Positions 1 through 64,000 of a stretch of DNA of 64,000 bases are shown here, piece by piece; within the stretch, counting starts at the first letter, position 1; every line of letters begins with the position of its first letter. The translations under genes and the position numbers were made by a program. The notes under the pieces were generated by a model. The model searched no databases. It was not told the origin of the DNA and worked only from the letters and a program-made list of their open reading frames with translations. Source of the DNA: an uncultured Bacteroidia bacterium (lineage in GTDB: Bacteria > Bacteroidota > Bacteroidia > Bacteroidales > UBA932); the NCBI GenBank assembly GCA_902785825.1, contig CACZZZ010000006.1:1-64000 (forward strand), in the 5' to 3' direction.

Positions 1-6
1 ACTGTA

Positions 7-34
7 GCCGCCGCATATCGTATATTGCGGCGGC
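7..34. other. Strong hairpin (possible terminator)
   Basis: GCCGCCGCA (7-15) pairs perfectly with TGCGGCGGC (26-34) around an AT-rich loop. No run of T follows on either side, so it may be the end hairpin of a gene to the left, but termination is not proven. Confidence 0.5.
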
Positions 35-115
35 GGTGCCTTCTTCAAAAAAATATAAAAAAAGAGGATGTATTCCTTGGAAAAGTCTTAGAATACCGAC
101 AGGACCTGGTGCAGG

Positions 116-1231
116 ATGGGTCGTAGGAAGCCCTACCTTCTCGTGGGAGCCATTGTGGCCGTGCTGGTCATGATATTCCTTCCCAACGCCGGGAGCCTTA
201 GTTTCTCCTCGAGGCTGATCCTTGGGCTCAATGGAGCGATGTGGTTCGGGCTTTTCTCCCTGATATTCCTTGACACTTCGATCAATGTCGCGATGCAACC
301 GTTCAAGATGATGGTCGGTGACATGGTTACCGAGAAGCAGAAGGCCCAGGCCTACTCGATCCAGTCCCTTCTGTGCAACGCCGGAAGCCTCGTTGGCTAT
401 CTTTTCCCTATCTTCTTTACCTGGATTGGAATCGCGAACATCGCTCCGAAGGGCCAGATCCCTCCGTCCGTGATATGGAGTTTCTATTGCGGGGCAGCGA
501 TCCTGATCATCTGCGTCATGTACACCTTCCTGAAGGTCAAGGAGATGAATCCTCAGGAATATGCTGAGTTCCACGGAATTGACCCTGCCAAAGCATCTGA
601 CGATACGGCAAATAAGGAAGGACTGTTTAAGCTCCTTCTCCACGCTCCCAAGACCTTCTGGACTGTAGGTCTCGTGCAGTTCTTCTGCTGGGCCGCTTTC
701 ATGTACATGTGGACATATTCCAACGGCACCATTGCCGCCAACTGCTGGAATGCCACCGACACAGCCTCCGAGGGCTATCAGGCCGCTGGCAACTGGGTTG
801 GAGTAGTCTTCGCCATCCAGGCTGTAGGCTCCATCCTCTGGGCCATTGTGATTCCTAAATTCAAGTCGCTGAAGCTCGCGTACGTCGTGAGCCTGCTTCT
901 GGGAGCGGTCGGGTTTGTGTCCGTTGCCTTTGTCCACAACCAGTACGTCCTCTTCCTGTCGTACTTCCTGATCGGAGCGGCCTGGGCGGCCATGCTCGCG
1001 CTTCCGTTCACCCTTCTGACGAACTCCCTCCATGGCGAGCACATGGGAAGCTACCTGGGCCTGTTCAACTGCACCATCTGCCTGCCGCAGATCGTGGCGG
1101 CCGCCCTTGGCGGAGTGGTCCTGAAGCTCTGTGGTGGGGTTCAGGCGAACATGATGATCATCGCCGGAGTCCTTCTGGTTCTTGGCGCCATCAGTGTCAG
1201 GTTTGTCTCAGAAAAGAAGGTAAATAGCTGA
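116..1231 (+). CDS. MFS sugar transporter, N-terminus missing
   Basis: This is a major facilitator of the type that sits in Bacteroidota maltose loci (related to sucrose/maltose:proton symporters) and would carry maltodextrins over the inner membrane. The readable part starts at MGRRKPYLL. The in-frame codons just before it read DRTWCR, so the usual loop 2-3 motif (DRTW.R.GRR.PY) is present. However, an in-frame TAG lies at 89-91, and no frame upstream encodes the first two membrane helices. About 60-80 residues are therefore missing, and the remaining 371 residues hold about ten helices. The upstream 90 bp is AT-rich and looks intergenic. The gene sits 5 bp before susC. Either it is a pseudogene from a deletion, or the junction is an assembly artefact. 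The family call is good; function in this form is doubtful. Confidence 0.7.
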   Translation: MGRRKPYLLVGAIVAVLVMIFLPNAGSLSFSSRLILGLNGAMWFGLFSLIFLDTSINVAMQPFKMMVGDMVTEKQKAQAYSIQSLLCNAGSLVGYLFPIFFTWIGIANIAPKGQIPPSVIWSFYCGAAILIICVMYTFLKVKEMNPQEYAEFHGIDPAKASDDTANKEGLFKLLLHAPKTFWTVGLVQFFCWAAFMYMWTYSNGTIAANCWNATDTASEGYQAAGNWVGVVFAIQAVGSILWAIVIPKFKSLKLAYVVSLLLGAVGFVSVAFVHNQYVLFLSYFLIGAAWAAMLALPFTLLTNSLHGEHMGSYLGLFNCTICLPQIVAAALGGVVLKLCGGVQANMMIIAGVLLVLGAISVRFVSEKKVNS

Positions 1232-1236
1232 CTTAT

Positions 1237-4236
1237 ATGACTATACACAACAATACACACAAAGTAATGAAAAGGATTATGACTGCCGTGGCGGTGATGC
1301 TGCTATGCCTCACCGGCACAACCGTATTCGCCCAGGGCGGATACCAGGTCAAGGGAGTCGTGGTCGATGCCTTGGGACCGGTCATCGGAGCCACTGTCAT
1401 GGAGCAGGGCACGACGAACGGAACCTCCACAGGTCTCGACGGTGACTTCCTCCTGAATGTCAGTGGTCCGGACGCTACAGTTGTCATCAGCTGCATCGGC
1501 TACGCTACCCAGACATTCAAGGCTTCAGAGGTCCCTGCCAAGGTCACCCTCGCTGAGGATGGAGAATTCCTCGACGAGGTCGTGGTCATCGGTTACGGTA
1601 CCGTGAAAAAGAGTGACATGACCGGATCGGTCTCGACCGTGAAGGCTGATGAGATCAACAAGGGTGTCATCACGACCCCGGCCGACCTCCTTAGAGGTAA
1701 GAGCGCGGGTGTCGTCGTGACTCAGGGCAGCGGTATGCCTGGTGCGGGTGCCACTATCCGTATCCGTGGTGGCTCCTCCATCAACGCTTCCAACGACCCT
1801 CTGATCGTCATCGACGGCCTGCCCGTCTCCAATGACCGGATCGAGGGTATGTCCGACCCTCTGTCTTCCATCAACCCCGAGGACATTGAGAGCTTCTCTG
1901 TCCTGAAGGACGCGTCCGCGACCGCCATCTACGGATCCAGGGCCTCCAACGGAGTTATCGTGATTACCACGAAGAAGGGTTCAAAGACCGCTTCCAAACT
2001 GCCCAATGTGGCCGTGGATTTCACGACTTCCATCAACACGATCGCCAAGTACAACGATCTTCTTGACGCTGACGGGATCCGTTCCCTCATCAGGGATTTC
2101 TATGGTCCTAACTCGGCCGCCGAGGCCGCTCTCGGCTCAGCCAACACTGACTGGCAGAAAGAAATCTACCACAACGCCCAGACCTACGACGGCAACATCA
2201 GCCTGAACGGCAAGATCGGAACCTTCCTTCCTTACCGCGTCTCCGGTGGCTATACGAGCCAAAACGGTACCCTCAAGGGATCCAAGATGGATCGTGGGAC
2301 TCTGTCTCTCAACCTTTCTCCTACTTTCTTCGAGAACCACCTCACTGTCAACTTGAACGGAAAGGGAACATACGCCAAGAACGTCTATGCCAACCAGGAG
2401 GCTATCGGTGCGGCCAATCACTATGACCCCACCAAGCCGGTTTATGACAGCAACGGTCTTAACGGATACACCACCTGGTACGATGCGGCCGGTAACGTCA
2501 ACACTATGGCGACGATGAACCCTGTGGGCCTGCTGGACGCCTTGATTGACAAGGCAGACTCCAAGCGCTTCATCGGCAACGCCCAGTTCGACTACAAGAT
2601 CCATGGCTTCGAGGATTTGAGGCTCAACCTTAACCTTGGTATTGACTGGGCCTCCTCAGATGGAATAACTGAGAGGGCCAAGGGCTCTGAGAGGTCTATC
2701 CATGACACTTCTGAGGCCGGCGGTGGTCATCATGTGGATTATGACTACACCCGTCGCAACACCACCCTTGAGTTCTACGCCGACTACAACAAGACCTTCG
2801 CGAAGAAGCACAATGTGGATTTGATGGCCGGTTATTCCTGGCAGCATTTCTGGAGCAACAAACATAGCTACAAGTACAGGCTGGCTGACAATCTCGAGAT
2901 GGCCAATACCGAAGGCAAGGGTGAGCTCTACCTGATTTCCTTCTTCGGCCGCGCAAATTACGGTTTCGCCGACAGGTATCTGTTGACCGCCACTCTCCGA
3001 GCTGACGGAACCTCACGTTTCCAGAACCACAAATGGGGTATATTCCCGTCCGTGGCCTTCGCTTGGAATATCAAAAACGAGCCTTTCATGAAGGGCGTTG
3101 AGAAACTTTCGACCGCTAAGCTTCGTCTTAGCTGGGGTGAGACTGGCCAGCAGGAGGTTGGAGGCTACTACGACACCTTCGCCCAGTTCCTCTCCATCAA
3201 CACACCCGGCTCCTACTATTTCGTGAACGGCAGTAACTATTCCGCTCCTATCGTCGCCCTCGGTTACAGCGCCGATCTCAGGTGGGAGACCACCACGACT
3301 TACAACGCCGGTATCGATCTTGGTTTCTGGAATGACCGTCTGCGCCTGAGCGCCGATGTGTATCAGAGGGACACCCGCGACATCCTCAACTGGATACCTG
3401 TGCCTGGCCTCTCCAACCTGACGAACTATCTCAATACCAACATCGGAACTATGACCAACAAGGGATTCGAGATTGATCTGAACGGTATCCTCATCGAGAC
3501 CAAGGACATGAGCTGGACAGCCGGAGTGAACATGGCTTACAATAATAACAAGGTCACCAAACTGACGGCTTCCGACGAGAATGCCGCTGGTATAGAGAAA
3601 GGTGGAATAGCCGGAGGTACCGGTAACAACGTCCAGTTGATCCAGGTTGGTTACCCGATGCTCTCTTACTATCTCTACCAGCAGGTTTATGACTCCGAGG
3701 GCAACCCTATCAACGGAGTATATGTGGACCGCAACAACGACGGCCAGATCACCGCTGATGACAAGTATCTGACCCACAAGCCGGATGCTGACTACACCTT
3801 CGGTTTCAACACCAATTTCACTTGGAAGAACTGGACCGCGGCCCTCTCTGGCCACGCCTCCATCGGTAACTGGGTGTACAACAACGTCGCTTCTGACACG
3901 GAGATGCTGGCCGACCTCTGGACCAACCAGTTTGTCAGCAACAGGGTCTCCTCGGCTCCCAAGTCGATGTTTACCCAGGCCCAGTATCTGTCTGACTACT
4001 ATCTCCATGACGCTTCCTTCCTGAAGCTTGACAACTTCACACTCGGATACACCTTCCCGAAACTGTTCAAGATCAATGCTGACAGGAACGCGTCCCTCAA
4101 TATCTTTGGAACCGTGCAGAACATCTGCACCTTCACGAAGTACTCCGGCATCGACCCTGAGGTTTACGGCGGAATTGACGGAACCGTCTATCCCCGTCCG
4201 AGAACCTATGTCTGCGGTTTGAAACTCAACTTCTAA
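1237..4236 (+). CDS. susC: SusC-like TonB-dependent outer-membrane receptor
   Basis: Outer-membrane beta-barrel that imports starch oligosaccharides with SusD as its lid, powered by TonB. The 999-residue length is normal for the family. Order of parts: signal peptide ending near VFAQ, a carboxypeptidase-regulatory-like domain (about residues 35-110), the SusC box around DEVVVIGYGTVKKSDMTGSV, plug domain, then the barrel ending in an aromatic residue (KLNF). A second start at 1267 (MKRIMTAVAV) gives a more typical signal peptide and may be the real one. It lies between the truncated MFS gene and susD in a co-directional cluster with two GH13 enzymes, which makes starch or a related alpha-glucan the likely substrate. 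Specificity is inferred from these neighbours. Confidence 0.95.
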   Translation: MTIHNNTHKVMKRIMTAVAVMLLCLTGTTVFAQGGYQVKGVVVDALGPVIGATVMEQGTTNGTSTGLDGDFLLNVSGPDATVVISCIGYATQTFKASEVPAKVTLAEDGEFLDEVVVIGYGTVKKSDMTGSVSTVKADEINKGVITTPADLLRGKSAGVVVTQGSGMPGAGATIRIRGGSSINASNDPLIVIDGLPVSNDRIEGMSDPLSSINPEDIESFSVLKDASATAIYGSRASNGVIVITTKKGSKTASKLPNVAVDFTTSINTIAKYNDLLDADGIRSLIRDFYGPNSAAEAALGSANTDWQKEIYHNAQTYDGNISLNGKIGTFLPYRVSGGYTSQNGTLKGSKMDRGTLSLNLSPTFFENHLTVNLNGKGTYAKNVYANQEAIGAANHYDPTKPVYDSNGLNGYTTWYDAAGNVNTMATMNPVGLLDALIDKADSKRFIGNAQFDYKIHGFEDLRLNLNLGIDWASSDGITERAKGSERSIHDTSEAGGGHHVDYDYTRRNTTLEFYADYNKTFAKKHNVDLMAGYSWQHFWSNKHSYKYRLADNLEMANTEGKGELYLISFFGRANYGFADRYLLTATLRADGTSRFQNHKWGIFPSVAFAWNIKNEPFMKGVEKLSTAKLRLSWGETGQQEVGGYYDTFAQFLSINTPGSYYFVNGSNYSAPIVALGYSADLRWETTTTYNAGIDLGFWNDRLRLSADVYQRDTRDILNWIPVPGLSNLTNYLNTNIGTMTNKGFEIDLNGILIETKDMSWTAGVNMAYNNNKVTKLTASDENAAGIEKGGIAGGTGNNVQLIQVGYPMLSYYLYQQVYDSEGNPINGVYVDRNNDGQITADDKYLTHKPDADYTFGFNTNFTWKNWTAALSGHASIGNWVYNNVASDTEMLADLWTNQFVSNRVSSAPKSMFTQAQYLSDYYLHDASFLKLDNFTLGYTFPKLFKINADRNASLNIFGTVQNICTFTKYSGIDPEVYGGIDGTVYPRPRTYVCGLKLNF

Positions 4237-4249
4237 AATGGGCAGGAAT

Positions 4250-5977
4250 ATGAAAAAGATAACTTATATCCTTGGAATTATCGCGGCCGCAGCCGCAATG
4301 GTTTCCTGCGTCGGTGACCTCGATGTTACCCCGATCGATCCTAACGCCAACACGGCTGACAAAGTTTTGATCAGCCAGCAGGCCATGGATTCCTATATCG
4401 CCGGTGTCTATCTCGGCTTCGCCACTTCAGGCTACTACGGCCCTGGCGGAGATCCTTCGATTTCCGGCCTTGATGGCGGAGCGTCACAGTACATCCGCGG
4501 TCTTTACCACCACAGCGAACTCACTACAGATGAGAGCGTCTGCGGTTGGAACGACCAGACCATCAAGAACTTCCACTATATGAACTGGACAACTGACGAC
4601 ACCTTCATCTATGCGTTTTATTCCCGTATTTTCATGCAGGTAGCCGCAGCCAACGAGTTCATCCGTGAGGTGAAGAACCTTGAAGGCTATGATACCGCCC
4701 GTTACATTGACGAGGCTCGTGTCCTCAGGGCAATAGCATATTTCCACGCTATTGACAACTTCGGCAATGTCCCGTTCGCTGACGAGAACGCTGTTGTGGG
4801 TGTCAATCCCGAGCAGATTTCCCGCGCTGACCTCTTCAACTGGCTTGAGACTGAGCTTAAGGACATTATCGCCAACGGTAAACTTCCTGAAAGGGGAAGT
4901 GTCGAATATGGCCATGCCGGAATGGGCGCCGCCAAGTTCCTCCTCGCCAAGCTATATCTCGGCGCTGAGGTTTACACAGGTACAGCGCGCTGGAACGATT
5001 GCGCCGCTGTCCTGAGTGACCTGATGGATGACGGATATTCCCTTCACACCACCTCCGCCGGCACTTTCAGCCCCTATCAGGAGCTTTTCCTCGCCGACAA
5101 TGACAGGTGCACCGACGAGATCATCTTCGCTATTCAGCAGGACGGTCTTTATACCCAGAGCTATGGCGCGACCAATTACCTTGTGTTCGCTTCCACCGGT
5201 GGTACAATGAATGTCAATCACATCGGTATCTCTTCCGGTTGGGGCGGAATCCGCACCACCCCTGAGTTTGTGGATAAGTTCACGGCTGGCGACGCACGTT
5301 ATCTTCTTTATGACACCGCCAAGTCCACCGCTGATGTTGACGCTATGCCCGAGACTCCTGAGCAGAGAGGTGACTCCGAGGAGAAGATCGCCCAGCTTAA
5401 GAAAGATGGCAAGTACGAGGACGAGTGCAAGTCCCTGCGCGAGGCTAAGGATGCCGCCCGTAAAGACAATATCCAGGAGAAGAGCATTGATGACATCGGC
5501 AACTTCAAGTACGGCTACGGCTTCCAGAAGTTCCGCAATGTCACTAGTGCCGGTGAGATTCCAAACCGGGTTTATGATCCTGATAATGACACTTGGAACA
5601 ACCCTGGTTTCGTCAACACAGACTTCCCGATGATGCGCTACGCTGACGTCCTCCTGATGGCAGCCGAGTGCCAGGCTCGGGGAGCTTCCATCGACGGACT
5701 CTCAGCCTTCAACCAGGTCCGCGCCAGGGCAGGCATCCCTGCGGTATCATCTCTCAACCTCGACGAGATCCTTGACGAACGCGCCCGCGAGCTGTATCAG
5801 GAGTGCTGGCGTCGCAGTGACCTTATCCGTTTCGGCAAGTTCACTTCCGGCTACAACTGGCAGTGGAAGGGCGAGACCAAGGATGGCAAGGATGTCGATT
5901 CCTACAGGACTTTGTTCCCTATTCCGGATAGCGACCGTCTTGCCAACTCCAACCTTCAGCAGAACTCCGGTTATTAA
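4250..5977 (+). CDS. susD: SusD-like starch-binding outer-membrane lipoprotein
   Basis: Surface lipoprotein that captures alpha-glucan and closes over SusC. The signal peptide MKKITYILG... leads to a lipobox ending in VSC. The body has the SusD/RagB TPR-like helical fold; the family C-terminal signature is visible in RYADVLLMAAE, the FNQVRARAG stretch, and ILDERARELYQECWRRSDLIRFG. It follows susC by 13 bp. The ATG at 4238 is possible, but 4250 begins directly at the lipoprotein signal and has a GGGCAGGA stretch just upstream. Length (575 aa) is normal. Confidence 0.94.
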   Translation: MKKITYILGIIAAAAAMVSCVGDLDVTPIDPNANTADKVLISQQAMDSYIAGVYLGFATSGYYGPGGDPSISGLDGGASQYIRGLYHHSELTTDESVCGWNDQTIKNFHYMNWTTDDTFIYAFYSRIFMQVAAANEFIREVKNLEGYDTARYIDEARVLRAIAYFHAIDNFGNVPFADENAVVGVNPEQISRADLFNWLETELKDIIANGKLPERGSVEYGHAGMGAAKFLLAKLYLGAEVYTGTARWNDCAAVLSDLMDDGYSLHTTSAGTFSPYQELFLADNDRCTDEIIFAIQQDGLYTQSYGATNYLVFASTGGTMNVNHIGISSGWGGIRTTPEFVDKFTAGDARYLLYDTAKSTADVDAMPETPEQRGDSEEKIAQLKKDGKYEDECKSLREAKDAARKDNIQEKSIDDIGNFKYGYGFQKFRNVTSAGEIPNRVYDPDNDTWNNPGFVNTDFPMMRYADVLLMAAECQARGASIDGLSAFNQVRARAGIPAVSSLNLDEILDERARELYQECWRRSDLIRFGKFTSGYNWQWKGETKDGKDVDSYRTLFPIPDSDRLANSNLQQNSGY

Positions 5978-5983
5978 TAGGAC

Positions 5984-8900
5984 ATGACAATGAAAAAGTT
6001 ATTATCAATACTTTCGGTAGGCCTGCTCGCCCTTGTGACCTTTTCCTGCGTGAGGGAAGAGATGGTCACCTTCGATGAGACGAAGGCCACTGCTCCCGTC
6101 GTCGGGAGCTATGAGCTCGGTGAGAAAGCACTCACCGTGGCTTTCACTCCGGGAGCGTTCAACGCGGGTTTCAACCAGAAGATGCCCGTGAACCATTCCC
6201 TTATCCTTGCCTCTGTTGATGGCAAGGCGGTGAACAAGGCAGTGACCGCCACTGTCAAGGAAAGCGAGATCTCAGCTTCGATCGCCAATCTCGCCAAGAT
6301 GCTTGTGTCTCTCGGCTATGCCGAAGGCTCTGTGGTGTCGCTTGACATGTTCATCCGCGCTTCAATGCAGTCGCCCAGCCTTGACAACGGCCGCAACGGC
6401 CATGTCGACTCTCAAGGCCACATCACTATCAGCGGCTTCGAGGTTGTGATTCCTGTCGCCCAGGGCAATCCTTGGGTCGATTTCACCGAGAAGAGCCCTC
6501 TGGGAGTCATCGGATCCATCGCCAGCACCGGCAACGGTTGGAACGCTGACGAACCTATGTTCATGACTCAGGACGGGACAAAGCATGTCGCTAAGAACAT
6601 CGTTCTGACTGCGGCGGACGAGTTTAAGGTTCGTACCGCAGGCTCTTGGGATGATGTTGACCTTGGCGGTCCTGGGGATGAGAAATACGTCGCTGAGATA
6701 GGCTCTTCATTTGAGGCTGTGGCCAAGGGTAAGAATATCGCTGTCCCCGCTGACGGAGCTTACGATATCCTCTATGACTCTAATGACGGAACCATCACAA
6801 TCACAGAGGCTTACCAGACCTATCCGGGCTATGACCAGAAGAGTGATTGGGGTATTACCGGTTCTGTCGCCAGCCGCGGTCTCAATTGGGACAAGGATAT
6901 TTCCATGATCACAGACGGTGAGTGGCATGTCGCTGAGGGCGTTGAGCTTACGACTGAGGACGCCTTCAAGTTCCGTACTCCCGGTACATGGAATGAGGGA
7001 GATTTCGGTGGCCCTGGTGATGAGAAATACATCGCCGCTATCGACGAGGAGATCACTGGCGCCGAGAAGGGCAAGGACATCGCTGTCGCTGAGGCCGGTG
7101 TCTATGACATCCTCTTCAATCCGACCGCTGGCCTGTTCAAGATCACTCCGACCCTCGGCGGCTTCAGCCCGCTCGTTGGCGAAGGTGGTGGCTCTGACGA
7201 GCCCGTAGAGGAAAAAGCTGAGGTTTGGTCCATCATCGGAGTCTTTGGCGGAAGCCATTGGGACAAAGATGTCGATATGACCAACACTGAGGGAGATGTC
7301 TGGGTCATTAGGAATCAGGCATTCGCCGCAGGCGATGAGTTTAAGATTCGTGCCGACCATGATTGGGATAGTAAATTCGGCAATTATGGTGGTCCGGAAG
7401 AGAACTCCACCAGTACCGCTGAGGAAGGAAATCCTTACGGGGTATATGCTCCTGAGCTTGGAACCGCTTTCGAGGCTGGATCCAAGAACATCCAGATCAT
7501 TGAGGGTGGCAATTATGACATCACTTATGACTGTGCCGCTAAGACCATCAAGTTGGATGCTCACATTGCCGCTTATTCCCTCATCGGGACTATTAACGGT
7601 GATTCCTGGACAAAGGATGTCATCATGACTGAATCTGACGGTATCTGGACCAGCCCTGTCGTCAACATCACAGGTGGTTTCAAGATCCGTTACGATTTCT
7701 CCTGGGCCGATGAGAACACTTATGGAATTGAGTCAGGAGCGACTGTCGAGGTTGGCAAGCCCATCACTCTTGTCCAGCCTGGTTCTGATATCAACCTCCC
7801 TGAGGCAGGTGACTACAAGGTAACGTTCAATCCTGAGACCAAGGAGGCGACTGTGATCTCTGTCGCTTATCCGGAGCAGCTTTATATGATTGGCGCCGAG
7901 TTCGGCAGTTGGGATTGGAATTCTTCCGATGTTGTCGAGATGACGCCTGTGCTTCATCATCCCGATTGGGGCGCTGATGCTGAGGGACAGTTCTGGACAG
8001 TCCGCTATTTCACTGCTGGTCAGGGCTTCAAGTTCAATTCAAAGCGTGAATGGGGCGGAGACTTCTGGGGACTTACCACCAACGAGGGCTTCACCGAGAA
8101 AGACAATAACTGCGTTGTCGCCGAGAGTGGCCTGTACATGGTCCATGTCGATTTCAAACGTGAGATCGTCCATGTTGAGCCCGCCAGAATCTATGGTATA
8201 GGTGATTGCTTCGGTGCTTGGGACGAAGGCATGGAAGCCGCGCTCTACACTAATGATGGAAAGACCGCCAAACTCACAGTCCCTGCAGAAGGTAAGATGC
8301 GTATCTATGCGGCCTCTTCGATCTCCACTTCACCTTGGTGGACCCGTGAGTTCGATTTCGCCGATGGACAGATCATCTATCGCGGCGCTGGTGACGAGAG
8401 GCCTGGAGCCCCTGTCCTTAAGGGTCAAGAGATCACTCTTAACTTCAACGCTGGCACCGCCGGCACCGAAGGTGAGGGTGAGGCTTCCGAGCTTCCTGAG
8501 GCGATGTACATGATCGGTGAGGACTTCGGTTCCTGGAACTGGGATTCTGAGAGCGTTGTCGAGATGATCCCTGTCAACGGCAAGGCCGGACAGTTCTGGG
8601 CAATCAGGTACATCGAGGCCAAGCAGACTGATGATTCCGGAGACCATAACGGTTTCAAGTTCTGCGCCCAGAAGGCATGGAGCGGCGACTTCACGAACCT
8701 TGGCGAAGATACCGGTTACACTGTCTCCGGAGGCAATTGCTTCGTTGAGGAAAGTGGTGTCTATATGATCTATGTCAATACCGATGCGAAGAAGATCACC
8801 ATCGAAAAGGCCAAAGTTTATGGCATCGGTGGTTGCTTCGGCGGTTGGGACGAGGCGATGGAGGGCGCTCTGTTCGCCGAGAAGGACGGGAAACTTACCG

Positions 8901-9100
8901 TGACCGTCCCGACGGCTGGGGAGATCCGCATGTATGCCGCTTCATCTGCCGCCACCTCTGACTGGTGGACTCGCGAGTTCGTCTTCTTCGACGGCAATAT
9001 CGCCTATCGTGGCAACGGTGGAGATCAGGACAGAGTCACTGTTGAGGCAGGCAAGACCGTCACCCTTGACTTCAATGCCGGCACGGCCGTGGTTGAATAA
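5984..9100 (+). CDS. SusE/SusF-like multi-domain starch-binding lipoprotein
   Basis: Lipoprotein (MTMKKLLSILS..., lipobox ending FSC) with an N-terminal SusE domain (about residues 30-165) followed by a chain of carbohydrate-binding modules. Four modules of the SusE/F type lie at about 170-280, 285-390, 410-528 and 528-625. Each has the pattern (I)(I)GxxxxxxWDKDxxM...FKxRxxxxW....(G)GP. Then comes a two-domain unit (LYMIGAEFGSWDW ... YGIGDCFGAWDEGMEAALY) at about 630-830, repeated at about 835-1038 (MYMIGEDFGSWNW ... YGIGGCFGGWDEAMEGALF). At 1038 aa it is far longer than SusE or SusF of B. thetaiotaomicron (roughly 390-490 aa). It probably holds insoluble starch at the surface. It follows susD by 6 bp. 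ATG at 5990 is an equally good start. Confidence 0.88.
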   Translation: MTMKKLLSILSVGLLALVTFSCVREEMVTFDETKATAPVVGSYELGEKALTVAFTPGAFNAGFNQKMPVNHSLILASVDGKAVNKAVTATVKESEISASIANLAKMLVSLGYAEGSVVSLDMFIRASMQSPSLDNGRNGHVDSQGHITISGFEVVIPVAQGNPWVDFTEKSPLGVIGSIASTGNGWNADEPMFMTQDGTKHVAKNIVLTAADEFKVRTAGSWDDVDLGGPGDEKYVAEIGSSFEAVAKGKNIAVPADGAYDILYDSNDGTITITEAYQTYPGYDQKSDWGITGSVASRGLNWDKDISMITDGEWHVAEGVELTTEDAFKFRTPGTWNEGDFGGPGDEKYIAAIDEEITGAEKGKDIAVAEAGVYDILFNPTAGLFKITPTLGGFSPLVGEGGGSDEPVEEKAEVWSIIGVFGGSHWDKDVDMTNTEGDVWVIRNQAFAAGDEFKIRADHDWDSKFGNYGGPEENSTSTAEEGNPYGVYAPELGTAFEAGSKNIQIIEGGNYDITYDCAAKTIKLDAHIAAYSLIGTINGDSWTKDVIMTESDGIWTSPVVNITGGFKIRYDFSWADENTYGIESGATVEVGKPITLVQPGSDINLPEAGDYKVTFNPETKEATVISVAYPEQLYMIGAEFGSWDWNSSDVVEMTPVLHHPDWGADAEGQFWTVRYFTAGQGFKFNSKREWGGDFWGLTTNEGFTEKDNNCVVAESGLYMVHVDFKREIVHVEPARIYGIGDCFGAWDEGMEAALYTNDGKTAKLTVPAEGKMRIYAASSISTSPWWTREFDFADGQIIYRGAGDERPGAPVLKGQEITLNFNAGTAGTEGEGEASELPEAMYMIGEDFGSWNWDSESVVEMIPVNGKAGQFWAIRYIEAKQTDDSGDHNGFKFCAQKAWSGDFTNLGEDTGYTVSGGNCFVEESGVYMIYVNTDAKKITIEKAKVYGIGGCFGGWDEAMEGALFAEKDGKLTVTVPTAGEIRMYAASSAATSDWWTREFVFFDGNIAYRGNGGDQDRVTVEAGKTVTLDFNAGTAVVE

Positions 9101-9112
9101 CCCTTTTTACGG

Positions 9113-9138
9113 GCCGGAGCCCCTGACCGGGCTCCGGC
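9113..9138 (+). other. Intra-operon 10-bp GC-rich hairpin
   Basis: GCCGGAGCCC (9113-9122) and GGGCTCCGGC (9129-9138) form a perfect stem with a six-base loop in the short gap between the SusE/F-like gene and the amylase. There is no T tract, so it is more likely an mRNA-end stabiliser or partial attenuator than a full terminator. Confidence 0.55.
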
Positions 9139-9159
9139 TTGCCAATTATGCTGATAACC

Positions 9160-11436
9160 ATGAGGAAAGCCATATTCCCTTTGGCTTGTGTGCTCGCTGT
9201 AGCCCTGCAAGCCTTCTCGTGCAAGGAAAAAGAACCCGAGATCGTCCAGCAAACCCTGACGGTCTCGCCGTCCAGCCTGTCATTTGAGCCGGAGGACGCC
9301 TCTGCCAAATTGCTGAATGTCTCCTCCAACTCGAATTGGGGTGTCGCCCCCTCGGCGGACTGGATCATCGTGGACAAGGGATCTGGCGACGGAAACGGCT
9401 CGGTCACTGTGAAAGTCAAAGCCAACACCGGCGAGGATCGCACGGGAACTATCATCATAAAAGGGATGAACTCGGCGAACGTGAAGGCCGCCTCTGACGT
9501 GACCGTGCAGGTGAGCCAGAGGGGAAAGAACATAGTAGAGGTTGTCCCCGTTCCAGCCAAATTTGATGGAAATAAAAGGGCTTCAACTACTTATCAGCTT
9601 CTGATATATTCATTCGCCGACAGCGATGGCGATGGGATAGGGGACTTTAAGGGCATTCAGTCCAAACTGGATTACCTCGACGCGTTGGGCGTGACGGCTC
9701 TATGGCTCTCGCCGGCCCATCCGACTTCCTCATACCACGGCTACGACGTGGATGACTATTCGACAGTCAATCCGAAGTTCGGTACCGAGGCTGATTTCAA
9801 GAACCTCATAGACGCTGCCCATGCAAAAGGAATAAAGATCTACATGGACTACGTCCTGAACCATTCCGGGGCAAACAACGCCTGGTTCAAGAGCGTCAAG
9901 GCCAATCCTTCCGGGAGCGAGTTCAAGGACTATTATGTGCTTTCAAAGAGCCCGGACGCTGACGTGGCCGCGAAGGCGATTGACAATTACGCCGGCGCTT
10001 CCTCGCCTGGAATGGGTGCCTGGCATTCACTTGGTGACGGGAATATCGGCTATAAAGGACGCCTCCATTTCAAGGTTGACTGGAGCAAAGCGACTAAGAC
10101 AGTCACTGTAACTGAGACCGATGAAGCTGCCCAATCCTCCAATGCTTCGGCGACCAAGTGGCTCTACATCGGCAGCGCCGGAAATGTGGGTCTTTATGAG
10201 ACTTCCACCAATATATTCGAGATAACCCTCAATGTGGACACTTCCTGGGGCTTCCTTGTGAGGACATCCAAGGATGATTCCTGGCCCGCCGGGACAAAGT
10301 ATGGGGCCAAGGCTGGTAAGAACGTCATAACCTTCGGCGAGCCTCTTGAGCTGGACAACTCCACCGCTGCCGACATCACATTCGGCCAGACGACATATTA
10401 TTTTGCCAGTTTCGACGCCTCGATGCCTGACCTTAATTACGGGCCGTATGAGAACGCTTCGGAATCCCCGTTGTTCAAGGCGATAGCCGCCACCGCCGAT
10501 AAGTGGATCAAGGATTTCGGCGTGGATGGATTCCGTCTGGACGCCGTGGTCTGGGTCTATCAGGCGGTGATAAAGGCCAACCAAAGCTTCTTGTCCCAGT
10601 GGTATGATCACTGCAACGCGACCTACAAGGCAGCCGGTCACTCCGACGACATATTCATGGTAGGGGAGGCCTGGTACGGGAACCATTCCTCAGATGAGCA
10701 GTATTACTACAAGGGGCTTCCGTCCAATTTTGAGTTCGATTATTTCGGTCTTGTGAACGCTACACTGGGCGGAAACGCGACAGGTTATGTCAAGGCTGTC
10801 GAGACGTACCTCAATGACCATAAGGCTCAGAGAGCGGATGCTATCACCTCGATATTCCTGACTAACCATGACCAGGACCGCGCGGCGGAGGCTTTCGGGA
10901 AGAGCCTCGCGAAGGAGAAACAGGCTGCTGCCCTGCTGCTGACCACTCCTGGCAAGCCTTTCATCTACCAGGGTGAGGAACTCGGCTACTGGGGCACCAA
11001 GGCAGGTGGTGATGAATATGTCCGGACTCCGATCCTCTGGGACAAGGCTGGAAAGGACTGTGCCAAGAAGGGTGTGAACAACAAAGTGGATGCTTCCATG
11101 CTGACTTCCTCGATATCTGTCGAGGCTCAAGAAGCGAACAGCGCCTCTTTGCTGAACACGTACAAGACCTTCTCTCAGCTCCGTAACACTTATCCCGCTC
11201 TCGCGGATGGTGAGGTTACGAACGCGAACCTTTCCGGCGCCGCGATAGCCTCGTGGTACATGACTTCTTCTGATGGTCAGAAACTTCTGGTTATCCATAA
11301 TGTGGCTGGCGCTTCCCGGACAACCACCGTCTCTGACGATATGTCCAAGCCCATAGCTCTGCTCGGAACAGCTTCCTACGAAGGCTCTAACTTGACCCTC
11401 GGAGCCAATTCTTCCGTCATTTTCCAATTGAAATGA
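9160..11436 (+). CDS. SusG-like outer-membrane alpha-amylase (BACON + GH13 with inserted CBM)
   Basis: Endo-acting alpha-amylase that would cut starch at the cell surface. Parts: lipoprotein signal MRKAIFPLACVLAVALQAFSC, a BACON domain (about residues 31-125; SNSNWGVAPSADWI), then a GH13 barrel from about 143 (TYQLLIYSFADSDGDGIGD). Domain B is interrupted at about 285-410 by a beta-rich segment (HFKVDWSKATKTVTV ... YYFASFDAS). Its placement matches the CBM58 starch-binding module inserted in SusG. Catalytic residues are all present: nucleophile D461 in GFRLDAV, acid/base E503 in VGEAW, and the transition-state Asp in TNHDQDR. The start was chosen at the ATG that begins the signal peptide; earlier in-frame codons would run into the upstream hairpin. 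Confidence 0.92.
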   Translation: MRKAIFPLACVLAVALQAFSCKEKEPEIVQQTLTVSPSSLSFEPEDASAKLLNVSSNSNWGVAPSADWIIVDKGSGDGNGSVTVKVKANTGEDRTGTIIIKGMNSANVKAASDVTVQVSQRGKNIVEVVPVPAKFDGNKRASTTYQLLIYSFADSDGDGIGDFKGIQSKLDYLDALGVTALWLSPAHPTSSYHGYDVDDYSTVNPKFGTEADFKNLIDAAHAKGIKIYMDYVLNHSGANNAWFKSVKANPSGSEFKDYYVLSKSPDADVAAKAIDNYAGASSPGMGAWHSLGDGNIGYKGRLHFKVDWSKATKTVTVTETDEAAQSSNASATKWLYIGSAGNVGLYETSTNIFEITLNVDTSWGFLVRTSKDDSWPAGTKYGAKAGKNVITFGEPLELDNSTAADITFGQTTYYFASFDASMPDLNYGPYENASESPLFKAIAATADKWIKDFGVDGFRLDAVVWVYQAVIKANQSFLSQWYDHCNATYKAAGHSDDIFMVGEAWYGNHSSDEQYYYKGLPSNFEFDYFGLVNATLGGNATGYVKAVETYLNDHKAQRADAITSIFLTNHDQDRAAEAFGKSLAKEKQAAALLLTTPGKPFIYQGEELGYWGTKAGGDEYVRTPILWDKAGKDCAKKGVNNKVDASMLTSSISVEAQEANSASLLNTYKTFSQLRNTYPALADGEVTNANLSGAAIASWYMTSSDGQKLLVIHNVAGASRTTTVSDDMSKPIALLGTASYEGSNLTLGANSSVIFQLK

Positions 11437-11441
11437 TGCTC

Positions 11442-11576
11442 TGCGGCATGACACTTCATCCCCGAACCGCCTCGCTCCGCTCGGCCCCACCGCTCGCTTC
11501 GCAAAGCGAAGCTCCGGTCCCCCCTCTTACAGTGCCGAGGGTGGCATGGGTTCGGGCGACGAAGTGTCTTGCCGCA
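11442..11576. repeat. Structured repeat element, copy 1
   Basis: The outer arms 11442-11468 and 11548-11576 form a long imperfect stem (TGCGGCA...GAACC against GGTTC...TGCCGCA). They enclose a core of about 80 bp shared with copy 2: GGCCCCACCGCTCGC, an inner hairpin (GCTTCGC-AAA-GCGAAGC), TCCGGTCCCCCCTCTTA, and TGCCGAGGGTGGCA. It begins 5 bp after the SusG-like gene. The arm sequence differs completely from copy 2, yet pairing is kept. Confidence 0.85.
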
Positions 11577-11606
11577 ATGGATAATTGAATCGAATAATCG
11601 TAAGAT

Positions 11607-14600
11607 ATGAAAAGAATAGTATTGTTATTGGCGATTGTCGCGGCAGCGGTGGCGTGCGGTGATAAGAGCAAGAAGGCCACGGTCGAGGCAGGTGACTGGA
11701 CCGAGGATGCCGTCATCTATGAGCTGAACATCCGTCAAGCCACAGCGGAAGGTACCCTAAAGGCCGCGGAGGCTAAACTGCCTGAGCTGAAGGAACTTGG
11801 CGCTGATGTCGTGTGGCTTATGCCGCTATATCCGATCGGTGTCGAGGGCCGTAAAGGCACTCTCGGCTCATATTACGCAATCAAGGACTACTGCGACGTG
11901 AACCCGGAATTCGGAACGCTGGCGGACTTTGATCATTTTTTGGAAGCCGCACATAACCAAGGACTTAAGGTTATTATCGACTGGGTCGCCAACCACACAT
12001 CTCCGGACCATCCCTGGGTCACCGGAAAGGATCCTTCATGGTACGTTCGTGATGCCGAAGGGAAAACTATCGTGGAATACGACTGGACCGATATCGCCAA
12101 ACTCAACTACGCCAATAAGGACATGCGCTCCGAGATGGAAAAAAGCATGCGATTCTGGCTTGACCGTGGGATCGACGGATTTCGCTGCGATGTTGCCTTC
12201 CAGGTGCCTCAGGACTTCTGGGCTGACGTCTTCACCAAGTTCAGGAATGAATATTCCAGGAGACTGTTCTTCCTTGCGGAAGGAGAGGAGGCCTGGCTTC
12301 ATGAGGCCGGGTTTGACTGCACCTACGCCTGGAAGCTGCACCATCTGCTGAACGACATCGCCCAGGGCAAGGCTAATGCCGACAGCCTTGTGAAATATGT
12401 CGAGTGGAACGCCCAGGAGTATGGGGTCGCTGAGCGGAGTCGAAGCGCCCACCGCCTGATGTTCATCACAAACCATGATGAGAATTCCTGGAACGGGACT
12501 GAGTTCGAGAGGATGGGAGACGCTTGGAAGTCGATGGCGGTCCTGTGCTGGACCCTGCCAAATGCCCAGCCGCTGATCTACACCGGTCAGGAAGTTGGTT
12601 ATAATCACCGCTTTGAGTTCTTCGAGAAGGACCCGATGCCGGACTGGCACCACAACGCCGCTACTGATTTCTATGCGGGTTTGAACGCCCTGAGGCATGC
12701 TCATCCGGCTCTATGGAGCGACAATTCGGAATTCCAGGTCCTTGCGGCGACCGATTCCAGCATTTGCTTCAAGAGGACTGCGGAAGGAGATGAGGTGACT
12801 GTCAATGTGCTTCTGAAGGCTCCTTGGACCTGGTCTGTCGAGACTGCGGACTCAAAGGTGGCAAGGGTTGAGCCTCCGTGCTGGTGGACCGGGATGAAGA
12901 CCGACCTGCAGCTTATGATTTATGGAAAAGACATCTCCCAGTGGGACGTCTCTATCGCCGGGAACGGATTGAAAGTCACTGATATTCATAAAGCCGACAG
13001 CCCGAATTATCTTTTTGTGGATGTGGCGGTTAGCCCTTCAGCGAAGCCTGGGACTTACGACCTTGTGTTCACAAAGGGCGACGAGTCTTTCAAAAAGCCC
13101 TATGTCATTGGTGAGAGGGAGCCTGGTTCCGCCGAAAGGACGAGTTTCACGACCTCCGACTTCATTTATCTTATCAATCCGGATCGTTTCGCCAATGCCG
13201 ATCCCGGAAATGACAACACTGACGACACCTTTGAGATCGCCAACCGTAAGGAGCCTTTCGGTCGCCATGGCGGTGACCTTCAGGGAATTATCGACCATCT
13301 TGATTATATCGCCGACCTCGGGGCCACAGCCATTTGGTGCACCCCGCTCCTTATGGACAACCAGCACTGGGAGTCCTACCACGGCTACGCTTGCGGAGAC
13401 TACTATCGCATTGATCCCCGTTTCGGCAGCAACGCCCAGTACAAGGAATATGTCGCCAAAGCCCACGAGAAGGGGCTGAAGGTCATTATGGACATCGTCA
13501 CCAACCACTGCGGCACAGACCACTGGTGGATGAGTGACCTTCCTTTCAAGGACTGGGTCCACCAGTTCCCTGAATATACCAACACGAACTACATATTCCC
13601 GTCGGCAATGGATCCGAACGCCTCGGAGTACGACAGGAATCTTCTCGTGAGCGGATGGTTCGTCCCTATGATGCCAGATATGAATCTGGATAATCCCTTC
13701 ATGCTGAAATACTTCCAGCAGTGGGCGATCTGGTGGACGGAGTATTCCGGCCAGGACGGTCTCCGAGTGGACACATATCCCTACAACGAGAAAGTCCCGA
13801 TGAGCAAATGGTGCGAGGCCGTTTTAAATGAATATCCGAACCTGAATATCGTAGGGGAGTGCTGGGACTCCAACTTCGACCAACTGGCCTACTGGCAGGG
13901 CGGCAACGCCAATGCTGACGGCTTCGATTCCCACCTTCCTTCCATCATGGATTTCCCTCTCCAGGAGGCCATCAACGCTGCTTTGGCAGAGGTGGATCCT
14001 GGCTGGAACCAGGGAATGTTCAGGGTTTATCACGCGCTTGCCCATGATGCCACTTACCACGATCTCTCCAAGATGATGATATTCCTTTCCAACCACGATC
14101 ATTACCGTATTGCCGATGCTTGGAAACTGGATCCTGACAAGATGAAGATCGGCTACACCCTTCTGGCGACGGTCAGGGGCATTCCGCAGCTGTTCTATGG
14201 CGATGAGATGATGTTCGCCACAGGGAAGAACTACAAGAGCGACGGCGAGTTACGCATGGACTTCCCGGGCGGCTGGGCTGGAGATCAGGTCAATTTGTTC
14301 TCCGCTGAAGGTAGAACCGGGGTTGAGGCTGAGCTTCACGATTATGTCAAGACGCTCTTCCAGTGGCGTAAGGGTAAGGATGTGATCCATAACGGCAAGA
14401 CCGTACACTTCATGTCGAGGGACAACACTTACGCCTTCTTCAGGTACAACGACACAGACAAAGTGTTTGTCTATATCAACAACTCTCCTGAGGAGAAGAC
14501 CATTCCTTGGTCGCATTACGCTGAGATCGCCTCTGGCCTCGGCGCCGGAACCAATGTCCTCACCGGCGAGAAGGTCACCATCACCGACAAGACGATTGTC

Positions 14601-14633
14601 CCTCCCTGCACCGCCCTGGTCGTCGAATACTGA
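11607..14633 (+). CDS. Double-GH13 lipoprotein: alpha-amylase fused to a neopullulanase/cyclomaltodextrinase-like enzyme
   Basis: A single 1008-residue chain with a lipoprotein signal (MKRIVLLLAI..., lipobox AVAC) and two complete GH13 barrels. Module 1 (about 30-415) has nucleophile D195 (GFRCDVA), acid/base E225 (LAEGE) and D291 (TNHDEN). Module 2 starts with a cyclomaltodextrinase N-terminal beta domain (about 418-505), then a barrel with D722 (GLRVDT), E751 (VGECW) and D831 (SNHDHY), ending in a C-terminal beta domain. Module 2 resembles SusA-type neopullulanases. The chain likely acts in the periplasm on imported maltodextrins. Residues 275-281 (AERSRSA) are encoded by a copy of a dispersed DNA motif and look like an insertion just before the conserved FITNHDENSW. 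Both modules appear catalytically competent. Confidence 0.9.
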   Translation: MKRIVLLLAIVAAAVACGDKSKKATVEAGDWTEDAVIYELNIRQATAEGTLKAAEAKLPELKELGADVVWLMPLYPIGVEGRKGTLGSYYAIKDYCDVNPEFGTLADFDHFLEAAHNQGLKVIIDWVANHTSPDHPWVTGKDPSWYVRDAEGKTIVEYDWTDIAKLNYANKDMRSEMEKSMRFWLDRGIDGFRCDVAFQVPQDFWADVFTKFRNEYSRRLFFLAEGEEAWLHEAGFDCTYAWKLHHLLNDIAQGKANADSLVKYVEWNAQEYGVAERSRSAHRLMFITNHDENSWNGTEFERMGDAWKSMAVLCWTLPNAQPLIYTGQEVGYNHRFEFFEKDPMPDWHHNAATDFYAGLNALRHAHPALWSDNSEFQVLAATDSSICFKRTAEGDEVTVNVLLKAPWTWSVETADSKVARVEPPCWWTGMKTDLQLMIYGKDISQWDVSIAGNGLKVTDIHKADSPNYLFVDVAVSPSAKPGTYDLVFTKGDESFKKPYVIGEREPGSAERTSFTTSDFIYLINPDRFANADPGNDNTDDTFEIANRKEPFGRHGGDLQGIIDHLDYIADLGATAIWCTPLLMDNQHWESYHGYACGDYYRIDPRFGSNAQYKEYVAKAHEKGLKVIMDIVTNHCGTDHWWMSDLPFKDWVHQFPEYTNTNYIFPSAMDPNASEYDRNLLVSGWFVPMMPDMNLDNPFMLKYFQQWAIWWTEYSGQDGLRVDTYPYNEKVPMSKWCEAVLNEYPNLNIVGECWDSNFDQLAYWQGGNANADGFDSHLPSIMDFPLQEAINAALAEVDPGWNQGMFRVYHALAHDATYHDLSKMMIFLSNHDHYRIADAWKLDPDKMKIGYTLLATVRGIPQLFYGDEMMFATGKNYKSDGELRMDFPGGWAGDQVNLFSAEGRTGVEAELHDYVKTLFQWRKGKDVIHNGKTVHFMSRDNTYAFFRYNDTDKVFVYINNSPEEKTIPWSHYAEIASGLGAGTNVLTGEKVTITDKTIVPPCTALVVEY
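12428..12448 (+). repeat. Dispersed CTGAGCGnAG-type motif inside a coding region
   Basis: CGCTGAGCGGAGTCGAAGCG matches the dispersed intergenic motif seen at 25923, 36785 and 45405. Here it is in frame within the double-GH13 gene and adds the peptide AERSRSA. Confidence 0.6.
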
Positions 14634-14640
14634 CATCACT

Positions 14641-14775
14641 AGCTGAAGGAACCTGTCACCACCGAGAACCGCCGCTTTGCGGCCCCACCGCTCGCGTCGT
14701 AAGCGACGCTCCGGTCCCCCCTCTTAACGTGCCGAGGGTGGCAGTGGTTCCTGGTGGTGACAGGTTCCTTCAGCT
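14641..14775. repeat. Structured repeat element, copy 2
   Basis: Outer arms 14641-14663 and 14753-14775 are a perfect 23-bp inverted repeat. GAACC (14666-14670) and GGTTC (14746-14750) pair inside it. The core carries the same blocks as copy 1, with compensatory changes in the inner hairpin (GCGTCG-TAAG-CGACGC) and a first hairpin GCCGC-TTT-GCGGC. It fills the gap between the double-GH13 gene and the convergent prenyl synthase gene, and could act as a bidirectional terminator. Confidence 0.87.
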
Positions 14776-14784
14776 ATGGGATTA

Positions 14785-15768
14785 TTACTTCGTGCGGCCG
14801 ATGAGCTTGTCGGCGAAGCGGCGGAGACGCTCGTAGCGGACGCCTTTGCAAGCCTTAGCGGCGGCCTCAAGAGCCTTAGCGTTCAGTTCAAGAATAGTGC
14901 TCTGGGCATCCTCAGCGACACCGAGCTCGGAATAGATTTCCTTGACAGCGGCTATTTTGGCGACTTTTTCCTGGTCCGTCCCGGCAGGCATGGACATGGC
15001 TTTCTTGAGCCTTTCCGCCTGCTCCGGTGAAGCCTTCTCGTAAGCCCGGATAGTCAGCCAACTCTTCTTGGAGTTGACGATGTCACCTCCGATAGGTTTC
15101 CCGAAGACCTTCTCGTCTCCGAAAGCGTCGAGATAGTCATCAGCGACCTGGAATGCAAGCCCGAGGTTGAATCCATAACCGTAGAGCAGGTCGCAGTCCC
15201 TCTTCGGAGCCCCGCCGATCTGTGCACCCATTTTCGCCGCACACGCTATCAGGACTCCAGTCTTGAGACCGATCATATTCATGTACTCCTCCATGGTCAC
15301 GTCATCTCTCGTCTCAAACTCCATGTCGTACTGCTGTCCTTCACACACCTGGGCGGCGGTTCTGGAGAAAAGGGTCAGGACTTCTCCCTGGACCTTCCTG
15401 GGAGCTTTCATGATCCTGGAATAGCTGTCGATGCACATCACGTCGCCGGAAAGGATGGCGGTGTCGGAGTTCCACTTCTTCCAAACAGTGTCCACGCCCC
15501 TGCGAAGAGGCGAGCGGTCCATGATGTCGTCATGAATGAGCGTGAAGCTGTGGAACACCTCGAGTCCGGCGGCCGGCTCAAGAATGCCGGCGCCAATCCT
15601 GTCCTTGTAAAGGGAATATGTCGTCAGGCAAAGCCTGGGTCTCAGGCGTTTCCCGCCGATCTCAATCATGTATCTAAGTGGATCGTAAAGCCCTTTCGGC
15701 TCATTTGTGAAATTGATATTCTCGAACAGGGTCTTGATGGCCTCGTCTATGGTGCTCTGTCTTATCAT
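14785..15768 (-). CDS. Polyprenyl diphosphate synthase (farnesyl/geranylgeranyl type)
   Basis: Condenses isopentenyl diphosphate with allylic diphosphates for quinone or lipid-carrier synthesis, in the cytoplasm. Visible family motifs: GGKRLRPRL, the first aspartate-rich motif in LIHDDIMD, and the second in QVADDYLD, with the following FGDEKVFGKPIGGDI. About 327 residues, normal for short-chain isoprenyl synthases. Chain length cannot be set from sequence by eye. The start MIRQSTIDEA was chosen because the 17 residues before it (MTNFTRNIRD...) are not family-like. The gene faces the GH13 gene and diverges from the MFS gene at 15851. Confidence 0.92.
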   Translation of the reverse strand: MIRQSTIDEAIKTLFENINFTNEPKGLYDPLRYMIEIGGKRLRPRLCLTTYSLYKDRIGAGILEPAAGLEVFHSFTLIHDDIMDRSPLRRGVDTVWKKWNSDTAILSGDVMCIDSYSRIMKAPRKVQGEVLTLFSRTAAQVCEGQQYDMEFETRDDVTMEEYMNMIGLKTGVLIACAAKMGAQIGGAPKRDCDLLYGYGFNLGLAFQVADDYLDAFGDEKVFGKPIGGDIVNSKKSWLTIRAYEKASPEQAERLKKAMSMPAGTDQEKVAKIAAVKEIYSELGVAEDAQSTILELNAKALEAAAKACKGVRYERLRRFADKLIGRTK

Positions 15769-15835
15769 ATTAGTGGAATTGCTTTGTGTGTCCCTTATAT
15801 TTCGCGTAAAGTTAGTCAAAAACCCCGGAATTAGC

Positions 15836-15843
15836 TATTTTTG
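15836..15843 (+). promoter_or_regulatory. -7 promoter box TATTTTTG
   Basis: Matches the Bacteroidota -7 consensus and lies 7 bp before the ATG of the MFS gene, which implies an almost leaderless message. Confidence 0.6.
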
Positions 15844-15850
15844 CAGCCGT

Positions 15851-17206
15851 ATGAGCCTATATTCATATTTCAGGATTTCCAAACCGCCACTGGAGAAAGT
15901 GCCATCGGATGAGGTTCAGGGGGAGTATCGCCGCCTGAGAAACCGCACTTTCTGGGGTGTGACCGCTGCCTATGCGCTTTATTACGTCTGCCGTATGGCT
16001 ATGGCTGTCGTTAAGCAGCCCCTCATCGACGGGAATATACTGAGCGCAGCGCAGTTGGGAATTATCGGCTCCGCTTTCTATTTCGTCTATGCCGCCGGCA
16101 AGTTCGCCAATGGCTTCATAGCCGACTATTGCAATATCCGCCGTTTCATGGCGACAGGGCTTCTTGTCTCCACCGTCGTGAACCTTCTTATGGGGGTTCT
16201 GGGTCTGGCTCATGGCTGGTGGGGCTTCTCCTCGGCCCTGTTGTTCATAGTCTTCGCCATTGTCTGGGGAATCAATGGATATTGCCAGTCAATGGGAGCG
16301 CCTCCGGGAGTGATAAGCCTTTCACGGTGGTTCCCGCTCAACCGCAGGGGAACCTTTTACAGCATCCTCAGCGCCACTCCTTATCTTGGCAAATCCATCT
16401 CGGTCTTCGCCCTCGGCCTGGTTGTGGCCTGGATCGGATGGGAATATGGCTTCATTTTCTCCGCCATCGCGGGTGTCATCGGATCAGTAATAATCTTCGT
16501 CTTTGTCTCGGATACTCCTGAAAGTAAGGGACTTCCGTCGGTGCAGGAGTTGTCTGGAGAAGAAGTTCTGAAGACAGATACCCTTCCCACCAAAGAGCTT
16601 CAGAAAATGGTGGTCCGCCACCCTGGAATCTGGATAATCGCCCTTTCGAGCGCCTTCGTGTATATCACCCAACACGCGGTCAGCGAGTGGGGAGTCCTCT
16701 TCCTTCAGAAAGGAAAGGAATATTCCCTTGTCTCGGCGACCGAGATAATCGCTTTCTCCGAGGCTTTCGGAATAGCCGGCACCGTCCTGGCGGGATGGTT
16801 GTCCGACAGGGTGTTCAAGGGCAACCGTCTCATTCCGGTCCTTTTGTCCGGAGTCGTCTGCCTGCTGTCGTTGGGAGCTTTCCTTTTCAGTAAGGGTAGT
16901 TATGTTTTGAATATCGTCTATGTCGCTGTTTTCAGCCTTTCCATAGGTGTCGTCTATTGCACTGTGGCTGGTCTGATGGCTTTGGACATCGTTCCCCGGA
17001 AGGCCACCGGCTCAGCCCTCGGCATGGTGGGACTGGCGAGCTACGGGGCCGCCGGTATCCAGAATGTCGTCAGCGGTTTCATGATCGGCGCCGGGGGAGA
17101 TTTCAATTTCTTGCCGGTCTCGATGTTCTGGATGGCCGCCTGCCTGCTGTCGTTCCTGATCCCCGTATTGACATGGCGACTTCTTAAAATTCAATCAATC
17201 AGATAG
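15851..17206 (+). CDS. MFS transporter of the organophosphate:phosphate antiporter family (UhpC/GlpT-like)
   Basis: A 12-helix MFS protein of about 451 aa. The N-terminal signature (TFWGVTAAYALYYVCRMAMAV) and the helix 4-5 stretch (GINGYCQSMGAPPG, then LSRWFPLNRRGTFYSILSAT) are those of sugar-phosphate/glycerol-3-phosphate transporters and of the UhpC sensor. No kinase partner is next to it, so transport is more likely than sensing. The start at 15851 was chosen because a -7 box sits directly upstream; longer in-frame openings would cross the promoter. A DUF486 gene follows 4 bp later. Confidence 0.88.
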   Translation: MSLYSYFRISKPPLEKVPSDEVQGEYRRLRNRTFWGVTAAYALYYVCRMAMAVVKQPLIDGNILSAAQLGIIGSAFYFVYAAGKFANGFIADYCNIRRFMATGLLVSTVVNLLMGVLGLAHGWWGFSSALLFIVFAIVWGINGYCQSMGAPPGVISLSRWFPLNRRGTFYSILSATPYLGKSISVFALGLVVAWIGWEYGFIFSAIAGVIGSVIIFVFVSDTPESKGLPSVQELSGEEVLKTDTLPTKELQKMVVRHPGIWIIALSSAFVYITQHAVSEWGVLFLQKGKEYSLVSATEIIAFSEAFGIAGTVLAGWLSDRVFKGNRLIPVLLSGVVCLLSLGAFLFSKGSYVLNIVYVAVFSLSIGVVYCTVAGLMALDIVPRKATGSALGMVGLASYGAAGIQNVVSGFMIGAGGDFNFLPVSMFWMAACLLSFLIPVLTWRLLKIQSIR

Positions 17207-17210
17207 TAAG

Positions 17211-17579
17211 ATGCGTGGTTTTTGGACTGTCCTGATGCTTGTCTTCTCAAATGTCTTCATGACATTCGCTTGGTATGGTCACCTCAAATTAAGCGAGATG
17301 AAAATCTCCACCGGCTGGCCTTTGATCCTGGTCATCCTTTTCTCCTGGGGAATAGCGTTCTTCGAGTACTGCCTGACGGTCCCCGCCAACAGGATAGGCT
17401 TCCAGGCCAATGGAGGCCCTTTCAACCTCCTTCAGCTGAAAGTCATCCAGGAAGTGATCTCGCTGACGATATTCACGATCATAGTCATGTTCGTTTTCAA
17501 GGGTCAGACGATACAATGGAACCACATCGTCGCCTTCATCTGCCTTGTCCTCGCCGTGTTTTTCGTGTTCCTCAAGTAG
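17211..17579 (+). CDS. DUF486 family small membrane protein
   Basis: 122 residues with four predicted membrane helices and the DUF486 pattern (FAWYGHLKL near residues 20-28, then WGIAFFEYCLTVPANRIG and QLKVIQEVISL). DUF486 proteins are distant relatives of drug/metabolite transporters with no settled function. It starts 4 bp after the MFS gene and is probably cotranscribed with it. Confidence 0.88.
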   Translation: MRGFWTVLMLVFSNVFMTFAWYGHLKLSEMKISTGWPLILVILFSWGIAFFEYCLTVPANRIGFQANGGPFNLLQLKVIQEVISLTIFTIIVMFVFKGQTIQWNHIVAFICLVLAVFFVFLK

Positions 17580-17598
17580 GTTTTTCCAAATTAATGCC

Positions 17599-17606
17599 TA
17601 TATTTG
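17599..17606 (+). promoter_or_regulatory. -7 promoter box TATATTTG
   Basis: Consensus -7 box 28 bp before the ATG at 17635. It would drive the unknown gene and possibly the structured segment and reverse transcriptase behind it. Confidence 0.6.
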
Positions 17607-17634
17607 GGAAACACTTGATACACAATTTTATACC

Positions 17635-18177
17635 ATGGGACTATTCAAAGATCTTCTTAAAGGTGTCGCAGGTGACCTTGTAGCCAAGGTCCAGCAGGCA
17701 GCCACAGCGGCCATGTCCAATGCCTCCACTCCTGAGCAACCTCATTCCGGCGGAAGGGGATCGTCATTCACCGCTCCTTCCGGAAACGCTCCAGCGAGGA
17801 GCGAGGCCGAGAGTGTGAGCTACTTCTCCGGAATCCTGGCCTCACGTTTCCCTCAGTACACAGTCCGGCGTAATGTGCCGGTCACTGAGCTTGCAGGGAA
17901 CGCCACGGATTCTTTCCAGCTCTACTCGACCCGTCCCACTCAGGCTTATAAGGCGGAATGGGGAGAGCCTTACACCTTCGTCCTTTCCGAGGGCGGAGTT
18001 CCGAAAGGGATTGTCATGCTTGGCTCCGGACATAGCCATGACGCTAAAGTGAAGTACTTGATCTCCAGGATGTACGCCAAGAAGCTCGGGCTTCCGTACA
18101 TCAATTTCTACACGCAGATGCCCAACGAGGAAGAGTACGTCGTCGGCCGCATCGGCAAGTTCATGGGGAACATCTGA
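17635..18177 (+). CDS. Unknown protein, possible degenerate nuclease-like fold
   Basis: 180 residues. The N-terminus (MGLFKDLLKGVAGDLVAKVQQA) looks like an amphipathic helix, followed by a Ser/Gly/Pro-rich linker (about 35-62) and a compact domain (about 65-180). The last part (YTFVLSEGGVPKGIVML, GSGHSHDAKVKYLISRMYAKKLGLPYI split by me) has the strand-strand-helix order of DUF2726/PD-(D/E)XK-like domains (beta hairpin, then His/Lys helix, then GLPYI strand). The usual acidic catalytic residues are not evident. It precedes the reverse transcriptase with only a structured 150-bp gap between, so the two may work together. I do not recognise a defined family. Confidence 0.65.
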   Translation: MGLFKDLLKGVAGDLVAKVQQAATAAMSNASTPEQPHSGGRGSSFTAPSGNAPARSEAESVSYFSGILASRFPQYTVRRNVPVTELAGNATDSFQLYSTRPTQAYKAEWGEPYTFVLSEGGVPKGIVMLGSGHSHDAKVKYLISRMYAKKLGLPYINFYTQMPNEEEYVVGRIGKFMGNI

Positions 18178-18181
18178 TCTT

Positions 18182-18320
18182 GGGAAGAGGGGATGCGGCT
18201 TGGAGCCGCACCCGTGGAGGATCCAGCATCGCCCATTTTGAGGCGGCATTACGGGTTGCCGGGCGTTGTACGGTCTCGTGATCAGCAATTTTGCTGATTC
18301 AAAATCATCCCCCTTTTCCC
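18182..18320 (+). ncRNA. Structured leader before the reverse transcriptase (candidate RNA)
   Basis: GGGAAGAGGGGATG (18182-18195) can pair with CATCCCCCTTTTCCC (18306-18320), closing a ~110-nt interior. Inside are a perfect 7-bp hairpin TGCGGCT-TGG-AGCCGCA (18194-18210), a CGGCA/TGCCG hairpin around 18244-18262, and an ATCAGCAA/TTGCTGAT hairpin (18281-18298). The outer stem shares its 18194-18195 bases with the first hairpin, so these are partly alternative. A flanked RNA next to an RT recalls retron and DRT ncRNAs, but no known class was matched. Confidence 0.45.
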
Positions 18321-18329
18321 TTTTATCGG

Positions 18330-19532
18330 ATGGAAAGCATTATGAGACAGATCATGAGTCAGGGAGTCTGGGACGACTTCCTGGCTCATCGTCTGCGTAA
18401 GGGACGCTTCACCTGGCATTCTTTCGAGGAAGCGGACGACTTCGTGGACTCGGAGTCGTATCTGCCGGTAGTCTCACGCCTTTCTGTCGGGGAGGAACTT
18501 GGAATTCCATTCAAGACCGTCATCAACAAGATGGGGACAGGGAAAAAGAGGGTTGTCTATCATTTCGGCGATCCCGAGATGACAGTCCTCAAACTCATCT
18601 CCCACCTCCTTTACCGCTACGACGGTCTTTTCGCCTCAAATTGCTATGCTTTCCGTAGGGGGAAGAGAGCCTCTGACGCCATATTCAAGTTGAAAAGGGA
18701 AATGAAGGACAGGAAGTTGTGGGCATATAAGGTGGACATCCACGACTATTTCAACTCAATATCCATCCCCGTCCTTCTTCCCATCCTTTCCGGAATATTC
18801 AAGGATGACCCCCAACTGTATTCTTTTTTTGAGAGACTTCTCTCGGATGACAGGGTTATGTCGGGTGGCCAGGTGATCCGGGAGCGGAGAGGAGTGATGG
18901 CCGGAACCCCTACGGCACCATTCCTCGCTAATGTCTATCTGATGGAGGTGGACCATCATTTCGAGAAGGAAGGAGTCGTCTATGCCAGATATTCGGACGA
19001 CATACTGATACTCTCTGATTCTGAAGAAGAACTGGCGGCAAGAAAGGACGAGCTGTCGGACTTTTTCAAGAAATATTATCTCACGGTCAACCCGGCGAAA
19101 GAACATGTTTACGCCCCAGGGGAAGCTATTGATTTTCTGGGCTTTAGCCTTGACGGATCCAGAATTGATGTCTCGAAGGCGACCTTGATGAAGATGAAGG
19201 GCAAGATCCGCCGCAAGGCCCGTTCCCTCCACAGGTGGGTTTCCAAGACGGGCAAAGATCCGGTCCTGGCTATGAAGGCTCTGATCAATACTTTCAACCG
19301 GAAGTTCTTTGAGGAGGGAGACCCCGACACGCTCTCATGGTCGAGATGGTTTTTCCCGGTGATCAACTCGGCGGAAGGCCTCAGAGAAATAGACCATTAT
19401 CTTCAGGACAACATTCGTTTCCTATCGACCGGGAAGCATAACAAAGCCAACTACCGGGCCAGTTACGAGGATCTCAAGTCTCTCGGCTACCGTAGCCTTG
19501 TCCATGAATATCACAAGTTTCGTCAAAAATAG
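18330..19532 (+). CDS. Stand-alone reverse transcriptase
   Basis: A 400-residue RNA-directed DNA polymerase without maturase or endonuclease domains. The fingers/palm carry D136 (WAYKVDIHDYF), GTPTAP at 192-197, the catalytic YSDD box at 221-224 (YARYSDDILIL), VNPAKEHV at 253-260 and FLGFSL at 269-274. A helical C-terminal region (about 285-400) includes GKIRRKARSLHRW, FNRKFF, RWFFPVIN and a conserved-looking GYRSLVHEYHKF end. It lacks the VTG element of retron RTs, so it is not a standard retron; it looks like a gut Firmicutes/Bacteroidota 'unknown group' RT. The start at 18330 was picked because upstream in-frame codons run through the leader hairpin; 18342 is possible. Defence, or RNA-templated synthesis from the leader, is conjecture. 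Confidence 0.88.
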   Translation: MESIMRQIMSQGVWDDFLAHRLRKGRFTWHSFEEADDFVDSESYLPVVSRLSVGEELGIPFKTVINKMGTGKKRVVYHFGDPEMTVLKLISHLLYRYDGLFASNCYAFRRGKRASDAIFKLKREMKDRKLWAYKVDIHDYFNSISIPVLLPILSGIFKDDPQLYSFFERLLSDDRVMSGGQVIRERRGVMAGTPTAPFLANVYLMEVDHHFEKEGVVYARYSDDILILSDSEEELAARKDELSDFFKKYYLTVNPAKEHVYAPGEAIDFLGFSLDGSRIDVSKATLMKMKGKIRRKARSLHRWVSKTGKDPVLAMKALINTFNRKFFEEGDPDTLSWSRWFFPVINSAEGLREIDHYLQDNIRFLSTGKHNKANYRASYEDLKSLGYRSLVHEYHKFRQK

Positions 19533-19534
19533 AG

Positions 19535-19542
19535 TATATTCG
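19535..19542 (+). promoter_or_regulatory. -7 promoter box TATATTCG
   Basis: Variant -7 box (TTCG ending, also used at other genes here) 22 bp before the HAD phosphatase ATG. It separates that gene's transcription from the RT. Confidence 0.5.
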
Positions 19543-19564
19543 CGCCTGTTATTTGAGAAGGCGG

Positions 19565-20212
19565 ATGATACGTTTGATTATACTTGATTTCGACGGTACC
19601 CTTGGCGACACCAGGAACAATATCGTCCTGACGATGCGCCAGACGATGGAGAAGATGGGGTATACGGTCGCCAGCGAGGAGTCTATCGCCGCGACGATAG
19701 GTCTCCCTCTTGAGGAAGGTTTCCGTCAGTTGATCCCCGGGATCTCTGAAGAGGAGACCCTCCGTTGCGCCGCCGCCTATAGGGAAATATTCGAGATTAA
19801 CCGTAAAAATCTGGTTCCCAAACTGTTCCCGGGTGTGAAAGATACTTTGGCGGCCCTCGTCAAGAAAGGTTATGTCCTGACTGTCGCGTCTTCAAGGCAC
19901 TTCGCCTCCTTGAGCGGCTTCCTTACCGACATGGGAATATCCGGTCTTATCTCCTATGTCCTTGGCGCTGACGGAGTCACGAACGCCAAACCCCATCCTG
20001 AACCTGTGTTGAAGACTCTGTCCGCCCTTGGATTCTCTCCGGAGGAGGCAATTGTCGTCGGTGACATGCCGGTTGATATACTTATGGGCAAAGGTGCGGG
20101 GACGAGAACTTGCGGGGTGACCTACGGAAACTCCTGCCGTGAAGATTTATCCGCAGCGGGTGCGGATATGATTATTGACATTTTTTCCGAGCTGCTAAAT
20201 GAGCTATCCTGA
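19565..20212 (+). CDS. HAD-family phosphatase (phosphoglycolate phosphatase-like)
   Basis: Cytoplasmic haloacid-dehalogenase hydrolase of about 215 aa. Motif I DFDGTLGDT gives the nucleophile and acid Asp. The alpha-helical cap follows (about 15-85), motif II is TVASSR, motif III the Lys in NAKPHPEP, and motif IV GDMPVDILMG. The substrate is probably a small phosphate ester. ATG 19565 was chosen because it opens MIRLIILDFDGT; the upstream codons include only a TTG. Its end overlaps the next gene by 14 bp. Confidence 0.87.
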   Translation: MIRLIILDFDGTLGDTRNNIVLTMRQTMEKMGYTVASEESIAATIGLPLEEGFRQLIPGISEEETLRCAAAYREIFEINRKNLVPKLFPGVKDTLAALVKKGYVLTVASSRHFASLSGFLTDMGISGLISYVLGADGVTNAKPHPEPVLKTLSALGFSPEEAIVVGDMPVDILMGKGAGTRTCGVTYGNSCREDLSAAGADMIIDIFSELLNELS

Positions 20213-21104
20213 CAAATTGGGCGGCCATCTGGCCATAGCCGGAGCCTATACGATATTCGGGCTCAACATAGTCTTTTGCAAGGATATAGCCAATGCCCAA
20301 GCTGTCTCCCCGATAGTTCTTTTCACTCTTAGGGCGATAGGAGCCTCGCTTCTGTTCTGGCTCATATCTTTATTCATGCCCAAGGAAAAAGTGGACAAGA
20401 GGGATTTCCCGAAGATATTCCTGGCCTCCTGTGTGGGGCTTTTCGTTCCTCAGTTCACCTTCCTTAAGGCGATTACCATGTCAACCTCGATTGACACGGC
20501 CATCCTGAGCACGCTGGGACCTATATTCACCATGTTTTTCGCTTTCTTTTTCCTCGGTGAACCGATCACCGGCAAGAAGGCGGGAGGTGTGGCCTTGAGT
20601 TTCGCTGGAGTCATATTCCTGATATTCAATTCCGTCCATCAGGGGGGAGCATCTAATACCACTCCGTTCGGAATAGTCCTTCTTCTGATAAACAGTCTGA
20701 GTTTCGCCCTGTACCTCGGAGCTTTCCGCCCGTTGATCTCGAAGTACAATGTCGTCACATTCATGAAGTGGATGTTCCTTTTCTCCCTTCTGATCTCACT
20801 GCCATTTTCCATGAAAGGCCTCCTGACGACGGATTTCGCGGCCGTACCTGTGGACGTTCGTTGGGAGATAGGTTATCTGATAGTATTCGCCACGTTCGTG
20901 GCATATTTCCTTATCCCGTTGGGACAGAAGCGTTTGAGACCGACCCTTGTCAGTATGTACACCTATCTGCAACCGGTTATCGCCGCCGTGGTGAGCATAT
21001 TCTCAGGTCTCGATGTTCTCACATGGCAGAAGCTTCTGGCCACCATCCTTATTGTGGGAGGCGTGGTTTTGGTGAGCCGCAGCCGCGCCGCTTCAGCGGC
21101 CTAA
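20199..21104 (+). CDS. EamA/DMT-family transporter
   Basis: Ten-helix inner-membrane permease with two EamA repeats (about residues 10-145 and 155-295). Typical features: WxxNxxxxK-like start (YTIFGLNIVFCKDI), an internal FLKAITMST...AILSTLGPIF stretch, and LRPTLVSMYTYLQPVIAA near the end. The substrate (amino acid, nucleobase or drug) is not predictable. It is translationally coupled to the HAD gene by a 14-bp overlap. Confidence 0.88.
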   Translation: MSYPDKLGGHLAIAGAYTIFGLNIVFCKDIANAQAVSPIVLFTLRAIGASLLFWLISLFMPKEKVDKRDFPKIFLASCVGLFVPQFTFLKAITMSTSIDTAILSTLGPIFTMFFAFFFLGEPITGKKAGGVALSFAGVIFLIFNSVHQGGASNTTPFGIVLLLINSLSFALYLGAFRPLISKYNVVTFMKWMFLFSLLISLPFSMKGLLTTDFAAVPVDVRWEIGYLIVFATFVAYFLIPLGQKRLRPTLVSMYTYLQPVIAAVVSIFSGLDVLTWQKLLATILIVGGVVLVSRSRAASAA

Positions 21105-21121
21105 AGTTTCCCGATATTCGT

Positions 21122-21129
21122 TATCTTCG
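21122..21129 (+). promoter_or_regulatory. -7 promoter box TATCTTCG
   Basis: Lies 6 bp before the GH92 ATG, so the transcript would start at or next to the start codon. Confidence 0.5.
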
Positions 21130-21135
21130 CGTATC

Positions 21136-23454
21136 ATGAGGATTTTTAAGTTCGTTCCGGCCATCATTCTGGCCATTGTTTCCGTATCATGCGGTGATAA
21201 AGAGAAATCTCCTGCGGATTATGTCAATCCTTTTATCGGCGCCAGCACCAACACCGATGTCGCCGGGGTAGCCCATGGTCTTGGAAAGACTTTTCCAGGC
21301 GCGACTACTCCTTTCGGGATGGTTCAGGTCAGCCCCAACACTATTACGGGAGGTGACAACGGCCCCGGCTACAGCTATGAGATGAAGACCATCGAAGGCT
21401 TCGCCATGACCCAGATGAGCGGAATCGGCTGGTACGGGGACCTCGGGAATTTCCTCGTGATGCCGACAACGGGACCTCTAAAAAAGATCTCAGGTAAGGA
21501 AGACGGCAGCCTCGACGGATGGCGTTCTCTTTACGATAAGGCCACTGAGACCGCTTCGCCCGGCTACTATTCTGTCAATCTGACAAACTATGACATCAAG
21601 GTGGAGTGTTCCGCCACGCCACGTTGCGGAATCCTGCGCTTCACATGGCCGGAGAGCGACCAATCCAGGATCCAGGTTGACCTCGCCCGCAGGGTGGGCG
21701 GCACCTCGGAGGAACAATATGTCAAGATAATAGACGATCGCGCCATCGAGGGATGGATGCGTTGCACTCCCCAGACCGGTGGCTGGGGGAATGGATCCGG
21801 GCAGGCCTTCTATACTGTTTATTTTCACGCCGAATTTGACAAACCTCTGAAAAACAGTGGTTTCTGGAGCGCCGACATCCCCGATGACTGGCCTCGCAAG
21901 AACTGGGATGTGACGAGCAAAGATTATCTTGAGCGTGTCGCCCAGGCTCCTGTCATCAAGGATGTCAAGGAGATTCAGGGCAAGCACATCGGGTTCTTCA
22001 CTGAGTTCCCGACCAAGGCAGGGGAGAGTTCGACCCTTAAGGTTGGTATCTCATTCGTCGATATTGAAGGCGCGAGGAAAAACTTCGAGGCTGAGATCTC
22101 CGGTAAAAGTTTTGACAAGGTCCATCGTCAGGCGGTCGATTCTTGGAACCGGGAACTGTCCAAGATCTCTGTCAAAGGTGGCACTGAGGCCGACAAGGTC
22201 GTGTTCTATACCTCTTTGTACCACACTATGATCGATCCCAGGCTCTTCGCCGATGTTGGCGGCCGGTATTACGGCGGAGACCATAAGCCCCACAGCTCCG
22301 GAGGGAAGTTCGACAAGAGGACCATATTCAGCGGTTGGGATGTTTTCCGTAGCCAGATGCCTCTCCAGACGCTGATCAATCCAAAGGTCGTGGATGATAT
22401 GATGTCCTCCTTGGTGACACTGGCCCAGGAGAGCGGCAAGGAATATCTTGAGCGCTGGGAGTTTCTCAACGCCTATTCCGGCTGCATGCTCGGCAATCCC
22501 GCCGCATCGGTCGCCGCTGACGCTTTCGTCAAGGGAATCAGGGGATTCGATGCCGAAAAAGCACTGGAATATTCGATCAACTCTTCAGCCCGTTTCGGCA
22601 ATTACCCTCTCGGATGGAACTCTAATGGGGCTTCTGTTTCCGAGACCCTTGAGCACGCGTATTCCGACTGGTGCATCGCCGTCCTGGCTGATGGAATAGG
22701 TGACAAGGCAACCGCGGAGGAGTATTATACCCGTTCACAGGCCTACAAGAACGTGTTTGACCCTGAGGTCGGATGGTTCAGACCTAGGAACGCTGACGGC
22801 ACCTGGTGGGAATGGCCTGAGAAGGGAAGACTGAAGGACGACTTCGGATGCGTCGAAAGCAACCCTTACCAGCAGGGCTGGTTCGTGCCGCATGATGTGG
22901 ATGGGATGGTAGAGCTGATGGGTGGCCGGGAGAAAGTCCTCGCTGACCTTGAGAACTTCTTCGAGAACGCTCCGGACAACCTCATGTGGAACAGCTATTA
23001 CAACCACGCCAATGAGCCTGTTCACCATATTCCTTTCCTTTTCAATGCTTTAGGCCAGCCTTGGGAAACACAGAAGTGGACTCGTTTCATTTGCTCCCAC
23101 GCATATTCCGACGACCCGATGACCGGCCTTGTCGGAAATGATGATGTCGGTCAGATGTCGGCCTGGTATGTTCTTGCCGCGTCTGGTATTCATCCTCTTT
23201 GCCCTGGTGATGGCAAGATGCAGCTGACAAGTCCGGTGTTCGACGAGATAGTTATCCACACGGACCCTACTTACGCTTCCGGGAAACCATTCATTATCAA
23301 AGCAATTGACAATAGCCCCCAGAATATTTACATCCAGTCCGCCACGTTGGACGGGAAACCCGTGGATGAGCCATATCTTCTTTTCAGCCAGATAGCCTCC
23401 GGGGGAACATTGGTACTTAAGATGGGAGCGGAACCTAACAGGCATGATAACTAA
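21136..23454 (+). CDS. GH92 alpha-mannosidase lipoprotein
   Basis: Calcium-dependent exo-alpha-mannosidase for N-glycans or yeast mannan, probably anchored in the outer membrane or periplasm (signal [10 protein letters not shown]..., lipobox SVSC). The 772-residue length and motifs fit GH92: YVNPFIGA at the N-terminus, [15 protein letters not shown], the [10 protein letters not shown] block, [12 protein letters not shown], and [13 protein letters not shown] carrying the paired catalytic-base aspartates. [14 protein letters not shown] is also typical. It overlaps the next gene by 11 bp, an odd pairing of a glycosidase with a DNA-repair-type ATPase. Confidence 0.95.
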
Positions 23455-25906
23455 ACCAGATAATATAGAGATTAGGGGCGCCAGAGCCCATAATCTCAAG
23501 AATATTGACGTTGACATCCCTCTTGGGAAAATTGTGGGAATTGCGGGAGTTTCCGGTTCCGGAAAGTCTTCACTGGCTTTGGGTGTCCTTTACGCTGAAG
23601 GATCCAGGCGTTATCTTGAGTCTCTCTCCACATATACCCGCAGGCGGATGACACAAGCCTCAAGGGCCATGGTCGATGAGGTCCGTTATGTCCCTGCCGC
23701 GCTCGCGCTGCACCAGAGACCTGGTGTGCCTGGAATAAGAAGTACCTTTGGCACTATGTCGGAACTTCTTAACAGTCTGAGACTTATGTTTTCCCGTTTG
23801 GCTTCTCATCGCTGTCCGAACGGCCACTATCTTGAGCCGACACTGGATGTCGCCGCGGAGCGTCCGCTGCGGTGCCCGGTCTGCGGGGAGACGTTCTATG
23901 CTCCAGGTGCGGAACAACTCGCATTCAACAGCGAGGGGGCCTGTCGCAGATGCGGTGGTACCGGAACGATCCGGACAGTCGATGAATCCACCTTGGTCCC
24001 TGATGACACCCTGACTATCGATCAGGGGGCCGTGGCTCCTTGGGGATCTTTGATGTGGTCCTTGATGAAGGATATAGCCCGGGAGATGGGTGTCCGTACA
24101 GATGTGCCTTTCAAGGATTTGACGCCGGATGAGAAGGAAATCGTCTATCATGGACCGGCCGAGAAAAAGCACATCCTTTACCACAACGAGAAGACCAATA
24201 ATTTCGCGGAGATGGACTTCACATATTACAATGCGGTTTACTCGGTTGAGAATGCGTTGGCGAAGGTGAAGGATGAGACCGGCATGAAGAGGGTCGAGAA
24301 GTTCCTTAAAGAGGAACCTTGCCCGGACTGTTGCGGCACGAGACTCTCTGATGAGGCCAGGGCCCCTTTACTTAGGGGAATCAATCTGGCGGAAGCGTGC
24401 AAGATGACCCTCTCTGAGCTGATTGATTGGGTGGCTGGAGTCCCTGCCTCACTACCTGAGCCTATGAGACCTATGGCGGAGAGAATTTGTGAGTCCTTTA
24501 ATGACACGGCCCGCAGGCTTGTGGATCTCGGATTGTCTTACTTGTCTCTGGATCGCGCCGCCTCCACCCTTTCGACAGGGGAGAGGCAGAGGGTACAGTT
24601 GGCCCGCTCTGTACGCAACCGCACCACGGGTGTGCTGTATGTCCTGGATGAGCCGTCAATAGGCCTGCATCCTTCTAATCTTGAAGGACTTACTGGAGTT
24701 ATGGACGATCTTGTGGCTGACGGGAACACGGTGGTTCTGGTAGATCATGACACTCAGGTCCTGGCTCATTCGGACTGGATCATAGAGCTTGGCCCTGAGG
24801 CTGGGGCGAAGGGAGGTAATGTCATAGCGCAGGGAACTGTCCAGGAGATAGAAGACTCTCCTTCTTCCCGGATCGGGGCTTTCCTCAAAGATTCTCCGGG
24901 TGCCGCGGAAAGGAAGCCGGATCTCTTCGACCTTGGGCATATTAATATGACCACAAGCCAGATCCACACGGTAAAGCCGCTGTCCGTGGAGTTCCCCAAA
25001 GGAAGGCTTTCCGTTGTGACAGGAGTCTCCGGCTCCGGCAAGACAACGCTGATACTGGAGAGTTTGATTCCCGGTCTGAAAGCGTCGATAGAAGGGCGGC
25101 GTCTGCCGGCTCATGTGATCTCCGCCGAAGCCGAAGGAATACGTCAGGTCAAGCTGATTGACGCCACTCCAATTGGCATAAACGTCCGTTCGACCGTGGC
25201 GACATACGCCAATATCCATGACGAGTTGAGAAAGGTCTTCGCCAAGACTGAGACCGCCAAGGCGGGAGGCTGGAAGGCCGGAGATTTCTCCTACAACACG
25301 GGACGTCTCCGCTGCCCTGTCTGTGACGGAACCGGTAGCATAAGCCTGGACGTGCAGTTCCTGCCGGACGTGGATATCCCATGCCCTGATTGCCATGGTT
25401 CAAGGTATGCCCGGATCGCCCATGAGATCAAGCGTAAGGATGGATTCTCGCTGCCTGAGATTATGGCTATGAGTGTGGATGAAGCACTTCAGGTTTGCGC
25501 CGATATCTCATTGGTGAAGAGTAGGTTGCAAGTGCTACATGACCTCGGTCTCGGGTATTTGACCTTGGGCGAGGCCACTCCAAGTCTCTCAGGCGGTGAG
25601 GCCCAGAGGTTGAAACTCGCGAGTGAGATGGGCCGTGGGCAGGGAGATTCCCTTTTTGTCTTTGATGAGCCGACTATCGGACTCCATCCGCTGGATGTGA
25701 AAACCCTTATGGGCGTGTTCCGCCATCTGATTGGGAACGGGGCTACAGTGATTGTGATAGAGCACGACCTGGATGTGATCAGGAACGCTGATTATGTGGT
25801 TGACATGGGGCCTGGTGGAGGTCTTGATGGTGGCCGGGTCGTCGCTTGCGGCGCTCCCGCGGAGATATCCCGTTCAGCCGATAGCCTTACCGGCCGGTAT
25901 CTTTAG
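23444..25906 (+). CDS. UvrA-like ABC ATPase (short paralogue)
   Basis: Twin ABC ATPase of the excinuclease UvrA family. Both Walker A motifs ([20 protein letters not shown]), both signatures ([24 protein letters not shown]), both Walker B motifs ([22 protein letters not shown]), and CxxC zinc modules ([34 protein letters not shown]) are present. At 820 aa it is about 120 shorter than classical UvrA, as in the UvrA2/drug-resistance branch. It may protect DNA from intercalators rather than serve general repair. It overlaps the GH92 gene by 11 bp. Confidence 0.88.
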
Positions 25907-25922
25907 TGGTTACGGAAGCCCC

Positions 25923-25950
25923 TGTCATCCTGAGCGTCAGCGAAGGATCT
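25923..25950 (+). repeat. Dispersed TGTCATCCTGAGCG-type motif
   Basis: Copy of the dispersed motif (TGTCATCCTGAGCG, 3 extra bases, then GCGAAGGATCT). Read on the minus strand it supplies the last codons and the stop of the CoA transferase gene. Confidence 0.65.
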
Positions 25951-27235
25951 TCCAGTGCGGGCCGAAGCGCTCGAAGGCGGTGCGGTCAAGGGCTTCCCGG
26001 TCGTCCGGATGAGCGATTGAGATCAGCAGCTTCGCACGCTCCTGGAGCGACTTGCCGCGAAGATCCACGGCACCATATTCAGTGACAACCCAGTGAACAT
26101 CAGCCCTTGGCGTGACCACACCAGCGCCGGGATGGAGAGTCGGGACTATTTTGGACATTCCCTTGTTGGTCCTGGACGCGAGGGCGATCATCGAGACTCC
26201 TCCCTCACTCATCGCCGCGCCTCTGACAAAGTCGAGCTGCCCGCCGGTGCCGGAGAATATCCTCGTGCCGATGGAGTCGGCGCAGACTTGGCCTGTGAGG
26301 TCGATCTCGGTCGCCGAGTTGATGGAAGTCACTTTGGGGTTGCGTGAAATCGTCCATGGGTCATTCACGTAGCCTATTTCCTTCATCAGCACGTCAGGAT
26401 TACGGTCGATGAATGAATATACTTCCTTGGAACCCAGGAGGAAAGACGCGACTATCTTCCCTTGGTCTATCTTCTTGTTCCGGCCAGTGATAACCCCTCG
26501 CTTAATGAGTCCTAGTACTCCGTCGGCGAACATCTCGGTGTGTATTCCAAGATCCTTATGATCGCCAAGCTGAGCGGCGAGTGCGTTAGGCAGACTCCCT
26601 ATACCCATCTGCAGGCAAGCTCCGTCGGAGACGAGCTCAGCGCATTTTTTCCCGATAAGTATGTCAGTCTGAGTTGGTTCCGTATATTCCTTCGTGAAAA
26701 GGGGAGTATCGTCACTGACAAGGTAGTCGAAGGAGTCCAGGGGGATCAGGTCACCATAAGCGAAAGGCACGTTCGGATTCACGACGGCGATTTTTACCCT
26801 TGCCGTCTCTATAGCGGCAGGGGAGCAGTCAACCGAGGTCCCGAGTGAGACCATGCCGTTCCCGTCCGGAAGGGACACTTGGACGAAAGCCGCTCCGAGC
26901 TTGATCGCTCCGTTCCGGTAAAGCCTTTGTGTGTCAAATAGATGGACTGGCAGATAGTCAGCATAGCCGGCATTGACGTTGGCCCTGACGTTGGGACCCA
27001 CGAAAAAGCCCTGCTCGAAGAATATTCCCGAATACTTGGGGTCTGAATACGGAGCCGCTCCTTCGGTGTGGAAATGGTGGAAATGAAGGTCTTCCAACTC
27101 ACCGGCATCGGCCCTTCTGACCAGCGCGTCAATCAGGATGTGAGGTACGCTCGCCACACTCCCGAGGTGAATATGGTCCCCGGACCTGACGGCCTTTACC
27201 GCCTCATCCGCCGATACGTAATGGATCTCTTTCAT
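25937..27235 (-). CDS. Acetyl-CoA hydrolase/transferase family CoA transferase
   Basis: Family I CoA transferase of the 4-hydroxybutyrate/butyrate/acetate type, about 432 aa. The N-terminal domain has SGDHIHLGSVASVPHILIDAL and VQVSLPDGNGMVSLGTSVD. The C-terminal domain has LQMGIGSLPNAL, the probable catalytic Glu in GIHTEMFADG, GTGGQLDFVRGA, and VTPRADVHWVVTEYG. It likely recycles CoA to acetate during fermentation. The start has a clear AAAGGAG Shine-Dalgarno, rare in this window. The C-terminus (WKILR) lies inside a dispersed repeat, so the original end may have been replaced. Confidence 0.92.
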   Translation of the reverse strand: MKEIHYVSADEAVKAVRSGDHIHLGSVASVPHILIDALVRRADAGELEDLHFHHFHTEGAAPYSDPKYSGIFFEQGFFVGPNVRANVNAGYADYLPVHLFDTQRLYRNGAIKLGAAFVQVSLPDGNGMVSLGTSVDCSPAAIETARVKIAVVNPNVPFAYGDLIPLDSFDYLVSDDTPLFTKEYTEPTQTDILIGKKCAELVSDGACLQMGIGSLPNALAAQLGDHKDLGIHTEMFADGVLGLIKRGVITGRNKKIDQGKIVASFLLGSKEVYSFIDRNPDVLMKEIGYVNDPWTISRNPKVTSINSATEIDLTGQVCADSIGTRIFSGTGGQLDFVRGAAMSEGGVSMIALASRTNKGMSKIVPTLHPGAGVVTPRADVHWVVTEYGAVDLRGKSLQERAKLLISIAHPDDREALDRTAFERFGPHWKILR

Positions 27236-27265
27236 TTATCTCCTTTGCCAGTTCGTTCAATCCCA

Positions 27266-27273
27266 CAAATATA
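27266..27273 (-). promoter_or_regulatory. -7 promoter box (CoA transferase)
   Basis: TATATTTG on the minus strand, 30 bp before the CoA transferase start. Confidence 0.6.
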
Positions 27274-27285
27274 ATTAAAAATTCC

Positions 27286-27293
27286 TACCTTTG
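27286..27293 (+). promoter_or_regulatory. -7 promoter box TACCTTTG (mazG)
   Basis: Consensus box 4 bp before the mazG ATG; the message would be leaderless or nearly so. Confidence 0.6.
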
Positions 27294-27297
27294 CGTC

Positions 27298-28116
27298 ATG
27301 TTGAACAAAGAGAAGAAACTGGAAGCGTTTGAGCGCACTTTGGATGTGATGGACAGGCTGCGCTCGGACTGTCCTTGGAACCACGCGCAGACGATCGACA
27401 CCCTCCGTCCGATGACGATAGAGGAGGTGTACGAGCTTAGCGACGCTATTCTGAAGAAAGATGAGAAAGCTCTTGAGAAAGAGCTGGGGGACGTTTTCCT
27501 ACATGTCATTTTTTACGCCAAGATAGCCGAGGAAGAGGGACGCTACGACATAGCCGATGTGATGAACAAACTCTGCGAGAAGATGATCTACCGTCACCCT
27601 CATGTGTTCTCTACAACCAAAGTCGCGGATGCGGAGGAGGTCTCCACAAACTGGGAGATGCTTAAGGCCAAGGAGAAAGGTGGCAACAAAAGGATCCTGT
27701 CAGGAATCCCGGATTCTCTTCCTCCCATTTTAAAGGCATATTCAATGCAAGACAAGGCCAGGGGAGTCGGTTTCGACTGGGAAGAAAAGAGCCAGGTCTG
27801 GGATAAGGTCAAGGAGGAGCAGGGAGAACTTCAGGCGGAGTTCGAGGCCATGGATGCGGCTGTCTCTGAGGATGACAAAAAAGCCGCTTACGAGCGTGCC
27901 GAGGAGGAACTCGGAGACTTTATGTTCGCCACTGTCAACGCCGCCAGGTTGTACGGTATTGACCCTGACACGGCGCTGAACAAGGCTTGTGACAAATTCA
28001 GGAGGCGTTTCACCTACCTTGAGGAGCACACAATCCGTCAGGGACGCGACCTCCATGACATGACTCTCGCCGAAATGGACGAGATCTGGGACGAGGGAAA
28101 GGCGAAAGGTTTGTAA
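27298..28116 (+). CDS. mazG: MazG nucleoside triphosphate pyrophosphohydrolase
   Basis: House-cleaning enzyme that hydrolyses NTPs to NMP and pyrophosphate. Two MazG domains are visible: the first with CPWNHAQTIDTLRPMTIEEVYEL and ELGDVFLHVIFYAKIAEE (the EExxE/ExxD metal site), the second with EEQGELQAEFEAM and AEEELGDFMFATVNAAR. 272 aa is normal. It diverges from the CoA transferase gene. Confidence 0.95.
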   Translation: MLNKEKKLEAFERTLDVMDRLRSDCPWNHAQTIDTLRPMTIEEVYELSDAILKKDEKALEKELGDVFLHVIFYAKIAEEEGRYDIADVMNKLCEKMIYRHPHVFSTTKVADAEEVSTNWEMLKAKEKGGNKRILSGIPDSLPPILKAYSMQDKARGVGFDWEEKSQVWDKVKEEQGELQAEFEAMDAAVSEDDKKAAYERAEEELGDFMFATVNAARLYGIDPDTALNKACDKFRRRFTYLEEHTIRQGRDLHDMTLAEMDEIWDEGKAKGL

Positions 28117-28133
28117 AAGTGGCGGATAGTTTT

Positions 28134-28141
28134 TAAATTCG
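28134..28141 (+). promoter_or_regulatory. -7 promoter box TAAATTCG
   Basis: Variant -7 box 4 bp before the ATG of the GNAT-like gene; near-leaderless arrangement. Confidence 0.5.
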
Positions 28142-28145
28142 CGGA

Positions 28146-29264
28146 ATGCCACAATATAAAGTAGTTGAGGTTTTGGGTAAAAGGGACTTGAAGAAGTTTA
28201 TCAAGTTCCCGGATCAGTTGTATAAAGACTGCCCCCAATATGTTCCGGCGCTCCACTCAGACCAGGTTAAATCCTTGACCAAGGTTTCCACCCTGTCATA
28301 TTGCAGGCACAAGATGTGGATGGTCCTCGACGGGGACAAGGTCGTCGGCAGGATCTGTGGGATGATCAATCCGCGTTACAACGCGTTATACGATAAGAAA
28401 AGAGCTCGCTTCGGTTGGTTCGACACAATCAACGACCTCGAGGTCGCCCGTCTTCTGATCGAGACCGCTGAGGCTTGGGCTAAGGAGAACGGTATGACCG
28501 AGATCCATGGTCCGCTCTATTACAACACCCTTGGAAAGCAGGGAATGCTCATTGAGGGGTTCCAGAATATTCCTCCTTTCAACTGCATTTATAATTACCC
28601 GTACTATGTGGATTTCATGAACGCTCTCGGCTTCGTGAAAGAGTGCGATTGGGTGCAGTACAAGGTTCCGGCGGATCAGCCTCCGCAGGAAAAGATCGTC
28701 AGGATTGCCAATCTGCTGAAAGAGAGGTACAACCTCCATGAGGGCAGTCTGAACGAGTTGAAAAAGGACAAGGCGATGGTACGGTATTTCTTCGACGTTT
28801 ACAACGAGAGTTTCGCCAAGTCTGTGTACAATTTCATCCCCTTCACCAAAGAGGAGATCGATGAGGAGGCGTCAGAGGTGCTGCGCTTTGTCACTGACAA
28901 GACCAGCAGCATAATATTTGATGAGAACGAGGAACTGGTGGGATTCGGAATTACATTCCCGAGCATATCGAAGGCTTTGCAAAAGGCTAAAGGTCACCTG
29001 TTTCCGTTCGGATGGTACTATCTCCTGCGTGCGCTTCACAAGAACGACACGGTCGATCTGATGATCAATGGAGCGGTGCCGAAATGGCAGAACACCGGTG
29101 TCTCGTCGATTTACCACTGCACGATGTCGGAGAAATATTGCGTGTCAGGTACGAAATGGGCGATTACCAATCCTCAGATCGAGTCCAACGGCGCCGCGAA
29201 TGTGTGGGGGAAATATGATAGCGAGCTGTTCATGAGGCGTAGATGCTTCGTGAAAGAACTGTAA
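28146..29264 (+). CDS. GNAT-like acetyltransferase family protein, function unknown
   Basis: 372 residues, soluble. The N-terminal half (about 1-185) reads like an acyl-CoA N-acyltransferase fold: KVVGRICGMINPRYN, then ARLLIETAEAWAKENGMTE and GPLYYNTLGKQGMLIEGF. The second half (about 215-370) repeats a similar pattern (SIIFDENEELVGFGITFP ... GVSSIYHCTMSEKY). This is a conserved Bacteroidota protein whose substrate is not known to me. It sits 9 bp upstream of prfA and is probably cotranscribed with it. Confidence 0.7.
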   Translation: MPQYKVVEVLGKRDLKKFIKFPDQLYKDCPQYVPALHSDQVKSLTKVSTLSYCRHKMWMVLDGDKVVGRICGMINPRYNALYDKKRARFGWFDTINDLEVARLLIETAEAWAKENGMTEIHGPLYYNTLGKQGMLIEGFQNIPPFNCIYNYPYYVDFMNALGFVKECDWVQYKVPADQPPQEKIVRIANLLKERYNLHEGSLNELKKDKAMVRYFFDVYNESFAKSVYNFIPFTKEEIDEEASEVLRFVTDKTSSIIFDENEELVGFGITFPSISKALQKAKGHLFPFGWYYLLRALHKNDTVDLMINGAVPKWQNTGVSSIYHCTMSEKYCVSGTKWAITNPQIESNGAANVWGKYDSELFMRRRCFVKEL

Positions 29265-29273
29265 GAAAAGAAT

Positions 29274-30365
29274 ATGGCGGAGAACACTCTGATAGACAAG
29301 ATTCTGGCTCTTCAGGATAAATACAACTCACTGCAGGCCCAACTTTCGGATCCCGCGGTGATAGCTGACATGAAAAAATATGTTCAGCTCAACAAGGATT
29401 ACAAGCAGCTTGAGCCAATCGTGAAGACTGGGCTCGACTATAAGCGCAAGGTTGAGGAACTGGCTGATGCGAAGGATATCCTGATTAATGAGAAGGACGA
29501 GGACCTTCGTGAGATGGCTCGAGCGGAAGTGGCTGAGATAGAGCCGCTTCTCCCTCAGCTTGAGGAGCAGATAAAAATCTTGCTCATCCCGGCTGACCCC
29601 GATGACGGGAAGAATGCCATCGTGGAGATCCGTGGCGGCACAGGCGGTGACGAGGCGGCCATCTTTGCCGGAGACCTTTTCAGGATGTATTCCAAATTCG
29701 CTGAGAAGAAGGGTTGGAAACTCGAGGTCAATGACTCTACTCCAGGCACTTCCGGCGGATTCAAGATGATCGTTTTCAAGCTCTCCTCCAACGACGAGGG
29801 AGTTTATGGCATAATGAAATATGAGTCCGGTGTCCACCGTGTCCAGCGTGTCCCGCAGACTGAGACCCAAGGCAGGATCCAGACATCAGCGGCTTCCGTG
29901 GCCGTATTCCCCGAGGCCGGTGAATTCGATGTTGACCTCAAGTGGGAAGATATACGCCTGGATCTTTTCTGCGCGTCCGGTCCTGGCGGCCAGGGTGTCA
30001 ACACGACATATTCCGCCGTCCGTCTGACCCACCTTCCTACCGGACTTGTGGTCCAGTGCCAGGAGGAGCGCTCCCAGCTTAAGAATAAGGACAGGGCTTT
30101 TGAGGAGCTCAGGACCCGTCTTTATAACCTCGAGCACCAGAAGTATCTTGACGAGATCGGTGCCAAGCGTAAGACCATGGTCTCCACGGGTGATCGCTCG
30201 GCTAAGATCCGTACCTATAATTATCCCCAGGGCCGTGTCACAGATCACAGGATCAACTGGTCCATGTATAACCTGCCTGTATTTATGGATGGGGACATAC
30301 AGGAGTGCATAAACCAACTTCAGATCGCTGAGAACGCCGAGCGTCTCAAAGAAGCCGGCGATTGA
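29274..30365 (+). CDS. prfA: Peptide chain release factor 1
   Basis: Recognises UAA/UAG stop codons and triggers peptide release at the ribosome. 363 aa, standard length. The catalytic GGQ is in ASGPGGQGVNTTYSAVR, and the anticodon-like PxT tripeptide is PQT in RVQRVPQTETQGRIQT. The N-terminal helical domain contains EIRGGTGGDEAAIFAGDLFRMY split across domains 1 and 2. Good family match with no anomaly. Confidence 0.97.
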   Translation: MAENTLIDKILALQDKYNSLQAQLSDPAVIADMKKYVQLNKDYKQLEPIVKTGLDYKRKVEELADAKDILINEKDEDLREMARAEVAEIEPLLPQLEEQIKILLIPADPDDGKNAIVEIRGGTGGDEAAIFAGDLFRMYSKFAEKKGWKLEVNDSTPGTSGGFKMIVFKLSSNDEGVYGIMKYESGVHRVQRVPQTETQGRIQTSAASVAVFPEAGEFDVDLKWEDIRLDLFCASGPGGQGVNTTYSAVRLTHLPTGLVVQCQEERSQLKNKDRAFEELRTRLYNLEHQKYLDEIGAKRKTMVSTGDRSAKIRTYNYPQGRVTDHRINWSMYNLPVFMDGDIQECINQLQIAENAERLKEAGD

Positions 30366-30373
30366 TATTCATA

Positions 30374-30406
30374 ACAGTGTACTAGGAAACCACTTAAAAA
30401 ACTAGA
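30374..30406 (+). promoter_or_regulatory. preQ1 class I riboswitch
   Basis: Stem P1 AGTG (30376-30379)/CACT (30391-30394). The loop TACTAGGAAAC (30380-30390) includes CTAG (30382-30385), which can pair with CTAG in the tail (30402-30405). The tail has the class-diagnostic AAAAAACTA. C30390 sits where the ligand-pairing cytosine of preQ1-I lies. It ends 1 base before the ATG of the queuosine-precursor transporter gene. Folding of the pseudoknot would hide the translation start, so regulation of initiation is likely. Confidence 0.85.
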
Positions 30407-30407
30407 A

Positions 30408-31088
30408 ATGCGTAAAACAACTTTTTCACCAGCCTTTGTGCTGATGGCCGTGCTTTTCACGGTCTGCCTTATCACGTCTAATCTCTTTGCCGCGAAAATC
30501 TTCTCCATCGGGAAGATAGCCCTGCCTTGCGCTGTGCTGATATTCCCTGTGTCCTACATCCTCAATGATTGTTTCACCGAGGTCTGGGGATATCGGAAAG
30601 CCCGCCTGGTGATCTGGATAGGGTTCGCCATGAACCTTTTTGTCGCGCTTATGGCCATGGTGGCTGTGGCGCTTCCGGCGGCTCCTTTCTGGACCGGAGG
30701 AGAGCATTTCGACTTCGTCTTCAAGATGGCTCCGAGGGTGCTGCTGGCTTCTCTGCTGGCCTTCCTCGCCGGTTCCACCTTCAACGCATACGTGTTGAGT
30801 AAGATGAAGGTCGCCCAAGGCGGCAAGGGCTTCTCACTCAGGGCGATAGTCTCATCTCTCGCCGGAGAATGCCTGGACTCACTGATATTCATTCCGATAG
30901 CGTTCTGGGGTACTCCTTTGAAGAACTTGGCTTGGATGATGCTCTGCCAGGTCACCTTCAAGGTTCTATATGAGATTTTGATTCTTCCGGTGACGAACAC
31001 CGTAGTACGCAAGTTGAAGGCTGAGGAAGGGGAAGATGCCTTCGATACGGACGTGCGATACAACCCCTTCAAGATTTTGGATTTTTAA
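30408..31088 (+). CDS. yhhQ: Queuosine precursor transporter (YhhQ/VUT family)
   Basis: Six-helix inner-membrane ECF-S-like permease for preQ0/preQ1, 226 aa. Family features: FTVCLITSNLFAAKIFSIG, IFPVSYILNDCFTEVWGYRKARLVIW, LAGSTFNAYVLSKMK, and SSLAGECLDSLIFIPIAFWG. It sits directly behind the preQ1 riboswitch and 6 bp ahead of queF, so ligand control and pathway agree. Confidence 0.95.
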   Translation: MRKTTFSPAFVLMAVLFTVCLITSNLFAAKIFSIGKIALPCAVLIFPVSYILNDCFTEVWGYRKARLVIWIGFAMNLFVALMAMVAVALPAAPFWTGGEHFDFVFKMAPRVLLASLLAFLAGSTFNAYVLSKMKVAQGGKGFSLRAIVSSLAGECLDSLIFIPIAFWGTPLKNLAWMMLCQVTFKVLYEILILPVTNTVVRKLKAEEGEDAFDTDVRYNPFKILDF

Positions 31089-31094
31089 GAATAT

Positions 31095-31553
31095 ATGGAA
31101 GACAGGAAGAAAGAAGGTCTGTCGGCCCTTGGCCATGAGACCCGCTACAAGATGGATTACGCTCCGGAGGTCCTTGAAACCTTCGAGAACATGCATCCAG
31201 GGAGGGATTATTGGGTGAAGTTCAACTGCCCGGAGTTCACGACCCTTTGCCCGATCACAGGGCAGCCCGATTTCGCGGAGATAAGGATCAGTTATATTCC
31301 CGACATCAGGATGGTGGAGAGCAAGAGCCTGAAGCTCTACCTCTTCAGTTTCCGCAACCATGGCGGTTTCCATGAGGATTGCGTGAATATTATCCTCAAT
31401 GACCTGGTCAAGCTGATGGATCCCAAGTACATCGAGGTTCTCGGACTTTTCACCCCCAGAGGTGGCATATCCATCCATCCTTATGCCAATTACGGTCGCC
31501 CCGGGACTGACTATGAGGCACTCGCCAAGCAGCGTTTCAACGCCCACGTGTGA
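31095..31553 (+). CDS. queF: NADPH-dependent 7-cyano-7-deazaguanine reductase
   Basis: Reduces preQ0 to preQ1 in queuosine tRNA-modification synthesis. 152 aa unimodular (type I) QueF. The thioimide-forming Cys is in [12 protein letters not shown], and the family motif [21 protein letters not shown] is present (given here as [13 protein letters not shown] plus NHGGFHED). Cotranscribed with yhhQ. Confidence 0.97.
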
Positions 31554-31590
31554 CAATTTGTCAGCCTTCTGCTCTTGGCACAACATTCGT
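31551..31590 (+). promoter_or_regulatory. dnaK upstream control region (palindrome plus possible sigma-54-like site)
   Basis: TGACA-ATT-TGTCA (31551-31563) is followed by TTGGCACAACATTCGT (31575-31590), which has the GG-N10-G spacing of a -24/-12 promoter but GT instead of GC. No TAnnTTTG box is evident here. A separate heat-shock-type control is possible but unproven. Confidence 0.3.
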
Positions 31591-31636
31591 TATTCTTTTT
31601 CCGACTTTTTGAAAACAATAAAAGGAGAAAAAGAAT

Positions 31637-33517
31637 ATGGGAAAAATCATCGGAATCGACCTTGGAACCACGAATTCGTGCGTTTCGGTCATGGAAGGCA
31701 ACCAGCCTACCGTCATAATCAACAACGAGGGTGAGAGGACAACCCCTTCCGTCGTGGCTTTCACGGACGGCGGTGAGCGCAAGATCGGTAATCCGGCTAA
31801 GCGTCAGGCTATCACTAACCCTCAGAATACAGTCTTCTCCATTAAGAGATTCATGGGTGAGACATACGACCAGGTCACCAAGGAGGTCAGCAGGGTTCCT
31901 TATAAAGTCGTAAGGGGTGACAACAACACTCCCCGAGTGGACATCAACGGCAAGCTTTACTCGCCGCAGGAGATCTCCGCGATGATCCTTCAGAAGATGA
32001 AGAAGACCGCTGAGGACTATCTCCGTCAGGATGTCACCGAGGCTGTCATCACTGTCCCGGCTTACTTCTCTGACTCACAGCGTCAGGCCACCAAGGAGGC
32101 TGGCAAGATCGCCGGTCTTGATGTCAAGAGGATCATCAACGAGCCTACGGCCGCCGCTTTGGCATACGGCCTTGACAAGAAGAACAAGGACATGAAGGTC
32201 GCTGTCTATGACCTTGGCGGTGGTACCTTCGATATCTCCATCCTTGAGTTGGGTGGCGGTGTGTTCGAGGTCAAGTCCACCAATGGTGACACCCACCTCG
32301 GTGGTGATGACTTCGACCAGGAGATCATCAACTGGCTGGCCGCTGAGTTCGCCGCCGAGAACGGCGGGATCGACCTCAAGAAGGATCCTATGGCGCTTCA
32401 GAGACTGAAAGAGGCCGCTGAGAAGGCTAAGATCGAGCTCTCCAACCAGACCTCGACCGAGATCAACCTTCCTTACATCATGCCTGTGGACGGTATTCCC
32501 AAGCACCTTGTTAAGACCCTCACCAGGGCCAAGTTCGAACAGATCTGCGACAACCTCTTCCAGAGGTCCATCGAGCCTTGCCGCATCGCTCTTCGTGACG
32601 CAGGATTGCAGGCTTCCGACATTGACGAAGTCCTTCTCGTGGGTGGTTCCACCCGTATCCCGAAGGTCCAGCAGCTTGTCAAGGAGTTCTTCGGCAAGGA
32701 GCCTAACAAGAGCGTCAATCCTGACGAGGTCGTGGCTATCGGCGCCTCCATCCAGGGCGGTGTCCTCGCCGGTGATGTGAAGGATGTCCTTCTTCTGGAT
32801 GTCACTCCGCTTTCACTCGGTATCGAGACCCTCGGCGGTGTCATGACAAAGCTTATCGACGCCAACACGACTATCCCTACCCACAAGAGCCAGGTGTTCT
32901 CCACGGCCGCTGACAACCAGCCTTCAGTTGAGATCCATGTGCTTCAGGGTGAGCGTCCTATGGCAAAGGACAACAAGGAGCTCGGTCTCTTCCATCTGGA
33001 TGGCATTGCTCCCGCTCCTAGGGGTATCCCTCAGATTGAGGTGACCTTCGACATCGACGCCAACGGTATTCTCAATGTGTCCGCGAAGGATAAGGCTACC
33101 GGCAAGGAGCAGAACATCAGAATCGAGGCTTCCTCAGGTCTTTCCGACGCTGAGATCCAGAGGATGAGGGATGAGGCCAAGGCCAACGAGGCCGCTGACC
33201 AGGCCGCCAAGGAAAGGGTTGACAAGATCAACAACGCTGATGCCCTTTGCTTCCAGGCTGAGAAGTTCCTCAAGGACAATGGCGATAAGGTCCCCGCTGA
33301 CGTTAAGTCCGAGGTCGAGACAAATGTCGCCTCCCTTAAGGAGGCTGTCAAGAGCCAGAATCTCGCTGACATCGACAGGTATTCCGAGGCCCTCAACAAG
33401 GCTTTTGAGAAGATGTACCAGGCTGGCCAGGCTGCCGGTCAGAATCCTTACGGACCGCAGGGTGGCCCTCAGGGTCCTCAGCCCGGTCCTCAGGATCAGG
33501 GACCTGACGAGCAGTAG
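31637..33517 (+). CDS. dnaK: Chaperone DnaK (Hsp70)
   Basis: ATP-dependent chaperone, 626 aa. The N-terminal nucleotide-binding domain has [44 protein letters not shown] and [12 protein letters not shown]. The interdomain linker is [19 protein letters not shown], and the substrate-binding domain has [10 protein letters not shown] and [17 protein letters not shown] Gly/Pro/Gln-rich tail ends it. The start has a real Shine-Dalgarno (AAAGGAG). grpE/dnaJ are not adjacent. Confidence 0.98.
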
Positions 33518-33542
33518 AGCTATCTGCTACAGTCGAACATTA

Positions 33543-33573
33543 AAAGGGTGGCACGGAAGTGTCACCCTTTTTT
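33543..33573 (+). terminator. dnaK terminator
   Basis: AAAGGGTGGCAC and GTGTCACCCTTT form a hairpin with one mismatch and a T7 run behind it, 25 bp after the dnaK stop. Confidence 0.85.
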
Positions 33574-33614
33574 TAGTGTTAAGGTCTTGGCTTCCTCGAC
33601 TATGGAACATGTGG

Positions 33615-34037
33615 CTACAAGGCGGCGTCTGTCGTCGCTTTGACGAACTCTTCCGAGGTGAAGACAGGCAGGGGAATGCCTTTGAAATGCTTCCTGTCGT
33701 TCGTGATAATAAGGTCGCAACCGGCGGCACTCGCGCAAGCGACCTGCAAAGAGTCCTCAAAATCCGGCCCGTCCAATTTGATGGCGCGATAAACCTGTTG
33801 GTCTCCCATTGATAGGATAGAGACGCTGTCAAACATAGTCTTGAGTGTGTCGAGGGTCTCTTTGTGAGTAAGGTATTTCCTTAGAACATAAGCGATATTA
33901 GCGAAACTCAGGATGGATGTGCAGTTCCTTATCTGAGATTCCATTCCGAACTGGAGAATCTGTTTGGCATATCCCGCCCCTTCTCTACCGAGAATGAGGT
34001 CAATAATCACATTGGTGTCAAGGAATACTTTCTTCAT
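33615..34037 (-). CDS. PIN-domain ribonuclease toxin (VapC-like)
   Basis: 140-residue PIN domain. Acidic active-site residues: D7 (FLDTNVIID), a Glu/Asp near the middle, DFEDSLQVA and the terminal ITNDRKHF. PIN toxins cut tRNA or rRNA in stressed cells. It overlaps the upstream antitoxin gene by 4 bp (ATGA), which supports a toxin-antitoxin pair. Located convergent to dnaK. Confidence 0.85.
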   Translation of the reverse strand: MKKVFLDTNVIIDLILGREGAGYAKQILQFGMESQIRNCTSILSFANIAYVLRKYLTHKETLDTLKTMFDSVSILSMGDQQVYRAIKLDGPDFEDSLQVACASAAGCDLIITNDRKHFKGIPLPVFTSEEFVKATTDAAL

Positions 34038-34318
34038 TTGTTCAGGATATATGCCAGCCTCTCGTCTTTATCCAGATCTTGTCTGGTTATCTTTCCTGCC
34101 AGGATGCCTGACAGTCCGTTGACTTTTGGAGAATAAACTCCGGAGATGGAAAGCTTCGGCAGACTCTCCCTCCGGTTGATCTCCGTTTGAAGGATAGCCT
34201 CGACATAAGAATTCAAGCTTTTATCTTCCATTTTGGCATAGTATTTAAGTTTGGCGATAAAACTATCTTCAAACCGAAATATCGCTTGTGTCTTTTTTCT
34301 GGTGGTCGCGGTTTCCAT
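34034..34318 (-). CDS. Antitoxin of the PIN-domain pair (DUF6364/ribbon-helix-helix-like)
   Basis: 94 aa. The N-terminal half (KKTQAIFRFEDSFIAKLKYYAKMEDKSLNSYVEAIL, here as residues ~7-42) has the strand-helix-helix order of ribbon-helix-helix DNA-binding proteins. The C-terminal part (LSGILAGKITRQDL...) would wrap the toxin. METATTRKK was chosen as start because a -7 box lies 20 bp upstream; longer frames cross it. Probably autoregulates the operon. Confidence 0.75.
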   Translation of the reverse strand: METATTRKKTQAIFRFEDSFIAKLKYYAKMEDKSLNSYVEAILQTEINRRESLPKLSISGVYSPKVNGLSGILAGKITRQDLDKDERLAYILNK

Positions 34319-34338
34319 CGGTGTTTCTATAAAGCTCC

Positions 34339-34346
34339 CAAAAATA
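34339..34346 (-). promoter_or_regulatory. -7 promoter box TATTTTTG (toxin-antitoxin)
   Basis: Minus-strand consensus box 20 bp upstream of the antitoxin ATG. Confidence 0.55.
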
Positions 34347-34411
34347 TGAATAAACATTGTGATATCAAAATTTAAAAATGATAGCATATTGCGCTGAACG
34401 ACTTTTTTGCA

Positions 34412-34419
34412 TATATTTG
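34412..34419 (+). promoter_or_regulatory. -7 promoter box TATATTTG (murB)
   Basis: Five bases before the murB ATG, a near-leaderless arrangement. Confidence 0.6.
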
Positions 34420-34424
34420 TGAAT

Positions 34425-35456
34425 ATGAGAACAAGTTTCAACGTCGATCTCTGCGGCATGAACACTTTCAGGATGAAGGTGAAGTGCCGCTGTCTTGTTG
34501 AATATGATAGTGTTGACGAACTGCGGGAGGCCGTGAGTGATCCGTCGCTGCCCCGCCCGCTGTTTCCGATAGGGGGTGGAAGCAACCTGCTCTTTACCAA
34601 GGATTACCCCGGAACAATCCTGCGTTGCGGGATGAAAAAGATCCAACTGTTAAGCCCTGACAGAGTTCATGCTGACGCTGGAGTCGTGTTCGATGATCTT
34701 TGCGCCTGGTGCGCGGACAACAATCTCTGGGGACCGGAGAACCTTTCCTATATTCCCGGAGAAGTAGGGGCCTCGGCCGTCCAGAACATAGGGGCGTATG
34801 GCATGGAAGCTTGCGAGCTGATCGAATCGGTCGAGTGCGTGGACACGAGGGATGCCTCCGTGATAATTATCCCAAAGTCTGAATGTGAATATGCCTACCG
34901 CGACTCCCGTTTCAAGCATGACTGGAAGTGGAGTTACATTGTGACCGGAGTCATATTCAGAGTATCCCAGACCCCTTCGCCGGTTTTGGATTACGGTCAT
35001 GTCAGAGAGGCGGTCAAGGAAAGATTCGGGACTGATGACCCGGCGGAGTTAACTCCCTTAATGATAAGGGAGACAGTCACTTCCATCCGCAAGACAAAGC
35101 TTCCTGAAGTCGAGGAGTTTGGCAGCGCCGGGAGTTTCTTCAGGAATCCTTGCGTCGCTAAAGATGTTTACACCAAGGTCTGCGAGACCGCCCAAAATGA
35201 GTCGCTTGGAGCGGTCCCTCATTTCGATCTGGAGGATGGCTCTGTTAAGATTCCCGCCGCATGGCTTATTGACAAGTGTGGCTGGAAAGGAAAGTCAAAT
35301 GGGGGAGCGGCGGTATTCCAGAAACAACCTCTTGTGATCGTGAACCAGACCGGGGAAGCGTCTTCCGATGATGTAGTTGCCCTGGCGAAAGCGATCCAGG
35401 ATTCTGTGAAAGAGAGGTTCGGAATAGACCTGAACCGTGAAGTTGAATATGTCTAA
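34425..35456 (+). CDS. murB: UDP-N-acetylenolpyruvoylglucosamine reductase
   Basis: FAD/NADPH enzyme of the second peptidoglycan precursor step. FAD-binding motifs: PIGGGSNLLFT, and SYIPGEVGASAVQNIGAYGME (written here as SYIPGEVGAS and VQNIGAYGME). The catalytic Ser is in FGSAGSFFRNP and a Lys/Glu site in WLIDKCGWKG. 343 aa with the C-terminal domain of type I MurB (FGIDLNREVEYV). ATG 34425 was chosen for the promoter position. murA follows 12 bp later. Confidence 0.95.
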   Translation: MRTSFNVDLCGMNTFRMKVKCRCLVEYDSVDELREAVSDPSLPRPLFPIGGGSNLLFTKDYPGTILRCGMKKIQLLSPDRVHADAGVVFDDLCAWCADNNLWGPENLSYIPGEVGASAVQNIGAYGMEACELIESVECVDTRDASVIIIPKSECEYAYRDSRFKHDWKWSYIVTGVIFRVSQTPSPVLDYGHVREAVKERFGTDDPAELTPLMIRETVTSIRKTKLPEVEEFGSAGSFFRNPCVAKDVYTKVCETAQNESLGAVPHFDLEDGSVKIPAAWLIDKCGWKGKSNGGAAVFQKQPLVIVNQTGEASSDDVVALAKAIQDSVKERFGIDLNREVEYV

Positions 35457-35468
35457 AAACTGATAACC

Positions 35469-36785
35469 ATGAGTTCATTCATTATCGAAGGCGGCCATAA
35501 GCTAAGTGGTGCCATAGTTCCTCAGGGAGCTAAGAACGAGGCTCTTGAGGTCATTAGCGCCGTCCTTCTTACAACAGAGGAAATCCAGATGTCCAATGTC
35601 CCGGAAATCCTTGATGTTAAGAACCTTATCTCACTTCTTCAGATGATGGGAGTCGAGGTTTGCCGCAAGTCGGAAGGGGAGTACACCTTCAAGTCGGCTA
35701 AGCTCAATGTCGATTTCATTGAGAGCGCTGAGTTTGTGAGGATGTGTTCGACACTCAGGGGCTCCGTGATGGTGGCCGGCCCGCTGCTTGCCCGCCTGGG
35801 ACATGTCTGGTTCCCGAAACCGGGTGGAGACAAGATCGGCCGTAGAAGGGTGGACACTCACATCTCCGGACTCATGGGACTTGGGGCTGAGCTCACGTAC
35901 GACACGGACAAACGGGCATATAAATTGAGCCTCCCGGAGGGGAAACACTTGACTGGTAAGTACATGCTTCTGGACGAGGCCTCCGTCACCGGTACGGCGA
36001 ATATTCTTATGGCAGCATGTTTGGCCGAAGGAAAGACCGTGATCTACAACGCCGCTTGCGAGCCATATATCCAGCAACTTTCCAAGATGCTCTCAGCGAT
36101 GGGGGCGAAGATTGATGGAATAGGTTCCAACCTCTTGACTATCACTGGAGTATCGAGCCTTCACAGTGCCTCCCACAAGATCCTCCCGGACATGATTGAG
36201 GTCGGCAGTTTTATCGGAATGGCGGCGCTTTGCCAAAGCAGTCTTATGATAAAGGACACGTCATACACGAATCTCGGAATCATCCCTGAGAGTTTCCGCC
36301 GACTAGGTGTTAAACTTGAGCAGAGGGGGGACGACATCTTTGTTCCCGAGCAAGAGAGCTATATTATCGAGTCCTTCATGGACGGGTCGATCATGACCAT
36401 CGCCGACGCCCCGTGGCCTGGCCTCACACCCGACCTTCTTAGTGTTATCCTGGTTGTGGCCACCCAGTGCCGTGGTAGCGTGCTTATCCACCAGAAGATG
36501 TTCGAGAGCAGGCTGTTCTTCGTTGACCGCCTGATCGACATGGGAGCCCAGATCATCCTCTGCGACCCTCACAGGGCTGTCGTGATCGGTCACGACCACA
36601 AGTTCCAGCTCAGGAGCGGCCGTATGCTTTCCCCGGACATCAGGGCCGGTATCGCTTTGCTGCTCGCCGCTATGAGCGCCAAGGGTACCAGCGAGATCGG
36701 GAATATCGAACAGATCGACAGGGGTTACCAGGACATCGAGAACCGTCTCAACGCCCTCGGGGCCCGCATTGTCCGAAAAGGGTAG
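35469..36785 (+). CDS. murA: UDP-N-acetylglucosamine 1-carboxyvinyltransferase, Asp variant
   Basis: Transfers enolpyruvate to UDP-GlcNAc in the first committed peptidoglycan step. The EPSP-synthase fold is covered over 438 aa. The N-terminal KN pair is in PQGAKNEALEV. The active-site loop reads KPGGDKIGRRRVDTH: the residue that is Cys115 in E. coli is Asp. This substitution is known from other bacteria to give intrinsic fosfomycin resistance while keeping activity. Cotranscribed with murB. Confidence 0.95.
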   Translation: MSSFIIEGGHKLSGAIVPQGAKNEALEVISAVLLTTEEIQMSNVPEILDVKNLISLLQMMGVEVCRKSEGEYTFKSAKLNVDFIESAEFVRMCSTLRGSVMVAGPLLARLGHVWFPKPGGDKIGRRRVDTHISGLMGLGAELTYDTDKRAYKLSLPEGKHLTGKYMLLDEASVTGTANILMAACLAEGKTVIYNAACEPYIQQLSKMLSAMGAKIDGIGSNLLTITGVSSLHSASHKILPDMIEVGSFIGMAALCQSSLMIKDTSYTNLGIIPESFRRLGVKLEQRGDDIFVPEQESYIIESFMDGSIMTIADAPWPGLTPDLLSVILVVATQCRGSVLIHQKMFESRLFFVDRLIDMGAQIILCDPHRAVVIGHDHKFQLRSGRMLSPDIRAGIALLLAAMSAKGTSEIGNIEQIDRGYQDIENRLNALGARIVRKG

Positions 36786-36852
36786 ATTCTTCGCTTCGCT
36801 CAGAATGACATGAAGCGTATAGCTCCATGAAGCGTAATTGCTTCATGAGGCG
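36785..36852. repeat. Dispersed motif followed by GAAGCG hairpins
   Basis: 36785-36810 is an inverted-orientation copy of the dispersed motif (GATTCTTCGCTTCGCTCAG then AATGACA). It is followed by ATGAAGC/GCTTCAT (around 36829-36848) and a TGAGGCG/CGCTTCA hairpin that runs into the next gene's 3' end. The stretch lies between the convergent murA and P-ATPase genes and may serve as a shared terminator. Confidence 0.5.
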
Positions 36853-38727
36853 TTATCGCTTCAGGCGGAGGGAATTGGTGACGACGCAAACGGAACTGAG
36901 AGCCATACAGGCTGCGGCGATCATCGGATTCAGTAGGAAACCGTTAATGGGATATAAAATGCCGGCCGCAATCGGAACAGCGAGAATGTTGTAGAAAAAG
37001 GCCCAGAACAGGTTTTCCTTGATTATCTTCGAGGTCCTTCTGGACATCTTTATCAGCTCCGGCACGCTTCGCAAGTCGGAATTCACGATTGTAGCCATCG
37101 ACGCGTTCATGGCGATGTCAGTCCCGTTCCCCATAGCGACGCTAAGGTCGGCAGCGGCCAGGGCAGGGCTATCGTTGATTCCGTCTCCGACCATGGCTAC
37201 CTTCTTGCCCTTAGCTTGTAAGTCCTTGATATGCTCATGCTTCCTGTCCGGAAGTACTCCGGAGATCACGTTGTCGATCCCGACTTTCGCGGCGACTTTA
37301 CCTGCTCTCTCAGGGTTGTCTCCGGAAAGCATGTAAACGTCAAGCCCCATCTTTTTCAGTTCCCTGACAGCCTCGGCTGAAGTCTCTTTGACCTCGTCAA
37401 CGAAATCCATTTCAGCGGAAGGAATGATCCCTGGCTGGAGTTCTTTCGTTATGGTGCCGGTCTTGTCAAAAACGATAGTGTCTATGTCTTTGGCTATCTG
37501 GAGTGAATCAGCGTCTTTGATCAATATTCCCTTACGGGCGCAGTTCCCGATTCCGGCGGTCAACGCTGTCGGGGTCGCGAGCCCAAGGGAACAGGGGCAT
37601 GCGATGACCAGTACTGTCACCATGGAGATCAGCCCCATTGTCACCCCGTTTTCTGACGGATCCAGGAACATCCAGCACAGAAGCGTAAGAAAGGATATTC
37701 CTATTATCACAGGCACGAAGATCGAGGCAACCTTGTCCACGGTACGCTGGATCCTCGCCTTGCTGCCCTGGGCGTCCCTCACCATCTTGATGATGGAGGA
37801 TAGCATCGTGTCCTTGCCGACTTTCTCGGCTCTCATGACAAAGGAGCCGCGCTGGTTCATGGTCCCGGTAAAGACCTTGGCTCCAGCCTTTTTGGAAACG
37901 GCCACAGGTTCCCCTGTGAGCATGCTCTCATCCACGAAAGACTCTCCGCTAACGACCTCACCGTCAGCGGGAATCCTCTCACCAGGGTTCACGGTGTAGG
38001 TGTCTCCAGGAGCGAGTCTCACGGTTTTGGGCTGCAGACCCGCTAGGCCTCTTATGGCGGAGCCTGTGCTGTGCTTGGCTTTTTCCTCCAGTACACGGCC
38101 TATCAGGATGAAGGCCACGATCATTGTGGAGGATTCGAAATAAAGATGCGGCTTCAGACCTCTGCTCGTCCATATCTCCGGGAACAAAAGGTTCACGATG
38201 CTGAATATGTACGAGATGAGTATGGATAGGGCGACGAGGGTGTCCATGCTTGTCGTTCCATGCCTAAATTGCTTCCAGGCGGTGGTGATGAATCTCCTGC
38301 CGCACCAGAATACGACTGGGGTAGCCAATGCCCACAGGACAAACCCTTTCCCAGGGAAATCGTTGAATCCCATGCCCAGCAACATCACGACGAGGGACAG
38401 GATCAGGGCGAGCCACATGTCCCTTTTCAAGGATTTCAGATAATCCTCTTGATATCGCTGGGCTTCCGATTCGGCTTCTTCGTCGGAGTCTTCGGAATCT
38501 TCCTCATTGACCACGATGAGGTCGTAGCCGGCGTCTTGAACAGCTTTCTTTATGTCAGCCGCCGTAATAGTGCCTGGATCATAATCGACCTGCGCTGAAT
38601 TGGAAGCCAGGGAGACGTTGCATTCGCTGACTCCGTTAAGGTTCTTTATCGTGCCTTGTACTCTGGCCACGCATGCCGCGCAGCCCATTCCCGTGACCGG
38701 GAAATTTTTTCTCACTGTTTTTGCCAT
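36853..38727 (-). CDS. Copper-type P1B ATPase lacking the nucleotide-binding domain
   Basis: Heavy-metal P-type ATPase, 624 aa. Present: an N-terminal HMA domain (GMGCAAC at 13-19), membrane helices, the A-domain TGE (271-273), ion-path CPC (377-379), phosphorylation site DKTGT (421-425), GDN (469-471) and GDGIND (514-519). Between DKTGT and GDN there are only about 43 residues, where CopA-type pumps have roughly 140-150. The N domain with its HP and Gly-rich ATP-binding motifs is absent, with no frameshift. The deletion lies at about 37383-37450. Either ATP binding is provided differently, or the protein is a non-pumping variant. The metal is predicted as Cu(I) from CPC and HMA. Confidence 0.88.
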   Translation of the reverse strand: MAKTVRKNFPVTGMGCAACVARVQGTIKNLNGVSECNVSLASNSAQVDYDPGTITAADIKKAVQDAGYDLIVVNEEDSEDSDEEAESEAQRYQEDYLKSLKRDMWLALILSLVVMLLGMGFNDFPGKGFVLWALATPVVFWCGRRFITTAWKQFRHGTTSMDTLVALSILISYIFSIVNLLFPEIWTSRGLKPHLYFESSTMIVAFILIGRVLEEKAKHSTGSAIRGLAGLQPKTVRLAPGDTYTVNPGERIPADGEVVSGESFVDESMLTGEPVAVSKKAGAKVFTGTMNQRGSFVMRAEKVGKDTMLSSIIKMVRDAQGSKARIQRTVDKVASIFVPVIIGISFLTLLCWMFLDPSENGVTMGLISMVTVLVIACPCSLGLATPTALTAGIGNCARKGILIKDADSLQIAKDIDTIVFDKTGTITKELQPGIIPSAEMDFVDEVKETSAEAVRELKKMGLDVYMLSGDNPERAGKVAAKVGIDNVISGVLPDRKHEHIKDLQAKGKKVAMVGDGINDSPALAAADLSVAMGNGTDIAMNASMATIVNSDLRSVPELIKMSRRTSKIIKENLFWAFFYNILAVPIAAGILYPINGFLLNPMIAAACMALSSVCVVTNSLRLKR

Positions 38728-38740
38728 AACTAATTGAATA

Positions 38741-39379
38741 TCACATCATCCACTCCGACATGTCCCGTCCTTCAGCTATTCCTTCCCGGATTTGTGTCGA
38801 TGAGATATCGACTATCGGAGCTTCCAAAATCTCAATGTTGTAAGTGTCCCTTAAGGTCTCCTCCAGGCTTCTGCGACCTTCCTCGGCATATTCGTTAGAG
38901 TCAAGAACATAGGGGGCCGGAAGGTGACGGCACTCTTCGATAAGCTTGCTCTTGATCTCCGCGAGGTCGTACCCTTTTCGGGGATAGACCGCGACCCCGT
39001 AATCCGCCAATATCCTCTGAAAATCCCTCCAGCGGTGGATGTTCTCGAGGTTGTCAGCCCCTACCACCAAGGTGAAGTCGTTCTCAGGCTCCCTCTGCCT
39101 CAAGGTGTCGAGGGTTTTGATGGTGTATTGCGGGGGCTCCATGTTGAGCTCGATGTCGTCCACCCACACGTGCAGGTCTGGATGGCGCTTGACGGCGGCT
39201 ACGGCGGCCTCGTAGCGGTCCCTGGCTGTCTCGGCCTTTATTGTGGTCTTAATCGGATTCTTTGGGGACACGACCAGATAGACCCAGTCGTATTCCTCCT
39301 CTTTGGTGAGGTATTCCATGATGGCCTGATGGCCTATGTGCAGGGGGTTGAATGAACCCGGGTACACCGCTATCCTCAT
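38741..39379 (-). CDS. nadD: Nicotinate-nucleotide adenylyltransferase
   Basis: Makes nicotinate adenine dinucleotide from NaMN and ATP in NAD synthesis. The nucleotidyltransferase motif GSFNPLHIGHQ and the ISSTQIR end motif are present. 212 aa. Its ATG overlaps the gmk stop by 1 base (TGATG), so the two are translationally coupled. The P-ATPase gene follows it on the same strand after 13 bp. Confidence 0.95.
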   Translation of the reverse strand: MRIAVYPGSFNPLHIGHQAIMEYLTKEEEYDWVYLVVSPKNPIKTTIKAETARDRYEAAVAAVKRHPDLHVWVDDIELNMEPPQYTIKTLDTLRQREPENDFTLVVGADNLENIHRWRDFQRILADYGVAVYPRKGYDLAEIKSKLIEECRHLPAPYVLDSNEYAEEGRRSLEETLRDTYNIEILEAPIVDISSTQIREGIAEGRDMSEWMM

Positions 39380-39975
39380 CAGATGAAGGTTGAGTAGTTG
39401 AGCCTGCCGTCGTCGAGAAAGTCCTCAACCACTTTCTCGGACTCAGCGTAGGCGGTGTTAAGGTCGTCATTGACGAGCACGTAGTCGAACTTCGGGGCGT
39501 AGGTCATCTCCTCCTCGGCTTTGGCGACCCTCTCCTCGATAGCTTCGGGGGAGTCGGTGCCTCGTTTTACAAGCCTTTCCCTCAGAACCTCCACGGACGG
39601 AGCCTTGATGAATATGGATAACGCCTTATCTCCGAAATATTTCTTGAGGTTCACCCCTCCTTTGACGTCCACGTCGAAGATGATGACATGGCCTGCTGCC
39701 CAGATCCGCTCGCATTCTGACTTGAGTGTGCCGTAGAATCTTCCCTCATAGACTTCCTCGAACTCAACGAACTTGTCTTCCTTGACCGCTTTACGGAACT
39801 CGTCGGTCGAGAGGAAATAGTATTCCCGTCCATGTTTCTCTTCTCCTCTGGGCGGTCTGGATGTGGCTGACACAGAGAACTCCATGGAGCCAGGGTATAG
39901 CCCGAGAATATGGTTCACGATAGTGCTTTTTCCTGATCCGGATGGCGCGGAGAAAATCAATACCTTATTATCCAT
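39379..39975 (-). CDS. gmk: Guanylate kinase
   Basis: Phosphorylates GMP to GDP. P-loop FSAPSGSGKST, GMP-binding SATSRPPRGEEKHGREYYF (short form SATSRPPR ... GREYYF), and the lid region RLVKRGTDSPEAIEERV. 198 aa. The start MDNKVLIFSAPSG was chosen over an upstream ATG because it begins directly at the core fold. Confidence 0.96.
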   Translation of the reverse strand: MDNKVLIFSAPSGSGKSTIVNHILGLYPGSMEFSVSATSRPPRGEEKHGREYYFLSTDEFRKAVKEDKFVEFEEVYEGRFYGTLKSECERIWAAGHVIIFDVDVKGGVNLKKYFGDKALSIFIKAPSVEVLRERLVKRGTDSPEAIEERVAKAEEEMTYAPKFDYVLVNDDLNTAYAESEKVVEDFLDDGRLNYSTFI

Positions 39976-39999
39976 GTGGTTAAACGCTTTATTATTCCA

Positions 40000-40017
40000 C
40001 AAAAATAACTATTTTTG
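40000..40017. promoter_or_regulatory. Back-to-back divergent -7 boxes
   Basis: CAAAAATAACTATTTTTG is a perfect 8+8 inverted repeat with 2 bp between arms. Each arm is a TATTTTTG box, one facing gmk-nadD (minus) and one facing the small gene at 40031 (plus). Two polymerases could not use them at once. Confidence 0.6.
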
Positions 40018-40030
40018 TGATAATCAGTCA

Positions 40031-40288
40031 ATGATTGTCCTAACACTTCAAGTCTTGGCACGAAAGAAAAAGCATGTCCCGGCAGTAGATCCGGACATTT
40101 TCCAGAAGAGCAGGGAGGCGCTTCGTAGGCGTCACCGTCAGGTTATCTATTTGAATGATAGCGAACTGGCCGCTGTCAAGGAGTATTGCGACCGTTTCGG
40201 GATCAAGGCCCGTTCCGCGATATTCCGGGAGGCGACCATGGAAATGGTACTTTCCCAGCTCTCCGACAGCCACCCGACCCTCTTTTAA
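40031..40288 (+). CDS. Small conserved protein, ribbon-helix-helix-like
   Basis: 85 aa, basic N-terminal part. The C-terminal half (RHRQVIYLNDSELAAVKEYC, then DRFGIKARSAIFREATMEMVL) has a strand-helix-helix pattern like Arc/MetJ-type DNA-binding proteins. Promoter box 13 bp upstream. It overlaps the convergent peptidase gene by 4 bp. Function not known; a transcription regulator is possible. Confidence 0.65.
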   Translation: MIVLTLQVLARKKKHVPAVDPDIFQKSREALRRRHRQVIYLNDSELAAVKEYCDRFGIKARSAIFREATMEMVLSQLSDSHPTLF

Positions 40289-40965
40289 CGACGGTTAGCC
40301 ATCGAGAGGTAATAGAGCAGGGTCGCGAGCGAACCGATCGCCGCGACAACGTATGTTAACGCTGCCCATTTCAGGGCATCGACTGTCATGGGTTTCGTCT
40401 CATAATTCGTGATCCCGGCGCTCTCCAGCCATGCCACAGCTCTACTGCTGGCGTTGAACTCAACAGGAAGAGTGACGAAACTGAACAGAGTCGTCATGGC
40501 GAAAAGGGCTATTCCAAACCAAAGCAATGAAGGGGTGATCTCTATGAGAAGCACTCCGGCCAGCAACACCCACTGAACCCATTTGCTCGCGAAACTGACC
40601 ACCGGCACAAGCGCGGAGCGCAACTTCAGGGGAGCGTAACCTTTCGCGTGCTGGAGCACGTGGCCGCACTCGTGGGCAGCCACAGCCGCCGCGGCGACGC
40701 TCCTTTGCCCATAGACGGACTCGCTGAGGTTCACAGTCTTCGTCTGGGGATTGTAATGGTCGGTCAGTTTCCCGGGAACACATGTGACTTGCACATCTGT
40801 GATTCCATTGTCCGCCAGCATTTTCCTCGCGACATCGGCTCCTGTCATCCCGTTTGATGTGGGGACTTGGGAATATTCATCAAAACGGCTGTTGAGCCGG
40901 GCTTGCACGATGTAGCTCAAAATCATCACAAGGCCTGTAATAAGCCATATCATTCCGTAACTCAT
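40285..40965 (-). CDS. Zinc membrane metallopeptidase (YugP family)
   Basis: 226-aa membrane protein with an N-terminal helix, the HECGH zinc site in AAVAAHECGHVLQHAKGY, and three C-terminal helices. The family (peptidase_M48-like, DUF2268-like YugP) is widespread; its physiological substrate is unclear. A minus-strand -7 box lies 22 bp upstream. Confidence 0.9.
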   Translation of the reverse strand: MSYGMIWLITGLVMILSYIVQARLNSRFDEYSQVPTSNGMTGADVARKMLADNGITDVQVTCVPGKLTDHYNPQTKTVNLSESVYGQRSVAAAAVAAHECGHVLQHAKGYAPLKLRSALVPVVSFASKWVQWVLLAGVLLIEITPSLLWFGIALFAMTTLFSFVTLPVEFNASSRAVAWLESAGITNYETKPMTVDALKWAALTYVVAAIGSLATLLYYLSMANRR

Positions 40966-40987
40966 ATTCTCTTCTTTTATTCCTTTT

Positions 40988-40995
40988 CAAATATA
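40988..40995 (-). promoter_or_regulatory. -7 promoter box TATATTTG (metallopeptidase)
   Basis: Consensus box 22 bp upstream of the YugP-family start. Confidence 0.55.
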
Positions 40996-41028
40996 ACCAT
41001 TTTCGTACCATTTTTGGATGAAAAGCAG

Positions 41029-41036
41029 TAAATTTG
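41029..41036 (+). promoter_or_regulatory. -7 promoter box TAAATTTG (alr)
   Basis: Consensus box 22 bp upstream of the alanine racemase ATG; an AAAAGGAAG ribosome-binding stretch lies between. Confidence 0.55.
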
Positions 41037-41058
41037 CCTTAATATTCCCAAAAGGAAG

Positions 41059-42174
41059 ATGTCAAACAAGGAGACAGATTTCTCAAGGCTGGAGCTGAAC
41101 CTCCCGAATTGCCTTGATAACTATAGATACTTCAGGTCGAAGCTTATGCGTTCGACCAAGATGCTTGTGCTGGTTAAAGCCAACGCATACGGTCATGGCG
41201 CTGTCGAATTCGCCCTCATGATGCAGAATGCCGGAGCGGATTATCTTGCTGTCGCCCTTCCTGTCGAGGGAATAGAGCTCCGCCAGTCCGGTATCAGCCT
41301 TCCTATCCTTGTCCTTACCGCCGGTACGGATTTCTTCGATGAGATTATCGACAATCGCCTCGAGCCCGGTATTCCTAACCTCTTTACTCTTAAAGCTTTG
41401 GTGAATACTCTCCAGTCCCGGGGGATTGAAGGATATCCGATTCACCTGAAGCTGGATACCGGAATGCACCGTCTCGGTTTCATGACCAGCGAGCTTGGAG
41501 ACTTGATGGATTATCTTGAGGTTTGCAAGGAAGTCAAAGTCAAATCCATATATTCTCATCTATGTGTCGCCGAGGATCCTTCAATGGACGAGTTCACCCT
41601 CGGACAGGCGAGGCTTTTCGAGCGGAACGCCTCCCTGATAGAGGACACGATCGGTTACCATCCGATGTATCATCTTCTGAACTCCGCCGGAATTGAGAGG
41701 TTCCCGCAGTTCCAGCATGACATGGTTCGCCTTGGTGTGGGAATATACGGGATCAGCGCTCTTCGTGACGTCAAACTTAAGCCGGTTGCCTCTTTGAAGG
41801 TTAAGATACTACAGATCAAGGAATTAAAGCCTGAGGATGGCGCTATAGGATATGGCCAGCATGGGCATATCGCTCCCACCGGGACGAGAATCGCCACTAT
41901 CCCTGTCGGATATGCCGACGGAATCGACCGTCATCTCGGTTGTGGTCACGCGAGTTTCAGTCTGAACGGCCATAGGGTTCCGACCATTGGGAATATATGC
42001 ATGGACATGTGCATGATCGATGTCACCGGGGTCGATTGCGAGGTGGGGGACACCGTGACCATATTCGGTGAGGATCCTACTGTCACCGAACTTGCCGATA
42101 TTCTTGGTACAATTCCTTATGAGATAATGACTTCCGTGCCGAGAAGGATCGAACGGGTCATTGTCCGCCGTTAG
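41059..42174 (+). CDS. alr: Alanine racemase
   Basis: PLP enzyme that makes D-alanine for peptidoglycan. The PLP-lysine is in VKANAYGHG. HLKLDTGMHRLGF, MVRLGVGIYG, the second-base region GYGQHGHI, and GNICMDMCMIDVT are all typical. 371 aa is normal, with no MurF fusion (many Bacteroidota have one). Its stop overlaps the convergent DJ-1 gene by 4 bp. Confidence 0.95.
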   Translation: MSNKETDFSRLELNLPNCLDNYRYFRSKLMRSTKMLVLVKANAYGHGAVEFALMMQNAGADYLAVALPVEGIELRQSGISLPILVLTAGTDFFDEIIDNRLEPGIPNLFTLKALVNTLQSRGIEGYPIHLKLDTGMHRLGFMTSELGDLMDYLEVCKEVKVKSIYSHLCVAEDPSMDEFTLGQARLFERNASLIEDTIGYHPMYHLLNSAGIERFPQFQHDMVRLGVGIYGISALRDVKLKPVASLKVKILQIKELKPEDGAIGYGQHGHIAPTGTRIATIPVGYADGIDRHLGCGHASFSLNGHRVPTIGNICMDMCMIDVTGVDCEVGDTVTIFGEDPTVTELADILGTIPYEIMTSVPRRIERVIVRR

Positions 42175-42743
42175 ACAAGCAGACCGTCTTCTACTTGGTC
42201 GGCGATTTCCTCTCCCTTTAGTTTCCTGACTATCTCAAGCGCGAAGCGCACAGCGCATCCGGGGCCTCTTCCAGTGATGAGATTACCGTCTGTCACCGCA
42301 GGTTCACCAGTGTACTCTCCGCCTTTGTCCATCGGTGCCTCCTCGAAACCATCGTAGCAGGTGAAACATTTCCCTTCGAGAGTCGGGAGTTGGGAGACCA
42401 CCAGTCCCGGAGCGGCGCAGATAGCCGCGACCACGCCTCCGTCCTCATAATGGCGGATCATCTGTCCCATGAGCTCGGTGTCCTTGGCGAGATTCTTGGT
42501 GCCGGGCATTCCGCCAGGGAAAATCATGACATCCTCCGGGCCGGACCCGGGGATCTGGCATCCGTCGAACTCGTCACGGTTCCAGTCAGCGACCACCGGA
42601 ATCCCGTGGGCGCCTTTCACGGTCCTGTCGTGGGTGATAGATACTGTCTTGACATCTATCCCGGCTCTCCTGAGAACATCCACTGTGGCAAGGGCCTCTA
42701 TCTCCTCGAAGCCCTCAGCGAGAAATAGGTGTATTCCTTTCAT
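42171..42743 (-). CDS. DJ-1/PfpI family protein
   Basis: 190-aa class I glutamine-amidotransferase-like fold of the YajL/DJ-1 branch. The nucleophile-elbow Cys is in AAICAAPG and the conserved Glu in LAEGFEEIEA. Members act as glyoxalase, deglycase or stress chaperones. FPGGMPGTKNLA and LITGRGPG fit the family. Confidence 0.92.
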   Translation of the reverse strand: MKGIHLFLAEGFEEIEALATVDVLRRAGIDVKTVSITHDRTVKGAHGIPVVADWNRDEFDGCQIPGSGPEDVMIFPGGMPGTKNLAKDTELMGQMIRHYEDGGVVAAICAAPGLVVSQLPTLEGKCFTCYDGFEEAPMDKGGEYTGEPAVTDGNLITGRGPGCAVRFALEIVRKLKGEEIADQVEDGLLV

Positions 42744-42786
42744 TGCGCTTGTTGTCTTTAGATTTGCTAATTTAGTAAAATTACGA

Positions 42787-42794
42787 TAAATTCG
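42787..42794 (+). promoter_or_regulatory. -7 promoter box TAAATTCG (tRNA-Gln)
   Basis: Variant box 10 bp ahead of the tRNA 5' end. Confidence 0.5.
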
Positions 42795-42804
42795 CGAATC
42801 GAAT

Positions 42805-42875
42805 TGAGGTATGGTGTAATGGTAGCACTAGGGATTTTGGTTCCCTCAGTAGAGGTTCGAACCCTCTTACCTCAA
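42805..42875 (+). tRNA. tRNA-Gln (anticodon TTG)
   Basis: Acceptor TGAGGTA/TACCTCA, D arm, anticodon stem AGGGA/TCCCT with loop TTTTGGT (anticodon TTG), T arm AGAGG-TTCGAAC-CCTCT, discriminator A. CCA is not encoded. Confidence 0.96.
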
Positions 42876-42897
42876 CTTTCCCACATAATTTTCAGCC

Positions 42898-44010
42898 ATG
42901 GAACCTGGCAAACGACTTCTGTCACTGGACACCCTGAGAGGGTTCGACATGATTTTCATCATGGGTTTCGCCTCCATAATCAGCCTAATTTGTTGCCTTT
43001 TCCCGGGAGGAGATTCCTGTTGGCTCGAATCCCAGATGCATCATGCGTCATGGGACGGGCTTCGTCACCACGACACGATTTTCCCCTTGTTCCTTTTCAT
43101 AGCGGGAATATCGTATCCCTTCTCTTACGCCAAGCAGCTTTCCAAAGGGGCTTCCCGGGGAAGCGTCTATGCGAAGATATTCCGGAGGGGCATCGTTCTC
43201 TTCCTTATCGGATTGGTTTACAATGGCTTCTTCAGGCTTGATTTTGCCAATCTGAGGTTTTACAGTGTCCTTGCCAGGATCGGCTTCGCATGGATGTTTG
43301 CCGCCTTGTTGTTCATCAATTTCAAGCCTAAATCCAGAGCTGTCATCGCCGTCTGCCTGCTTGTCGGCTACTGGCTCCTTCTGAAGTTTGTCCCGGCCCC
43401 CGACGCTCCAGCAGGCGCCGGACCGTTTTCGATGGAAGGCAATTTCGTCGGTTACATTGATAGGATCCTTATTCCCAAACATATCTATATTCAAGGCAAA
43501 TTTGACCCCGAGGGACTGTTGAGCCTTCTTCCTGCCATAGTGACCGCTATGCTCGGAATGTTCACTGGGGAGTTCGTCCGGATTGACGACAGCAAGATTT
43601 CCGGTGGTAGAAAGTCCCTGTACATGGCCCTTGCAGCCGTTGCCATGCTGATTGTCGGGCTTATCTGGAGCCTTGATTTCCCGATCAACAAGATGCTGTG
43701 GTCCAGCACCTTCGTACTTGTGGTCGGGGCATATTCGCTTGGCCTTTTCGCCTTGTTCTATTATTTGATCGATGTGAAGGGATGGAAGGGTTGGACGAAG
43801 TTCTTCGAGGTCGTGGGGCTCAACTCGATCACCATCTACATGGCCCAGCGGATTATTCCTTTCCGAAACGTCAGCGACTTTTTCCTCGGCGGCCTCGCCG
43901 GCCTCTGCCCCGAGCCCGTCGGAAAACTCATCCTCGCCATAGGCTACTTCGCCGTCTCCTGGCTCTTCCTCTGGTTCCTCTACAAGAAGAAGGTTTTCCT
44001 GAAGGTGTGA
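42898..44010 (+). CDS. DUF5009/heparan-alpha-glucosaminide N-acetyltransferase-like membrane acyltransferase
   Basis: 370-aa polytopic protein (about 10 helices) of the COG4299 family. Signatures: RLLSLDTLRGFDMIFIMG at the N-terminus, HHASWDGLRHHDTIFPLFLF, and FFEVVGLNSITIYM near the end. Homologues transfer acetyl groups across membranes to sugars. The substrate is unknown here, but glycan metabolism is a reasonable guess. It follows tRNA-Gln by 22 bp. Confidence 0.9.
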   Translation: MEPGKRLLSLDTLRGFDMIFIMGFASIISLICCLFPGGDSCWLESQMHHASWDGLRHHDTIFPLFLFIAGISYPFSYAKQLSKGASRGSVYAKIFRRGIVLFLIGLVYNGFFRLDFANLRFYSVLARIGFAWMFAALLFINFKPKSRAVIAVCLLVGYWLLLKFVPAPDAPAGAGPFSMEGNFVGYIDRILIPKHIYIQGKFDPEGLLSLLPAIVTAMLGMFTGEFVRIDDSKISGGRKSLYMALAAVAMLIVGLIWSLDFPINKMLWSSTFVLVVGAYSLGLFALFYYLIDVKGWKGWTKFFEVVGLNSITIYMAQRIIPFRNVSDFFLGGLAGLCPEPVGKLILAIGYFAVSWLFLWFLYKKKVFLKV

Positions 44011-44033
44011 TATAGTTTTCTACGGTAATATCG

Positions 44034-45221
44034 TCAATAAATGAAGCCGAACATCCAGATGGGAATGGAGTGACCGGCGGCGAATTCAAGATCGTCTTTC
44101 ACAAGGTATCCGACTTCCGCTTCCTTTATTTGTTTTCCTTTTTTGTTCTTTCCTCCGACTTCGAAGGTGATGCCGTCAATCTCGAAATCGGAAATCTTGG
44201 AAGATGTGACTTTATGGGTCTGTGAAGTCCAAGCCAGAAAGTTGGTTTCACGCATATTGCCGGAGTCGATGAAGCCGTCTTCGGAAAGAGCGAGAGCGAT
44301 GTTACTGTTGCCGAGATAGAGTTTTTCTACCTTGGAGAGTAGGTTATCGCTATGCCCTGGCTCGTGGAGCGAGTTGAAAAGCCCTGATTTGGTGAGGTAC
44401 TCAATATAGTCGGGTACATTATTGCGGCTGATGCCTAGATCGCGGCCTAGCTTGTCGTTGCTGGGCTTGTAAGGGACGCTTTTGGAAAGGATATACATCA
44501 GTTTCTTCAGCTTAACAGCAGAGGCAACTGTCATTTCCGCATAAGCGGGGATGTCATTTTCGACAGTGCTGAGGACGGCATTTTCCAAACGGATGGGGGC
44601 GTCACTCTCCTGAAAATAAGGATAAAAACCGGTCTTGCAGTAGTCTTTGTAGTAAACAAGTGGCCGCTGCTCCCCGTAAGGGAAGTCGATGCGTCCATGT
44701 AGGATGTCGTCCAGCGAGGAGGGTTTTAAGAACCAGCCGTTACGGATGTTGAGGTACTCGCGGAAGGACAGACCAGGCATCGTGTACGGGATTGCCCGGC
44801 GGCTTAGGTCGGCCTTGTTCCCTTTCTGAAGAGCTAGGAGTGAGCTGCCGGAATAGACTACCTGCAGGAGTGGGATGTCGTCGTATATGTTCTTTATTTC
44901 CGTTGACCAGGGCTTGTATTTGTGGATTTCATCGATATAGAGCCGCTTTCCTCCCGTTCTGAAAAAAGACTGCGCCAGATCGTAGAGTGTGTGGCCGGAG
45001 AAGTAAATGTTATCGGCCGTTACATAGAGGGTTTCCTCCAGGTTGTCGAACTGCTTGATGTGTTGGAGGATCAAGGTGGATTTGCCAACGCCCTTCTCTC
45101 CCATTATGCAAATGAGGCGGTTGGACCAGTTTATTTTGTCGTGGAATTCCCTGACGTATCCCATCGGAGTCAGGGAGAGCTTAAGACGGAAGGTATTGTA
45201 TAGCTGTTCCATGCGGGTCAT
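44034..45221 (-). CDS. AAA ATPase with DUF4143-like C-terminus
   Basis: About 395 aa. N-terminal P-loop ATPase: Walker A MGEKGVGKST, Walker B KRLYIDEIHKY, sensor YSGSSLLAL. The C-terminal DUF4143 region includes FEVGGKNKKGKQI, which resembles a nuclease-like PD-(D/E)XK core (EVGGKNKKGKQI). Such proteins are common, variable genes in Bacteroidota with unknown role. The ATG at 45221 follows a -7 box by 10 bp; 45212 is an alternative. Confidence 0.85.
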   Translation of the reverse strand: MTRMEQLYNTFRLKLSLTPMGYVREFHDKINWSNRLICIMGEKGVGKSTLILQHIKQFDNLEETLYVTADNIYFSGHTLYDLAQSFFRTGGKRLYIDEIHKYKPWSTEIKNIYDDIPLLQVVYSGSSLLALQKGNKADLSRRAIPYTMPGLSFREYLNIRNGWFLKPSSLDDILHGRIDFPYGEQRPLVYYKDYCKTGFYPYFQESDAPIRLENAVLSTVENDIPAYAEMTVASAVKLKKLMYILSKSVPYKPSNDKLGRDLGISRNNVPDYIEYLTKSGLFNSLHEPGHSDNLLSKVEKLYLGNSNIALALSEDGFIDSGNMRETNFLAWTSQTHKVTSSKISDFEIDGITFEVGGKNKKGKQIKEAEVGYLVKDDLEFAAGHSIPIWMFGFIY

Positions 45222-45230
45222 ATTTTGGGA

Positions 45231-45238
45231 CAAATATA
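45231..45238 (-). promoter_or_regulatory. -7 promoter box TATATTTG (AAA ATPase)
   Basis: Minus-strand consensus box 9 bp before the ATG at 45221. Confidence 0.55.
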
Positions 45239-45244
45239 GTAATT

Positions 45245-45295
45245 TGCACTGAAAATTGTGCAGAATTTTTTAAAAAATGCACTATTTTTAGTGCA
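45245..45295 (-). promoter_or_regulatory. Paired TGCAC palindromes upstream of the AAA ATPase
   Basis: TGCAC/GTGCA (45245-45262) and TGCACTA-TTTT-TAGTGCA (45278-45295) are two inverted repeats with the same half-site, placed across the -33 region. Likely operator sites for an unidentified regulator. Confidence 0.5.
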
Positions 45296-45318
45296 GTCTC
45301 CACCGGGCGTCATTCAAG

Positions 45319-45434
45319 CCCCTTTGTCATTCTGGGCATTACCTTGTCATTCTGGGCATTCCCTTGTCATCCTTTGCATTCCCTTTGTCACCCTGGTCAT
45401 TCCCTTGTCATCCTGAACGAAGTGAAGGATCTTT
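45319..45434 (+). repeat. Degenerate ~20-bp tandem array ending in a dispersed motif
   Basis: Units such as CCTTGTCATTCTGGGCATTC recur about five times (45321-45404) with changes. The last unit continues as TTGTCATCCTGAACGAAG then TGAAGGATC, the full dispersed motif. The array seems to have grown from the left half of that motif. Confidence 0.75.
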
Positions 45435-45492
45435 TATTGGCACTTTACAAATCATCACAATCCAGACCCTATGATTTGTCCGCCATTTTTGT

Positions 45493-45500
45493 TACATTTG
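45493..45500 (+). promoter_or_regulatory. -7 promoter box TACATTTG (nitroreductase)
   Basis: Consensus box 70 bp upstream of the nitroreductase ATG. It leaves a longer leader than most genes here. Confidence 0.45.
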
Positions 45501-45570
45501 GTAGCATGCAAGCCGGATGTATATTCGGGAAGTATGAGTGGAGACTTTAAAACACCGATAACAAAATTAT

Positions 45571-46263
45571 ATGACACTGCTTGAAGCCATTGAGTTGCGC
45601 CACTCCGTGCGCAGATATAAAGATGATCCAATTCCCGAAGATATTCTGACGCAGTTGCGGGAAAGGATTCGGGAGATCAACCAAGAAACTGGTCTTAACA
45701 TCCAGCTGGTGACCGGCGAGCCCAAGGCTTTCAGCGGCCTGATGGCTTATGGATCATTCTCCGGCGTGAAGAACTATTTGGTGATGGCCGGAAAAAAGGA
45801 TGGAGAATTGGACGAGAAGATCGGCTACTACGGCGAGCAGCTTGTCCTGCTGGCCCAGACTCTTGGCCTGAACTCCTGCTGGGCGGGACTCACCTACAGC
45901 AAGATTCCCGGGACATATCAGTTGGCCGAAGGAGAGAAGATCAGCTGCTACATCGCCCTGGGATATGGGACGACGCAAGGAAGCGGCCATAAGGTAAAGA
46001 ATATCAAAGATGTAAGCAACGCCAGCGACCTCACTCCGGAATGGTTCAACAAAGGCGTCGAAGCTGCCCTTCTTGCCCCCACGGCCGTCAACCAGCAGAA
46101 GTTTTTTCTGGAATATTTAGGGAACCGTGAGAACGGAGACCTCCCCATGGTCGCCGCCAAGCCCCTTTTCTCCATGATCGGCTACAGCAAAATCGACCTC
46201 GGCATCGTCAAGTACCACTTTGAGGTCGCTGCCGGGAAGGGAAATTTCGGGTGGGATCTATAG
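45571..46263 (+). CDS. Nitroreductase family protein
   Basis: FMN-dependent oxidoreductase of about 230 aa. The N-terminal RHSVRRYKDDPIPEDIL is the phosphate-binding signature. GEQLVLLAQTLGLNSCWAGLTY and EAALLAPTAVNQQKFFL follow, with a tail GIVKYHFEVAAG. It belongs to the putative TM-domain nitroreductase (TM1586-like) branch. Substrate unknown. Confidence 0.9.
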   Translation: MTLLEAIELRHSVRRYKDDPIPEDILTQLRERIREINQETGLNIQLVTGEPKAFSGLMAYGSFSGVKNYLVMAGKKDGELDEKIGYYGEQLVLLAQTLGLNSCWAGLTYSKIPGTYQLAEGEKISCYIALGYGTTQGSGHKVKNIKDVSNASDLTPEWFNKGVEAALLAPTAVNQQKFFLEYLGNRENGDLPMVAAKPLFSMIGYSKIDLGIVKYHFEVAAGKGNFGWDL

Positions 46264-46285
46264 GATAAAAGATAAGAATTTATAT

Positions 46286-46598
46286 TATCTTTGCGCTTGC
46301 ATCAAGAGCGCTCCTATGAGGAGCCGCCAACCGAGCAGCCAGAAGCCACGGTGGCAAAGCGATGCGGATTGTTCAACATCAAAAAAAGTATGGTACCATG
46401 GAAAAGCATCGCTTGTACAGGGCAATAGTTGCCTTGGGCTTTCGGGCAAGGTCTAATTATAGGGTGGGGACCATGCCCGGGGAGGTGGGCTTTGAGGGCA
46501 TTCTGAGGCCGAATATGTGGGCAAGGTCGAGGGCATCAAGTTAGACCTTGCCCGGCCGGTATGGAAAACAAAAGCACCGGAAAATCCGGTGCTTTTTT
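46286..46598 (+). ncRNA. Candidate independent structured non-coding RNA
   Basis: Promoter box TATCTTTG (46286-46293). Helix GCATC (46299-46303)/GATGC (46361-46365) closes a region with CTCCT-ATG-AGGAG (46311-46323) and GCCAC-GGTGGC (46346-46355). AAGCGATGC (46357-46365) can instead pair with GCATCGCTT (46406-46414). Next are a GGCAA-TAG-TTGCC hairpin (46421-46433) and a perfect 13-bp inverted repeat (46444-46456/46541-46553), then the terminator at 46571-46597. The first 70 nt carry ATCAAGAG, CCAACC and GGTGGCAAA in SAM-I-like order, without the full consensus. No convincing protein gene lies inside; short frames only. Confidence 0.5.
46571..46597. terminator. Bidirectional hairpin terminator
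   Basis: AAAGCACCGG and CCGGTGCTTT form a perfect stem with T runs on both strands. It ends tRNA-Val transcription (minus) and the candidate RNA (plus). Confidence 0.85.
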
Positions 46599-46602
46599 CG
46601 AG

Positions 46603-46677
46603 TGAGGACTGGCAGATTTGAACTGCCGACCTCTTGCCTGTCAAGCAAGCGCTCTAAACCAACTGAGCTAAGCCCTC
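46603..46677 (-). tRNA. tRNA-Val (anticodon GAC)
   Basis: Minus strand: acceptor GAGGGCT/AGTCCTC (one G-T), D arm GCTCAGTTGGTTTAGAGC, anticodon stem CTTGC/GCAAG with loop TTGACAG (GAC), T arm TCGGCAGTTCAAATCTGCC-like, discriminator A. CCA not encoded. Confidence 0.93.
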
Positions 46678-46688
46678 GTTTGAGATTG

Positions 46689-46696
46689 CAAAGATA
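46689..46696 (-). promoter_or_regulatory. -7 promoter box TATCTTTG (tRNA-Val)
   Basis: Minus-strand consensus box 11 bp before the tRNA 5' end. Confidence 0.55.
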
Positions 46697-46746
46697 GGAA
46701 TCTTTTTCGATAATACAAGTTTTTTCTTGCTTAAAATGGTTCGAAA

Positions 46747-47181
46747 CTATCTTTTTGACTTGAAAAAGTCCGTCATCAGTGCGCCGCACTCCTCAGCCAG
46801 GACACCAGCGCTGACCTCTGTCTTTGGATGAAGCAGGGAAGGGGAGAACATCGAGTAGCCCCTCCTTGGATCGAGAGCCCCATAGACAATCCGACCTATC
46901 TGAGCCCAGTTCAGTCCTCCGGCACACATCGGACACGGCTCGACAGTGACGTATAAAGTGCAGTCATTCAGGTATTTCCCACCCATGGCCTCTGTGGCTG
47001 CCGTGATGGCGATCATCTCGGCGTGAGCGGTAGGGTCATGCAGCCTCTCTGTCATGTTATGCCCCTTGCCGATGATTCTCCCTTTGAGCACCACAACGGC
47101 TCCGATCGGGATCTCACCCTCGTCCAGTGCCGCCAAAGCCTCACGGAGAGCCTCGCGCATGTATTTCTCGTCAATATCCAT
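46747..47181 (-). CDS. tadA: tRNA-specific adenosine deaminase
   Basis: Zinc enzyme that converts A34 to inosine in tRNA-Arg. The HAE motif is in DPTAHAEMIAI and the PCxxC motif in VEPCPMCAGG. 144 aa, normal. The start MDIDEKYMREAL was chosen; the frame continues upstream, but those codons lie over the rpmH region and are not family-like. Confidence 0.95.
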   Translation of the reverse strand: MDIDEKYMREALREALAALDEGEIPIGAVVVLKGRIIGKGHNMTERLHDPTAHAEMIAITAATEAMGGKYLNDCTLYVTVEPCPMCAGGLNWAQIGRIVYGALDPRRGYSMFSPSLLHPKTEVSAGVLAEECGALMTDFFKSKR

Positions 47182-47192
47182 TCTTCTTGATA

Positions 47193-47220
47193 CAAAAAAA
47201 GCAGGCCTTGAAGGACCTGC
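47193..47220 (-). terminator. rpmH terminator
   Basis: Minus strand: GCAGGTCCTTCAAGGCCTGC stem with a T7 run, 20 bp after the rpmH stop and just ahead of tadA. Confidence 0.85.
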
Positions 47221-47239
47221 CGTAAGAGTCACCTGACGA

Positions 47240-47392
47240 TTACCACCTGTCCTCAGATGATACCGTAAGCTTCTTGCGACCGTGACGGCGGCGGGAAGCG
47301 AGGACGCGGCGACCGTTAGGGGTGGACATTCTCTCACGGAATCCGTGCTTGTTCACGCGCTTGCGCCTTGAGGGTTGAAATGTTCTTTTCAT
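47240..47392 (-). CDS. rpmH: 50S ribosomal protein L34
   Basis: 50 residues. The translation begins [20 protein letters not shown] and ends in ...[10 protein letters not shown], the L34 pattern ([31 protein letters not shown]). Its own promoter and terminator flank it. Confidence 0.97.
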
Positions 47393-47427
47393 ATCTACTT
47401 TATTTTATATATTCCAAAAAGGGAGTG

Positions 47428-47435
47428 CAAATTTA
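47428..47435 (-). promoter_or_regulatory. -7 promoter box TAAATTTG (rpmH)
   Basis: Minus-strand consensus box about 35 bp upstream of the rpmH ATG. Confidence 0.55.
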
Positions 47436-47451
47436 AGCCTTTTACTTAAAA

Positions 47452-48123
47452 TTACAAAATATTTATCACGAATTTACCCTCGAAATAATTGTCTTGCAGC
47501 CATGAAGTGACCGGCCAGGTCGAGACCGAGCCTTTTCTCATCTTGAAGCGCATCATCATCTCGCTGATCTCCTCGTTGATCTCTCCTCCCTTGAGGTACA
47601 GGATCCCTTTCGTGTATTTCCCCTTCACCCATGGGTAGAAATCCGACAGCGACGCGACGGCCCTGGAGACCACATAGTCAAACTTGCCGGGCAAGGATTC
47701 GGCCCTGGCGTTAGCCACCTCGACGTTCTGGAGTCCGAGACTCTTCGCGACCTCAGAGGCGACAGTCGTCTTTTTCCGGATAGAGTCGCAAAGGAGAAAC
47801 CTGGTTTCCGGTAATAAGATCGCGAGCGGAATCCCAGGGAAACCGCCTCCAGTTCCGAGATCCAAGATCCTTACACCGCCATCAGGTGCTGTCAGGGATG
47901 AATATTCCTCTGGCTTACGTATCTTGAGAAAATACGCTATAGCGAGTGAATGAAGCACGTGATGGTCATAGATGCCATCCATGTCTTTGCGTGAGATGAC
48001 ATTGATCTTGCTGTTCCAGTCTTTGTACAATTCTTCCAGCTGGCGATACTTCTCCACCTGATCATCAGTTACTTCCGGAAAAGCTTCCTTGAGTATGGCC
48101 TCGAAAACGCTGAATTCTATCAT
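47452..48123 (-). CDS. rsmG: 16S rRNA (guanine527-N7)-methyltransferase
   Basis: SAM-dependent methyltransferase (GidB). Motif I LDLGTGGGFPGIPLAI, the substrate motif KINVISRKD and the SRAVASL stretch are present. 223 aa. Overlaps the sigma factor gene by 4 bp, so it is translationally coupled. Confidence 0.95.
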   Translation of the reverse strand: MIEFSVFEAILKEAFPEVTDDQVEKYRQLEELYKDWNSKINVISRKDMDGIYDHHVLHSLAIAYFLKIRKPEEYSSLTAPDGGVRILDLGTGGGFPGIPLAILLPETRFLLCDSIRKKTTVASEVAKSLGLQNVEVANARAESLPGKFDYVVSRAVASLSDFYPWVKGKYTKGILYLKGGEINEEISEMMMRFKMRKGSVSTWPVTSWLQDNYFEGKFVINIL

Positions 48124-48725
48124 ATCTCATCATCCTCCTCGTCTGCCCTGAGCGCGTCAATTATCTGCTTGGCTCGCCTTATGCGTGTCTTTACTGTGTT
48201 TAGTTCCAGCCCCATGTTCTCCGCTATCTCATCGTACTTCATCCCATCTATAAGCCTTTTGCGGGCGACCTCCCTGTAGAGTTCTGGAAGGCGGTCGATA
48301 TACTTGATCCTTTCTTCCTCTGACTCTGTCTTTATCAGCGAGTGAAGAGCGTCCTCACTCTGATCGGGGATCCCTTCCAAACCTGAGGACTGGGTCTCGT
48401 CGTCGAGATATACTATCTGGTTTTTCGGGTGGATTCTTTTTTCCTTCTCGAGAGTGTCGAGAGTCGTGTTCCTAGCTATCGTGCATAACCAAGTCAGGAA
48501 CTGGCTCTTGGTGTCGTCGTAGTTGTGGATCTGCCGGAACGCCTTTTCGAAACTCCGTGAGCAGATGTCATCGACGTCATAGTCGTCGATATTCTTGAAA
48601 CGGGTCTTGATGTATGACCGCAGCTGATCTATATGGCGATCCCATAAAGCGGTGAAAGCCAGACCATTGCCATTCTTCGCCAGGATCACGAGCTCATCAA
48701 TGGGCCTCAAGCCAGTTGTCGCCAT
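48120..48725 (-). CDS. Sigma-70 family (ECF-type) RNA polymerase sigma factor
   Basis: 201 aa. Region 2 (about 20-95: FTALWDRHIDQLRSYI, DDICSRSFEKAFRQI, FLTWLCTIARNTTLD) and region 4 (about 140-195: LPELYREVARKRLIDGMKYDEIAENMGLELNTVKTRIRRAK, shown here in parts). No anti-sigma gene is adjacent. Its start lies 29 bp inside the 3' end of polA, an unusually long overlap. Confidence 0.92.
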   Translation of the reverse strand: MATTGLRPIDELVILAKNGNGLAFTALWDRHIDQLRSYIKTRFKNIDDYDVDDICSRSFEKAFRQIHNYDDTKSQFLTWLCTIARNTTLDTLEKEKRIHPKNQIVYLDDETQSSGLEGIPDQSEDALHSLIKTESEEERIKYIDRLPELYREVARKRLIDGMKYDEIAENMGLELNTVKTRIRRAKQIIDALRADEEDDEI

Positions 48726-51369
48726 AATTACACTCGACTGTGAGCGGGACGCTCAGTTTAACAACATTCTCCATATTCTCCACCACGATGTCCTTCAAGG
48801 TTTCGACTTCTTCTGGGATTGTGTCGAACACGAGCTCATCATGGATCTGCAAGACCATCTTTGAGCTCAGCCCTTTAGCGGAAATCTCCCTGTCAACGGC
48901 TATCATGGCCAACTTGATAATGTCCGCGGAAGTGCCCTGGATCGGCGCGTTGACGGCGTTCCTCTCCGCCAAAGACCTTATGGTGGCATTCTTCGAATTA
49001 ATATCCGGAAGATATCTTCTTCTGCCGAAAATGGTTTCTACGTAACCGGTCTCCCTCGCAGCCGCCTTTGTGTCCTCGATGAATGAGAGGATGGAAGGGA
49101 AGCCGGCGAAATAGTCATCAATGATTTTCTGGGCCTCTTTCCGGCCAATCCGCAGTCTTTGGGCAAGGCCGAAGGCTGAGATGCCGTACATGATTCCGAA
49201 GTTGGCGGTCTTCGCGATCCTTCTCTGATCAGCTGTGACCTCTTCGTGAGGTATCCCGAATATCTTAGCCGCGGTCGCCGCATGGACATCGATTCCTTGC
49301 TTGAAAGCTCCGATGAGATGCTGGTCGCAGCTTAGGTGGGCCATGATCCTTAGCTCGATCTGGGAATAGTCCGCCGACAGGATCAACCCTCCCGGGACGC
49401 TTGGAACGAAAGCTTTGCGGATCTCACGTCCCCTGTCAGTGCGGATGGGAATATTCTGGAGGTTCGGGTTTGAGGAACTGAGCCGTCCAGTGGCGGTAAG
49501 CGCCTGGTTGAAAGTGGTGTGTACCTTGCCGTCAGACGGGTCTATGTACGTGGGGAAGGGCTCGATGTAGGTGGACAGGAGTTTTTTCACGGCCCTGAAC
49601 TCAAGAATCTCGTCCACGATGGGGTGCTTGTCTGCGATGTCCAACAAGGTGGTCTCGTCAGTGGAGTAGGTGCCGTTGGCGTTTTTCTTGGGTTTGCCGG
49701 ACAGCTTGAGTTTCTCGAATAGAATCTCTCCTATCTGTTTTGGGGATGAGACGTTAAGGCTCGGTTCGCCGGCCAGTTCCCTGACTTTCGTCTCTCGGAG
49801 GATCATCTCTTCCCTAAGCCCCCTGGTGAAGTCCTTCAGTGAACTGAGATCCACCCTCACCCCGTTTCTCTCCATTTTCGAGAGTACCCTCAGCAGGGGC
49901 TCCTCCATTGATGAATATAGCTCCGTCAACCCCTTGGAATCCAATTCTTTCCCGAGTTTCTCGCCAAGGAGGAGAATGATAGCGGCCTCTTTGGAGCGAT
50001 CGGCCATGGGGGTCTCCTCCGGAGTCTCGTCGAAAAGGGATCCAGTGGCGGCTTCCGTATCGGCGGTCCCGGATTCAATAGACATGCCGAGATAACTCTG
50101 GGCGAGGACCTCGATTTTATGGCTCTTTTCCGGGTCAATGAGATAATGCGTCAAGCCTATGTCGCGGAGTTCCCCCCTCAAATCGATGCCGGCGGCACTG
50201 AGAAGGTTCATCTGCCTCTTTAGGTCGTCTCCCACTTTGGCGACGGACTCGTCCTCCATCAAGAGACGGAATTCCTCCGGCCCGCCTTCGGCGACCAAAT
50301 ATGCGCTCGGAATGACAGAGGTGGCGGCGATGACCCTTTGGGGTTTGGAGAATATTCCTCCGCCGGCCCCTTCGGTGATGACGGAAATGACTTTACCGTC
50401 ACTCACGGCTTGACCGGAGGCCCCATTAAGGGCGGCTATAAACTCCTTGGGAGTTACTTTGTTGATTTCCAGCTGTTTCTGCTCTTTTACAGGGGCGGCG
50501 ACATGGCCGAGGAACCTCTGGAGGGAATTGAACTCGTACTTCTCGAAAAGATCTGCCAGAACCGGTCCGTAGGCCTTGTCCACCAACATGTCGGCGGTGG
50601 CCACATCCACGTCGATATCCGTCTTGATGGTCACGAGCTCCCTGCTTAAAGCGATATGGTCCCTGGCCTCCTCGAACATCGTTTTCTGCCTCGGGGAGAG
50701 TTCGTCCAGATGGTCGTAAATGCCTTGTACTGAGCCATATTTGGCGACAAGTTTCCCGGCTCCGACCTCACCGACACCTTTTACTCCCGGCACATTGTCG
50801 GCGGTGTCTCCACAGATGGTCAGCATGTCTATGACCTGGGCGGGGGACTGGATTCCGTACTTGTCGCAGATCTCTTTTACGCCGATTACCTCATTGTCCC
50901 CGCCTGATTTTCCGGGCTTATATTGCCAGATGTGGTCCTCGATGAGCTGGCCGTAGTCCTTGTCCGGGGTGACCATGTACACGTCGAGGCCTTCCCTGGA
51001 GCATCTTTTCGCCATAGAGCCGATCACGTCGTCAGCCTCATATCCCATGATCATAAGTGTCGGGATATTCATGGCCTCGCAGAGACCTTGGAGGGGCTCC
51101 AGTGCGTCGATGACCAGCTGCGGGGTCTCCGCCCTGTTCGCCTTGTACTCCGGGTACATCTTGTTCCGGAAGGTCCCTCCTGGAGGGTCAAAGGCCACTG
51201 CCAGATAGTCAGGCTCCTCTCTCTCAATTAGTTCCAGGATATATTTTGTGAATCCGTACAGGATTGACATGTCCGCCCCCTTGGAATTGACCATGGGCCT
51301 TCGCAGGAAGGCGTAATACATCTTGAACACTAAGGCGTGTCCATCTATGAAGAATATTTTACGAGGCAT
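48697..51369 (-). CDS. polA: DNA polymerase I
   Basis: 890 aa. 5' nuclease domain (about 1-290: FFIDGHALVFKMYYAF, MGYEADDVIGSMA, VTPDKDYGQL, GDTADNVPGVKGVG). A middle exonuclease-like domain follows, then the A-family polymerase domain with SADYSQIELRIMAHLS, RRIAKTANFGIMYG and LQIHDELVFD. The middle domain lacks the DxE motif (VISVITEGAGG at that place) and the usual Asp in exo II (VGDDLKRQMNLL), so proofreading is probably lost. Confidence 0.96.
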   Translation of the reverse strand: MPRKIFFIDGHALVFKMYYAFLRRPMVNSKGADMSILYGFTKYILELIEREEPDYLAVAFDPPGGTFRNKMYPEYKANRAETPQLVIDALEPLQGLCEAMNIPTLMIMGYEADDVIGSMAKRCSREGLDVYMVTPDKDYGQLIEDHIWQYKPGKSGGDNEVIGVKEICDKYGIQSPAQVIDMLTICGDTADNVPGVKGVGEVGAGKLVAKYGSVQGIYDHLDELSPRQKTMFEEARDHIALSRELVTIKTDIDVDVATADMLVDKAYGPVLADLFEKYEFNSLQRFLGHVAAPVKEQKQLEINKVTPKEFIAALNGASGQAVSDGKVISVITEGAGGGIFSKPQRVIAATSVIPSAYLVAEGGPEEFRLLMEDESVAKVGDDLKRQMNLLSAAGIDLRGELRDIGLTHYLIDPEKSHKIEVLAQSYLGMSIESGTADTEAATGSLFDETPEETPMADRSKEAAIILLLGEKLGKELDSKGLTELYSSMEEPLLRVLSKMERNGVRVDLSSLKDFTRGLREEMILRETKVRELAGEPSLNVSSPKQIGEILFEKLKLSGKPKKNANGTYSTDETTLLDIADKHPIVDEILEFRAVKKLLSTYIEPFPTYIDPSDGKVHTTFNQALTATGRLSSSNPNLQNIPIRTDRGREIRKAFVPSVPGGLILSADYSQIELRIMAHLSCDQHLIGAFKQGIDVHAATAAKIFGIPHEEVTADQRRIAKTANFGIMYGISAFGLAQRLRIGRKEAQKIIDDYFAGFPSILSFIEDTKAAARETGYVETIFGRRRYLPDINSKNATIRSLAERNAVNAPIQGTSADIIKLAMIAVDREISAKGLSSKMVLQIHDELVFDTIPEEVETLKDIVVENMENVVKLSVPLTVECNYGDNWLEAH

Positions 51370-51384
51370 CCGGGTAGTGGGATT

Positions 51385-52782
51385 CTATTCTTCCGGCATG
51401 AACATGGGATCCCATGCGGGAAGGAGGATAGGTTTCTGCGAGAGCTGGGCTTTCAGGCTCTCGGGGACGTATTTTTTCTCGACGACAAGGCGGAACATAT
51501 ATTCATTGAACCACTCGTCGGTCATGATAAGGTTGCCCTTGTAGCCGCTGGCGGCTCCCCAGCTGTTCTCGACCATCCACTTGACTGGTTTGCCGTCCTT
51601 GATATCGACTGCGATAAGGGTCATCGCATGGGAAGAACCGCTGGCATGGGTCATGATCCTCTGCTTCTTGTCCATCGGGAAGGTGGTCCCGAAGAGGGAG
51701 CCGTAATCGAAATTGGCGAGGTCGAGGGTGCCTTTCTTGCGGTCGCTGAACTTGCCCACATCGCATGAGAAATACATCGCCGTGTTGTCCTTGATCGAGG
51801 CTATGGCGATCTCCTTGATCGTCTCGATGGGGACGTTGAGGTAAACCCAGTTCTGCCCGTCATAGACATGGCGGTCATAGGCGATCTCATAGACTTTGCC
51901 ATATTCCCTTGAAGGATCGTTCATCAGCATGACATAGCTGTTGTTGAGGTCGGTACCGACCCACTCGTTGTAGAATGAGAGGGGAGTGTAGGTCTTGGTG
52001 CTGATGACCTTGTCCTTGGAGTCGCGCATGGTGTACTCGAACTCCTGCGGCGGCTCTCCGAGGCAGAGAACCAGCATGCGGTAGATCTCCTTGAGCATCT
52101 GGGTCTTCATCGCCTGGCAATCCTTGGGCTTGGCATCCCTGAGCTTCAGACCGTCCTCGCGCAGCTTGGTGGCGATCTGGGTTCTCATGGCTGATGTGCT
52201 GTTGGCGTTCAGGGTCTCGGGCATCACGTCGGAGGGAACCACACCGTATTTCATGATAAGGTTGGCTACACCTGTGAACTGTCCTCCGTCCCCGATCGGG
52301 TTGCTGAAGAGCCAGTCAACCTCGCGGTCGTCGAACCCCTTGTCTTTCGTGTCAATGACACCTTGGAGGAACAGGTTGGCCTTCTCGAGCTGGTCGTAGA
52401 AGAAGCAGTAGTTCTGGGAGAAGGTGAAAGCACCCAGGTCGTATTTGTCAATCATCCTGGCTCTCAAGACGTTGAGTCCGGAGAATAGCCAGCAACGGCC
52501 GGAGGACTTCTGGTCGGTTATGCCCTTGGTCTTTACCATGTCGGAGAAATGGGTGTCTATCATGGCGATATTCTCCGAGTTGGCGGCCAGAACGCTTATT
52601 GATGTGGAGTTGAGAGCGTTTTTAATGGCTTTGTCAGCGGCTGTGCCCTCGTATCCCTTGCGGATCTCCTTTAGCATCTCAGTAGAGATTCCTCCCTTTG
52701 GGTCAGCCTTCTGTTGCGCAGAAGCTATGCCGCTGGAAATTAATGTGATAGCGGCAGCGAGAATGATAGATGATTTTTTCAT
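51385..52782 (-). CDS. C1B-family cysteine aminopeptidase (bleomycin hydrolase-like), secreted
   Basis: Papain-like peptidase, 465 aa after choosing the start at the signal peptide (MKKSSIILAAAITLISSGIASAQ). Catalytic Cys in QKSSGRCWLFSGLNVLR, His in GSSHAMTLIAVD, Asn in WMVENSWG. The signal peptide places it in the periplasm or outside, unlike classical cytoplasmic PepC. Its stop is 15 bp before the polA start on the same strand. Confidence 0.93.
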   Translation of the reverse strand: MKKSSIILAAAITLISSGIASAQQKADPKGGISTEMLKEIRKGYEGTAADKAIKNALNSTSISVLAANSENIAMIDTHFSDMVKTKGITDQKSSGRCWLFSGLNVLRARMIDKYDLGAFTFSQNYCFFYDQLEKANLFLQGVIDTKDKGFDDREVDWLFSNPIGDGGQFTGVANLIMKYGVVPSDVMPETLNANSTSAMRTQIATKLREDGLKLRDAKPKDCQAMKTQMLKEIYRMLVLCLGEPPQEFEYTMRDSKDKVISTKTYTPLSFYNEWVGTDLNNSYVMLMNDPSREYGKVYEIAYDRHVYDGQNWVYLNVPIETIKEIAIASIKDNTAMYFSCDVGKFSDRKKGTLDLANFDYGSLFGTTFPMDKKQRIMTHASGSSHAMTLIAVDIKDGKPVKWMVENSWGAASGYKGNLIMTDEWFNEYMFRLVVEKKYVPESLKAQLSQKPILLPAWDPMFMPEE

Positions 52783-52845
52783 GACGGTTCGTTTGATTTC
52801 GGTAAAAATAGCGATAAAAAGCCGGATAACCAAACAAAAACCGTC

Positions 52846-53286
52846 TCATCCCTTAAGTTTCAGGATTATGTCGTCGAGCATATTGAATAAAACCGGGACA
52901 GTCTCCGGAGTGACGCTCTGGCAGATGACCGCTGCTCCGACCTTGTCCGGGACGCAGGACAGCTTGTTTTTGAGATCCTTACCTTTGGGGGTAAGTCTCA
53001 CTATCATCTGCCTGGCATCCTCGCTTCCCTTGCTCCTTGAGACCAGACCGTCCGATTCCATCCTTTTCAGGAGGGGTGTCACGGTGTTGGTCTCCAGTAC
53101 AAGTCGCTTGGCAATGTCATTCACCGGCATTGCGTCCTTCTCCCACAAGACCAGCAGCACCAGATACTGGGGGTACGTAAGACCGTATTCCGACAGCAGC
53201 GGGAAGTAGGCTTGTGTGAGAAGGCGCGAGGCGGTGTACAACCTGAAGCAAAGTTGGTTGTCCAGTTTGAACTTGTCTTCCATCAA
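52846..53286 (-). CDS. MarR-family regulator (OhrR-like)
   Basis: 146 aa winged-helix repressor. The N-terminal Cys in DNQLCFRLYTASR matches the peroxide-sensing Cys of OhrR, and LTYPQYLVLLVLWEKD and NTVTPLLKRMESDGLVSR are the recognition region. Third gene of an operon with ferritin-like protein and glutathione peroxidase; ATGA overlap with the latter. Probably represses the operon until oxidation. Confidence 0.92.
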   Translation of the reverse strand: MMEDKFKLDNQLCFRLYTASRLLTQAYFPLLSEYGLTYPQYLVLLVLWEKDAMPVNDIAKRLVLETNTVTPLLKRMESDGLVSRSKGSEDARQMIVRLTPKGKDLKNKLSCVPDKVGAAVICQSVTPETVPVLFNMLDDIILKLKG

Positions 53287-53825
53287 AGCATTTCCTGGAT
53301 GTCCTTCTCGAAAGACTCAGGATCAGCGGTCGGGGGGAAGCGCTTTACGACGGTCCCATCCCTGGAGACGAGGAACTTGGTGAAGTTCCAAAGTATGTCG
53401 CTGTCCTTCTGGGCGCTCTTGCTCAAACCTTTGAGCATGGTGTGGGTCGCCTTTGCCTTGAGTCCCTTGTATTCCTCGGTGGGGGCCACTGACTTTAGGT
53501 AGGTGTACACAGGGCTCTCACCAGGGCCGTTGACCTCTATCTTTGACATGAGAGGGAAAGTGACGCCGTGGTTGAGGCGGCAGAACTCAGCGATTTCCTC
53601 ATCGGAACCGGGCTCCTGATGGGCGAACTGGTCGCAGGGGAATCCGATGATAACCAATCCCTGGTCCTTGTATTTCTGGTACAAGGCCTCAAGTCCATCG
53701 TACTGGGGGGTGAAACCGCACTTTGATGCGGTGTTGACAATCAGGAGCACCTTGCCCTCATACTGGGCGAAGTCCACTTCCTGGCCTTTGTTCGAAAGGG
53801 CTTTAAGATCGTAAATCTTTTCCAT
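53283..53825 (-). CDS. Glutathione peroxidase-family thiol peroxidase
   Basis: Reduces hydroperoxides, 180 aa. Peroxidatic Cys in NTASKCGFTPQY, Gln/Trp-type residues in GFPCDQFAHQEPG (resolving Cys candidate) and LWNFTKFLVSRDG. Start MEKIYDLKAL chosen. Lies 2 bp after the ferritin-like gene and is coupled to the MarR gene. Confidence 0.94.
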   Translation of the reverse strand: MEKIYDLKALSNKGQEVDFAQYEGKVLLIVNTASKCGFTPQYDGLEALYQKYKDQGLVIIGFPCDQFAHQEPGSDEEIAEFCRLNHGVTFPLMSKIEVNGPGESPVYTYLKSVAPTEEYKGLKAKATHTMLKGLSKSAQKDSDILWNFTKFLVSRDGTVVKRFPPTADPESFEKDIQEML

Positions 53826-53827
53826 GA

Positions 53828-54283
53828 CTAGAGTTGCTTTGTGAGCCAATTGGCGAGTCCTATCTTCTCGATGAGCTCGAGCTGTCCCTGGCTCCAGTAC
53901 ATATCCTCCTCCTCGTCAAGGGCATAGTCCCTGAGGATGTCATAGGTCTTGAAGTCGTCGGAAAGGGAAGTGGTGAGCTCCATGAGGGCAGGAACCTCCT
54001 TGACGGAGACTTCCAGATCAGCCTTTATGTAGGCCACGGGATCGTCGCAGACTGGCATTGCCGGGGCGGCCTCAACCTTGGGGGAGCCACCGAGGTCGAT
54101 AATGCGCTCGATGAACTTATCGACCCATTCCATCTCCTCTTGGGCGTGCTCGGCATATTTCTCGCCAAGTTTGGAGAGTCCCTGAGCGGAGAAGATCTTG
54201 CTTTCAACTTTGTGCTGGAACGACTGGGCGGCGAGGCCGGTCGCGTAGGTCTGAAGGACCTGGATTGATTTCTGTTTGTCCAT
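53828..54283 (-). CDS. Ferritin-like (bacterioferritin/Dps-type) protein
   Basis: 151-aa four-helix bundle. Iron ligands suggested by the E and ExxH pairs: KYAEHAQEEMEWVDKF and DYALDEEEDMYWSQGQ. Probably binds or oxidises iron to limit Fenton chemistry. First gene of the ferritin-gpx-marR operon. Confidence 0.85.
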   Translation of the reverse strand: MDKQKSIQVLQTYATGLAAQSFQHKVESKIFSAQGLSKLGEKYAEHAQEEMEWVDKFIERIIDLGGSPKVEAAPAMPVCDDPVAYIKADLEVSVKEVPALMELTTSLSDDFKTYDILRDYALDEEEDMYWSQGQLELIEKIGLANWLTKQL

Positions 54284-54305
54284 ATTTGAAAATTTTTAAT
54301 GTTTT

Positions 54306-54357
54306 GTATCGTTTACGATGCAAATATAAGAATAATAAATTATATCGCAAGCGATAT
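54306..54357 (-). promoter_or_regulatory. Operon promoter with two ATCG-N4-CGAT operators
   Basis: The -7 box TATATTTG is on the minus strand (54321-54328). Operator 1 GTATCGTTTACGATGC (54306-54321) covers the start point. Operator 2 ATATCGCAAGCGATAT (54342-54357) covers the -33 region. Centres are 36 bp apart. Expected target of the operon's own MarR regulator. Confidence 0.7.
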
Positions 54358-54411
54358 TTTATAAAAAGTTTAAAAAAAAATAATTTAAGGTCTAATATCA
54401 GTCATTTTGAG

Positions 54412-54419
54412 TAAATTCG
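54412..54419 (+). promoter_or_regulatory. -7 promoter box TAAATTCG
   Basis: Variant box 8 bp before the AspT-type transporter ATG. Confidence 0.5.
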
Positions 54420-54427
54420 CGGCCGAT

Positions 54428-56110
54428 ATGTTGAAGTTGTTTACGCAGGGGGGCACAGCAGGTGCCATTTTGATTCTGGCGCTTGTGATAGCGTCAGGTT
54501 TGTATCTGGGTCGTTTCAAGTTTAAAGGTATATCCCTTGGGACGACGTGGATTCTTTTCATGGGTATATTGCTCGGCCATTTCGGCATGAGGGTCAATCC
54601 CACGATGTTGTCTTTCATAAAGGATTTCGGACTCATTCTTTTTGTGTTTGCGATAGGCCTTCAGGTCGGTCCTGGATTCTTCCACTCTTTCAAGAAAGAT
54701 GGCTTGCCCATGAACCTTCTGGCTGTCGGGCTTGTTTTGCTGGCAGTCGCTACCACTTATATTATTCATCTGATAACTGGTGAGGATCTCGGTACCATGA
54801 CCGGTATCATGTCCGCGGCCGTCACGAATACTCCGGGACTTGGAGCCGCCCAGCAGACACTTGTTGACGCCACTATCGCCACTGGAGGATCTCCCGAGAG
54901 AGCGGCTGCAGCCTCAGCGGGAATAGCCTCGGCTTATGCGGTCGCTTATCCTCTCGGTGTGCTTGGCGCTATCGCCGTAGTCATTCTCAGCAAGGCGATA
55001 TTCAAAATCGACCTTGACAAGGAGAAGGCGAAGTCAGAGAGTGGTGAGAATACAGAGTCAAACGCTTTCCGACTCGCTTGCAAGGTTGAGAATCCGGCCG
55101 TGTTCGGGAAGTCTCTCCACGACATCATTGGATGCGAGAATAGTGACCATTTGGTGATAAGCAGGATGATGAGGGATGGAAAAGTCTCTGTCCCGGATTT
55201 GAATATGCCTCTTAAAGAGGGCGATAAGTTGCTGATTGTCACGGATGTGCATCATAAGGAAAAGGCTCCTATCGTTTTCGGGGAACAGTGCCCTGTGGAT
55301 ATGAATGAGTGGATCACTCCGGATTCGACACTTGTGAACCGCCGTCTTTCCATCACCAAATCAGCGATCACTGGTTATAGCCTCCGCAAGCTTGACATCC
55401 GTCATAAATATGGTGTCACGGTGACCAGGATCCTGCGATCCGGAGTCCAGCTCCAGGCCGACCCTGACATTATTCTCCAGGTTGGCGACAGCATACAGGT
55501 CGTCGGAACCGAGGATGCCATCAAACAGCTCGCGACTCTTGTCGGAAATCAGCCGGAGACGCTTCAGAAGCCGAATCTCGTGCCTATCTTCTTCGGGATC
55601 GCTATCGGCGTGCTTGTCGGTATGATTCCGATCCGCTTCCCCTGGATGCCGCAGCCTCTCAAACTCGGTCTTGCCGGGGGGCCGCTGATCGTGGCCATAT
55701 TGCTCGGCCATTTCGGCCCGAAACTGAAGATCACCACCTACACCGCCCTGAGTGCCAACCTGATGATCCGTGAGATTGGCATCTCGCTATTCATGGCTGC
55801 CGTCGGTCTTGGAGCTGGTGAGACATTTGTCTCCAGTCTGACCGGAGGAGGATATATATGGATCCTGTACGGCTTGATAATAACCCTTGTCCCGATGTCG
55901 ATAATCGCCATAGTCGCGAGGGTATTCCTGAAAATGGATTTCTTCAAGATGTGCGGTCTCTTGTCTGGAGGTACCACCGATCCGGCTCTGCTATCTTTCT
56001 CCGAGCAGCTCTATGGCGGGAAGATCGCGGTCAACTATGCCACGGTTTACCCTCTGACTATGTTCCTTAGGGTTGTCGCAGCCCAGATATTGATTATGAT
56101 AATGTTATAA
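54428..56110 (+). CDS. AspT/YidE-type transporter with two RCK_C domains
   Basis: About 560 aa. Two membrane halves (about 1-185 and 385-560, each with a duplicated GHFG-type motif: LLGHFGMRVNPT, LLGHFGPKLKIT) flank two TrkA-C domains (about 205-285 and 290-370). The aspartate:alanine exchanger family moves organic anions. NTPGLGAAQQ in the first half is typical. The ATG at 54428 was chosen because the upstream codons cross the promoter. Confidence 0.9.
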   Translation: MLKLFTQGGTAGAILILALVIASGLYLGRFKFKGISLGTTWILFMGILLGHFGMRVNPTMLSFIKDFGLILFVFAIGLQVGPGFFHSFKKDGLPMNLLAVGLVLLAVATTYIIHLITGEDLGTMTGIMSAAVTNTPGLGAAQQTLVDATIATGGSPERAAAASAGIASAYAVAYPLGVLGAIAVVILSKAIFKIDLDKEKAKSESGENTESNAFRLACKVENPAVFGKSLHDIIGCENSDHLVISRMMRDGKVSVPDLNMPLKEGDKLLIVTDVHHKEKAPIVFGEQCPVDMNEWITPDSTLVNRRLSITKSAITGYSLRKLDIRHKYGVTVTRILRSGVQLQADPDIILQVGDSIQVVGTEDAIKQLATLVGNQPETLQKPNLVPIFFGIAIGVLVGMIPIRFPWMPQPLKLGLAGGPLIVAILLGHFGPKLKITTYTALSANLMIREIGISLFMAAVGLGAGETFVSSLTGGGYIWILYGLIITLVPMSIIAIVARVFLKMDFFKMCGLLSGGTTDPALLSFSEQLYGGKIAVNYATVYPLTMFLRVVAAQILIMIML

Positions 56111-56120
56111 AACCAAAGAT

Positions 56121-57725
56121 ATGAAAAGGAATCTGATATTTATCTTTGTCGCTATCCTTCTCGCGACCGCTTGCGGACAGGGCTCCAAATCTCCCTTCGC
56201 GAGGAAGGTGTCTGAATATGCCCTCGTGACTATACCAGCCCCTAATCTCAACGGTATCACGGACAATGGCAAGGAGGTCCTTAACCTTTATCGCTTCGCC
56301 GCTGACGAGGTCGATGCCATTTACTGGAAACAGTATTTTGGGGATAAGGCCGCTTTCCTGGGTGGATTGGACGATCCCATGCAGAAAGAGTTCGCCGCAA
56401 TCAATTACGGCCCTTGGGACCGTGTTGACGGACGTTCTTTCGTAGAGGGTTATAAAGACAGGCTTCCCGGAGCTGGTTTCTATCCTGCCGACATGACTCC
56501 TGAGGAGTTCGAGGCGCTCGAGGACTCCGCTAAGTTAAGCCCTTACACAATGATCCGCCGTGGCGAAGACGGTTCCCTTAAGGCTGTCTGGTATCATGAC
56601 GCTTATAAGGATCATATCGACAAGATAGCCAATTATCTTCAGGCGGCGGCAGATATCACCATCAAGCCCAGTGTCAAGGAATATCTTCTCCGTAAGGCGG
56701 AAGCCCTCAAGACTGACAATTATTTTGACAGCGGAAAGGCTTGGCTTGAGATGGAGGACAGCAAGATGGATCTCGTGATCGGCCCTAATGAGACCGCTGA
56801 CGACCAGCTGTTGGGTATCAAGCGCTCTTATGAGGCTTTCGTGCTTCTTAAGAATGAGGCCAGGACCGAGCAGCTTATGAAATATGTCTCCAGTCTCGAG
56901 GAATTCCAGCGCATGCTTCCTGTTGAGGATATGTACAAGGCATTCCAGCCCGGGGCCCGTTCGGACATATTCTCCTGCGACGCCATCTATTATGCCGGTA
57001 AGGCTAACGCCGGAATCAAGGTTATCGCCCTGAACCTCCCGTACGACGCTGATATTCAGGAGACTCTTGGCACCCGTACGATCCTTCTGGAGAACGTCAT
57101 CCGCCAGAAGTTCAATTACGTGATCAATCCCACCGGAGAGGTTCTCCTGAACCAGGCCGCGAAAGCCCATCTCTCCCAGGACGCTTTCTTCTGGAATATC
57201 GTTTTCCGTGAGGTCGCTCATGGCCTTGGTGTCAAGGAGACAATCAACGGCAAGGGCACTGTTGAGGAGGCTCTTGGAAGCTCTGCTCTCACCTTTGAGG
57301 AGATGAAGGGCAACGCCGTTGGTATGTACCTGGTCTGCAAACTCCAGAGCCACATCGCGATGGATCGCCTGTTCACCACGGAGGACGCCCTCACGACCTT
57401 CTTCACCTCTCTTGTCCGCTCAGAGCGTTTCGGAGAGGGATCCGCTCTTGGAAGGGCGAATACCATGGTGTTCAACTATCTGAAAGAAAAAGGCGCTTTT
57501 GAGCGCCATCCGGATGGCCGTTACAGCATCGACTATCAAAAGATGGAAACCGCTCTTGGGCAGCTCTCAGCCTTGATCCTCAGGACTCAGGCCACAGGAG
57601 ACATCGAGTTCGCGGCTTCCTTCGAAGAGAAGTATTCCCACCGTGATCAAGACTTTCAGACCGACCTGATGAACCTCAACCTTGAGAAGGTTCCGATGGA
57701 CATCCGCTTCAAATTCAAGAAGTAA
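56121..57725 (+). CDS. Dipeptidyl-peptidase III (M49)-like lipoprotein with altered zinc motif
   Basis: 534 aa, lipoprotein signal MKRNLIFIFVAILLATAC. The fold matches Bacteroidota M49-related hydrolases. Around the active site it reads FREVAHGLGVKETINGKGT and FEEMKGNAVGMYLV, where homologues have HExxH and EExKAD. R363 replaces the first zinc His (codon CGT at 57207; CAT would be His), while E364, H367 and E394 remain. Catalysis is probably lost or changed. It follows the transporter by 10 bp. Confidence 0.8.
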   Translation: MKRNLIFIFVAILLATACGQGSKSPFARKVSEYALVTIPAPNLNGITDNGKEVLNLYRFAADEVDAIYWKQYFGDKAAFLGGLDDPMQKEFAAINYGPWDRVDGRSFVEGYKDRLPGAGFYPADMTPEEFEALEDSAKLSPYTMIRRGEDGSLKAVWYHDAYKDHIDKIANYLQAAADITIKPSVKEYLLRKAEALKTDNYFDSGKAWLEMEDSKMDLVIGPNETADDQLLGIKRSYEAFVLLKNEARTEQLMKYVSSLEEFQRMLPVEDMYKAFQPGARSDIFSCDAIYYAGKANAGIKVIALNLPYDADIQETLGTRTILLENVIRQKFNYVINPTGEVLLNQAAKAHLSQDAFFWNIVFREVAHGLGVKETINGKGTVEEALGSSALTFEEMKGNAVGMYLVCKLQSHIAMDRLFTTEDALTTFFTSLVRSERFGEGSALGRANTMVFNYLKEKGAFERHPDGRYSIDYQKMETALGQLSALILRTQATGDIEFAASFEEKYSHRDQDFQTDLMNLNLEKVPMDIRFKFKK

Positions 57726-57951
57726 GTTCGCCGGGGTTTCTCCGAACACATGGGTTACGCCCGTGGTTCGGAACTTGTTGATATTGAACGTATTAAATAA
57801 AGTCATACCCCCTATTTTGAGGGTAGGACTTTGCGTTTCTTATTGATTCAGAACGACTTCCGCATCACGCTGTTTGTGTCATTCCAGTTGCCTGCGGGAG
57901 ATTTCCCGATTAAGCTTGGCGATTCCAGACATTTGCTTGTGAAGATAAGAA
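57726..57951. other. 226-bp intergenic region
   Basis: Holds a TACCC/GGGTA hairpin (about 57809-57828) between two convergent genes. No gene, promoter box or known element was seen otherwise. Confidence 0.4.
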
Positions 57952-60828
57952 TTACGGATTCAACTCTTCATCGCTAGTTCCTTCGCTTTCTCCAGGATTA
58001 GGATTATTGTTTGTGGCTGCCACTGCAACTGAGCAGGTTGCGGTTTTTGATCCGTCGGTTGTCTTTACCGTAATCGTCGCTGACCCAGCTGATTTTGCGG
58101 TAATGACTCCGGATGAGGACACAGTCGCAACCGAAGTGTTGCTTGAGGACCAAGTCACGTTCTTGTTCGTCGCGTTCGAAGGAGAAACTGTGGCAGTCAA
58201 AGTCTGGGACTCTCCCACTTTCATCGACAACGATGTCTTGTTCAGGCTGACTCCCGTCACGGCGACTGTCGCGGCCTTCACTGTCACAGAACAGGTGGCT
58301 TGTGCGCTTCCATTCTTATCTTTTACAGTGATCACCGAGGTGCCTGGAGAGAGAGCGTTCACTTTGAAGGTGGGCGTTCCATCAACCGTGACAGACGCTA
58401 CTGTGGTATTGCTTGACCAGACATTAATCTCTCCGGAACAATTTGCTGGAGAGACAGCTATTGATATATCAGACGATTGTCCGACGACCAACCCCAAAGA
58501 GGATTTGCTTAAAGTGATACTTTTTATCCCAACGACAGGTGAAGATACCGTGACCGAACATGTCGCTGTCTTTGAGCCGTCGGTTGTCTTTACCGTTATC
58601 GTTGCCGATCCAGCTGATTTTGCGGTAACGACTCCGGATGAGGACACAGTCGCAACTGAAGTGTTGCTTGAGGACCAAGTCACGTTCTTGTTCGTCGCAT
58701 TCGAAGGTGAGACAGTGGCTGTCAAAGTCTGGGTCTCTCCCTCCGTCATCGACAGCGATGTCTTGTTCAGGCTGACTCCTGTTACGGAGACTGTCGCGGC
58801 CTTCACTGTCACGGTGCAGGTGGCTTTGGCACTTCCATTCTTATCTTTTACCGTGATTACGGAGGTGCCTGGAGAGAGAGCGTTCACTTTGAAGGTTGGC
58901 GTTCCGTCGACCGTGACGGACGCTACTGAGGTATTGCTTGAGCCAATACCGATCTCTCCGGACCAATTTGTTGGAGAGGCGGTTATGGATATCTCTGACG
59001 ATTGCCCGACGACTAACTCCAGGGAAGATTTGCTTAAACTGATACTCTTTATCCCAACGGCAGGTGAAGATACCGTGACCGAACAGGTCGCTGTCTTAGA
59101 ACCATCCAGGGTCTTGACAGTTATGATAGCTGTCCCGGCGCCCTTCGCCGTGACGACGCCGCTGGAACTGACTGTGGCGACCGATGTGTTGCTTGAGGAC
59201 CAAGTCACGTTCTTGTTCGTCGCATTCGAAGGTGAGACAGAGGCTGTCAAAGTCTGGGTCTCTCCCTCCGTCATCGACAGCGATGTCTTGTTCAGGCTCA
59301 CTCCTGTAGTTTGGATCTTGGAAGTCACTGTTACCCAACACCCTGCTGATTGATTACCAGCATCGCACGATATATAGGCTGTTCCGGCTTTAATCGCAGT
59401 AATAATCCCTTCTTCACTTATTGTCGCGACAGAGGGAGCCGATGAGTGCCAGTGGGGAGATTTATAGGTCGTATTATTTGGTGAAATGGTTGCGACCAGT
59501 GTGTCAGTCTGACCGACTAATAGCGTAATATTCTTCTTGTTAAGACGGATATCTGTAACTGGGATTATCTTATCAATCACGCTCAACTCGCTTGTGGCCG
59601 TGACTCCTCCACTGACGGTCTTGACACTGATGGTCGCCTTGCCAGGAGCTATAGCCTTAGCATAGGTTGTTATATTCCCATAGATATCTGTTTGATACAC
59701 AATCTCTACCACTTCTGGATTACTCGACGACCATTGGACACCCCTGTTAGCTGCTCCATCAGGAAGCAAGGAATACATCAAAAGCCAAGTATTCCCGACT
59801 TCCATTATATCCGGCTTCTCACTTTCTATTATCTTCACCGACTTAGCCGCAGGCTTGACTCCTATGAGACAATCTGCCATTTTACCTCCCGTCACAGGGA
59901 TAGCACTTATCGTTGCGGTTCCTTCTTTTTTCCCTGTAATCGCTCCATTTTGGACGGAAGCGACACCATCGTCATTGGATTCCCAAATAAAGGAAGCATC
60001 AGCATAATTTGGATCCGGAACTGCTTTAATTGTAATCGTTTCTCCGACTCCAATATAAATATAAGGCCTTTCCCCGTTGTATGCTTTTCCGTCCCATTCA
60101 AAATAGCACCCGGAGGGAACTACTTTACCGTTGCAGGAGAAAACAACCCCATCACCATACGACCAGTAGTTTACAGGGACCTTCACGCAATTGATCCTTA
60201 CGGTCAGACCTTCCTTCCCAAAAGCGAGGGCGTCAATCAGGTTGTTATGCGAGATATCCAATTCAGTCACATTGGTATGACTAAGGTAAAGTGTTGTCAG
60301 ATTCGGGCATTTCGAGACATCTATCCTGCTGATATCCAAATGTTCCGCATCAAGTTCTATTAGCTCTGCATTTTTGGAGACATCCAATTGAGTGATATTC
60401 GTCTCCCACACATACAACTCCTTGAGTGCCGTGCATTTGGATGTGTTGATTGAACTTATTCTGGTGCCTCCCAGAGCGATGATCTCTAGTTTTGTGTTCC
60501 TCGTTACATCAATGGCTAATAGGCTTGTTTTGGTGCAGTCAAGTTCGACGAGATTTGTGAAATACTCCAAACCTTTCAGAGATTTCAATTCAGCGAATGG
60601 CCCTGAATAATCATTGCTATACATATCAATCTTAGTCACCGCTTCCGCCTCGCTCTTCGAGACCTTCCCGTCATGATTGACATCGAAGTTGTCATAGCAA
60701 TACTTCATAAACACCAGGTCGTCCATCATTGTACACACATCGTCCACCTCAGGAAGAGGTTCTTCCTTGGGGGTACAGGCGGTGACTATGCTAAAAGCCC
60801 AAAAAAGTGTCAGAAAGCATTGTTTCAT
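57952..60828 (-). CDS. Surface lipoprotein with leucine-rich repeats and Big_2 Ig-like repeats
   Basis: 958 aa. Lipoprotein signal (MKQCFLTLFWAFSIVTAC), an EF-hand-like loop (DVNHDGKVSKSEAEAV, about 48-63), about six BspA-type leucine-rich repeats (about 80-215), then bacterial Ig-like Big_2 domains. The last five form a near-identical tandem (VTGVSLNKTSLSM.. and VGIKSISLSKSSL.. types alternating). The tail EGTSDEELNP matches that of the partial gene at 61958. Probably an adhesin or glycan-binding stalk. Last gene of a four-gene operon (4-bp overlap upstream). Confidence 0.85.
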   Translation of the reverse strand: MKQCFLTLFWAFSIVTACTPKEEPLPEVDDVCTMMDDLVFMKYCYDNFDVNHDGKVSKSEAEAVTKIDMYSNDYSGPFAELKSLKGLEYFTNLVELDCTKTSLLAIDVTRNTKLEIIALGGTRISSINTSKCTALKELYVWETNITQLDVSKNAELIELDAEHLDISRIDVSKCPNLTTLYLSHTNVTELDISHNNLIDALAFGKEGLTVRINCVKVPVNYWSYGDGVVFSCNGKVVPSGCYFEWDGKAYNGERPYIYIGVGETITIKAVPDPNYADASFIWESNDDGVASVQNGAITGKKEGTATISAIPVTGGKMADCLIGVKPAAKSVKIIESEKPDIMEVGNTWLLMYSLLPDGAANRGVQWSSSNPEVVEIVYQTDIYGNITTYAKAIAPGKATISVKTVSGGVTATSELSVIDKIIPVTDIRLNKKNITLLVGQTDTLVATISPNNTTYKSPHWHSSAPSVATISEEGIITAIKAGTAYISCDAGNQSAGCWVTVTSKIQTTGVSLNKTSLSMTEGETQTLTASVSPSNATNKNVTWSSSNTSVATVSSSGVVTAKGAGTAIITVKTLDGSKTATCSVTVSSPAVGIKSISLSKSSLELVVGQSSEISITASPTNWSGEIGIGSSNTSVASVTVDGTPTFKVNALSPGTSVITVKDKNGSAKATCTVTVKAATVSVTGVSLNKTSLSMTEGETQTLTATVSPSNATNKNVTWSSSNTSVATVSSSGVVTAKSAGSATITVKTTDGSKTATCSVTVSSPVVGIKSITLSKSSLGLVVGQSSDISIAVSPANCSGEINVWSSNTTVASVTVDGTPTFKVNALSPGTSVITVKDKNGSAQATCSVTVKAATVAVTGVSLNKTSLSMKVGESQTLTATVSPSNATNKNVTWSSSNTSVATVSSSGVITAKSAGSATITVKTTDGSKTATCSVAVAATNNNPNPGESEGTSDEELNP
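58010..59330 (-). repeat. 525-bp in-gene tandem repeat
   Basis: The string TTGTTCAGGCT recurs at 58238, 58763 and 59288, a period of exactly 525 bp (175 codons, two Ig-like domains). About 2.5 copies. In-frame gain or loss by recombination would change stalk length. Confidence 0.85.
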
Positions 60829-61547
60829 AAGTTAAATAGCCCTTTGTGATTGTTTATCAACTCTTTTAATTGCTCACGCTCGGATTGCAGCCAACGACAA
60901 GCGCTATAGTACATGTTGGTGTAATAAGAAGGGTTTCTCTTGTATTTTTCGATCTTTTCATTCATTTCTGGCACATCAAAGGGTTTACCTTTTTGAACGG
61001 CATCACGTTGCCCAATGAGAAAACGGGTCATCTCGTCAATGCTTGATTTAAACCCCTCCAGACACTCACAGTACTTTTGGTTAAAGTCTTTAGCCTCATT
61101 ACTTGTTTCATGATCATGGCAAATGCCCCAAATGTCTGCATAGGTAGAAACTTTGGAATATAAAGAATTCATCCTATCTATTTCTCTCTGTATTTCTTGC
61201 TCAGAGATATGGCTTAGACTCTTAAGAGATATCTGATATAACTGTGGGAAATCGAATTGTTCGATACAAGAGGTGATCTTGTTCTCAATTTCTCTTATGG
61301 ATTTCTCTTTAATTTGGATCATCAGACTGCCATGATTCTGCTTCGTGGTTGAATACAGAACAATAAAGCTAATTATCGATGCCAGGATCCCACCCAGATA
61401 CGCACCCCAGAAGGTCAGCCAATCAGTAGGCTGGCCGACCACCGGAGTATCGAAAGGGGCTGGAGATCGTAGAATCCAGTTTAATACTGGAGGAACTACT
61501 AGCAATGCGATTGCTGTTCCGATCCAAATAAGTTTACGAGCTTTCAT
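60825..61547 (-). CDS. Unknown membrane protein with coiled-coil domain
   Basis: 240 aa. Two N-terminal membrane helices (about 5-27 and 42-66), then a helical, charged domain (TKQNHGSLMIQIKEKSIREIENKI...) with several Cys. AT-rich codon use unlike the housekeeping genes, suggesting recent transfer. Overlaps its neighbours by 4 and 14 bp, so it is part of the operon. No family recognised. Confidence 0.7.
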   Translation of the reverse strand: MKARKLIWIGTAIALLVVPPVLNWILRSPAPFDTPVVGQPTDWLTFWGAYLGGILASIISFIVLYSTTKQNHGSLMIQIKEKSIREIENKITSCIEQFDFPQLYQISLKSLSHISEQEIQREIDRMNSLYSKVSTYADIWGICHDHETSNEAKDFNQKYCECLEGFKSSIDEMTRFLIGQRDAVQKGKPFDVPEMNEKIEKYKRNPSYYTNMYYSACRWLQSEREQLKELINNHKGLFNL

Positions 61548-61941
61548 CAGAGAATGTCTGTGTCACTTTATCTATCTCCACAAGCAGGAGATCTCCTGTC
61601 TTAAGAGGTTGGACTATGTTCTGCCTATTGTCCCATACGCTTTCAAGATATGTCCCAGGGCCATCGGATGAATCATCTAGAATATCCCCTTCTCTCTTTA
61701 TCTCTTTTGAAGGAAGGCCTTCTGCTTGTACTGGACTATTGTACTCGTTAGCAATTTCACCCGGAATCATGCCAACAATACTTATCGCTTGATTATTCTG
61801 ATCATTAAAGGAGATAGAGAGATTTTTACTTAGCGTTGCTTTGGTATCAGGTTTCTCTCTCAATGAGTCCTTAAGAATGAGTTTGTAGACCTGGTCGTTT
61901 TCGTCCTCAACGAGGACCTCGTATGCCTTAATAATTCTCAT
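61534..61941 (-). CDS. Unknown soluble protein
   Basis: 135 aa, no signal peptide or membrane helix. Acidic and beta-rich (MRIIKAYEVLVEDENDQVYKLIL). AT-rich, 16 bp after the leucine-rich gene and overlapping the membrane protein gene by 14 bp. No family recognised. Confidence 0.65.
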   Translation of the reverse strand: MRIIKAYEVLVEDENDQVYKLILKDSLREKPDTKATLSKNLSISFNDQNNQAISIVGMIPGEIANEYNSPVQAEGLPSKEIKREGDILDDSSDGPGTYLESVWDNRQNIVQPLKTGDLLLVEIDKVTQTFSDESS

Positions 61942-61957
61942 GGTCTCTTGAGTTTGC

Positions 61958-64000
61958 TTACGGGTTCAACTCTTCATCACCGGTGCCTTCGTTGGTGCCG
62001 CCGTCTTGCTTCACGACAATCTCGGTTTCAGCTGGTATGTTGTCAACTTTCCTGTCAACAGTGACACTCGGGATCTCTTGACCTTGATAGATATATAGAG
62101 TAGTTAAAGTACTCATTGGCGAGCAGTCTAGCCATGTCAATGCAGTATTCTTCGAGACATCCAGTCTTATCAAGAGATTAGAAGCGCAGTCTAAATCTTC
62201 CAGGGCCTTATTATTTGACACGTCCAGACTTGGCAGATGGTTGGAGGAGCAATCAAGACATATTAGAGCCGAGTTATTGGTCACATCCAATATTTCCAGC
62301 TTATTTGAATCACAATATAAATCAGTGAGAACAGTATTATCGGAAACATCAAGGTTGGTCAGTTGATTCGAAGAACAGCGAAGGCGTTCCAATACCGTAT
62401 TATTAGTTACGTCAAGACTAGTCAACTTATTAGAGTCGCAGTATAAACGTATCAGTTCCGTATTATATGAGACATTCAGACTGGTTAGTTGGTTGGAGCT
62501 ACAGTATAGGAACTTTAGTAATAGTTGCCTAGACACATCCAGGTTAGAGATATGGTTGTTGGAACAGCTAAGAGATTCCAACTCTAAGTTCTTTGACACA
62601 TCAAGTCTTGACAATTGGTTTGATGCGCAAGATAGATTCTTAAGCTCCAAGTTATTCGAAACGTCAAGATCGGTCATAAGATTTTGATAACAAGCTAAGG
62701 ATTCCAATGCTGTGTTCTTGGAGATGTCGAGAGTTGTCAGCTGATTGTCGAAGCAATATAGATGAGTCAATGTCGTGTTTTGGGATACATCCAGGTTAGT
62801 CAGCTGATTGTTGTTGCACTCTAGATAAGTCAATGTCGTGTTTTGGGATACATCCAAATTAGTCAGCTGGTTATAATCGCAGATCAATGATGTCAAAGCG
62901 GTATTGTTGTACAGGTTCAAACTGGTTATTCGATTGTATATGCAACGCAGGTTTGTCAGCGCCGGGTTATTCGACGCGTCCAAGCTCGTAAGCTTACCAG
63001 ATGAAATAGACATCTCTGATTCTGACGACCGTTGCGCTGATGAACCTGAACAACCCAAGATCCGCAAAGCAGGCATAAACTCAATTCCCTGAACGGACTC
63101 AATATTATCAGTGTTTACACTGACAGTAGTTATCTCAGATGCCTCCGCAAAGCTGATCTCCCCGTCGCCGTCCGTGTCGAAGTTCTCGACCAGGTATGCC
63201 TTGAAGTTGGCGTCCTCGACAGGGATGTTACCGGTCTTTGTGGAATAAGGGGTTGTGAGGTAATTGTCCAACTTGGTGATGCCAGAGAACTTGGAACGGG
63301 AGATCGTCGTCTTTGCGGTGCGGTTGTATACCCCTTCCTCCGTGTAGGTCTCGAAAGTCATCGTGAATCCGGAGTTGAACACCGTCGGGAGCATAACCAT
63401 ATAGTAGTTCTCACCGACCTCAAAGTATTCACCTCTCGGGCACTCGAGGACGACCTCATCGGAGCCGTCGATGATCTCCTTGATCTCCGGGATCCCAGAG
63501 TCGCTAAGGCCGACCTTGACCTTACCGGTGATCAACTCTCCGCCATTGCTTTTCAATGTCACCTTGCGGACGCCCTCTTTGGTGACTGAGAATCTCCATC
63601 CACCGCAGATGTTGTAGAAACCCATGATAAGGCCCTGGGAACGTCCCAACGAAGGGAATGCTCCCGGCGCGAAAGTTCCTGCGACGGCGGTCTGTTCGGT
63701 TGGCAAGGTCATAGTTATGCTTGCCCCGTCGCAGGACACGTCCTCACCGTAAGGATAAACACCCCAGAAATAGGTGTCATCGACGGTCAACTCTCCACCT
63801 CCGGTGATGGCCGTGATGGTCCCTGTGAAGTTAGTCACGGCGGACGTTCCTGATTCCAATGTTGAGGTGAATTTGCTCCCGCCGTTCGTACCGCTGCCGT
63901 AGAACAGGCTGATGGCGTCGCCCGGAGTCCACAGGACGTCCCCATTTTCGTCCCTGACAGTTCTTGTCTCCGGGTTGCCCTCCCGGAAAGCCTTGATTGT
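61958..64000 (-). CDS. Fimbrillin-like/leucine-rich repeat surface protein, 5' end outside window
   Basis: The frame stays open to the window end, so the start lies beyond 64000. Readable part (about 680 aa): a fimbrillin-like domain at the N-terminal side (VLWTPGDAISLFYGSG, TLPTEQTAVAGTFAPGAFP, then YFEVGENYYMVMLP), an EF-hand-like loop (DTDGDGEISFAEASEI), and about 17 BspA-type repeats of 21 residues (LTNLDVSQNTTLTYLECNNN). The tail EGTGDEELNP is shared with the gene at 57952. Probably a surface adhesin. Confidence 0.85.
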   Translation of the reverse strand, partial: TIKAFREGNPETRTVRDENGDVLWTPGDAISLFYGSGTNGGSKFTSTLESGTSAVTNFTGTITAITGGGELTVDDTYFWGVYPYGEDVSCDGASITMTLPTEQTAVAGTFAPGAFPSLGRSQGLIMGFYNICGGWRFSVTKEGVRKVTLKSNGGELITGKVKVGLSDSGIPEIKEIIDGSDEVVLECPRGEYFEVGENYYMVMLPTVFNSGFTMTFETYTEEGVYNRTAKTTISRSKFSGITKLDNYLTTPYSTKTGNIPVEDANFKAYLVENFDTDGDGEISFAEASEITTVSVNTDNIESVQGIEFMPALRILGCSGSSAQRSSESEMSISSGKLTSLDASNNPALTNLRCIYNRITSLNLYNNTALTSLICDYNQLTNLDVSQNTTLTYLECNNNQLTNLDVSQNTTLTHLYCFDNQLTTLDISKNTALESLACYQNLMTDLDVSNNLELKNLSCASNQLSRLDVSKNLELESLSCSNNHISNLDVSRQLLLKFLYCSSNQLTSLNVSYNTELIRLYCDSNKLTSLDVTNNTVLERLRCSSNQLTNLDVSDNTVLTDLYCDSNKLEILDVTNNSALICLDCSSNHLPSLDVSNNKALEDLDCASNLLIRLDVSKNTALTWLDCSPMSTLTTLYIYQGQEIPSVTVDRKVDNIPAETEIVVKQDGGTNEGTGDEELNP
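62100..63010 (-). repeat. 63-bp leucine-rich repeat array
   Basis: Around 14-17 units of 63 bp encoding LxxLDVSxNTxLxxLxCxxNQ. Neighbouring units near 62760-62880 are almost identical at DNA level, so the array can expand or contract. Confidence 0.8.

Follow-up and report, generated by a model that had tools for sequence, protein, structure and literature searches.

The window, i.e., the whole stretch of 64,000 nucleotides that was analyzed, contains two hairpin elements, each of which follows a gene of the GH13 family. The first gene (positions 9139-11436, plus strand) is SusG-like, lies upstream of copy 1 and is not part of the element. The second gene (11607-14633, plus strand) is cyclomaltodextrinase-like and occupies the space between copies 1 and 2. 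Copy 2 is flanked on its other side by a polyprenyl synthetase gene on the minus strand (14785-15819), and it is thus located between two convergent genes. Copy 1 consists of a left outer arm (11442-11468, plus strand), a conserved core (11469-11548, plus strand) and a right outer arm (11549-11576, plus strand), which pairs with the left one. The core is composed of hairpin 1, GGCCCCACC, an apical hairpin, GGTCCCCCCTCTTACAG and GCCGAGGGTGGC. The respective parts of copy 2, also on the plus strand, are found at 14640-14663, 14664-14752 and 14753-14776. Its hairpin 1, CCGCCGCTTTGCGGCC, is of a short, frame-breaking type that is typical of intergenic copies.

The cores of the two copies match in two blocks with 90-91% identity, and the outer arms are unrelated. 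Nevertheless, the arms of each copy pair with one another, i.e., about 24 of 27 positions are paired in copy 1, and 24 perfect pairs are formed in copy 2. The predicted folds are very stable, with minimum free energies of -74.5 kcal/mol (z -6.1) for copy 1 and -89.9 kcal/mol (z -9.3) for copy 2, and in both cases none of 200 dinucleotide shuffles was as good. The initial annotation had described two elements with a common core and differing, yet pairing outer stems, and this was confirmed, with coordinates that were right within one or two bases. The location directly behind GH13 genes was also verified, but the association is incidental, because many different, unrelated genes contain or adjoin other copies.

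A search around GGTCCCCCCTCTTA revealed about 19 credible copies in the genome of the window (G000), 18 of them with a longer exact pattern, and 26 exact-pattern copies were found in the related genome G101. In total, about 160 unique copies were collected, mostly from metagenome-assembled genomes (MAGs). Of 101 genomes that belong to the genus, 19 contain the exact pattern. The proposal of a dispersed, evidently mobile Bacteroidales family was borne out. In GTDB genomes at least 116 stretches contain the pattern, and among the matches listed most are from rumen and some from horse-gut Bacteroidales MAGs. Across the order Bacteroidales, 393 genomes that represent 206 genera were searched, and none outside the genus had the pattern; the viral contigs searched contained zero copies. 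A variant core, GGCCCCTCCCTCTTA, occurs 16 times in the fetched loci (e.g., L382, L386 and L422), and the base of its apical hairpin shows a compensatory change. As the exact pattern misses this variant, the copy numbers are underestimates and are to be read as lower bounds. Inner arms are common within subfamilies, while outer arms are specific to each locus. The family is probably a palindromic repeat of about 100-150 bp that is non-autonomous, is present in multiple copies and belongs to one clade within a Bacteroidales genus.

In contrast to both copies of the window, which are intergenic, 116 of the 159 copies with enough flanking sequence lie inside open reading frames (ORFs, called mechanically) that read straight through the element. 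In the hosts that were identified, conserved sequence is present on both sides of the insert. For three of them, Fmt, MiaA and DnaX, the assignment is based on NCBIfam profiles. A TrmB-type methyltransferase was recognized with the Pfam profile Methyltransf_4, and in this case inserted and uninserted orthologs were aligned. Further hosts, assigned by reading of conserved motifs only, are FtsK, MetH, RecQ, RsmA, RsmF, IspH, AroC, the pyruvate dehydrogenase (PDH) E2 subunit, an aldehyde dehydrogenase (ALDH) and a GH3 enzyme.

The use of reading frames is highly biased. Antisense phase 0 is used 54 times and sense phase 2 is used 48 times, and these two mirror-image frames together account for 102 of the 116 copies. 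The core is equally free of stop codons in sense phase 1 (111 of 116), yet this frame is used only four times. When one of the two mirror frames is translated, the other is open across the core as well in 97 of 102 cases. The used frames encode stretches rich in Gly/Glu/Ser and in Pro/Ala/Ser, while the rarely used frames encode more Arg, Trp and Cys, and we infer that the frame bias reflects what the protein tolerates. Of the copies inside ORFs, 6 of 116 have the short hairpin 1 that breaks the frame, versus 19 of 39 intergenic copies (p 5e-9). In an AlphaFold2 model of the TrmB-type protein of locus L082, the element-encoded residues 199-247 have pLDDT values of 27-44 and are located between better-folded parts; the model is modest, with an overall mean pLDDT of 64 and an alignment of eight sequences. 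The predicted insert peptides appear to be disordered and placed mostly in loops or linkers. Selfish DNA of this kind could survive within genes because two mirror frames remain open and encode such peptides. It might be argued that the insert is instead removed from the mRNA or skipped by the ribosome, like the byps of yeast mitochondria, so that a normal product results. The presence of very stable hairpins in conserved enzymes would fit, but neither bypassing nor splicing needs a conserved frame or freedom from stop codons, both of which are strongly constrained here (102 of 116 in two mirror frames), and we regard this explanation as highly improbable.

Site-by-site comparisons were performed between G101 (RUG12619) and G000, which are about 92-95% identical at the DNA level at most compared sites, and between G102 (RUG579) and G017. 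In the full set of fetched loci, 38 sites could be recognized as orthologous, and at 24 of them the hairpin was found in both orientations. The ortholog pairs comprise 73 with the same orientation and 61 that are flipped. Both copies of the window are affected. The whole hairpin of copy 2 is inverted relative to the flanking genes in L032 and L060, and in G101 the inner arm and the core of copy 1 are inverted. In both genomes the left outer arm of copy 1 retains GGCATG, but the sequence of the inner arm is changed from TTCATCCCC to TTCGTCGCCC; therefore, the exchange occurred inside the arms, within the 8-bp common segment GACACTTC. The change at copy 1 is an inversion between inverted arms and not a new insertion. 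Misassembly of palindromes in MAGs could mimic such flips; speaking against this, identical runs between the arms of copy 1 are no more than short, and the reading frame is preserved in flipped copies. Template switching during replication, or recombination, between the two arms may have flipped the core in place.

Segments that are inverted in place and stay in frame either way round would also be expected for programmed intragenic invertons, in which a site-specific recombinase switches between protein variants. However, many of the hosts are housekeeping genes, and the near 50:50 split of orientations inside ORFs (54 versus 48) is as expected under neutral flipping. The inner arms are shared within subfamilies, but the outer arms differ between loci and therefore offer no evident common site for recombination. 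Programmed switching by invertons is regarded as very unlikely.

The pairing of the arms was quantified for 146 copies. The median alignment score was 39 for the arms of the same copy versus 13 for the arms of different copies, and 98% of the copies exceeded the 95th percentile of the mispaired controls. In ortholog pairs with the same orientation, 605 base pairs were unchanged, 35 had double Watson-Crick changes, 10 were G-U pairs and 47 were broken, several of the latter stemming from doubtful ortholog pairs. One example of a paired change is in copy 2 itself, where an A.T pair is replaced by a G.C pair in L032. At some sites the arms are wholly different between genomes that are about 90% identical (ALDH, E2 and L413/L432). 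Copying of one arm onto the other would generate perfect, but locus-specific outer stems. Complete arm replacement is not fully explained by simple arm-to-arm copying, and something more is needed.

Paired changes are commonly taken as a sign of a functional structured RNA, and a family of such RNAs, or of bidirectional terminators, with a stem under RNA selection, was considered. The stable folds, the paired arm changes and the compensatory change in the variant core are all in line with it. Intergenic copies are also more often found between convergent than between divergent genes (13 versus 2, hand count based on mechanical ORFs), and in a few of them A and T runs lie within the outer stem (L040, L386 and L409). 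However, most copies lie inside ORFs, in both orientations, and at 24 of the 38 orthologous sites the core has flipped. A GC-rich hairpin directly followed by a T run, as in an intrinsic terminator, was seen in none of the 40 intergenic copies, and the suggestion of a terminator family was thus not upheld. A scan against Rfam detected no covariance model at or above its gathering score; the sole match below threshold was to a microRNA hairpin model (37.5 bits versus a cut-off of 197), and membership in an Rfam family was rejected. A role as functional RNA or terminator is therefore unlikely. Template switching at inverted repeats is known to homogenize arms and to invert spacers in coding DNA (PMC8604942), and it is able to generate stems and to keep them intact, with paired changes (PMC8794818). 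Since paired changes can arise in this way without RNA selection, arm covariation alone is not evidence of a functional RNA. Accordingly, the covariation that had been noted for the two window copies is real, but it does not prove a functional RNA, as the core flips at most comparable sites. The unusual trait of the family, a combination of locus-specific yet paired arms with a core that flips, would be expected from template switching, or recombination, between the inverted arms.

Empty and partial sites were analyzed as well. Sites with only the palindrome were found as predicted (L275, L261, L267 and L379), and sites with only one arm also exist. Inner-arm or core remnants derived from the element were detected in a TrmO-like gene (L275), in IspH (L290) and in L378. 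Because several of the palindrome-only and one-arm sites hold such remnants and have junctions at short direct repeats, they are read as deletion scars. Slippage between short direct repeats may thus delete copies and leave scars behind. The sole clean intergenic presence/absence pair is L015/L331, which lies between convergent genes. In this comparison of two genomes, both 22-bp arms are absent from the empty site in G101, and no clean target-site duplication is seen.

These results bear on the idea that the core obtains its stems by inserting into the loops of palindromes that were already present. It would explain the palindrome-only sites and the few intergenic copies that lie inside terminator-like A..T stems (L040 and L409). 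In contrast, the remnants and the joins at short direct repeats at several of these sites are better explained by loss, the empty site of L015/L331 lacks either arm, and sites inside ORFs would have required perfect prior palindromes within coding sequence. Insertion into loops, which had been one of the initial proposals, is accordingly quite unlikely. Two further candidate sites were rejected. AroC (L352/L379) had seemed to be an untouched target site that bears a minute palindrome. G017 also carries the insert, however, and the state of G000 is thus more simply explained by deletion through a TGGT repeat. At Fmt (L280/L281) the insertion might have produced an inverted copy of one flank, but a deletion in L280 is just as plausible. 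No transposition event was cleanly resolved at the compared sites, and close 'empty' sites inside ORFs resemble deletion scars.

Palindromic repeats that lie in frame within housekeeping genes have been described mainly in Rickettsia. To our knowledge, the present family is an undescribed case in rumen Bacteroidales; no earlier account of this repeat was found in the literature, for which an open library was searched. We consider it probable that the family is a selfish, coding-compatible palindromic repeat that works like the Rickettsia palindromic elements (RPEs), and that template switching or recombination between the arms flips its core and homogenizes them. RPEs are likewise palindromic repeats of about 150 bp that are dispersed in several families and are inserted in frame into unrelated genes (PMC10969869, PMC6649704); the repeats described here are multi-copy, have about 100-150 bp and share the in-frame insertion in unrelated genes. 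The likeness is one of way of life, the phylum being a different one and the sequences apparently unrelated. Distinguishing features of the present family are outer arms that are particular to each locus, in-place inversion of the core and the use of two mirror frames. According to PMC6649704, RPEs also lose the identity of their repeats over time, while the arms of the present family stay paired.

Several other systems are similar in part. The coding palindromes of Nematomorpha mitochondria are perfect inverted repeats in coding genes, and template switching has been proposed for their maintenance; however, in that case conserved residues of the host protein are encoded by both arms, and a dispersed core common to the copies is apparently not described for them (PMC6649704). 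Template-switch mutation predicts the homogenization of arms, the paired changes and the inversion of spacers that are seen here, but it has been described as a process at resident repeats and RNA genes and not for a dispersed family (PMC8604942, PMC8794818). Byps of Magnusiomyces mitochondria are palindromic and interrupt protein-coding genes, as is the case here, but according to the summary in PMC6649704 they remain untranslated through translational bypassing, whereas the present repeats keep an open frame. Membership in the class of MITEs was rejected, because shared terminal inverted repeats are absent, i.e., inner arms are shared within subfamilies and outer arms are locus-specific. A clean duplication was not seen at L015/L331, and the fetched loci contained no autonomous or longer relative.

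REP/RAYT systems (PMC3733652) also comprise dispersed small palindromes, but REPs have 20-40 bp and are extragenic, while the present family is mostly found in ORFs. All 19 of the carrier genomes have genes for Y1 transposases, versus 59 of 82 non-carrier congeners (p 0.006, uncorrected for kinship), a co-occurrence that is weak and suggestive only. A host-encoded Y1 transposase of the RAYT type is one candidate for the maker of new copies. The Y1 gene (RAYT-type) in L228 (G000:C5:77756) is bordered by a short repeat of its own, GGCTGGCAGTTAAATAGC, that differs from the present family; together with the dominance of copies inside ORFs, this led to the rejection of REP/RAYT membership. Another small repeat, GTCATCCTGAGCGAAGCGAAGGATCT (ILSEAKDL), is read in frame inside Fmt and in the ORF adjoining the Y1 gene of L228, and further small repeats that are read in frame in proteins were observed in L002, L228, L350 and other loci.

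A more far-reaching explanation dispenses with a dedicated transposase. It assumes freely flipping coding hairpins in essential genes, so that the host protein switches between two disordered peptides, and both spread and arm renewal by template switching during replication. We regard this as rather unlikely, but if true it would represent a new kind of mobile DNA, with switching on evolutionary or even population time scales. Regarding the probable selfish, RPE-like repeat, translation of the inserts would mean that extra peptides, which depend on the orientation, are present in many annotated proteins of the clade. As many loci can be compared in close genomes and in both orientations, the family offers a natural laboratory for the building, maintenance and inversion of hairpins by template switching. 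It also serves as a warning that flipping loci inside coding sequence can give rise to covarying arms, a feature that is usually accepted as proof of a functional RNA.

Additional elements were observed in the course of the analysis. A second dispersed hairpin repeat, GGGCCGGACAGCCGCC..GGCTGCCCGGACA, is present in G017 and G102 (L419 and L439-L450), with dozens of matches in G102, and at the AroC site of L440 a similar repeat is found where other genomes carry the first family. The window itself contains a match to the SAM-I/IV riboswitch at 46294-46396 (plus strand, 58 bits). Furthermore, an RT-5 RNA of Rfam was detected at 18206-18311 (plus strand, 75.8 bits), just before and slightly overlapping a reverse transcriptase ORF (RVT_1, 18291-19532, plus strand), which resembles the known arrangement of RT-5 and reverse transcriptase.

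What the first reader, a model, noticed from the sequence alone, without database searches (positions are those of the whole stretch)
17599..19532. Reverse transcriptase unit with a structured leader and an unknown partner protein
A stand-alone RT (YSDD, D136, no maturase, no retron VTG element) is preceded by a ~140-nt segment bounded by complementary arms and holding several hairpins. Before that is a 180-aa protein with a nuclease-like pattern, and one promoter precedes all three. RTs paired with upstream ncRNAs are established in retrons and in DRT2/DRT9-type defence systems. Here neither type is matched, so a new RT-RNA system is possible.
Basis: partly seen in the sequence, partly recalled or inferred. 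Interest (0 to 1): 0.8.

Follow-up and report, generated by a model that had tools for sequence, protein, structure and literature searches.

The report
RT, RNA and pseudonuclease cassette (UG26/RT-5)
A rumen-type Bacteroidales genome carries a compact three-part cassette, namely a bacterial reverse transcriptase, its own elaborately folded RNA and a small nuclease-shaped protein, which travels as a unit across bacterial phyla and is probably an uncharacterised relative of the immune systems that fight viruses by making DNA from an RNA.

Summary
The RT belongs to the catalogued but, as far as found, experimentally unstudied group UG26 (PADLOC, E 1.5e-156). The structured leader is Rfam RT-5 (75.8 bits). 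Both pieces were already listed; tests here join them into one system. The RNA lies upstream of UG26 in every locus with enough upstream DNA (one locus not resolved) and occurs in exactly the same 7 of 200 family genomes. Its fold, with a closing helix and a pseudoknot, shows very strong compensatory change between Bacteroidales and Clostridia. The 180-aa partner has a Vsr/DUF559-like PD-(D/E)XK fold without a conserved catalytic set. In two genome samples it occurs only in UG26 genomes (15 of 15 partner-bearing genomes), and in one Clostridia genome it is fused behind a TIR domain. A same-genus genome shows the empty site, so the ~1.97-kb unit is an inserted cassette. Closest working analogues are DRT2, DRT9 and DRT10; retron, group II intron, DRT9 and DRT10 membership all fail. 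A DRT10-like template pattern was tested in two loops and not supported. Template, product, priming and antiphage function remain inferred. Verdict: real, a new variant of a known kind, worth testing.

The parts
17580..19552 (+). Inserted cassette (approximate limits) between the DUF486 gene and the HAD hydrolase gene
   Evidence: Same-genus genome G232 has MFS-DUF486-HAD-EamA contiguous without it; G216 has it at the same place, RT 81% identical
17599..17606 (+). Bacteroidetes-type -7 promoter element TATATTTG before the operon
   Evidence: TAnnTTTG 29-47 nt before the partner ATG in 22 of 30 Bacteroidota loci, 2.3 expected; aligned in G216
17635..18177 (+). Partner protein, 180 aa; N-terminal helix plus a PD-(D/E)XK/Vsr-like core (residues about 56-180) without conserved catalytic residues
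18182..18320 (+). Structured ncRNA: Rfam RT-5 (18206-18311) extended by closing helix P0
18182..18193 (+). P0, 5' arm of the closing helix (pairs with 18309-18320)
   Evidence: 9 of 12 pairs with two-sided changes
18195..18209 (+). Stem-loop SL1
18210..18215 (+). Pseudoknot 5' strand ACCCGU, pairs with 18251-18256 ACGGGU
   Evidence: Paired in all 26 sequences, 5 of 6 pairs with two-sided changes; top non-nested signal by mutual information
18219..18276 (+). P1/P2 arm: P1a, P1b (18227-18234 with 18261-18268) and P2 (18245-18248 with 18257-18260)
18235..18244 (+). Hypervariable unpaired bulge AUUUUGAGGC, candidate template (inferred)
   Evidence: About 7 nt in most homologues, near-maximal entropy; A-B-A' repeat test not significant
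18282..18298 (+). Stem-loop SL3
   Evidence: 7 of 7 pairs with two-sided changes
18299..18308 (+). J3, unpaired; conserved 5' half, hypervariable 3' half; second candidate template (inferred)
18309..18320 (+). P0, 3' arm of the closing helix
18330..19532 (+). UG26 reverse transcriptase, 400 aa
   Evidence: PADLOC RT_UG26 519 bits; D136, D223, D224 invariant in 60 homologues; AF2 pLDDT 92.3

Best explanation
This is an accessory, horizontally acquired RT-ncRNA system. One promoter drives partner, ncRNA and RT as an operon. The UG26 RT binds the RT-5 RNA as its dedicated partner and forms a ribonucleoprotein (inferred). The RNA is a scaffold closed by helix P0 and braced by a pseudoknot, and one of its single-stranded variable segments templates a short or repetitive cDNA (inferred by analogy with DRT2, DRT9 and DRT10). 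The partner, a nuclease-fold protein without a conserved active site, probably binds nucleic acid (the cDNA, or a phage-changed state of the RNP) and passes the signal on; in one Clostridia genome the same domain is joined to a TIR domain and in others to zinc ribbons. The likely purpose is antiphage defence, perhaps abortive. Shown here: association, RNA structure, partner fold, co-occurrence, insertion. Inferred: RNP, template, priming, cDNA, defence.
For: RT is UG26, a group of the UG/DRT RTs. RNA found beside UG26 in all loci of the first set with enough upstream DNA and 14 of 15 further Clostridia loci, in the same 7 of 200 genomes as the RT and in none of 38 loci with other RTs. Strong covariation including the pseudoknot. 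Partner only in UG26 genomes: 6 of 7 against 0 of 193, and 9 of 15 against 0 of 280 (Fisher 8e-11 and 1e-13). Partner fold and TIR fusion. RT fold near DRT9 and DRT2 as well as group II RTs. Sparse presence and an empty site in the genus. DRT2, DRT9 and DRT10 combine an RT with a cis-encoded ncRNA in antiphage defence (PMC12596737, PMC12483538, PMC12632851).
Against: No cDNA, RNP or phage data exist. The A-B-A' signature of DRT10 templates is not supported. Neighbourhoods are not defence islands: 4 strong PADLOC hits among 109 neighbouring ORFs. No relative at E 1e-20 in phage or plasmid records, and only distant RTs in viral contigs. Ten Clostridia genomes have RT and RNA without a detected partner. 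The placement of UG26 next to the Class 2 UG groups rests on HMM scores only.
Confidence: 0.6

Rival explanations
1. RT-5 is a cis-acting leader (attenuator or protein-binding site) that controls RT expression, not a scaffold or template.
For: It sits directly before the RT in nearly all loci; hairpins with T-runs lie between RNA and RT in some Clostridia loci (L065, L067, L064).
Against: In loci without the partner the RNA has its own promoter ending a few bases before P0 (L055, L050, L064), and in L030 the RNA lies about 3 kb from the RT. A closed pseudoknotted domain co-inherited with a UG RT fits the ncRNA of a DRT better.
Confidence: 0.12
2. It works like a retron: arms P0 act like a1/a2, and part of the RNA is copied from an RNA primer into msDNA.
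For: RNA upstream of the RT with complementary end arms.
Against: Retron models far below cut-off (53.8 against 235 bits); no VTG motif; no long msd-like hairpin in the common form of the RNA.
Confidence: 0.1
3. The cassette is a self-mobile retroelement that copies itself through the RT.
For: Different neighbours in different genomes and an empty site.
Against: No target duplication seen at the junctions by eye, no integrase or endonuclease activity signature in the partner, single copy per genome.
Confidence: 0.06
4. It is a degenerate group II intron ORF with an unrelated leader.
For: Fold closest to the group II intron RT GsI-IIC; weak TIGR04416 match.
Against: TIGR04416 120.3 bits against cut-off 300; no maturase domain hit; no intron RNA in Rfam; separate clade with 100/100 support.
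Confidence: 0.02

Closest known systems
UG26 reverse transcriptases (PADLOC-DB RT_UG26)
   Same: Full-length match, E 1.5e-156.
   Different: Nothing tested differs; the catalogue entry gives no RNA, partner or function.
Rfam RF03026, RT-5 RNA
   Same: Full-length match of the core, 75.8 bits.
   Different: The conserved unit is longer: closing helix P0 outside the model, plus a pseudoknot and further covarying contacts that the alignment line does not show.
DRT10 (UG17 RT + ncRNA + SLATT protein; PMC12632851)
   Same: Three parts, an RT of about 400-460 aa, a ncRNA of similar size with several stem-loops and poorly conserved loops.
   Different: Different RT group, partner without a SLATT match, RNA between partner and RT rather than before the partner, no supported A-B-A' pattern.
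DRT9 (UG28 RT + ncRNA; PMC12483538)
   Same: RT fold match; RT plus upstream ncRNA as the core.
   Different: Drt9 model only 101.7 bits; no universally conserved poly-U tract in the loops.
DRT2 (RT + pseudoknotted ncRNA; PMC12596737)
   Same: RT with a compact ncRNA of stem-loops and a short pseudoknot.
   Different: Drt2 model far below its cut-off (58.2 against 390 bits); the RNA here is about half as long.
Vsr/DUF559-like and VRR_NUC PD-(D/E)XK domains; RAP domains
   Same: Partner core fold, Z up to 9.1.
   Different: Catalytic acidic positions not conserved; no Pfam match.

Membership tests
UG26 RT group | Best and full-length match to the group's HMM | tested here: met
   519 bits over 16-412, next model 111 bits; 18 members form one group, 100/100
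Rfam RT-5 RNA | Score above the gathering threshold over the full model | tested here: met
   75.8 against 45.7 bits, positions 1-104 of 104
ncRNA-templated (Class 2) UG/DRT systems | A conserved structured RNA encoded in cis with the RT | tested here: met
ncRNA-templated (Class 2) UG/DRT systems | RT makes a cDNA from that RNA | not testable with these tools
   Needs RT assays or DNA sequencing of the host
ncRNA-templated (Class 2) UG/DRT systems | Protection against phages | not testable with these tools
   Needs phage challenge of laboratory strains
DRT10 | UG17 RT | tested here: not met
   UG17 model 102.8 bits, partial, against 519 for UG26
DRT10 | SLATT partner protein | tested here: not met
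   No Pfam match for the partner; its model is a PD-(D/E)XK-like alpha/beta fold
DRT10 | A-B-A' direct repeat in the template loop | tested here: inconclusive
   Not enriched in the bulge (p 0.11-0.28) or J3 (p 0.22-0.50); the loops are short, so power is low
DRT9 | UG28/Drt9 RT | tested here: not met
   Drt9 model 101.7 bits, partial
DRT9 | Universally conserved unpaired poly-U template | tested here: not met
   No such tract in the loops of 76 aligned RNAs
DRT2 | Drt2 equivalog score above cut-off | tested here: not met
   58.2 against 390 bits
Retrons | Retron RT model above cut-off, VTG motif | tested here: not met
   53.8 against 235 bits; no VTG in the translation
Group II introns | Maturase-type RT and intron RNA | tested here: not met
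   120.3 against 300 bits, no intron RNA, separate clade
PD-(D/E)XK nucleases (partner) | Core fold | tested here: met
   Z 9.1 to 3hrl, 8.8 to I-Bth0305I over about 90 residues; Foldseek alone weak, E 0.04
PD-(D/E)XK nucleases (partner) | Conserved catalytic D and E-x-K | tested here: not met
   T/S/V/I at the beta-2 acidic position; M in 27 and E in 14 of 54 at the beta-3 position, without E-x-K

The most novel reading that the evidence does not exclude
A new DRT type: UG26 uses the pseudoknotted RT-5 RNA as scaffold and template for a defined cDNA, possibly tandem repeats. A catalytically dead nuclease-fold protein reads that cDNA and, in some bacteria, fires a TIR effector.
Probability: 0.35. 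Interest if true: 0.82.

Novelty: new variant of a known kind. Interest (0 to 1): 0.58.

Why it matters
It joins two catalogued orphans, an RT group and an RNA motif, into one testable system with a protein partner that the libraries searched here do not name. It tests whether ncRNA templating is general among the UG RTs related to DRT2, DRT9 and DRT10, which have been linked to the origin of telomerase (PMC12632851). The TIR fusion is a concrete hint of how a cDNA signal might become a cell-level response.

Tried and rejected
DRT10-like A-B-A' template repeats: striking by eye in single RNAs (GACAGACA, AUUCUAU) but not enriched over within-loop shuffles (p 0.11-0.28) nor over cross-sequence permutation in J3 (p 0.22-0.50); dropped as evidence. 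Defence-island context: 109 neighbouring ORFs gave 4 strong PADLOC hits; dropped. Phage, plasmid or viral carriage: none found. Sequence search of the PDB with the partner profile: nothing credible; Foldseek weak; the VIA second look gave the fold. Literature: no held paper mentions RT-5 RNA or RF03026 and none found treats UG26 function. The two surveys most likely to mention a link, by DOI 10.1093/nar/gkx699 and 10.1093/nar/gkac467, are not held, so a link made there cannot be excluded. A tree of all UG groups was not possible: the reference loci gave one UG17 and otherwise generic or CRISPR RTs. The promoter test over all Clostridia loci is weak overall (12 of 40 against 5.8 shuffled); only loci without the partner look clear, by eye.

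Full report
What is there. Window 17580-19552 is a cassette on the plus strand between a DUF486 gene and a HAD hydrolase gene. It holds a Bacteroidetes-type -7 promoter element at 17599, a 180-aa partner gene (17635-18177), a structured RNA (18182-18320) and a 400-aa RT (18330-19532). It is the only RT found in the genome.

The RT. PADLOC places it in UG26 with 519 bits, against 111 bits for the next model. Group II intron, retron, Drt2 and Drt3a models stay far below their cut-offs. In a tree with generic, CRISPR and UG17 RTs, 18 UG26 sequences from two phyla form one group with 100/100 support. Catalytic D136, D223 and D224 are invariant in 60 homologues, and so is a C-terminal tyrosine, Y379, a candidate priming residue by analogy only. 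The AF2 model (pLDDT 92.3) is nearest to the group II RT GsI-IIC, then DRT9, G2L4 and DRT2.

The RNA. The leader is Rfam RT-5. A model extended by the outer arms (R1) finds it beside UG26 in all loci of the first set with enough upstream DNA, in 14 of 15 further Clostridia loci (the fifteenth, L224, was not looked into), and in none of 38 loci with other RTs. RT-5 and UG26 occur in the same 7 of 200 genomes of the family. Covariation is strong: 38 of 47 pairs have two-sided changes, 218 cells against 67 in shuffles. The pseudoknot pairs in every sequence (ACCCGU/ACGGGU here, GCCUGC/GCAGGC elsewhere). Mutual information recovered it without being told, along with two further Watson-Crick covarying contacts (A3 columns 49-206 and 59-96). 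Two unpaired segments are hypervariable: a bulge between P1 and P2, usually about 7 nt and 10 nt here, and the 3' half of J3. They are the template candidates, but the DRT10-type repeat signature is not supported in either.

The partner. An iterated profile finds it upstream of the RNA in all Bacteroidota loci with enough upstream DNA and in most Clostridia loci. In two genome samples it occurs only in UG26 genomes: 6 of 7 against 0 of 193 (the seventh, G099/L002, has a remote homologue) and 9 of 15 against 0 of 280, Fisher 8e-11 and 1e-13. Ten Clostridia genomes with UG26 and RNA gave no partner match anywhere (a search without a positive control of its own). So RT plus RNA looks like the core, and the partner a frequent third part. 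Its core has a PD-(D/E)XK/Vsr-like fold (Z 9.1 to 3hrl, 8.8 to I-Bth0305I) but lacks a conserved catalytic set. In L060 the same domain is the C-terminus of an 876-aa protein with a TIR domain (Pfam E 3.7e-11) and TPRs; in L073 it follows zinc ribbons, and in L065, L002, L037 and L074 cysteine motifs of the same look precede it.

Mobility. In same-genus genome G232 the MFS, DUF486, HAD and EamA genes are contiguous without the cassette; in G216 it sits at the same place with an 81% identical RT. Neighbours elsewhere vary. The spread is sparse: 7 of 200 and 15 of 295 genomes.

How it probably works. By analogy with DRT2, DRT9 and DRT10 (PMC12596737, PMC12483538, PMC12632851), RT and RNA form an RNP that makes a cDNA, and the partner reads or transmits that signal; antiphage defence is likeliest. 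Only association, structure, fold and distribution are shown. The chief weak points are the lack of any defence-island or phage context and the unresolved template.

Standing against the literature. UG26 and RT-5 are both catalogued. No held paper links them or describes UG26 function, but the two surveys most likely to mention a link could not be read. The novelty claimed is therefore the joined system, the extended pseudoknotted RNA, and the nuclease-fold partner with its TIR fusion.

Noticed in passing
window 46294-46396 (+): SAM-I/IV riboswitch aptamer, 58 bits, near a tRNA-Val gene on the other strand.
   Followed up: no
window 11607-14633 (+): A 1008-aa protein that reads like two alpha-amylase-type catalytic domains in tandem; domains not tested.
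   Followed up: no
L060 (876-aa ORF ending 217 nt before the RT; same contig as L234): The partner domain is fused behind a TIR domain and TPRs, with a cysteine motif at the N-terminus.
   Followed up: partly
L032, L048, L075, within the RNA: The P1/P2 bulge region carries insertions of roughly 15-75 nt that themselves look like hairpins. If the bulge is the template, these would lengthen or displace it.
   Followed up: no
L055, L050, L064, L056, L070, just upstream of P0: Loci without the partner show sigma-70-like promoters (for example TTGACA-17-TAGAAT in L055) that end a few bases before P0, which suggests the RNA starts at P0.
   Followed up: partly
L065, L067, L064, between RNA and RT: Terminator-like hairpins with T-runs separate RNA and RT, so the RNA may be made in excess of the RT.
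   Followed up: no
L030, partner at 228-797, RNA at 796-944, RT from 3998: About 3 kb with two ORFs lies between RNA and RT, and the RNA stays next to the partner.
   Followed up: no

Follow-up and report, generated by a model that had tools for sequence, protein, structure and literature searches.

SAM-I/IV riboswitches (RF01725) are a variant class in which P2 has no internal loop (Weinberg et al. 2010, PMC2864571). Trans-acting SAM riboswitches are known in Listeria (SreA), and intergenic repeats of the REP/BIME or MITE kind are recognised by dispersed copies with conserved terminal inverted repeats. The stretch examined here, positions 46286-46598 of the 64 000-nucleotide window of uncultured Bacteroidia DNA that was analysed, can be compared with each of these. 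It resembles the SAM-I/IV riboswitch in its full-length covariance match, in P1-P3, in the conserved core blocks and in the P2 without an internal loop, but in the window and in most members of its genus the riboswitch is followed by orphan genes, not by methionine or SAM genes, and the gene behind it in the window is broken. As with SreA, the SAM-type aptamer of the window has no intact gene directly downstream; unlike SreA, there is no sign in the window of a terminator of its own or of a conserved discrete RNA. The short palindrome at 46443-46554, which ends in inverted repeats and is present in 11 paired copies in the genome, has the dispersed copies expected of REP/BIME- or MITE-like repeats. 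The best explanation, which we hold with considerable confidence, is a SAM-I/IV leader whose orphan gene is broken, then an unrelated repeat and the terminator of a tRNA-Val gene. The features are:

46286..46293, plus strand: Bacteroidota-type -7 box TATCTTTG of the putative riboswitch promoter (from sequence; same spacing in genus cassettes)
46294..46396, plus strand: SAM-I/IV riboswitch aptamer, RF01725 (Rfam score over the whole model; covariation in P1 and P3)
46299-46303/46361-46365, plus strand: P1, the GCATC/GATGC pair
46308-46325, plus strand: P2, a short hairpin in the Rfam alignment, without the internal loop of SAM-I and SAM-IV
46326-46356, plus strand: P3 in the Rfam alignment, followed by a short 3' hairpin
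46398..46433, plus strand: orphan-gene remnant of family B, about 12 codons, MEKHRLYRAIVA (similarity to cassette L048; same truncation in L126)
46443..46554, no strand assigned: dispersed palindromic repeat with 13-bp terminal inverted repeats GGGCAAGGTCTAA (copies in this and other genomes)
46570..46598, minus strand: tRNA-Val terminator hairpin, flanked on either side by T tracts (minus-strand terminator call; similar hairpin in L089-L092)
46602..46677, minus strand: tRNA-Val, anticodon gac (ARAGORN and Rfam)

The Rfam covariance search had been set beforehand as the refuting test for a new kind of RNA, and it gave a significant match to a known class. RF01725 matched 46294-46396 on the plus strand with 58.0 bits (gathering score 41.1), over model positions 1-99 of 99, and besides the neighbouring tRNA it was the sole Rfam family above its gathering score in the 46286-46598 stretch. 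A new RNA class is ruled out by this match, which bears out the 'SAM-I-like' order of short blocks noticed in the sequence-only reading. The elements named in that reading (-7 box, GCATC/GATGC, a 9-bp pair, a 13-bp inverted repeat and the terminator hairpin) were all found where it had placed them, and the GCATC/GATGC pairing proved to be P1 of the aptamer. Its 'reduced middle' is accounted for by the simpler P2, a trait of the SAM-I/IV variant. Its term 'degenerate' suits the following gene, which is broken, but not the aptamer, which is complete over the whole model. The compensatory changes sought in relatives were present in both P1 and P3. Matched variants of P1 were observed across aptamers of the genus and the order; among 54 such aptamers the first outer pair of P3 was canonical in 53, with five pair types, and the second in all 54, as C-G or G-C. 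The fold z-score of the aptamer stretch alone was -1.5 (dispersed repeat, -6.8). Taken on its sequence, 46286-46397 reads as a promoter and a complete SAM-I/IV riboswitch leader, with secure class membership, and the aptamer would be expected to bind SAM. It is present as a single copy in its genome, which also holds a SAM-II riboswitch; by eye, the gene behind the latter reads like metK. Elsewhere in the window an RT-5 RNA (RF03026, 75.8 bits) lies at 18206-18311 on the plus strand, just before a 413-aa ORF at 18291-19532 on the same strand that, by eye, may be a reverse transcriptase.

Transcription would start from the -7 box promoter at 46286-46293. A -7 box (TAnnTT[TC]G) was found 15-18 nt upstream of ATCAAGAG in 27 of 30 genus cassettes, where about 0.015 per stretch would be expected, and DNA similarity between the window and other cassettes mostly begins near this box. 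S-adenosylmethionine would then stabilise P1 and change the expression of the gene at ATG 46398. The likeliest route would be a cis effect on the start of translation, because about 30 nt free of any terminator separate the end of the aptamer from the ATG; the fixed distance from aptamer to ATG and the terminator-free interval both suggest this kind of control. The level and the direction of control by SAM are what we infer, and a folding test of start-codon accessibility gave no clear change and no direction.

The stretch is not gene-free as had been proposed. It holds an ORF of 48 aa from ATG 46398, whose frame continues into the repeat as far as 46544 and whose first 12 codons are the remnant of a gene. 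The leader and gene start share 88% DNA identity over 42 nt with the family-B cassette L048, the gene start being MEKHRLYRAIVA in the window and MEKNHMYRAVVV in L048, and the similarity ends after about 12 codons. By this comparison the gene at ATG 46398 is a former member of an orphan family whose proteins have about 88 aa, of which the first 12 or so codons are left, and the aptamer of the window would now have nothing intact to regulate. The orthologous locus in a second species (L126, genome G185) is 92% identical to the window along 2.2 kb of left flank and 91% identical along 871 bp that include a nitroreductase gene and the riboswitch; it shows the same riboswitch and the same truncation of the gene. 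The shared truncation suggests that the break probably predates the split of the two species. Some remaining function is possible because neither species has lost the promoter, the aptamer or the remnant, and because conservation of the aptamer (94%) is no lower than that of its flanks (91%). Further to the right in L126, beyond a tRNA-Val fragment near 3239, the tRNA-Val gene breaks off after ...GTCAAGCAA and unrelated sequence follows, as an inserted element or a rearrangement of the locus would leave it.

The inverted repeat at 46444-46456/46541-46553 is a perfect 13 bp and was matched in none of 1000 dinucleotide shuffles. Eleven paired copies with a spacing of 97-98 bp are present in the genome and further copies in G017, G023 and G027; alignment of copies showed no target-site duplications. 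This repeat is also the main source of the strong fold of 46286-46598 as a whole (z -5.1). L126 is without about 105 nt of it, though keeping a few bases that resemble its end. Genome G212 is 95% identical to the window from near 46408 to the right, through remnant, repeat, terminator and tRNA-Val to a deaminase gene, so that the repeat is present at the corresponding locus, but in place of the promoter and aptamer it has other sequence; a riboswitch cassette is present elsewhere in G212. On this distribution the repeat is judged to be unrelated to the riboswitch RNA. The hairpin at 46570-46598 is placed at the 3' end of the tRNA-Val gene and is assigned to it by the minus-strand terminator call and by L089-L092, where tRNA-Val and a similar hairpin occupy the same position and the riboswitch is absent. 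With T tracts on both sides, it could also end a riboswitch transcript. No second, directly repeated copy of the end of tRNA-Val, such as marks an integration site, was found in the window. Downstream tRNA genes on the opposite strand, facing the cassette, were seen at 6 of 30 genus loci (L029, L031, L039, L040, L048 and L057), L048 and L057 being one locus.

Given that L126 keeps an intact promoter and aptamer without an intact gene, a SAM-responsive stand-alone RNA acting in trans has to be considered. Such an RNA would start near 46298 and stop at the hairpin, giving about 300 nt in the window and about 190 nt in the species of L126. SreA provides a precedent and the hairpin does have a plus-strand T tract. 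However, the supposed unit varies, L126 being without the repeat and G212 without the promoter and aptamer while retaining the rest; the hairpin is associated with tRNA-Val; and elsewhere in the genus the cassettes precede genes. A discrete RNA conserved from its promoter to a terminator of its own, as for SreA, was thus not found, on the evidence of L126, G212 and the tRNA-Val hairpin. By these comparisons 46286-46598 is not a conserved RNA unit, and we consider the stand-alone RNA unlikely. The independent promoter-to-terminator RNA of the sequence-only reading is not supported, its repeat being dispersed and missing in L126, its terminator belonging with tRNA-Val and its alternative helix being absent from the other cassettes scanned.

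Two further explanations concern the alternative helix and the short frame. In one, the 9-bp pairing of AAGCGATGC (46357-46365) with GCATCGCTT (46406-46414) would be a genuine switch, preventing P1 from forming in the absence of SAM. This helix includes the entire 3' strand of P1, it is present in the predicted minimum-energy structure and L126 can form it with one G-U pair. Against this, its 46406-46414 strand lies inside the codons of the gene remnant, and 3.9% of shuffles of the 158-nt part with the repeat excluded contain some 9-bp pair by chance. L126 is nearly identical in sequence, so its pairing is as expected, and it is too similar to the window to give independent support. Not even 7 bp of the helix could be found in any of the 29 other genus cassettes scanned, a scan that did not include L126, and the mutually exclusive helices proposed from the sequence are quite improbable as a switch. 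In the other explanation, the short frame from 46398, 48 aa in the window and 35 aa in L126, would still be translated as a SAM-controlled small protein. Both species do keep the start codon, the leader and the first codons, but their products are unrelated beyond codon 12 and the frame of the window crosses the dispersed repeat, which makes a small protein of this kind very improbable indeed.

Of 400 genomes of this rumen Bacteroidales genus, 32 have RF01725; across the order it was detected in 34 of 393, 26 of these 34 being above the cut-off. Named records with the exact 28-base core are from uncultured Bacteroidales, many of them from ruminant guts. In the genus the module of -7 box and aptamer lies 92-98 nt upstream of an ATG, nearly always that of a small orphan gene, and most of these genes have no Pfam match. 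Family A (about 165-250 aa) has conserved cysteines and gave a good fold model (pLDDT 82.5) with no PDB match at E 0.001 or better, and family B (about 88 aa) gave a poor one (pLDDT 59.6). Other families also occur behind the riboswitch; a Pfam match (PF05013, E 6.7e-24) marks one of them as N-formylglutamate amidohydrolase-like. Of the strong matches to families A and B in the genus, the majority have a SAM-I/IV riboswitch in front of them, and the remainder are mainly short, weak or disrupted. An association of this riboswitch with orphan genes was not reported in the open-licence papers found.

Four cassettes, L048, L053, L054 and L057, have a common upstream flank (mostly above 90% identity where aligned, more rearranged in L057) and the same riboswitch at about position 1500 of each, and L048 and L057 also have a common downstream tRNA region. 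The gene that follows is of family B in L048 and of the unrelated family A in L053, L054 and L057, with the break between aptamer and ATG. Tandem SAM-I/IV riboswitches, each before its own small gene, are present in L128 (4784 and 5851, reverse strand), and a tandem pair is also present in G666 contig 9 (9811-11532). Recombination between riboswitch copies would explain both the gene exchange and the tandem pairs. The 3' half of an aptamer stands before a family-A gene start in L190, upstream of 1500, and a 5' half without a gene stands near 550 in L202; these half riboswitches are relics of decaying cassettes. A phage origin was rejected: the stretch has no match to any phage record, the aptamer core and relatives of family B are absent from viral contigs, and the gene families scanned give at most one weak PHROG match. 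Tentatively, and with somewhat more doubt than belief, we suggest that a fixed -7 box and SAM-I/IV aptamer form the constant 5' part of exchangeable single-gene cassettes in which unrelated orphan families are swapped, perhaps by recombination between riboswitch copies, that SAM gates accessory genes outside methionine metabolism, and that the cassette in the window is a dead one.

The candidate 'new RNA' is removed by these results, each piece being assigned to a known kind, and the locus illustrates how a leader, a repeat and the terminator of a neighbour can together mimic an independent RNA gene. Of greater interest is the occurrence of SAM-I/IV riboswitches ahead of small orphan proteins at many unrelated sites, at one of which the gene has been exchanged. 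If SAM does control such accessory genes, then their function would become testable through the ligand.
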